This document shows, piece by piece, positions 1-12,672 of a stretch of DNA of 12,672 bases. Each line of letters starts with the position of its first letter. The stretch's first letter is position 1. The notes under the pieces are model-generated. The model had not been told where the DNA came from. It worked only from the letters and a program-made list of their open reading frames with translations, and ran no database searches. Made by a program: the position numbers and the translations under genes. The DNA comes from an uncultured Lachnospiraceae bacterium (GTDB lineage: Bacteria; Bacillota; Clostridia; Lachnospirales; Lachnospiraceae), in NCBI GenBank assembly GCA_902783735.1, contig CACZSE010000014.1:1-12672 (forward strand), written 5' to 3'.

Positions 1-857
1 GTAGGAATAAGAGTATTTGGCGGAATGTTCATATATCCCAGGGTCTGGGCAGTCTCTATGATATTGACCATGCTCCTGCCTTCAAGTACAACTTTTCTTT
101 CAAATCTGTAGGCAGAGTTTATGATCTGCTGAACTCGATCGACATTGGATGCAAATGTAGCTATTATGATCCTGGTACTGCGATGTTCGGCAAATATATT
201 GTCAAATATCTTTCCGAGTGTTCTCTCGGAAGGTGTAAATCCCGGTCTCTCGGCATTTGTACTGTCACACAAAAGTGCCATCACTCCCTTATGACCTATC
301 TCGGCAAATCTCTGAAGATCGATGGAATCTCCGTAAACCGGGGTATAATCCACCTTAAAATCTCCGGTATGAACAACTATGCCGGCAGGTGAATAAATGG
401 CTAAAGCCGCCGCATCCACGATACTGTGATTTGTCCTTATAAACTCAATACGTAATTGTCCGAGATTGATGTTCTGTCCAAACTTTACTATTTTTCTCTT
501 AACCTGATTCTTAAGATCATGCTCTTCAAGCTTATGATCGATCAGTCCTATTGTCAGTTTTGTAGCATATATCGGTACATTCATCTCCTTTAAAATGTAG
601 GGCAACGCACCAATATGATCCTCATGTCCGTGAGTTATCACGAGACCTTTTACTTTATCTATATTGTTTTTCAGGTAAGTGATGTCCGGAATGACAAGAT
701 CGATACCAAGCATGTCATCCGTCGGAAAACACAGACCGCAATCCACGACAACAATACTGTCTTCATATTCGAAGGCAGTAATATTCATTCCTATCTGCTC
801 AAGTCCGCCAAGAGGGATTATCTTTAGCTTTCCCGAAGCTGTTTTATCTTTTTTCAA
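1..857 (-). CDS. rnj: Ribonuclease J, N-terminal part (cut by window edge)
   Basis: Metallo-beta-lactamase/beta-CASP ribonuclease of RNA turnover and rRNA maturation in the cytoplasm. About 285 codons are visible, roughly half of the ~555-residue family length; the C-terminal half lies beyond position 1. Visible motifs: the zinc-binding HxHxDH signature THGHEDH at residues 75-81, TNHSI with a further ligand histidine near 144, HTGDFK with Asp166, and the CDSTNAE segment near 197-203. All metal ligands in view are intact, which favours a catalytically active J1-type enzyme over a degenerate J2 type. The start is TTG at 857-855, preceded by AGGAG six bases upstream; that ribosome site overlaps the stop codon of the DUF1292 gene (867-869), so translation of the two is probably coupled. 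The residues after the start (LKKDKTASGKLKIIPLGGL) match the usual beginning of the family. It is the last visible gene of the ireB-ruvX-DUF1292 run. Confidence 0.93.
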   Translation of the reverse strand, partial: MKKDKTASGKLKIIPLGGLEQIGMNITAFEYEDSIVVVDCGLCFPTDDMLGIDLVIPDITYLKNNIDKVKGLVITHGHEDHIGALPYILKEMNVPIYATKLTIGLIDHKLEEHDLKNQVKRKIVKFGQNINLGQLRIEFIRTNHSIVDAAALAIYSPAGIVVHTGDFKVDYTPVYGDSIDLQRFAEIGHKGVMALLCDSTNAERPGFTPSERTLGKIFDNIFAEHRSTRIIIATFASNVDRVQQIINSAYRFERKVVLEGRSMVNIIETAQTLGYMNIPPNTLIP

Positions 858-866
858 TGTTTTCTC

Positions 867-1136
867 CTAATCTTCGGATACGAACTTCACATCCTCTAAC
901 AGGTCCTCAAACACACCTGCCACAGCAGCAAGTTCCGTATCATCATCGACTATGGCATAGACGCTTTCCTTATCTTCATCGGATGACATATCCTTAAGTA
1001 TGAGCGCTTCTCCATCGCCTTCTTCAAAATCTGTTACCAATATGTAATTTGTTCCGGATATTCTTGTCTGTTCCAGAACATAAAATTCTACAGGTTCGTC
1101 CCCATCAGGACAAAATATGACTTTTTCAAATTTCAT
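867..1136 (-). CDS. DUF1292 (YrzB-type) protein
   Basis: Small acidic cytoplasmic protein of the DUF1292 family, 89 residues with the start chosen here. The recognisable core is KVIFCPDGDEPVEFYVLEQT followed by YILVTD, and the C-terminal half is rich in Asp and Glu. No biochemical function is established that I know of. I place the start at ATG 1136-1134 because AGAGGAT lies just upstream and family members begin at this point; an in-frame TTG at 1154 would add six residues but would lie upstream of that ribosome site. It follows ruvX by about 40 bases and its stop codon overlaps the ribosome site of RNase J. The order ireB-ruvX-yrzB is conserved in many Bacillota, which supports the family call. 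Confidence 0.9.
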   Translation of the reverse strand: MKFEKVIFCPDGDEPVEFYVLEQTRISGTNYILVTDFEEGDGEALILKDMSSDEDKESVYAIVDDDTELAAVAGVFEDLLEDVKFVSED

Positions 1137-1178
1137 ATGATCATCCTCTAACAAACGTTACGAAAATGCTTTTTAACT

Positions 1179-1628
1179 TCAGTCCGTGTCTTTTGCGGTT
1201 GTTTCATTTTGTGAGATACTGTCAAGGTATTCCTGCAAAATGAACACTGCCGCTATCTGGTCGACATATTTTTTTCTGTTCTCTCTGCGAACTCCCGACT
1301 CTATAAGAGATTCCTCGGCTGCTACAGTCGTAAGCCTTTCATCCCAGAGTATCACCTCTAATCCGGTCCGACGCTCAAGTTTTTCCTTAAACTCTTCACT
1401 TAAGACCGCCCTTGGTCCGACCGAATCATTCATGTTTTTGGGATAACCAAGAACAATCTTTCCAACATCATTTTTTACAATGAGTTCCTCTATGCGGGCA
1501 AGGGTCTGACGAAGCTTATTCTCCTCTTTTCTGGTTATTGTCTCTACCGGTTGGGCTGTAATGAGTAAAGGATCGCTGATAGCCACCCCTACAGTTTTCG
1601 AGCCCAGATCAAGTCCCATGATCTTCAT
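1179..1628 (-). CDS. ruvX: RuvX/YqgF family putative pre-16S rRNA nuclease / Holliday junction resolvase
   Basis: RNase H-fold nuclease of 149 residues, close to the usual 135-150. Family members were named as putative Holliday junction resolvases, and E. coli YqgF acts in processing the 5' end of 16S rRNA. The three acidic active-site positions are visible: Asp7 in [13 protein letters not shown], Glu97 in LWDERLTT, and Asp123 in KKYVDQIAA. The conserved [14 protein letters not shown] loop is at 61-74. The start ATG lies only 8 bases after the ireB stop (1637-1639) and has no clear ribosome site of its own, so translation is probably coupled to ireB. The 12-residue polar C-terminal tail ([11 protein letters not shown]) is likely disordered. 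Confidence 0.95.
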
Positions 1629-1636
1629 ATATTAAT

Positions 1637-1897
1637 TTACCAATTATTCTTCTTTATATATTCCGTCAAAAGCTCTTCCACCAGTTCATCTCTCTCAACG
1701 CGCTGTATCAAACTTCTGGCATTGTTATGACTGGTGATATAAGTCGGATCGCCTGACATGATATATCCGACAATCTGATTCACCGGATCATATCCTTTTT
1801 CTTTCATGGCTTCAAAGACCATCTCAAGAATGATCTTCACGCTGGTCTCTTTTTCAACATCGACCTTAAAAAACTGTGTTTGTCCCATTTCTCCCAT
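1637..1897 (-). CDS. ireB: IreB family regulatory phosphoprotein (UPF0297)
   Basis: Small cytoplasmic protein of 86 residues, the normal family length. The signature is clear: a central block of [20 protein letters not shown] followed by [17 protein letters not shown]. In Enterococcus faecalis, IreB is a substrate of the Ser/Thr kinase IreK and modulates cephalosporin resistance; whether that holds here is inference. Phosphorylated threonines in IreB are near the N-terminus, and one candidate, Thr7, is present in [10 protein letters not shown]. The ATG has a good ribosome site, GAGGAG, six bases upstream. It is the first gene of the ireB-ruvX-DUF1292-RNase J run. A candidate promoter lies at 1946-1975, and about 60 bases separate it from mtaB, so readthrough from mtaB is also possible. 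No alanyl-tRNA synthetase gene sits next to it as it does in Bacillus. Confidence 0.95.
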
Positions 1898-1945
1898 AGT
1901 CTTCTCCTCACTCTGCCTTCATTTATGTAAACAATACCACCTTTC

Positions 1946-1975
1946 ATGATAACATTATTATGCATGTGTTTTCAA
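1946..1975 (-). promoter_or_regulatory. Candidate sigma-A promoter for ireB
   Basis: On the minus strand TTGAAA (1970-1975) is followed after 18 bases by TATCAT (1946-1951). It overlaps the last codons of mtaB (stop 1958-1960) and points at ireB about 50 bases downstream. The match is fair, not strong, and there is no clear terminator between mtaB and ireB. Confidence 0.4.
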
Positions 1976-3310
1976 TAACATAATATCATTTTGCAAAAAA
2001 CCGTCCACTATTCCGTCTATCAGAGTGTTTTCCTCAAACGATCCTTCAACACCCATCATGATGTAATTCTTTGTGTGGCCTATGGTATAGTCCTTACCGT
2101 CAACCCGTATTATCTCCTCGGTGAGTATTTCCTCATGCTCTCCGATAACTGCCTCCATAAATCCTTTCTTATGCCTTTCACATACCTCTGACAGCACATC
2201 GCTTCTTTTAGCTTTTATGGCCTCCGTCAGCTGTCCGCTCATTGTATCGGCTACCGTTCCATGTCTTCTGGAATATTTAAAAATATGTGTTTCATAGTAA
2301 TCGATCTCTTCTACAAAACGACAGGTCTTTTCAAATTCCTCCTCTGTTTCGGCGGGGAATCCCACTATGATATCGGTAGTGATGGCGGGATGATCGTAAT
2401 ATTTTCTGATAAGGCTTACCCTGTCCGCATACTCCTTTGTCGTGTAACGTCTGTTCATTCGCTTCAGAGTTTCGTCGCATCCGCTCTGTAAAGAAAGATG
2501 AAAATGCGGACATACCTTTGTAAGTAAAGATATTCGCATTAAAAAATCATCCGTAATGACCCTTGGTTCCAAAGATCCGAGTCTGATCCTTTCTATACCG
2601 TCTATATCATGTACTGCTTCTATAACATCCAGCAGATCATAATTGGTATATTCCTGTCCTGCCGCTTTGTTATACGAAGAATACTCCTCATGAAAGTCCA
2701 GTCCGTATGAACTCAGATGTATGCCTGTCAGAACCACTTCCTTAACACCGCTGCCCGAAAGGCTCTTAACCTCTTCCAATATAAGCCTTGGATCTCTTGA
2801 TCTTATGCGTCCTCTGGCATATGGAATAATGCAAAAGGTACAGAACTGATCGCATCCGTCCTGAATTTTGACGTCAGCGCGACTTCTCACCTTAAAATCC
2901 GAGATGTTGTAATCCTCATAATCTATACTCTTTGTAAGGTCATCTACCACCACTCTGTTCAAATGATCTTTTTCATATTGTTCTACGATCGTGACAAGAT
3001 CCGCCTTATGATTGTTTCCGATAACGATATCCACGCTGCCGTCATCCGACGCTCCTTTTGTATCTGTCTGAGCATAACAGCCCACAGCTATCACGATAGC
3101 GGAAGGATTGTTCTTTTTGGCTTTATGAAGCATTTGCCTGCTTTTTCTGTCGGCTATATTGGTCACGCTGCAGGTGTTTACCACATATATGTCTGCTTTT
3201 TGTGTAAATTCTACAATTTTCCAGCCTGCCTTTAGTGCATTTTGCTGCATCATTTCCAGTTCATATGTATTTACTTTGCATCCTAAATTGTGGAATGCTA
3301 CAGTTTTCAT
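1958..3310 (-). CDS. mtaB: tRNA t6A37 methylthiotransferase MtaB
   Basis: Radical SAM enzyme that adds a methylthio group to t6A at position 37 of tRNAs reading ANN codons, giving ms2t6A. With the start chosen here it has 450 residues, as expected. The N-terminal UPF0004 domain carries the three cluster cysteines Cys11 (NLGCKVNTYE), Cys47 (VVNTCSVT) and Cys78 (AVGCYAQ). The radical SAM cluster is Cys153-x3-Cys157-x2-Cys160 in DGCDQFCTFCIIPYARG. The RGRIRSRDP sequence that follows suits MtaB rather than MiaB. A TRAM-type RNA-binding region occupies roughly 385-445. The ATG at 3310-3308 has AGGT about 8 bases upstream and begins with the family-typical MKTVAFHNLGCKVN. A GTG at 3391 in frame would add 27 residues that look like leader sequence, so I reject it. 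It is divergent from the HPr-like gene and followed by ireB. Confidence 0.94.
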   Translation of the reverse strand: MKTVAFHNLGCKVNTYELEMMQQNALKAGWKIVEFTQKADIYVVNTCSVTNIADRKSRQMLHKAKKNNPSAIVIAVGCYAQTDTKGASDDGSVDIVIGNNHKADLVTIVEQYEKDHLNRVVVDDLTKSIDYEDYNISDFKVRSRADVKIQDGCDQFCTFCIIPYARGRIRSRDPRLILEEVKSLSGSGVKEVVLTGIHLSSYGLDFHEEYSSYNKAAGQEYTNYDLLDVIEAVHDIDGIERIRLGSLEPRVITDDFLMRISLLTKVCPHFHLSLQSGCDETLKRMNRRYTTKEYADRVSLIRKYYDHPAITTDIIVGFPAETEEEFEKTCRFVEEIDYYETHIFKYSRRHGTVADTMSGQLTEAIKAKRSDVLSEVCERHKKGFMEAVIGEHEEILTEEIIRVDGKDYTIGHTKNYIMMGVEGSFEENTLIDGIVDGFLQNDIMLLKTHA

Positions 3311-3344
3311 GTTTTTTACCTGTTTTTTCGTTAATCTTTTCGTC

Positions 3345-3373
3345 TTGACTTTTTGTTTCCCCACATATAAGAT
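3345..3373 (+). promoter_or_regulatory. Candidate promoter for HPr-like gene
   Basis: TTGACT (3345-3350) is followed after 17 bases by TAAGAT (3368-3373). This would start transcription near 3380 and give a leader of about 40 bases before the ATG at 3419. A second pair, TTGAAG/TATATA at 3373-3402, would put the start on top of the ribosome site, so it is less likely. Confidence 0.45.
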
Positions 3374-3393
3374 TGAAGACGTAAGGTACACAA
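3364..3393 (-). promoter_or_regulatory. Candidate promoter for mtaB
   Basis: Minus strand TTGTGT (3388-3393), 18-base spacer, TATATG (3364-3369). It lies about 55 bases before the mtaB start and overlaps the candidate plus-strand promoter of the HPr-like gene. Two RNA polymerases could therefore compete for the site. The boxes are only partial matches. Confidence 0.35.
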
Positions 3394-3418
3394 GATTATA
3401 TAAAAGGAGGAGAACAGT

Positions 3419-3649
3419 ATGAAGACAGTTCAGATTTCATTAAACTCAATTGACAAAGTTAAATCTTTCGTCAACGACATCACAAAGTTCGATTATGATT
3501 TTGATCTTGTATCAGGAAGATATGTAATCGACGCAAAGTCTATCATGGGTATTTTCAGTTTGGATCTTTCAAAGCCGATCGACCTTAACATCCATGCAGA
3601 AGACAATATCGATGCTGTACTCGATGTACTTAAGCCTTACATGATCTAA
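3419..3649 (+). CDS. HPr-like protein lacking the phosphorylated histidine
   Basis: Cytoplasmic protein of 76 residues with an HPr-type fold, slightly shorter than true HPr (about 85-88). The best landmark is KSIMGIFSLDLSKPIDLNI (40-58), which matches the KSIMGVMSL region around the regulatory Ser46 of Bacillus HPr; here that serine is Ser41. An ungapped alignment back from this serine puts Ser10 where His15 should be and Asp12 where Arg17 should be. The protein therefore cannot act as a normal phosphocarrier between PTS enzyme I and the EIIA proteins. A Crh-like regulatory role, or a partner-binding role unrelated to sugar transport, is inference. The gene has a very strong ribosome site (AAAGGAGG about 8 bases before ATG). 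It is the only plus-strand gene, alone between the divergent mtaB promoter region and a terminator, so it looks like a single-gene unit with high expression. Confidence 0.85.
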   Translation: MKTVQISLNSIDKVKSFVNDITKFDYDFDLVSGRYVIDAKSIMGIFSLDLSKPIDLNIHAEDNIDAVLDVLKPYMI

Positions 3650-3677
3650 TAGTAAGCGTGCATCAGTCAGGCACTAA

Positions 3678-3695
3678 GGCCAAGATAACTTGGTC
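3678..3695 (+). other. Small hairpin after the HPr-like gene
   Basis: GGCCAAG (3678-3684) and CTTGGTC (3689-3695) form a 7-pair stem with one G-U pair and an ATAA loop, followed by ATTTT. It lies between the gene's stop codon and the main terminator. It could assist 3' end formation or protect the mRNA; the T run is too short for a confident independent terminator. Confidence 0.4.
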
Positions 3696-3712
3696 ATTTT
3701 AAAAAGATATTT

Positions 3713-3747
3713 AACGCAAGACTTTTATGTCTTGCGTTTTTTTATTT
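3713..3747 (+). terminator. Intrinsic terminator, possibly bidirectional
   Basis: A perfect 10-pair stem, AACGCAAGAC (3713-3722) with GTCTTGCGTT (3729-3738), loop TTTTAT, followed on the plus strand by TTTTTTATTTT. It ends the HPr-like transcript. It also lies directly after the thiI stop codon (3742-3744) on the other strand, where the flank reads TTAAATATCTTTTT. It may therefore terminate the convergent thiI operon less efficiently. Confidence 0.9.
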
Positions 3748-4926
3748 TGCCTTCACGATTATTGTTTCTTTTGAATCCAATGCAGTTTTAACAAGATCGT
3801 CAATAACTTCGTCGAGGTTATGCTCATGTCTTTTTATGATACTTAAGTTAGGCTTGGTCACAGGATGCTTTGCCACAAATATGGTACAGCAGTCCTCAAA
3901 GGGAAGTATTGAAGTTTCGTACGTTCCTATCTTTTCCGAAATGGATATGATCTCCTGCTTATCCAAACCAATGCATGGGCGATATACAGGCATTGTGCAT
4001 ACATCGTTTGTACATGCCAGACTGTGCATTGTCTGACTCGCAACCTGTCCTATGGATTCACCCGTTATAAGACCAAGACACTCTGTTTCCTCCGCTATAG
4101 TCTGTGCGATCCTCATCATGTAACGTCTCATAATGATCGTGAGTTCATCGTGAGGACATTTTTCATATATTGCAAGCTGAATATCTGTGAAATTGATCAC
4201 ATGCAGATATATCGGTCCACTGTATCTTGCCACCTGTGCGGCCAGATCAACAACCTTTTGCTTTGCTCTCTCTGAGGTATACGGCGGTGCATGGAAATAT
4301 ACTGCATCGATCTTGACACCGCGCTTACTGATCATATATCCGGCAACCGGCGAATCTATTCCTCCGGACAATAACAGCATTGCTTTTCCGTTGGTTCCCA
4401 CAGGCATGCCTCCCGGCCCGGGTATGATCTGAGAATAGATATATACTTTTTCCCTTATCTCCACATAGAGGCATATGTCGGGGTCATGCACATCAACTTT
4501 CAATTCACTGAAAGCATTTAATAATGCTTCTCCGATATCCGCATTCAGTTCCATGGAATTCTTCGGGTATGATTTCCTTGATCTTCTGGCAAAGACCTTG
4601 AAGGTTTTGTTCTTATCGGGATATGCCTTATCAAAGTAATCTATCACAGTCTTTTTAATATTCTCAAAATCGTTATCCTCTAACTGGATCATCGGGCATA
4701 TGCCGGAAATACCAAAAACAGTCTTTAGATTCTCTACTGCTTCATCATAGTCAAAGTCTCCCAGGGCATCGACGTATATCCTGCCTTCAGCCTTGCGAAC
4801 TTCAAACTCTCCTTCGCATCTTTTACATGCATATTTAATCTGTTGAACAAGCGCATTCTCAAAAAGATATCTGTTTTTTCCTTTAATTCCTATCTCGGCA
4901 TACTTTATCAGAAATGATGAATACAT
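3742..4926 (-). CDS. thiI: tRNA 4-thiouridine synthase ThiI
   Basis: Cytoplasmic enzyme that adenylates U8 of tRNA and replaces its oxygen with sulfur. The 394 residues are typical of the short, B. subtilis-type ThiI that lacks a rhodanese domain. The order is an N-terminal ferredoxin-like region, THUMP domain (about 60-166), then the PP-loop ATPase with SGGIDSP at 187-193. Cys346 in LPFEDCCTIFVAKHPVTKP aligns with the catalytic Cys344 of the E. coli enzyme. Because the rhodanese domain is absent, sulfur must be delivered by a partner, most likely the cysteine desulfurase encoded 25 bases upstream. The ATG has AGGAG five bases upstream. It is the last gene of the GH18-prmA-rsmE-desulfurase-thiI run and is followed by a terminator. 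A role in thiazole synthesis cannot be excluded, but the lack of rhodanese argues against it. Confidence 0.95.
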   Translation of the reverse strand: MYSSFLIKYAEIGIKGKNRYLFENALVQQIKYACKRCEGEFEVRKAEGRIYVDALGDFDYDEAVENLKTVFGISGICPMIQLEDNDFENIKKTVIDYFDKAYPDKNKTFKVFARRSRKSYPKNSMELNADIGEALLNAFSELKVDVHDPDICLYVEIREKVYIYSQIIPGPGGMPVGTNGKAMLLLSGGIDSPVAGYMISKRGVKIDAVYFHAPPYTSERAKQKVVDLAAQVARYSGPIYLHVINFTDIQLAIYEKCPHDELTIIMRRYMMRIAQTIAEETECLGLITGESIGQVASQTMHSLACTNDVCTMPVYRPCIGLDKQEIISISEKIGTYETSILPFEDCCTIFVAKHPVTKPNLSIIKRHEHNLDEVIDDLVKTALDSKETIIVKAK

Positions 4927-4951
4927 GGTTGCTCCTATCTGTCATTATCAA

Positions 4952-6106
4952 TTAATGTCTTGTATATCTTCTTAACATCGGCACAATATCTTCAAGAACT
5001 TCAAGAGCATATTCTATCTGTTCCATGGTATTGTCCTCACTAAGACTGAACCTTATCGTCGAATCCAAATACTTTTTTTCCACTCCTATGGCCTTAAGTG
5101 TTTCGGAGATCGACGGTTTATTTGATGCGCATGCACTTCCGGCAGAAACACATATTCCTTTTTCTTCAAGAGCATGCAACAATACTTCGCTCCTGATACC
5201 GCCAACAGAAGCGCTGACTATATGGGGCGCACTGTCTTCACCGACAGGGCCGTTTACTACAACATCGTCCATCTTCAGCAGTCCTGCTATAAGTCGCTCT
5301 TTCATCGCGTACATGTTTGCACGTGATATATCCAGATCCTTATAGATCAGTTCCGCAGCTTTTGCAAGCCCTGCTATTCCGGGTACGTTTTCCGTTCCCG
5401 ATCTCAGGTTCTTCTGCTGTCCGCCTCCATGAATGATGGGCAGGATCTTAACACCGCTTGCAATATATAAAAAACCCACACCTTTAGGTCCGTGGATCTT
5501 ATGTCCGCTCACGGATAAAAGATCTATACCAAGTTTTTTAGGATATATATTCCACTTGCCGTATCCCTGAACGGCATCTACATGCAGCAGGGTGTTCGGA
5601 TTTACCTTTTTTATGACCTGAGCTGCCTGAGCTATGGGTTCTACGGTACCTATCTCATTGTTTGTATGCATTATTGATACAAGGATGGTATCCTTTCGGA
5701 GCGTTTCTTCGAGTTGCTTCAGATCTATCAGTCCCTTATTGTCGACATCAAGATAACTAATTTCATAGCCCCGATCTTCCAAATACGCACAGGTCTCCAA
5801 AATTGCCGGGTGCTCTATTCTAGTTGTAATGATATGCTTTCCGCTTCTTTTATAGGCTTCTGCACATCCTATCAGAGCCATATTGTCGGACTCTGTACCT
5901 CCGGACGTAAACAATATGCACCTGTCATCTACTTTCAAGGTGGATGCGATCGTCTCTCTTGCGTGACGTATGCGGTTTTCCGCTTCCATCCCCTTTGTAT
6001 GAAGACTCGAAGGGTTGCCAAAGTCCTCCAGCATTATCTCGCTCACGATCTCTGCAACCTGAGGATATGCTCTTGTAGTAGCTGAATTATCAAAATAACA
6101 TTCCAT
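4952..6106 (-). CDS. NifS/IscS-type cysteine desulfurase (probable ThiI partner)
   Basis: PLP-dependent enzyme that takes sulfur from L-cysteine, leaving alanine and an enzyme persulfide. It has 384 residues, normal for the class. Visible residues: the opening FDNSATTRAYPQV, His99 in RIEHPAI, Asp177 in HVDAVQGYG, the PLP lysine Lys203 in SVSGHKIHGPKG, and the persulfide Cys326 in SAGSACAS near the C-terminus. The active-site loop is short, as in the NifS/IscS class rather than SufS. It is placed directly before thiI, like nifZ-thiI in B. subtilis, so dedicated sulfur supply to tRNA thiolation is likely. No scaffold gene such as iscU is nearby, which argues against general Fe-S assembly. Its ATG comes one base after the rsmE stop (TGATATG) with only a weak GGAAAA ribosome site, so translation is probably coupled to rsmE. 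Confidence 0.93.
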   Translation of the reverse strand: MECYFDNSATTRAYPQVAEIVSEIMLEDFGNPSSLHTKGMEAENRIRHARETIASTLKVDDRCILFTSGGTESDNMALIGCAEAYKRSGKHIITTRIEHPAILETCAYLEDRGYEISYLDVDNKGLIDLKQLEETLRKDTILVSIMHTNNEIGTVEPIAQAAQVIKKVNPNTLLHVDAVQGYGKWNIYPKKLGIDLLSVSGHKIHGPKGVGFLYIASGVKILPIIHGGGQQKNLRSGTENVPGIAGLAKAAELIYKDLDISRANMYAMKERLIAGLLKMDDVVVNGPVGEDSAPHIVSASVGGIRSEVLLHALEEKGICVSAGSACASNKPSISETLKAIGVEKKYLDSTIRFSLSEDNTMEQIEYALEVLEDIVPMLRRYTRH

Positions 6107-6107
6107 A

Positions 6108-6857
6108 TCAGTCTTTTTCCAAATGATACATCAAAATGCTCATCAGTGTCATGCCTGCGGTTTCGGTTCTCAGTATCCTTTTCCCCAGGGTTATACACTC
6201 AAATCCGGCGTTCTTCGCCAGATCAAGCTCAGTATCATCTATTCCTCCCTCCGGTCCGATAATAAATCCAACACTTTGACCGGGAGTTATACCGTTCACT
6301 ATATTTCTGGTATGCTCCATACCTTCTGCCATTTCATAGGGTATGAGCTTAACATCCATGTTTTGCGCCAATTTCAATGCTTCTTTAAAGCTCACCGGTT
6401 CATGCACATGGGGGATAATGGCCCTCTTGCTTTGTTTTGCCGCCGATTCAGCGATCTGTTGCCAGCGCAAAACACGAGAAGCGATCTTTTTTTCGTCAAG
6501 CTTAACTATGCTCCTTACCATGTTTACAGGTATGATCTCACAGACTCCGAGTTCCACTGTCTTTTGAATGACAGTCTCCATCTTATCACTTTTGGGAAGT
6601 CCCTGAAACAGATATATTTTTGAAGGCAGCTCAACATTGTCTTCTTTAATGAATCGCAGCTCACAATCTATATGGTCATCACTTAAAGACCTGATGGCGC
6701 AACGATATTCATTGGTATCTTCTCCGTTTGAAACCGCTATTTCCTCGCCCGGTCTCATTCTAAGAACATTTTTAATGTGATTGACATCCGTCCCGACGAT
6801 AGTAACCGTCTTACCTGCCTTATCTATTTGATCCGGAGAAACGAAAAAATGATACAT
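6108..6857 (-). CDS. rsmE: 16S rRNA (uracil1498-N3)-methyltransferase RsmE
   Basis: SPOUT-family methyltransferase acting on U1498 of 16S rRNA in the 30S subunit. The 249 residues match the family. The N-terminal PUA-like domain (about 1-70) includes HIKNVLRMRPGEEI. The C-terminal knotted SAM-binding domain shows FIIGPEGGIDDTEL (198-211) and LGKRILRTETA (224-234), the two hallmark loops. It lies 6 bases after prmA and 1 base before the desulfurase gene, so it is embedded in the operon. No strong ribosome site is seen before its ATG; the closest purine-rich stretch is in the prmA stop region, which suggests coupling. prmA-rsmE adjacency is common in Bacillota and supports both assignments. Confidence 0.96.
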   Translation of the reverse strand: MYHFFVSPDQIDKAGKTVTIVGTDVNHIKNVLRMRPGEEIAVSNGEDTNEYRCAIRSLSDDHIDCELRFIKEDNVELPSKIYLFQGLPKSDKMETVIQKTVELGVCEIIPVNMVRSIVKLDEKKIASRVLRWQQIAESAAKQSKRAIIPHVHEPVSFKEALKLAQNMDVKLIPYEMAEGMEHTRNIVNGITPGQSVGFIIGPEGGIDDTELDLAKNAGFECITLGKRILRTETAGMTLMSILMYHLEKD

Positions 6858-6863
6858 ATCTTA

Positions 6864-7829
6864 CTAATCTTTCCTTCCGGTCACGCTGACCCACTCACCC
6901 TGATAACTTACATCTATAACCTTAAGTCCGGCATCTTCCATTGCTTTTGTTACCTGATGTTCCTTATCTCCATCGTTTATGATCCCCGATGTGATATATA
7001 CCGCACCATGTTTCATGTGATCTACTATCACGGGTGTAAGATCCACCAGCACGCCGGCAAGGATATTTGCAAGAACTATATCATAACACTCATATCCCGC
7101 TTCATCACGAACCTTTTTGTCGGATATGATATTTCCGATGATCATCCTAAACTTATCTTCAGGTATATTATTTTTCTCCATATTATCGGCTACTGCCTGT
7201 ACCGCACATGGATCAAGATCGGTTCCGAAGGCATGCTTTGCACCGTACATGACAGCCAGTATTGCCAGTATTCCACTTCCGGTACCTACATCCAAAACCT
7301 CGCTGTCGTGATTTATGTATTTTTTCATCTGCTTAACACAAAGCTGTGTGGTATCATGCAGGCCTGTTCCGAAAGCTGTTCCGGGATCGATCCTGAGTAT
7401 CATCCTGTTTTTGTCTTCTTCAGAAACCTCTTCCCATGAAGGAATGACCAAAAGATCGTCAATATAAAATTGATGGAAATACTGCTTCCAGTTATTTATC
7501 CAATCCAGATCTTCCGTTTCATCAACAGTTATGGTCGCTTCTCCTATATCCAAAAACTCCCTGAGTTCGTCAAGTTCTGTCCTGACATCCTCAAGAGTTT
7601 TTTCAATATCCATGCCCGACCCCTCTTCAACAAAGAAACTGAGATAAGCGGTACCGTCATCTTCCCCCGTCTGCGGAGGAATGTCCACAAACATCTGCTC
7701 CTTCTCCCATGCACTTAAAGGAACATTGTCTTCTATCTGTGCCCCTTCAAGCCCAATGTCGTAAAGTGCGGATATGATGATATCTTCTGCCTCTGTTTTG
7801 GTCTTTATTCTTATTCTGGTCCATTTCAT
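6864..7829 (-). CDS. prmA: Ribosomal protein L11 methyltransferase PrmA
   Basis: SAM-dependent enzyme that trimethylates ribosomal protein L11. It has 321 residues, the expected length. The N-terminal substrate-recognition domain (about 1-110) begins MKWTRIRIKTKTEAED. The linker motif DPGTAFGTGLHDTT is at 148-161. The Rossmann methyltransferase domain has motif I VLDVGTGSGILAI (178-190), GTDLDP (202-207) and the ANILAGVL motif (254-261) that stands in place of NPPF in this family. The ATG is preceded by GAGG at a spacing of about 9 bases. It lies 28 bases after the stop of the GH18 gene with no terminator between, so the two are probably co-transcribed. Confidence 0.96.
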   Translation of the reverse strand: MKWTRIRIKTKTEAEDIIISALYDIGLEGAQIEDNVPLSAWEKEQMFVDIPPQTGEDDGTAYLSFFVEEGSGMDIEKTLEDVRTELDELREFLDIGEATITVDETEDLDWINNWKQYFHQFYIDDLLVIPSWEEVSEEDKNRMILRIDPGTAFGTGLHDTTQLCVKQMKKYINHDSEVLDVGTGSGILAILAVMYGAKHAFGTDLDPCAVQAVADNMEKNNIPEDKFRMIIGNIISDKKVRDEAGYECYDIVLANILAGVLVDLTPVIVDHMKHGAVYITSGIINDGDKEHQVTKAMEDAGLKVIDVSYQGEWVSVTGRKD

Positions 7830-7857
7830 ATATCATTACCTCATATTAAAGATACTA

Positions 7858-9546
7858 TCATTTTGCCAGATATGCGGCTATCACATCCCAAACGGAGCTG
7901 TTTTCAAAGCCAAGCTTCCACTCGGCTACACCCGCCAGATTATGGCTGTCCATAACGCTCAGTTTTGCAGCGATAGATTCATTGTCCTCAAGCCATACCT
8001 GATAATCGATGCCATTCATGGTCTTTTCGCCATAATTCTGACAACATTCTTCATCCCATGTAGTTTCTATGCCATTTTCCTTAACAAAATCAATGGCGTC
8101 CACCATACCGAGTGTATCACAGGATACATCTCCGCCATTCGTCTTCCATACTCTGGTATAGAAAGGAATAGCATTTATCACCTTTTCTGACGGTACATCC
8201 TTTAAAGTCTGCTCTATTCCGTCAAGAACATACGGAAGCGACGCAACCGAACCTGCAACTCCGCCGCTGCCCCAGTGTTCATCATATCCCATGATGATAA
8301 CGTAATCGGCTACAACACCCTGTTCTTTCCTGTTATAGTGTGTGGTAGATTCTCGGGGTACGTAATTATCCACCGAAAGGACAAGACCGTTTGCCCTGCA
8401 GGCTACTGACATTTCACGTATGAACTGCACATAATGCTCTCCGGCTTCATATGATATCTGTTCAAAGTCGAGATTAATCCCGTCTGCTCCTACCATAAGA
8501 AGGTCATTTACCAGATTATTTACAAGCTTTTCTCTGTTTGATGTATAAGACATAAGCTCAGCAGTATTTACATCGGAACTGAAATTATCCAAAAGGGCCC
8601 ACACTTCCATTCCTTTGCTATGAGCTTTTGCCACATAATCGCTGTCAGCAAAGCTTGTATAATTACCGGTGTTATCGGTAAGCGAAAACCATGTGGGTGA
8701 AATAACATTTATCCCCTTGGTTTTGGCCGTATATTCATCAAATGTATCATTTCCCGCTTTGGTGTATATGGCGTGCCATGCAAGATTAATCTTATAGTCC
8801 CTATGGATCGAAGAATACTGAGGCTCCTCAAAATCAGTTTTAGCCACCTTCTGCACTGTGGTTTCGTTTTCGAGGAACTTGTTTTCTATATAACCCATGA
8901 GAGAATCATCGGTCTTAACCTTTGTCCATGTGTCCATTTTATCCAGTATAACAACGGTTTCTCCCTTATTTACTTCACGAAGGATGGGGCTTTTTATACC
9001 GCCCTTGTATCTTACGGCATTATCCTTGTTAACTGTTGCCACAGTCTGCTCTTCCCATGTTGTATCCAATTGGATACGAAGAGGATCTTCAAAAAGGGTA
9101 TAATCAAATTTTGTGAATTTAGCTACATAGTCCAACGAAACGTATATCGTTTCATTTTTTAAAACCGTTATCGGCTTGGTAAAATCAACTTCACCATTAC
9201 TTACATAATACGTATTCTCACCAAGTTTGGATTTGATAACATCATCCGGTGTCGTATATATGAGCCAGTTCTCATTTCTATCGATATAAAACCTGTCGTT
9301 AAGCAATTCCGATACCGAATCAAAATCCAGATATACGCTTCCTTCGATCAGCTTAGCTTTGGTATCAAGCTTGTTGTCCTGCAAAATGATCGCAACATCA
9401 TCGGCTGCTTCAATACCGAAATATTCGTTCAGATCCTGCTTTTCTTTTGAATATGAATACTTCTCAATATACTGAGAAACAACTATCCCCCCGCCTATAA
9501 GTATGATCAAAATGATCGCGATCAATGTTGGTATAAATTTCTTCAC
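7858..9546 (-). CDS. Membrane-anchored glycosyl hydrolase family 18 protein with SH3-like domain
   Basis: 562-residue surface protein. After MKK, residues 5-24 form one hydrophobic segment with no lipobox, so it is probably a signal anchor holding the rest outside. Residues about 50-165 look like a stalk resembling the copper amine oxidase N-terminal-type domain (VYLDFDSVSELLN, ETIYVSLDYVAKF). Residues about 170-228 resemble a bacterial SH3 domain (KGETVVILDKMDTWTKVKTDDSLMGYIENKFL) that would bind cell wall. From about 250 the GH18 barrel follows, with MVGADGINLDFEQI at 351-364: Asp355, Asp360 and the acid Glu362 are present, while one Asp of the DxxDxDxE consensus is Asn358, as in YaaH/SleL-like peptidoglycan enzymes. 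WKLGFENSSVWDVI closes the barrel. Cleavage of peptidoglycan or another N-acetylglucosamine polymer is likely; the substrate is not proven. The start is GTG at 9546-9544 with AAGGGGG upstream. It probably heads the operon leading to prmA. Confidence 0.88.
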   Translation of the reverse strand: MKKFIPTLIAIILIILIGGGIVVSQYIEKYSYSKEKQDLNEYFGIEAADDVAIILQDNKLDTKAKLIEGSVYLDFDSVSELLNDRFYIDRNENWLIYTTPDDVIKSKLGENTYYVSNGEVDFTKPITVLKNETIYVSLDYVAKFTKFDYTLFEDPLRIQLDTTWEEQTVATVNKDNAVRYKGGIKSPILREVNKGETVVILDKMDTWTKVKTDDSLMGYIENKFLENETTVQKVAKTDFEEPQYSSIHRDYKINLAWHAIYTKAGNDTFDEYTAKTKGINVISPTWFSLTDNTGNYTSFADSDYVAKAHSKGMEVWALLDNFSSDVNTAELMSYTSNREKLVNNLVNDLLMVGADGINLDFEQISYEAGEHYVQFIREMSVACRANGLVLSVDNYVPRESTTHYNRKEQGVVADYVIIMGYDEHWGSGGVAGSVASLPYVLDGIEQTLKDVPSEKVINAIPFYTRVWKTNGGDVSCDTLGMVDAIDFVKENGIETTWDEECCQNYGEKTMNGIDYQVWLEDNESIAAKLSVMDSHNLAGVAEWKLGFENSSVWDVIAAYLAK

Positions 9547-9590
9547 TTAGATTGCCCCCTTGCAAATCTTTAATATGTTTATAAAACAGA

Positions 9591-9625
9591 GCAGTGCAGT
9601 CAACCTTCAAATTGACATACACTGC
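9591..9625 (-). promoter_or_regulatory. Leader hairpin of the GH18 operon
   Basis: On the minus strand GCAGTG pairs with CACTGC and, after a small internal loop, GTCAA pairs with TTGAC around the 8-base loop TTTGAAGG. The structure begins within a few bases of the transcription start predicted from the upstream promoter. A hairpin at the very 5' end commonly protects mRNA from 5' exonucleases such as RNase J. It could also be a protein-binding inverted repeat. Confidence 0.5.
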
Positions 9626-9628
9626 CCT

Positions 9629-9657
9629 ATTATAACAGTTTTTGGGTTTATAGTCAC
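9629..9657 (-). promoter_or_regulatory. Extended -10 promoter for GH18 operon
   Basis: Minus strand TGTTATAAT (9629-9637) is a perfect -10 box with the extended TGn element. GTGACT (9652-9657) lies 17 bases upstream as a partial -35. It faces the GH18 gene, whose GTG is about 75 bases downstream of the predicted start. This separates the operon from the 77-residue gene upstream. Confidence 0.65.
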
Positions 9658-9705
9658 CTTTTTTATCGTCCTGATGACCATCCCTTTTGTTTTGGATAGA
9701 AAGTC

Positions 9706-9939
9706 CTAAGCAAACCCGTAATGACTTTTATCAGCGTTTCCATACCAGATCTCTTTTATCTCACCGTTCATGTTTTTTACGATGAACTCGGGAACGTAAT
9801 TTGATTCCTCATGTACTCTCTGCTCTTCAATAATGTCCTGCGGTGATACCTGCACTCCACTTTTGAAGATCAGGACTCCCTGCTCTACCGCTACATCCAG
9901 CATGTTTTTCAAACGGCTGATCCTTTCTTCAATCACCAT
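9706..9939 (-). CDS. Uncharacterised 77-residue protein
   Basis: I do not recognise a family. The protein is hydrophilic with no signal peptide or membrane segment, so it is probably cytoplasmic. Residues 1-22 (MVIEERISRLKNMLDVAVEQ) look like an amphipathic helix. QVSPQDIIEEQRVHEE (29-44) suggests a second helix, and the C-terminal part (PEFIVKNMNGEIKEIWYGNAD) suggests a small beta hairpin. There are no cysteines and no known catalytic motif. It is likely a real gene because AGGAAGG precedes the ATG at good spacing, a stop codon (TGA) lies just upstream in frame, and codon use resembles the neighbours. No terminator is visible after it, so its transcript may run into the GH18 operon. Its own promoter may be the one at 10311-10340, which would give a leader of about 365 bases. 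Confidence 0.7.
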   Translation of the reverse strand: MVIEERISRLKNMLDVAVEQGVLIFKSGVQVSPQDIIEEQRVHEESNYVPEFIVKNMNGEIKEIWYGNADKSHYGFA

Positions 9940-10183
9940 AATTCATTCCTTCCTAAAATTTCTTCATTCCTTTGATCCTACCTGTCCAAAAGGAGATTTG
10001 TGAAATATATCCCTGTAGAATCCTAAACTAACGATAGATAAAGCTTCTACGTTCAACTTATGTTTCATATGCTTCGTAAATGGATTAACGTTTAAGCAAG
10101 TATTAATGGAAAATCAACGATTCTGTCCTTACCAGATTTAATGAGTTAGAATTGTGATGTAATTCTGCTATAAGACAATTGAT

Positions 10184-10208
10184 TGTGTGTGCGCGCACGT
10201 GTGTGCGT
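10184..10208. repeat. Alternating purine-pyrimidine (Z-DNA-prone) tract
   Basis: Twenty-five consecutive bases alternate pyrimidine and purine without a break, built of TG, CG and CA steps in otherwise AT-rich DNA. Within it GTGCGCGCAC (10189-10198) is a palindrome, and CGCAC/GTGCG (10194-10207) can form a 5-pair hairpin with a GTGT loop. Such tracts can adopt left-handed DNA under negative supercoiling and can vary in length by slippage. Confidence 0.85.
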
Positions 10209-10213
10209 TTGTT

Positions 10214-10258
10214 TTATATAAATGCCTTGATGAAACACATGAAAGCATGGCGAATCAA
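10214..10258 (-). CDS. Possible 14-residue leader peptide
   Basis: TTG start at 10258-10256 with AAAGGAGG 8 bases upstream, encoding MIRHAFMCFIKAFI and then TAA. The ribosome site is as good as that of any gene here and lies about 40 bases after a predicted transcription start. The peptide is hydrophobic with three basic or histidine residues. It could be a leader that controls the downstream gene, a small membrane peptide, or an accident. A second overlapping ORF of 26 codons starts at the ATG at 10248 in another frame but is too far from the ribosome site. Confidence 0.35.
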   Translation of the reverse strand: MIRHAFMCFIKAFI

Positions 10259-10310
10259 TGTATCTTCCTCCTTTCCTTCAAATTCGTGCCCGTAAACGCT
10301 TTGTGTGCAT

Positions 10311-10340
10311 ATTATATAACCTGCCGATTTTATAATGCAA
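10311..10340 (-). promoter_or_regulatory. Strong candidate promoter
   Basis: Minus strand TTGCAT (10335-10340), 18-base spacer, perfect TATAAT (10311-10316). Transcription would start near 10304 and run through the 14-codon ORF towards the 77-residue gene. It lies right after the pflA terminator, so it starts an independent unit. Confidence 0.7.
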
Positions 10341-10370
10341 GTATTTTTTTGTAATTTGTTAAAATTCTAC

Positions 10371-10386
10371 ATTTTTGTACAAAAAT
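10371..10386. repeat. Perfect 16-base palindrome
   Basis: ATTTTTGTACAAAAAT reads the same on both strands. It abuts the pflA terminator and provides its U tract. It lies about 30 bases upstream of the -35 box at 10335-10340, so it could also be a binding site for a dimeric regulator. Confidence 0.6.
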
Positions 10387-10434
10387 TTAAGGCCACAGCT
10401 GTGATTACTTTTCTATAATCACAACGGCAGCCTT
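10380..10434 (-). terminator. Intrinsic terminator after pflA
   Basis: On the minus strand AAGGC and TGTGATTA (within 10416-10434) pair with TAATCACA and GCCTT (within 10389-10407) around an 8-base loop. Some G-U pairs and one mismatch lie in the middle, giving about 18 pairs. AAATTTTTG follows. It is placed about 40 bases after the pflA stop and is oriented to end that transcript. Confidence 0.8.
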
Positions 10435-10471
10435 ATTTATGTAAATAAGAAATTTGCACCATATTACACCA

Positions 10472-11257
10472 TCAATCGTCATGATGCTCTTTATAATCCG
10501 TTTCGATATTATCTTTGGCTCTGCGTTCTTTAATTCCCTTAAGAATAACCTTTTTCTTTTCGATCGCAGTCTGTTTATCCATCGGCGGAACATCCTTAAG
10601 TTTGTAATCTATCCCAAGACTTTCATATTTAGGTTTTGCCATATCATGATACGGCAAAACGTCCAGTGCCTTAAGATTGTGAAGCCCACCAATAAAGTAT
10701 CCGAGTTTTTCAAGATATACATCATCATCCGTTATCCCGGGTACTACCACGTGACGGATCCATACATCTACATTTTTAGCTTCCAGATATTTTGCAAATG
10801 CCAATATACCATCATTGGGCTGCCCGGTAAGCTCAAGATGCTTTTGCGGATCAATATGCTTTATGTCCAGCATCACCAGGTCCGTCATGGTCATAAGTTT
10901 ATCGAGTTTTTCATTGTATGCCGTGTTTTGAGGCTTATAGGTTATTCCTGACGTGTCTATACATGTATGAATATTGTCTTTTTTAGCCAGAGAAAACAGT
11001 TCTAAAAGAAAGTCTATCTGGAGTAACGGTTCTCCTCCTGTCACCGTTATTCCTCCATCCTTATAGAACCCTTCGTTACGCCGATACTGCTCTATGATAT
11101 ATGATGCTTCATACTCTTCACCTGCGTTTACTGCCCATGTATCAGGATTGTGACAGTAAGCACATCTCATCGGACACCCCTGAAGAAAAACAACATATCT
11201 TACTCCCGGTCCGTCTACTGTACCAAAACTCTGCAAAGAGTGAATCTTCCCTTTCAT
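10472..11257 (-). CDS. pflA: Pyruvate formate-lyase activating enzyme
   Basis: Radical SAM enzyme that installs the glycyl radical on pyruvate formate-lyase by abstracting a hydrogen from the glycine. It has 261 residues with the start chosen here (E. coli PflA is 246). The cluster motif is Cys28-x3-Cys32-x2-Cys35 in LQGCPMRCAYCHNPDTW. The GGEP SAM-binding motif is at 74-77, preceded by the usual SFGTVDGPGVRYVVF. LDIKHID (130-136) and VWIRHVVVPGITD (165-177) are also family-typical. The last 20 or so residues are a charged tail beyond the usual end. The start is ATG 11257-11255: GGAGG lies 5 bases upstream, and an in-frame TTG at 11269 overlaps that ribosome site and is rejected. Its target here is most likely Gly55 of the separate 80-residue radical-domain protein upstream. 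A terminator hairpin lies between them. Confidence 0.95.
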   Translation of the reverse strand: MKGKIHSLQSFGTVDGPGVRYVVFLQGCPMRCAYCHNPDTWAVNAGEEYEASYIIEQYRRNEGFYKDGGITVTGGEPLLQIDFLLELFSLAKKDNIHTCIDTSGITYKPQNTAYNEKLDKLMTMTDLVMLDIKHIDPQKHLELTGQPNDGILAFAKYLEAKNVDVWIRHVVVPGITDDDVYLEKLGYFIGGLHNLKALDVLPYHDMAKPKYESLGIDYKLKDVPPMDKQTAIEKKKVILKGIKERRAKDNIETDYKEHHDD

Positions 11258-11279
11258 GATAACCTCCAATGCTTTCTTT

Positions 11280-11312
11280 TCAAAAAGGGACCGGCCGCAA
11301 GACCGATCCCTT
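11280..11312 (-). terminator. Intercistronic terminator or attenuator between PFL genes and pflA
   Basis: On the minus strand AAGGGATCGGTC pairs with GGCCGGTCCCTT around the loop TTGC: 12 pairs, two of them G-U, followed by TTTTTG. It lies 14 bases after the stop of the radical-domain gene and about 25 bases before the pflA start. Partial termination would make the activase far less abundant than the enzyme, which fits its catalytic role. Confidence 0.85.
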
Positions 11313-11326
11313 ACTCTTAATACTGA

Positions 11327-11569
11327 TTAGATTGACTGATGGAATGTACGAGAGATAACATCTGCCTGCTGTTCAGGTGTTAACTTAATGAAGTTAACAG
11401 CGTATCCTGAAACACGGATTGTAAGCTGAGGATAGTTCTCAGGATGTGCCTGAGCATCCAAAAGAGTTTCTCTGTTAAGTACATTTACATTAAGGTGGTG
11501 TCCACCTTTTGTTGCATATCCATCAAGTAATGAAACAAGATTGTTGATCTGAGCTGCTGCTGCTGCCAT
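11327..11569 (-). CDS. Separate glycyl-radical domain of pyruvate formate-lyase (GrcA-like, split PFL subunit)
   Basis: 80-residue protein equivalent to the last ~75 residues of [19 protein letters not shown] (24-39), [15 protein letters not shown] (46-60) and the C-terminal [11 protein letters not shown] align with the E. coli PFL end; Gly55 in RVSGYA is the radical glycine (Gly734 in E. coli). Ahead of the homologous part is a short Ala-rich start (MAAAAAQ) encoded by a GCA/GCT run (11553-11566). It resembles GrcA/YfiD, which replaces the oxygen-cleaved radical domain of intact PFL. Here, however, the large PFL ORF upstream lacks this domain, so it should be an obligatory subunit rather than a spare. 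It has an excellent ribosome site (AAGGAGGT, 7 bases before ATG). It lies 26 bases after the 68-residue gene and is followed by a terminator, then pflA. An in-frame start and its own ribosome site argue against sequencing error. Confidence 0.92.
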
Positions 11570-11595
11570 AATCTTTACCTCCTTATTAATTTAAT

Positions 11596-11802
11596 CTAAT
11601 GAAAATCATCCAATCCGTCATGAAGTGTCGGAACGCTGCAAGCCAGAGGAGTTCTTGAACAATCGGTACATCCCATGGTCTGAACTTCTTTGGTCGACTC
11701 TGACTGAGCTTCATCGACATCTACATTGACATGTCCAACACCGTTTGCCATTCCGGCATCTAACTGTGCTACCAAATCATCTATCATGCTCTTCTGATCC
11801 AT
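11596..11802 (-). CDS. 68-residue PFL-associated protein: radical-domain-like N-terminus plus cysteine tail
   Basis: I know of no described family. Residues 7-29 (I-DDLVAQLD...GHVNVDV) align without gaps to residues 8-30 of the neighbouring radical-domain protein, with about 10 of 23 identities including the LD and the HxNVxV strand. The homology then stops: there is no [12 protein letters not shown] and hence no radical glycine. Instead residues 40-68 contain MGCTDCSRTPLACSVP, with Cys45, Cys48 and Cys55, and end in an acidic HDGLDDFH. The CxxC pair could bind metal or act in thiol chemistry. The ATG has AAAGGAG at 6 bases spacing, and the gene sits in the 38-base/26-base gaps between the PFL catalytic part and the radical domain. 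Possible roles, all inference: placeholder or chaperone for the radical-domain pocket, radical quencher, or protection of the enzyme from oxygen. Confidence 0.8.
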   Translation of the reverse strand: MDQKSMIDDLVAQLDAGMANGVGHVNVDVDEAQSESTKEVQTMGCTDCSRTPLACSVPTLHDGLDDFH

Positions 11803-11840
11803 ATCGCGCTCCTTTCTTCAATCGGTTATTTAATCAATAA

Positions 11841-12672
11841 TTATTTGTTAAGGTCGATCTCAATATCACCTGCAAATACCTGGTCTTCTTTTCCAAGAGC
11901 ACCCGGAATGATGGTGAATGTATTTGAGATACCATCCTGTGAGTGGTTGAACGGAAGCTTTGATACTGATGAAAGTGATGCTACTGCACCATGAGTATCA
12001 CGTCCGTGCATCGGGTTAGCACCGGGAGCGAAAGGCTGACCTTTCTTACGTCCGTCAGGTGTGTTACCTGTAGCCTTACCGTATGTTACGTTTGAAGTAA
12101 TTGTAAGAACTGACATTGTCGGGAATCCGTCTCTGTATGTATGATGTCTTCTGATCATTGTCATGAACTTCTTAACGAGGTTCTTAGCGATCTCATCAGC
12201 TCTGTCATCATCATTACCATATTTCGGGAAGTCGCCTGTTGTCTCGAAGTCAACGATCACGCCGTCCTCATCTCTTATGCACTTAACCTGAGCATACTTG
12301 ATAGCTGAGAGTGAGTCTGTAACAACTGAGAGTCCTGCCATACCTGTCGCGAAGTAACGAAGAACATCTCTGTCATGAAGAGCCATCTGAGCTCTCTCAT
12401 AGCAATACTTGTCATGCATGTAGTGGATAACATTAAGAGTGTTAACATATACGTCTGCAAGCCACTCCATCATATCCTCATATTTAGCCATTACATCATC
12501 GTAGTCAAGGATATCACCTTCTACAGGACGATACTTAGGACCAACCTGCTTCTTGGTAACTTCATCAACACCACCGTTTAATGCATACAGCAAGCACTTA
12601 GCAAGGTTAGCACGAGCTCCGAAGAACTGCATCTGCTTACCGATTACCATTGAAGATACGCAGCAAGCGATA
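11841..12672 (-). CDS. pflB: Pyruvate formate-lyase catalytic part, ending before the radical domain (N-terminus beyond window)
   Basis: Catalyses pyruvate + CoA to acetyl-CoA + formate. Only the C-terminal ~276 codons are in the window. The reading frame is open to the edge and starts [21 protein letters not shown], so the catalytic cysteine pair (Cys418/Cys419 of E. coli) is encoded at 12660-12665. [61 protein letters not shown] and [18 protein letters not shown] follow the E. coli enzyme closely. The protein then ends in [12 protein letters not shown] and a TAA at 11843-11841, at about E. coli residue 680, where the intact enzyme would continue into the glycyl-radical domain. That domain is encoded two genes downstream. 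The break falls between the barrel core and the radical domain, and the terminal 12 residues do not match PFL. It therefore looks like an evolved split rather than a fresh nonsense mutation. The start lies outside the window. Confidence 0.93.

Follow-up and report, generated by a model that had tools for sequence, protein, structure and literature searches.

The window, meaning the whole stretch of DNA analysed here, is the entire contig CACZSE010000014.1 (C14, 12672 bases) of an uncultured Lachnospiraceae bacterium whose genome is 77% complete. On its minus strand the C-terminal piece of a pyruvate formate-lyase (PFL), a 68-aa ORF, an 80-aa glycyl radical ORF and pflA follow one another in this order. 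The PFL piece comprises the C-terminal 276 residues of the large chain (11841..12671, minus strand; PF02901, 268.6 bits; TIGR01255 positions 401-665). Its frame is open at the 5′ end at the contig edge, holds the adjacent active-site cysteines that are a feature of PFL (IACCVSS, Cys-Cys pair at 12660-12665), and is terminated ahead of the radical domain by a TAA ending at 11841, with 13 residues between GALGKED and the stop. Being cut by the contig edge, the piece scores 440 bits against TIGR01255 (curated cut-off 994.2); the split large chains of relatives reach about 1060-1159 bits. The N-terminal part of a PFL lies at the end of another contig of the same genome (C58), and this gene probably continues there. 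Contigs are broken inside PFL near profile position 400-416 both here (C14) and in genome G049 (C22/C58); the conservation of the active-site region may have misled the assembly.

The 68-aa ORF (11596..11802, minus strand), termed the companion, opens with a copy of the radical domain's beginning, followed by a linker and the tail GCTDCSRTPLACSVPTLHDGLDDFH; a ribosome site AAAGGAG was read from the sequence at about 11809-11815 on the same strand. The 80-aa ORF (11327..11569, minus strand) carries RVSGYA, matches PF01228 with 83.1 bits, and is preceded by a ribosome site of its own, AAGGAGGT, at 11577..11584 (minus strand, likewise read from the sequence). Against the GrcA3 model NF038360 (cut-off 158) the whole ORF scored 158.5 bits and the six-frame search gave 157.3, just below; the cut-off of the GrcA/YfiD model TIGR04365 (170 bits) was missed with 102 bits. 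The Pfam Gly_radical profile (106 positions) is divided between the two proteins, positions 1-51 falling in the large ORF and 51-106 in the small one. Further downstream lies pflA for the PFL activating enzyme (10472..11257, minus strand; TIGR02493, 286.9 bits against a cut-off of 231.75), with its start ATG (11255-11257) picked by eye. A GC-rich hairpin followed by U's (11285..11312, minus strand; -20.7 kcal/mol, z -3.8) sits between the radical ORF and pflA as a possible terminator, at which a transcript of the first three genes may stop. The consensus terminator scan of the window did not list this hairpin, and the promoter/terminator consensus scan returned no more matches than chance. A 77-aa ORF of no assigned kind (9706-9939, minus strand) is found between a long ORF (7858-9546) and pflA.

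The frame end, the Cys-Cys pair, the radical ORF and its ribosome site had all been placed correctly in the original prediction, which read the locus as a PFL divided into a catalytic and a radical protein and suggested that the radical protein might be swapped after oxygen damage and made in excess. The division is borne out, exchange and excess synthesis would be possible consequences of it, and the cysteine companion lying between the two had been overlooked.

To follow the arrangement across genomes, named genomes were scanned and 414 places encoding relatives of the 68-aa protein were obtained, of which the best 80 were used; almost all are from Lachnospiraceae. The large chain, the 68-aa ORF and the radical ORF occur in the same order and on the same strand at 78 of these 80 loci, and the two incomplete loci end at contig edges (L059, with the gap in the large chain; L069, with the gap in the radical ORF). 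A large PFL ORF was present at 79 of the 80, and in none of the 79 did its frame contain the radical motif. A separate radical ORF was likewise present at 79 of 80, the radical glycine being kept in every one; the motif is R[VI][SA]GY in 78 and RLSGYA in the remaining one (L070). pflA was seen at 59 of the 80 loci. The anticipated natural split, with the radical glycine on a separate protein and with conserved gene order, thus holds in these loci. The same break is conserved across relatives, which rules out a sequencing error or frameshift. Of 1762 candidate relatives of the 68-aa protein, 1761 passed E<=0.001; the radical ORF had at least 7999 relatives. Among 11 pairs compared, dN/dS did not exceed 0.055 in the large chain (value obtained for 10 pairs), 0.147 in the companion (8 pairs) or 0.089 in the radical ORF (10 pairs). 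The low values in all three indicate working genes under purifying selection.

Some variation was noted around these loci. The order is large chain, radical ORF, companion at L210 (G811), and the split large chain of L213 (G851, 247-2385) has an extra in-frame TAA near codon 292, which is either an error or real. Of the named loci, 45 span 10 kb or more, and 31 of these (for example L010, L012 and L014) encode, upstream on the same strand, a MecA-family protein (PF05389), which we take to be a ClpC adaptor; the count covers split-PFL loci alone. The genome studied here also has one, upstream of the PFL part on C58 (L200:4151-4978).

Going by its NCBI name, 'autonomous glycyl radical cofactor GrcA3', the 80-aa protein would be no more than a spare part, with the large ORF as a decayed PFL. 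The companion was found in 78 genomes, 76 of which had a TIGR01255 match at E<=1e-100. A full-length one-chain TIGR01255 PFL was not found in 73 of these 76 relatives; their TIGR01255 chains stop at about 663-706 of 744 or are fragments, rows extending far beyond 670 being read through a stop. The other three genomes (G237, G112 and G222) have a full-length chain besides the split form. No full-length PFL was seen in the genome of the window, which is 77% complete. The 80-aa protein is thus unlikely to exist for the repair of an intact PFL of this type, and the purifying selection on all three genes also speaks against a spare part and against decay. At least 25 genomes have a second separate radical ORF on a different contig, which favours the spare-part reading to that extent and could itself be a true spare. 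On balance, a spare part beside a decayed PFL is highly improbable. The 80-aa 'GrcA3' protein is most likely an obligate PFL subunit, and we consider it very likely that PFL is here a two-chain enzyme with its radical glycine on a separate protein. More distant glycyl radical enzymes (GREs) occur in such genomes, so formate-lyase activity could also come from elsewhere; the genome of the window has one (G000:C161:1-4664, L202), with an activase-like ORF behind it. Unlinked second radical ORFs without a PFL were observed at L219, L224 and L226 (G287, G123 and G230), beside ORFs that look like spoIIIAA and spoIIIAB.

The companion is built of a segment resembling the radical subunit, a linker and a cysteine tail. 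An hhalign comparison (E 5e-6, 30 columns) shows this segment to be homologous to the radical subunit over the latter's first 30 residues, and the copied part is the first helix and strand of the radical domain. No Pfam family was matched by the 68-aa protein at E<=0.1, and no PDB entry at E up to 10. The pattern C-x2-C-x6-C is present in 90 of 114 distinct collected sequences, one of the 114 being a wrong hit; the residues invariant in 15 diverse companions include two cysteines, a G-H and a proline. Benzylsuccinate synthase and 4-hydroxyphenylacetate decarboxylase have small cysteine-bearing partners too, and these bind metal and control the opening of the enzyme for activation. A companion acting in the same way, as a small subunit with Fe-S or zinc, would account for the three-cysteine pattern. 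The Fe-S small subunits of GREs have enough conserved cysteines for a four-Cys cluster, whereas the diverse companions keep two only, at varied spacing, which is too few for such a cluster. The companion further differs from those subunits in having two to three conserved cysteines together with a segment copied from the radical domain. A metal-binding role is therefore improbable in our judgement.

Within the family, the companion profile found a match in 78 genomes out of 298. Three weak matches (G049:C117, G083:C7 and G223:C56; E 1e-4 to 5e-4) were left uncounted, and no PFL was seen in the stretches read around them; at two of them (G049:C117 and G223:C56; L180 and L182) the small companion-like ORFs lie away from any PFL and have no usual Cys motif. 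The companions of L163, L164 and L168 (G009, G282 and G019) stop after CTDCAK/CTTCSQ, without the ACxxPT part. Two matches among 398 genomes of the phylum, both from Lachnospiraceae, had suggested a companion limited to this family; divergent companions in other families (L210, L212 and L214) rule this out.

Split PFLs lacking a companion were found to carry cysteines in another form. The matches listed included 16 split PFLs negative for the companion; in every one the large chain continues into a tail with two or more cysteines, mostly in a similar Cys..Pro-Thr/Asn..acidic pattern. Where a companion gene is the neighbour (24 large chains), no cysteine occurs at that place. Ten split PFLs from outside the family, among the matches listed, comprised five with a tail, three with a companion and two with neither. 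In total 48 split loci were read: 21 with a tail, 24 with an adjacent companion, one with a distant companion (G235, about 370 kb from the split PFL on the same contig) and two with neither, so that 46 of the 48 have the Cys element in one form or the other. Many of the 24 adjacent-companion loci had been picked via the companion, so that the sets of 16 and of ten provide the fairer test. Judged by coordinates alone, G001 and G250 also have their companion on another contig than PFL. A survey of the junction in 120 proteins gave 88 tails with at least two cysteines, 26 with none and one with a single cysteine; three had no readable junction, and two were flagged as one-chain although their tails look split. 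Neither tail nor companion was found at the split loci L217 and L218, and the element is thus not indispensable everywhere. The cis tails are without the copied helix and strand. Filling of a slot cannot therefore be the function common to both forms, and the shared function must be that of the cysteine tail.

The history of the split was examined on a tree of 71 PFL cores from which the tails had been removed. A first tree had left out 23 PFL rows (22 one-chain, one split) whose core end was unmatched by the pattern, and 10 of these (nine one-chain, one split) were taken back in the tree of 71. All split PFLs except L217 fall in one clade of 54 rows (support 100/99), which also contains six one-chain PFLs. 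Five of the six form a clade of their own (100/100), with no junction cysteine and with no companion found at E<=0.001; the sixth, L199, retains an insert rich in cysteines at the very position of the split. The Cys element is thus missing in five of the six nested one-chain PFLs. The junction pattern failed for about half of the one-chain PFLs, so 'no junction cysteine' rests on the remaining rows and on C-terminal ends; two ordinary one-chain PFLs (L115 and L193) have one cysteine each, outside the junction segment or beyond its cut. A topology holding the 48 split rows together without the six one-chain PFLs, a grouping defined after the first tree, was rejected (p-AU 0.002). The radical domains of the five are 2 to 7 identity points nearer to separate radical subunits than to other one-chain PFLs, and with the GrcA3 model the six score 147-162 bits against at most 141 for other one-chain PFLs among the matches listed. 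Re-fusion of the two chains is the simplest reading of these relationships between sequences. The alternative is that splits arose several times independently, and L217 looks like such a case. To explain the tail and companion forms, the tree requires 8 changes. Together with the tree placement, this indicates that the Cys element accompanies the split and has moved between cis and trans forms. A functional tie of the element to the split is accordingly likely.

A conserved Cys pair tied to a radical enzyme could also serve to deactivate it, the cysteines quenching the glycyl radical or reducing the active-site cysteines under oxic conditions, and not guarding the site. One-chain PFLs would need this equally, yet are without the Cys element; we consider such a role more doubtful still than metal binding. 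The guard or placeholder function is ranked first among the jobs of the element, and an activation adaptor second.

Structure models were built from joined chains. In the first, the L198 large chain was followed by the companion, with the stop codon rendered as glycine (alignment of 36 rows). The companion segment formed a helix (690-706) and a strand (711-717), with block pLDDT of 77, 64 and 49. Residue 717 of this model, where the trimmed alignments end, is paired with 797 of CutC and 849 of hydroxyphenylacetate decarboxylase, close to where these two enzymes have their radical-domain strand. The Cys tail is disordered (pLDDT 25-27), and the model thus gives no placement near the active site. 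The second model joined the large chain, companion and radical subunit of a relative (37 rows, including one-chain PFLs). It superposes 737 residues on E. coli PFL 7-759 with an rmsd of 2.3, in support of a two-chain PFL. The pLDDT of the companion drops to 26-47 once the radical subunit is added; the one-chain PFLs are in the second alignment alone, which makes the comparison of the two models uneven. These joined chains with shallow alignments are weakly consistent with mutually exclusive docking of companion and radical subunit. Foldseek and VIA matches were GREs and class III RNRs, as expected of a PFL chain.

The two-part enzyme shares with E. coli PFL (PflB; TIGR01255; PDB 2pfl) the catalytic core, the Cys-Cys pair, the radical-domain sequence and the modelled fold. 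The E. coli enzyme is one chain of 759 residues, whereas here the radical domain is separate and is joined by a cysteine companion. A free-standing glycyl radical domain is shared with GrcA/YfiD (TIGR04365) and GrcA3 (NF038360). PMC8683613 describes YfiD as a protein of 127 residues, disordered in its N-terminal half, that repairs damaged intact PFL; the protein described here has 80 residues, and an intact PFL of this type is mostly missing from the genome (73 of 76 relatives). The same source reports that E. coli PFL cut at 695 shows no measurable YfiD binding and 32-fold less radical, is active once activated, and that residues 696-733 are the recognition element for YfiD. The poor binding and activation reported there for the cut enzyme imply that a split PFL with nothing added is hampered in both, and by analogy the Cys element may solve this problem. 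The companion or tail might do so as an activation adaptor, a detached counterpart of the 696-733 stub that recruits the radical piece, presents it to PflA and stays bound. The recognition role of the stub in E. coli and the homologous segment with which the companion starts both favour this role; the cis tails are without that segment, and the joined model with the radical subunit leaves the companion unplaced. We hold the adaptor to be unlikely, though less so than metal binding or deactivation.

Parts of the system are already known: the 80-aa protein is GrcA3 in NCBIfam (NF038360), and chains ending at the split are in the PDB. The chain of PDB 38la ('Formate acetyltransferase') ends at SLGKED, like split PFLs without a Cys tail (the large chain of L217 ends SLGKDD), and PDB 38lb (same name) continues past ALGK into GECDMCEM, like Cys-tailed split PFLs. 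Both chains stop at the split or shortly beyond it, so that large chains of this kind are already available to others. PDB searches matched neither a companion nor a radical subunit of this type. In the open-access PMC literature, no paper on a natural split PFL, GrcA3 or the companion was among the matches listed; the four passages of PMC11528403 that use 'split' refer to EPR splitting. The NCBIfam model and the two PDB entries make the arrangement less novel than was first supposed.

Taken as a whole, we propose a two-part PFL with a replaceable radical subunit and a Cys element that holds or guards the empty slot, an explanation whose chances we regard as evenly balanced; its two-part PFL is strongly supported, and the role of the Cys element is our inference, to which the modelling lends weak support. 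The large chain would bring the active-site cysteines without a C-terminal radical domain, and the 80-aa subunit would provide the missing helix, strand and glycine loop. PflA would install the radical on the 80-aa subunit, so that oxygen would destroy a cheap, replaceable piece. While the radical subunit is unbound, the copied helix and strand of the companion would occupy the slot, the cysteines of the element would guard or sense the exposed active site, and the companion would yield to a fresh radical subunit. We infer association, activity, exchange, guarding and hand-over of the subunits. A more far-reaching joint claim would make this a swap-in/swap-out GRE: a Cys placeholder would cap the radical-free enzyme, shield the active-site cysteines under oxygen and be displaced at anoxia, the guard having shifted repeatedly between separate protein and tail and having usually been lost in re-joined one-chain enzymes. 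This is offered tentatively, as a possibility that is rather less probable than the proposal above.

Among the fermentation enzymes of gut anaerobes PFL has a central place, and oxygen is known to cleave it at the radical glycine. As judged from sequence, the PFL of many gut Clostridia is divided between two proteins, nearly always accompanied by a Cys element as a gene of its own or as a tail. These results suggest a correction of annotation, with GrcA3 as an obligate subunit, and expose a large family of nameless small cysteine proteins with a defined partner, the split PFL. A split of this kind throughout a lineage, which confines the vulnerable part to a small subunit, would give the enzyme an inherent answer to oxygen cleavage, and the split PFL makes the oxygen recovery of such anaerobes directly testable.
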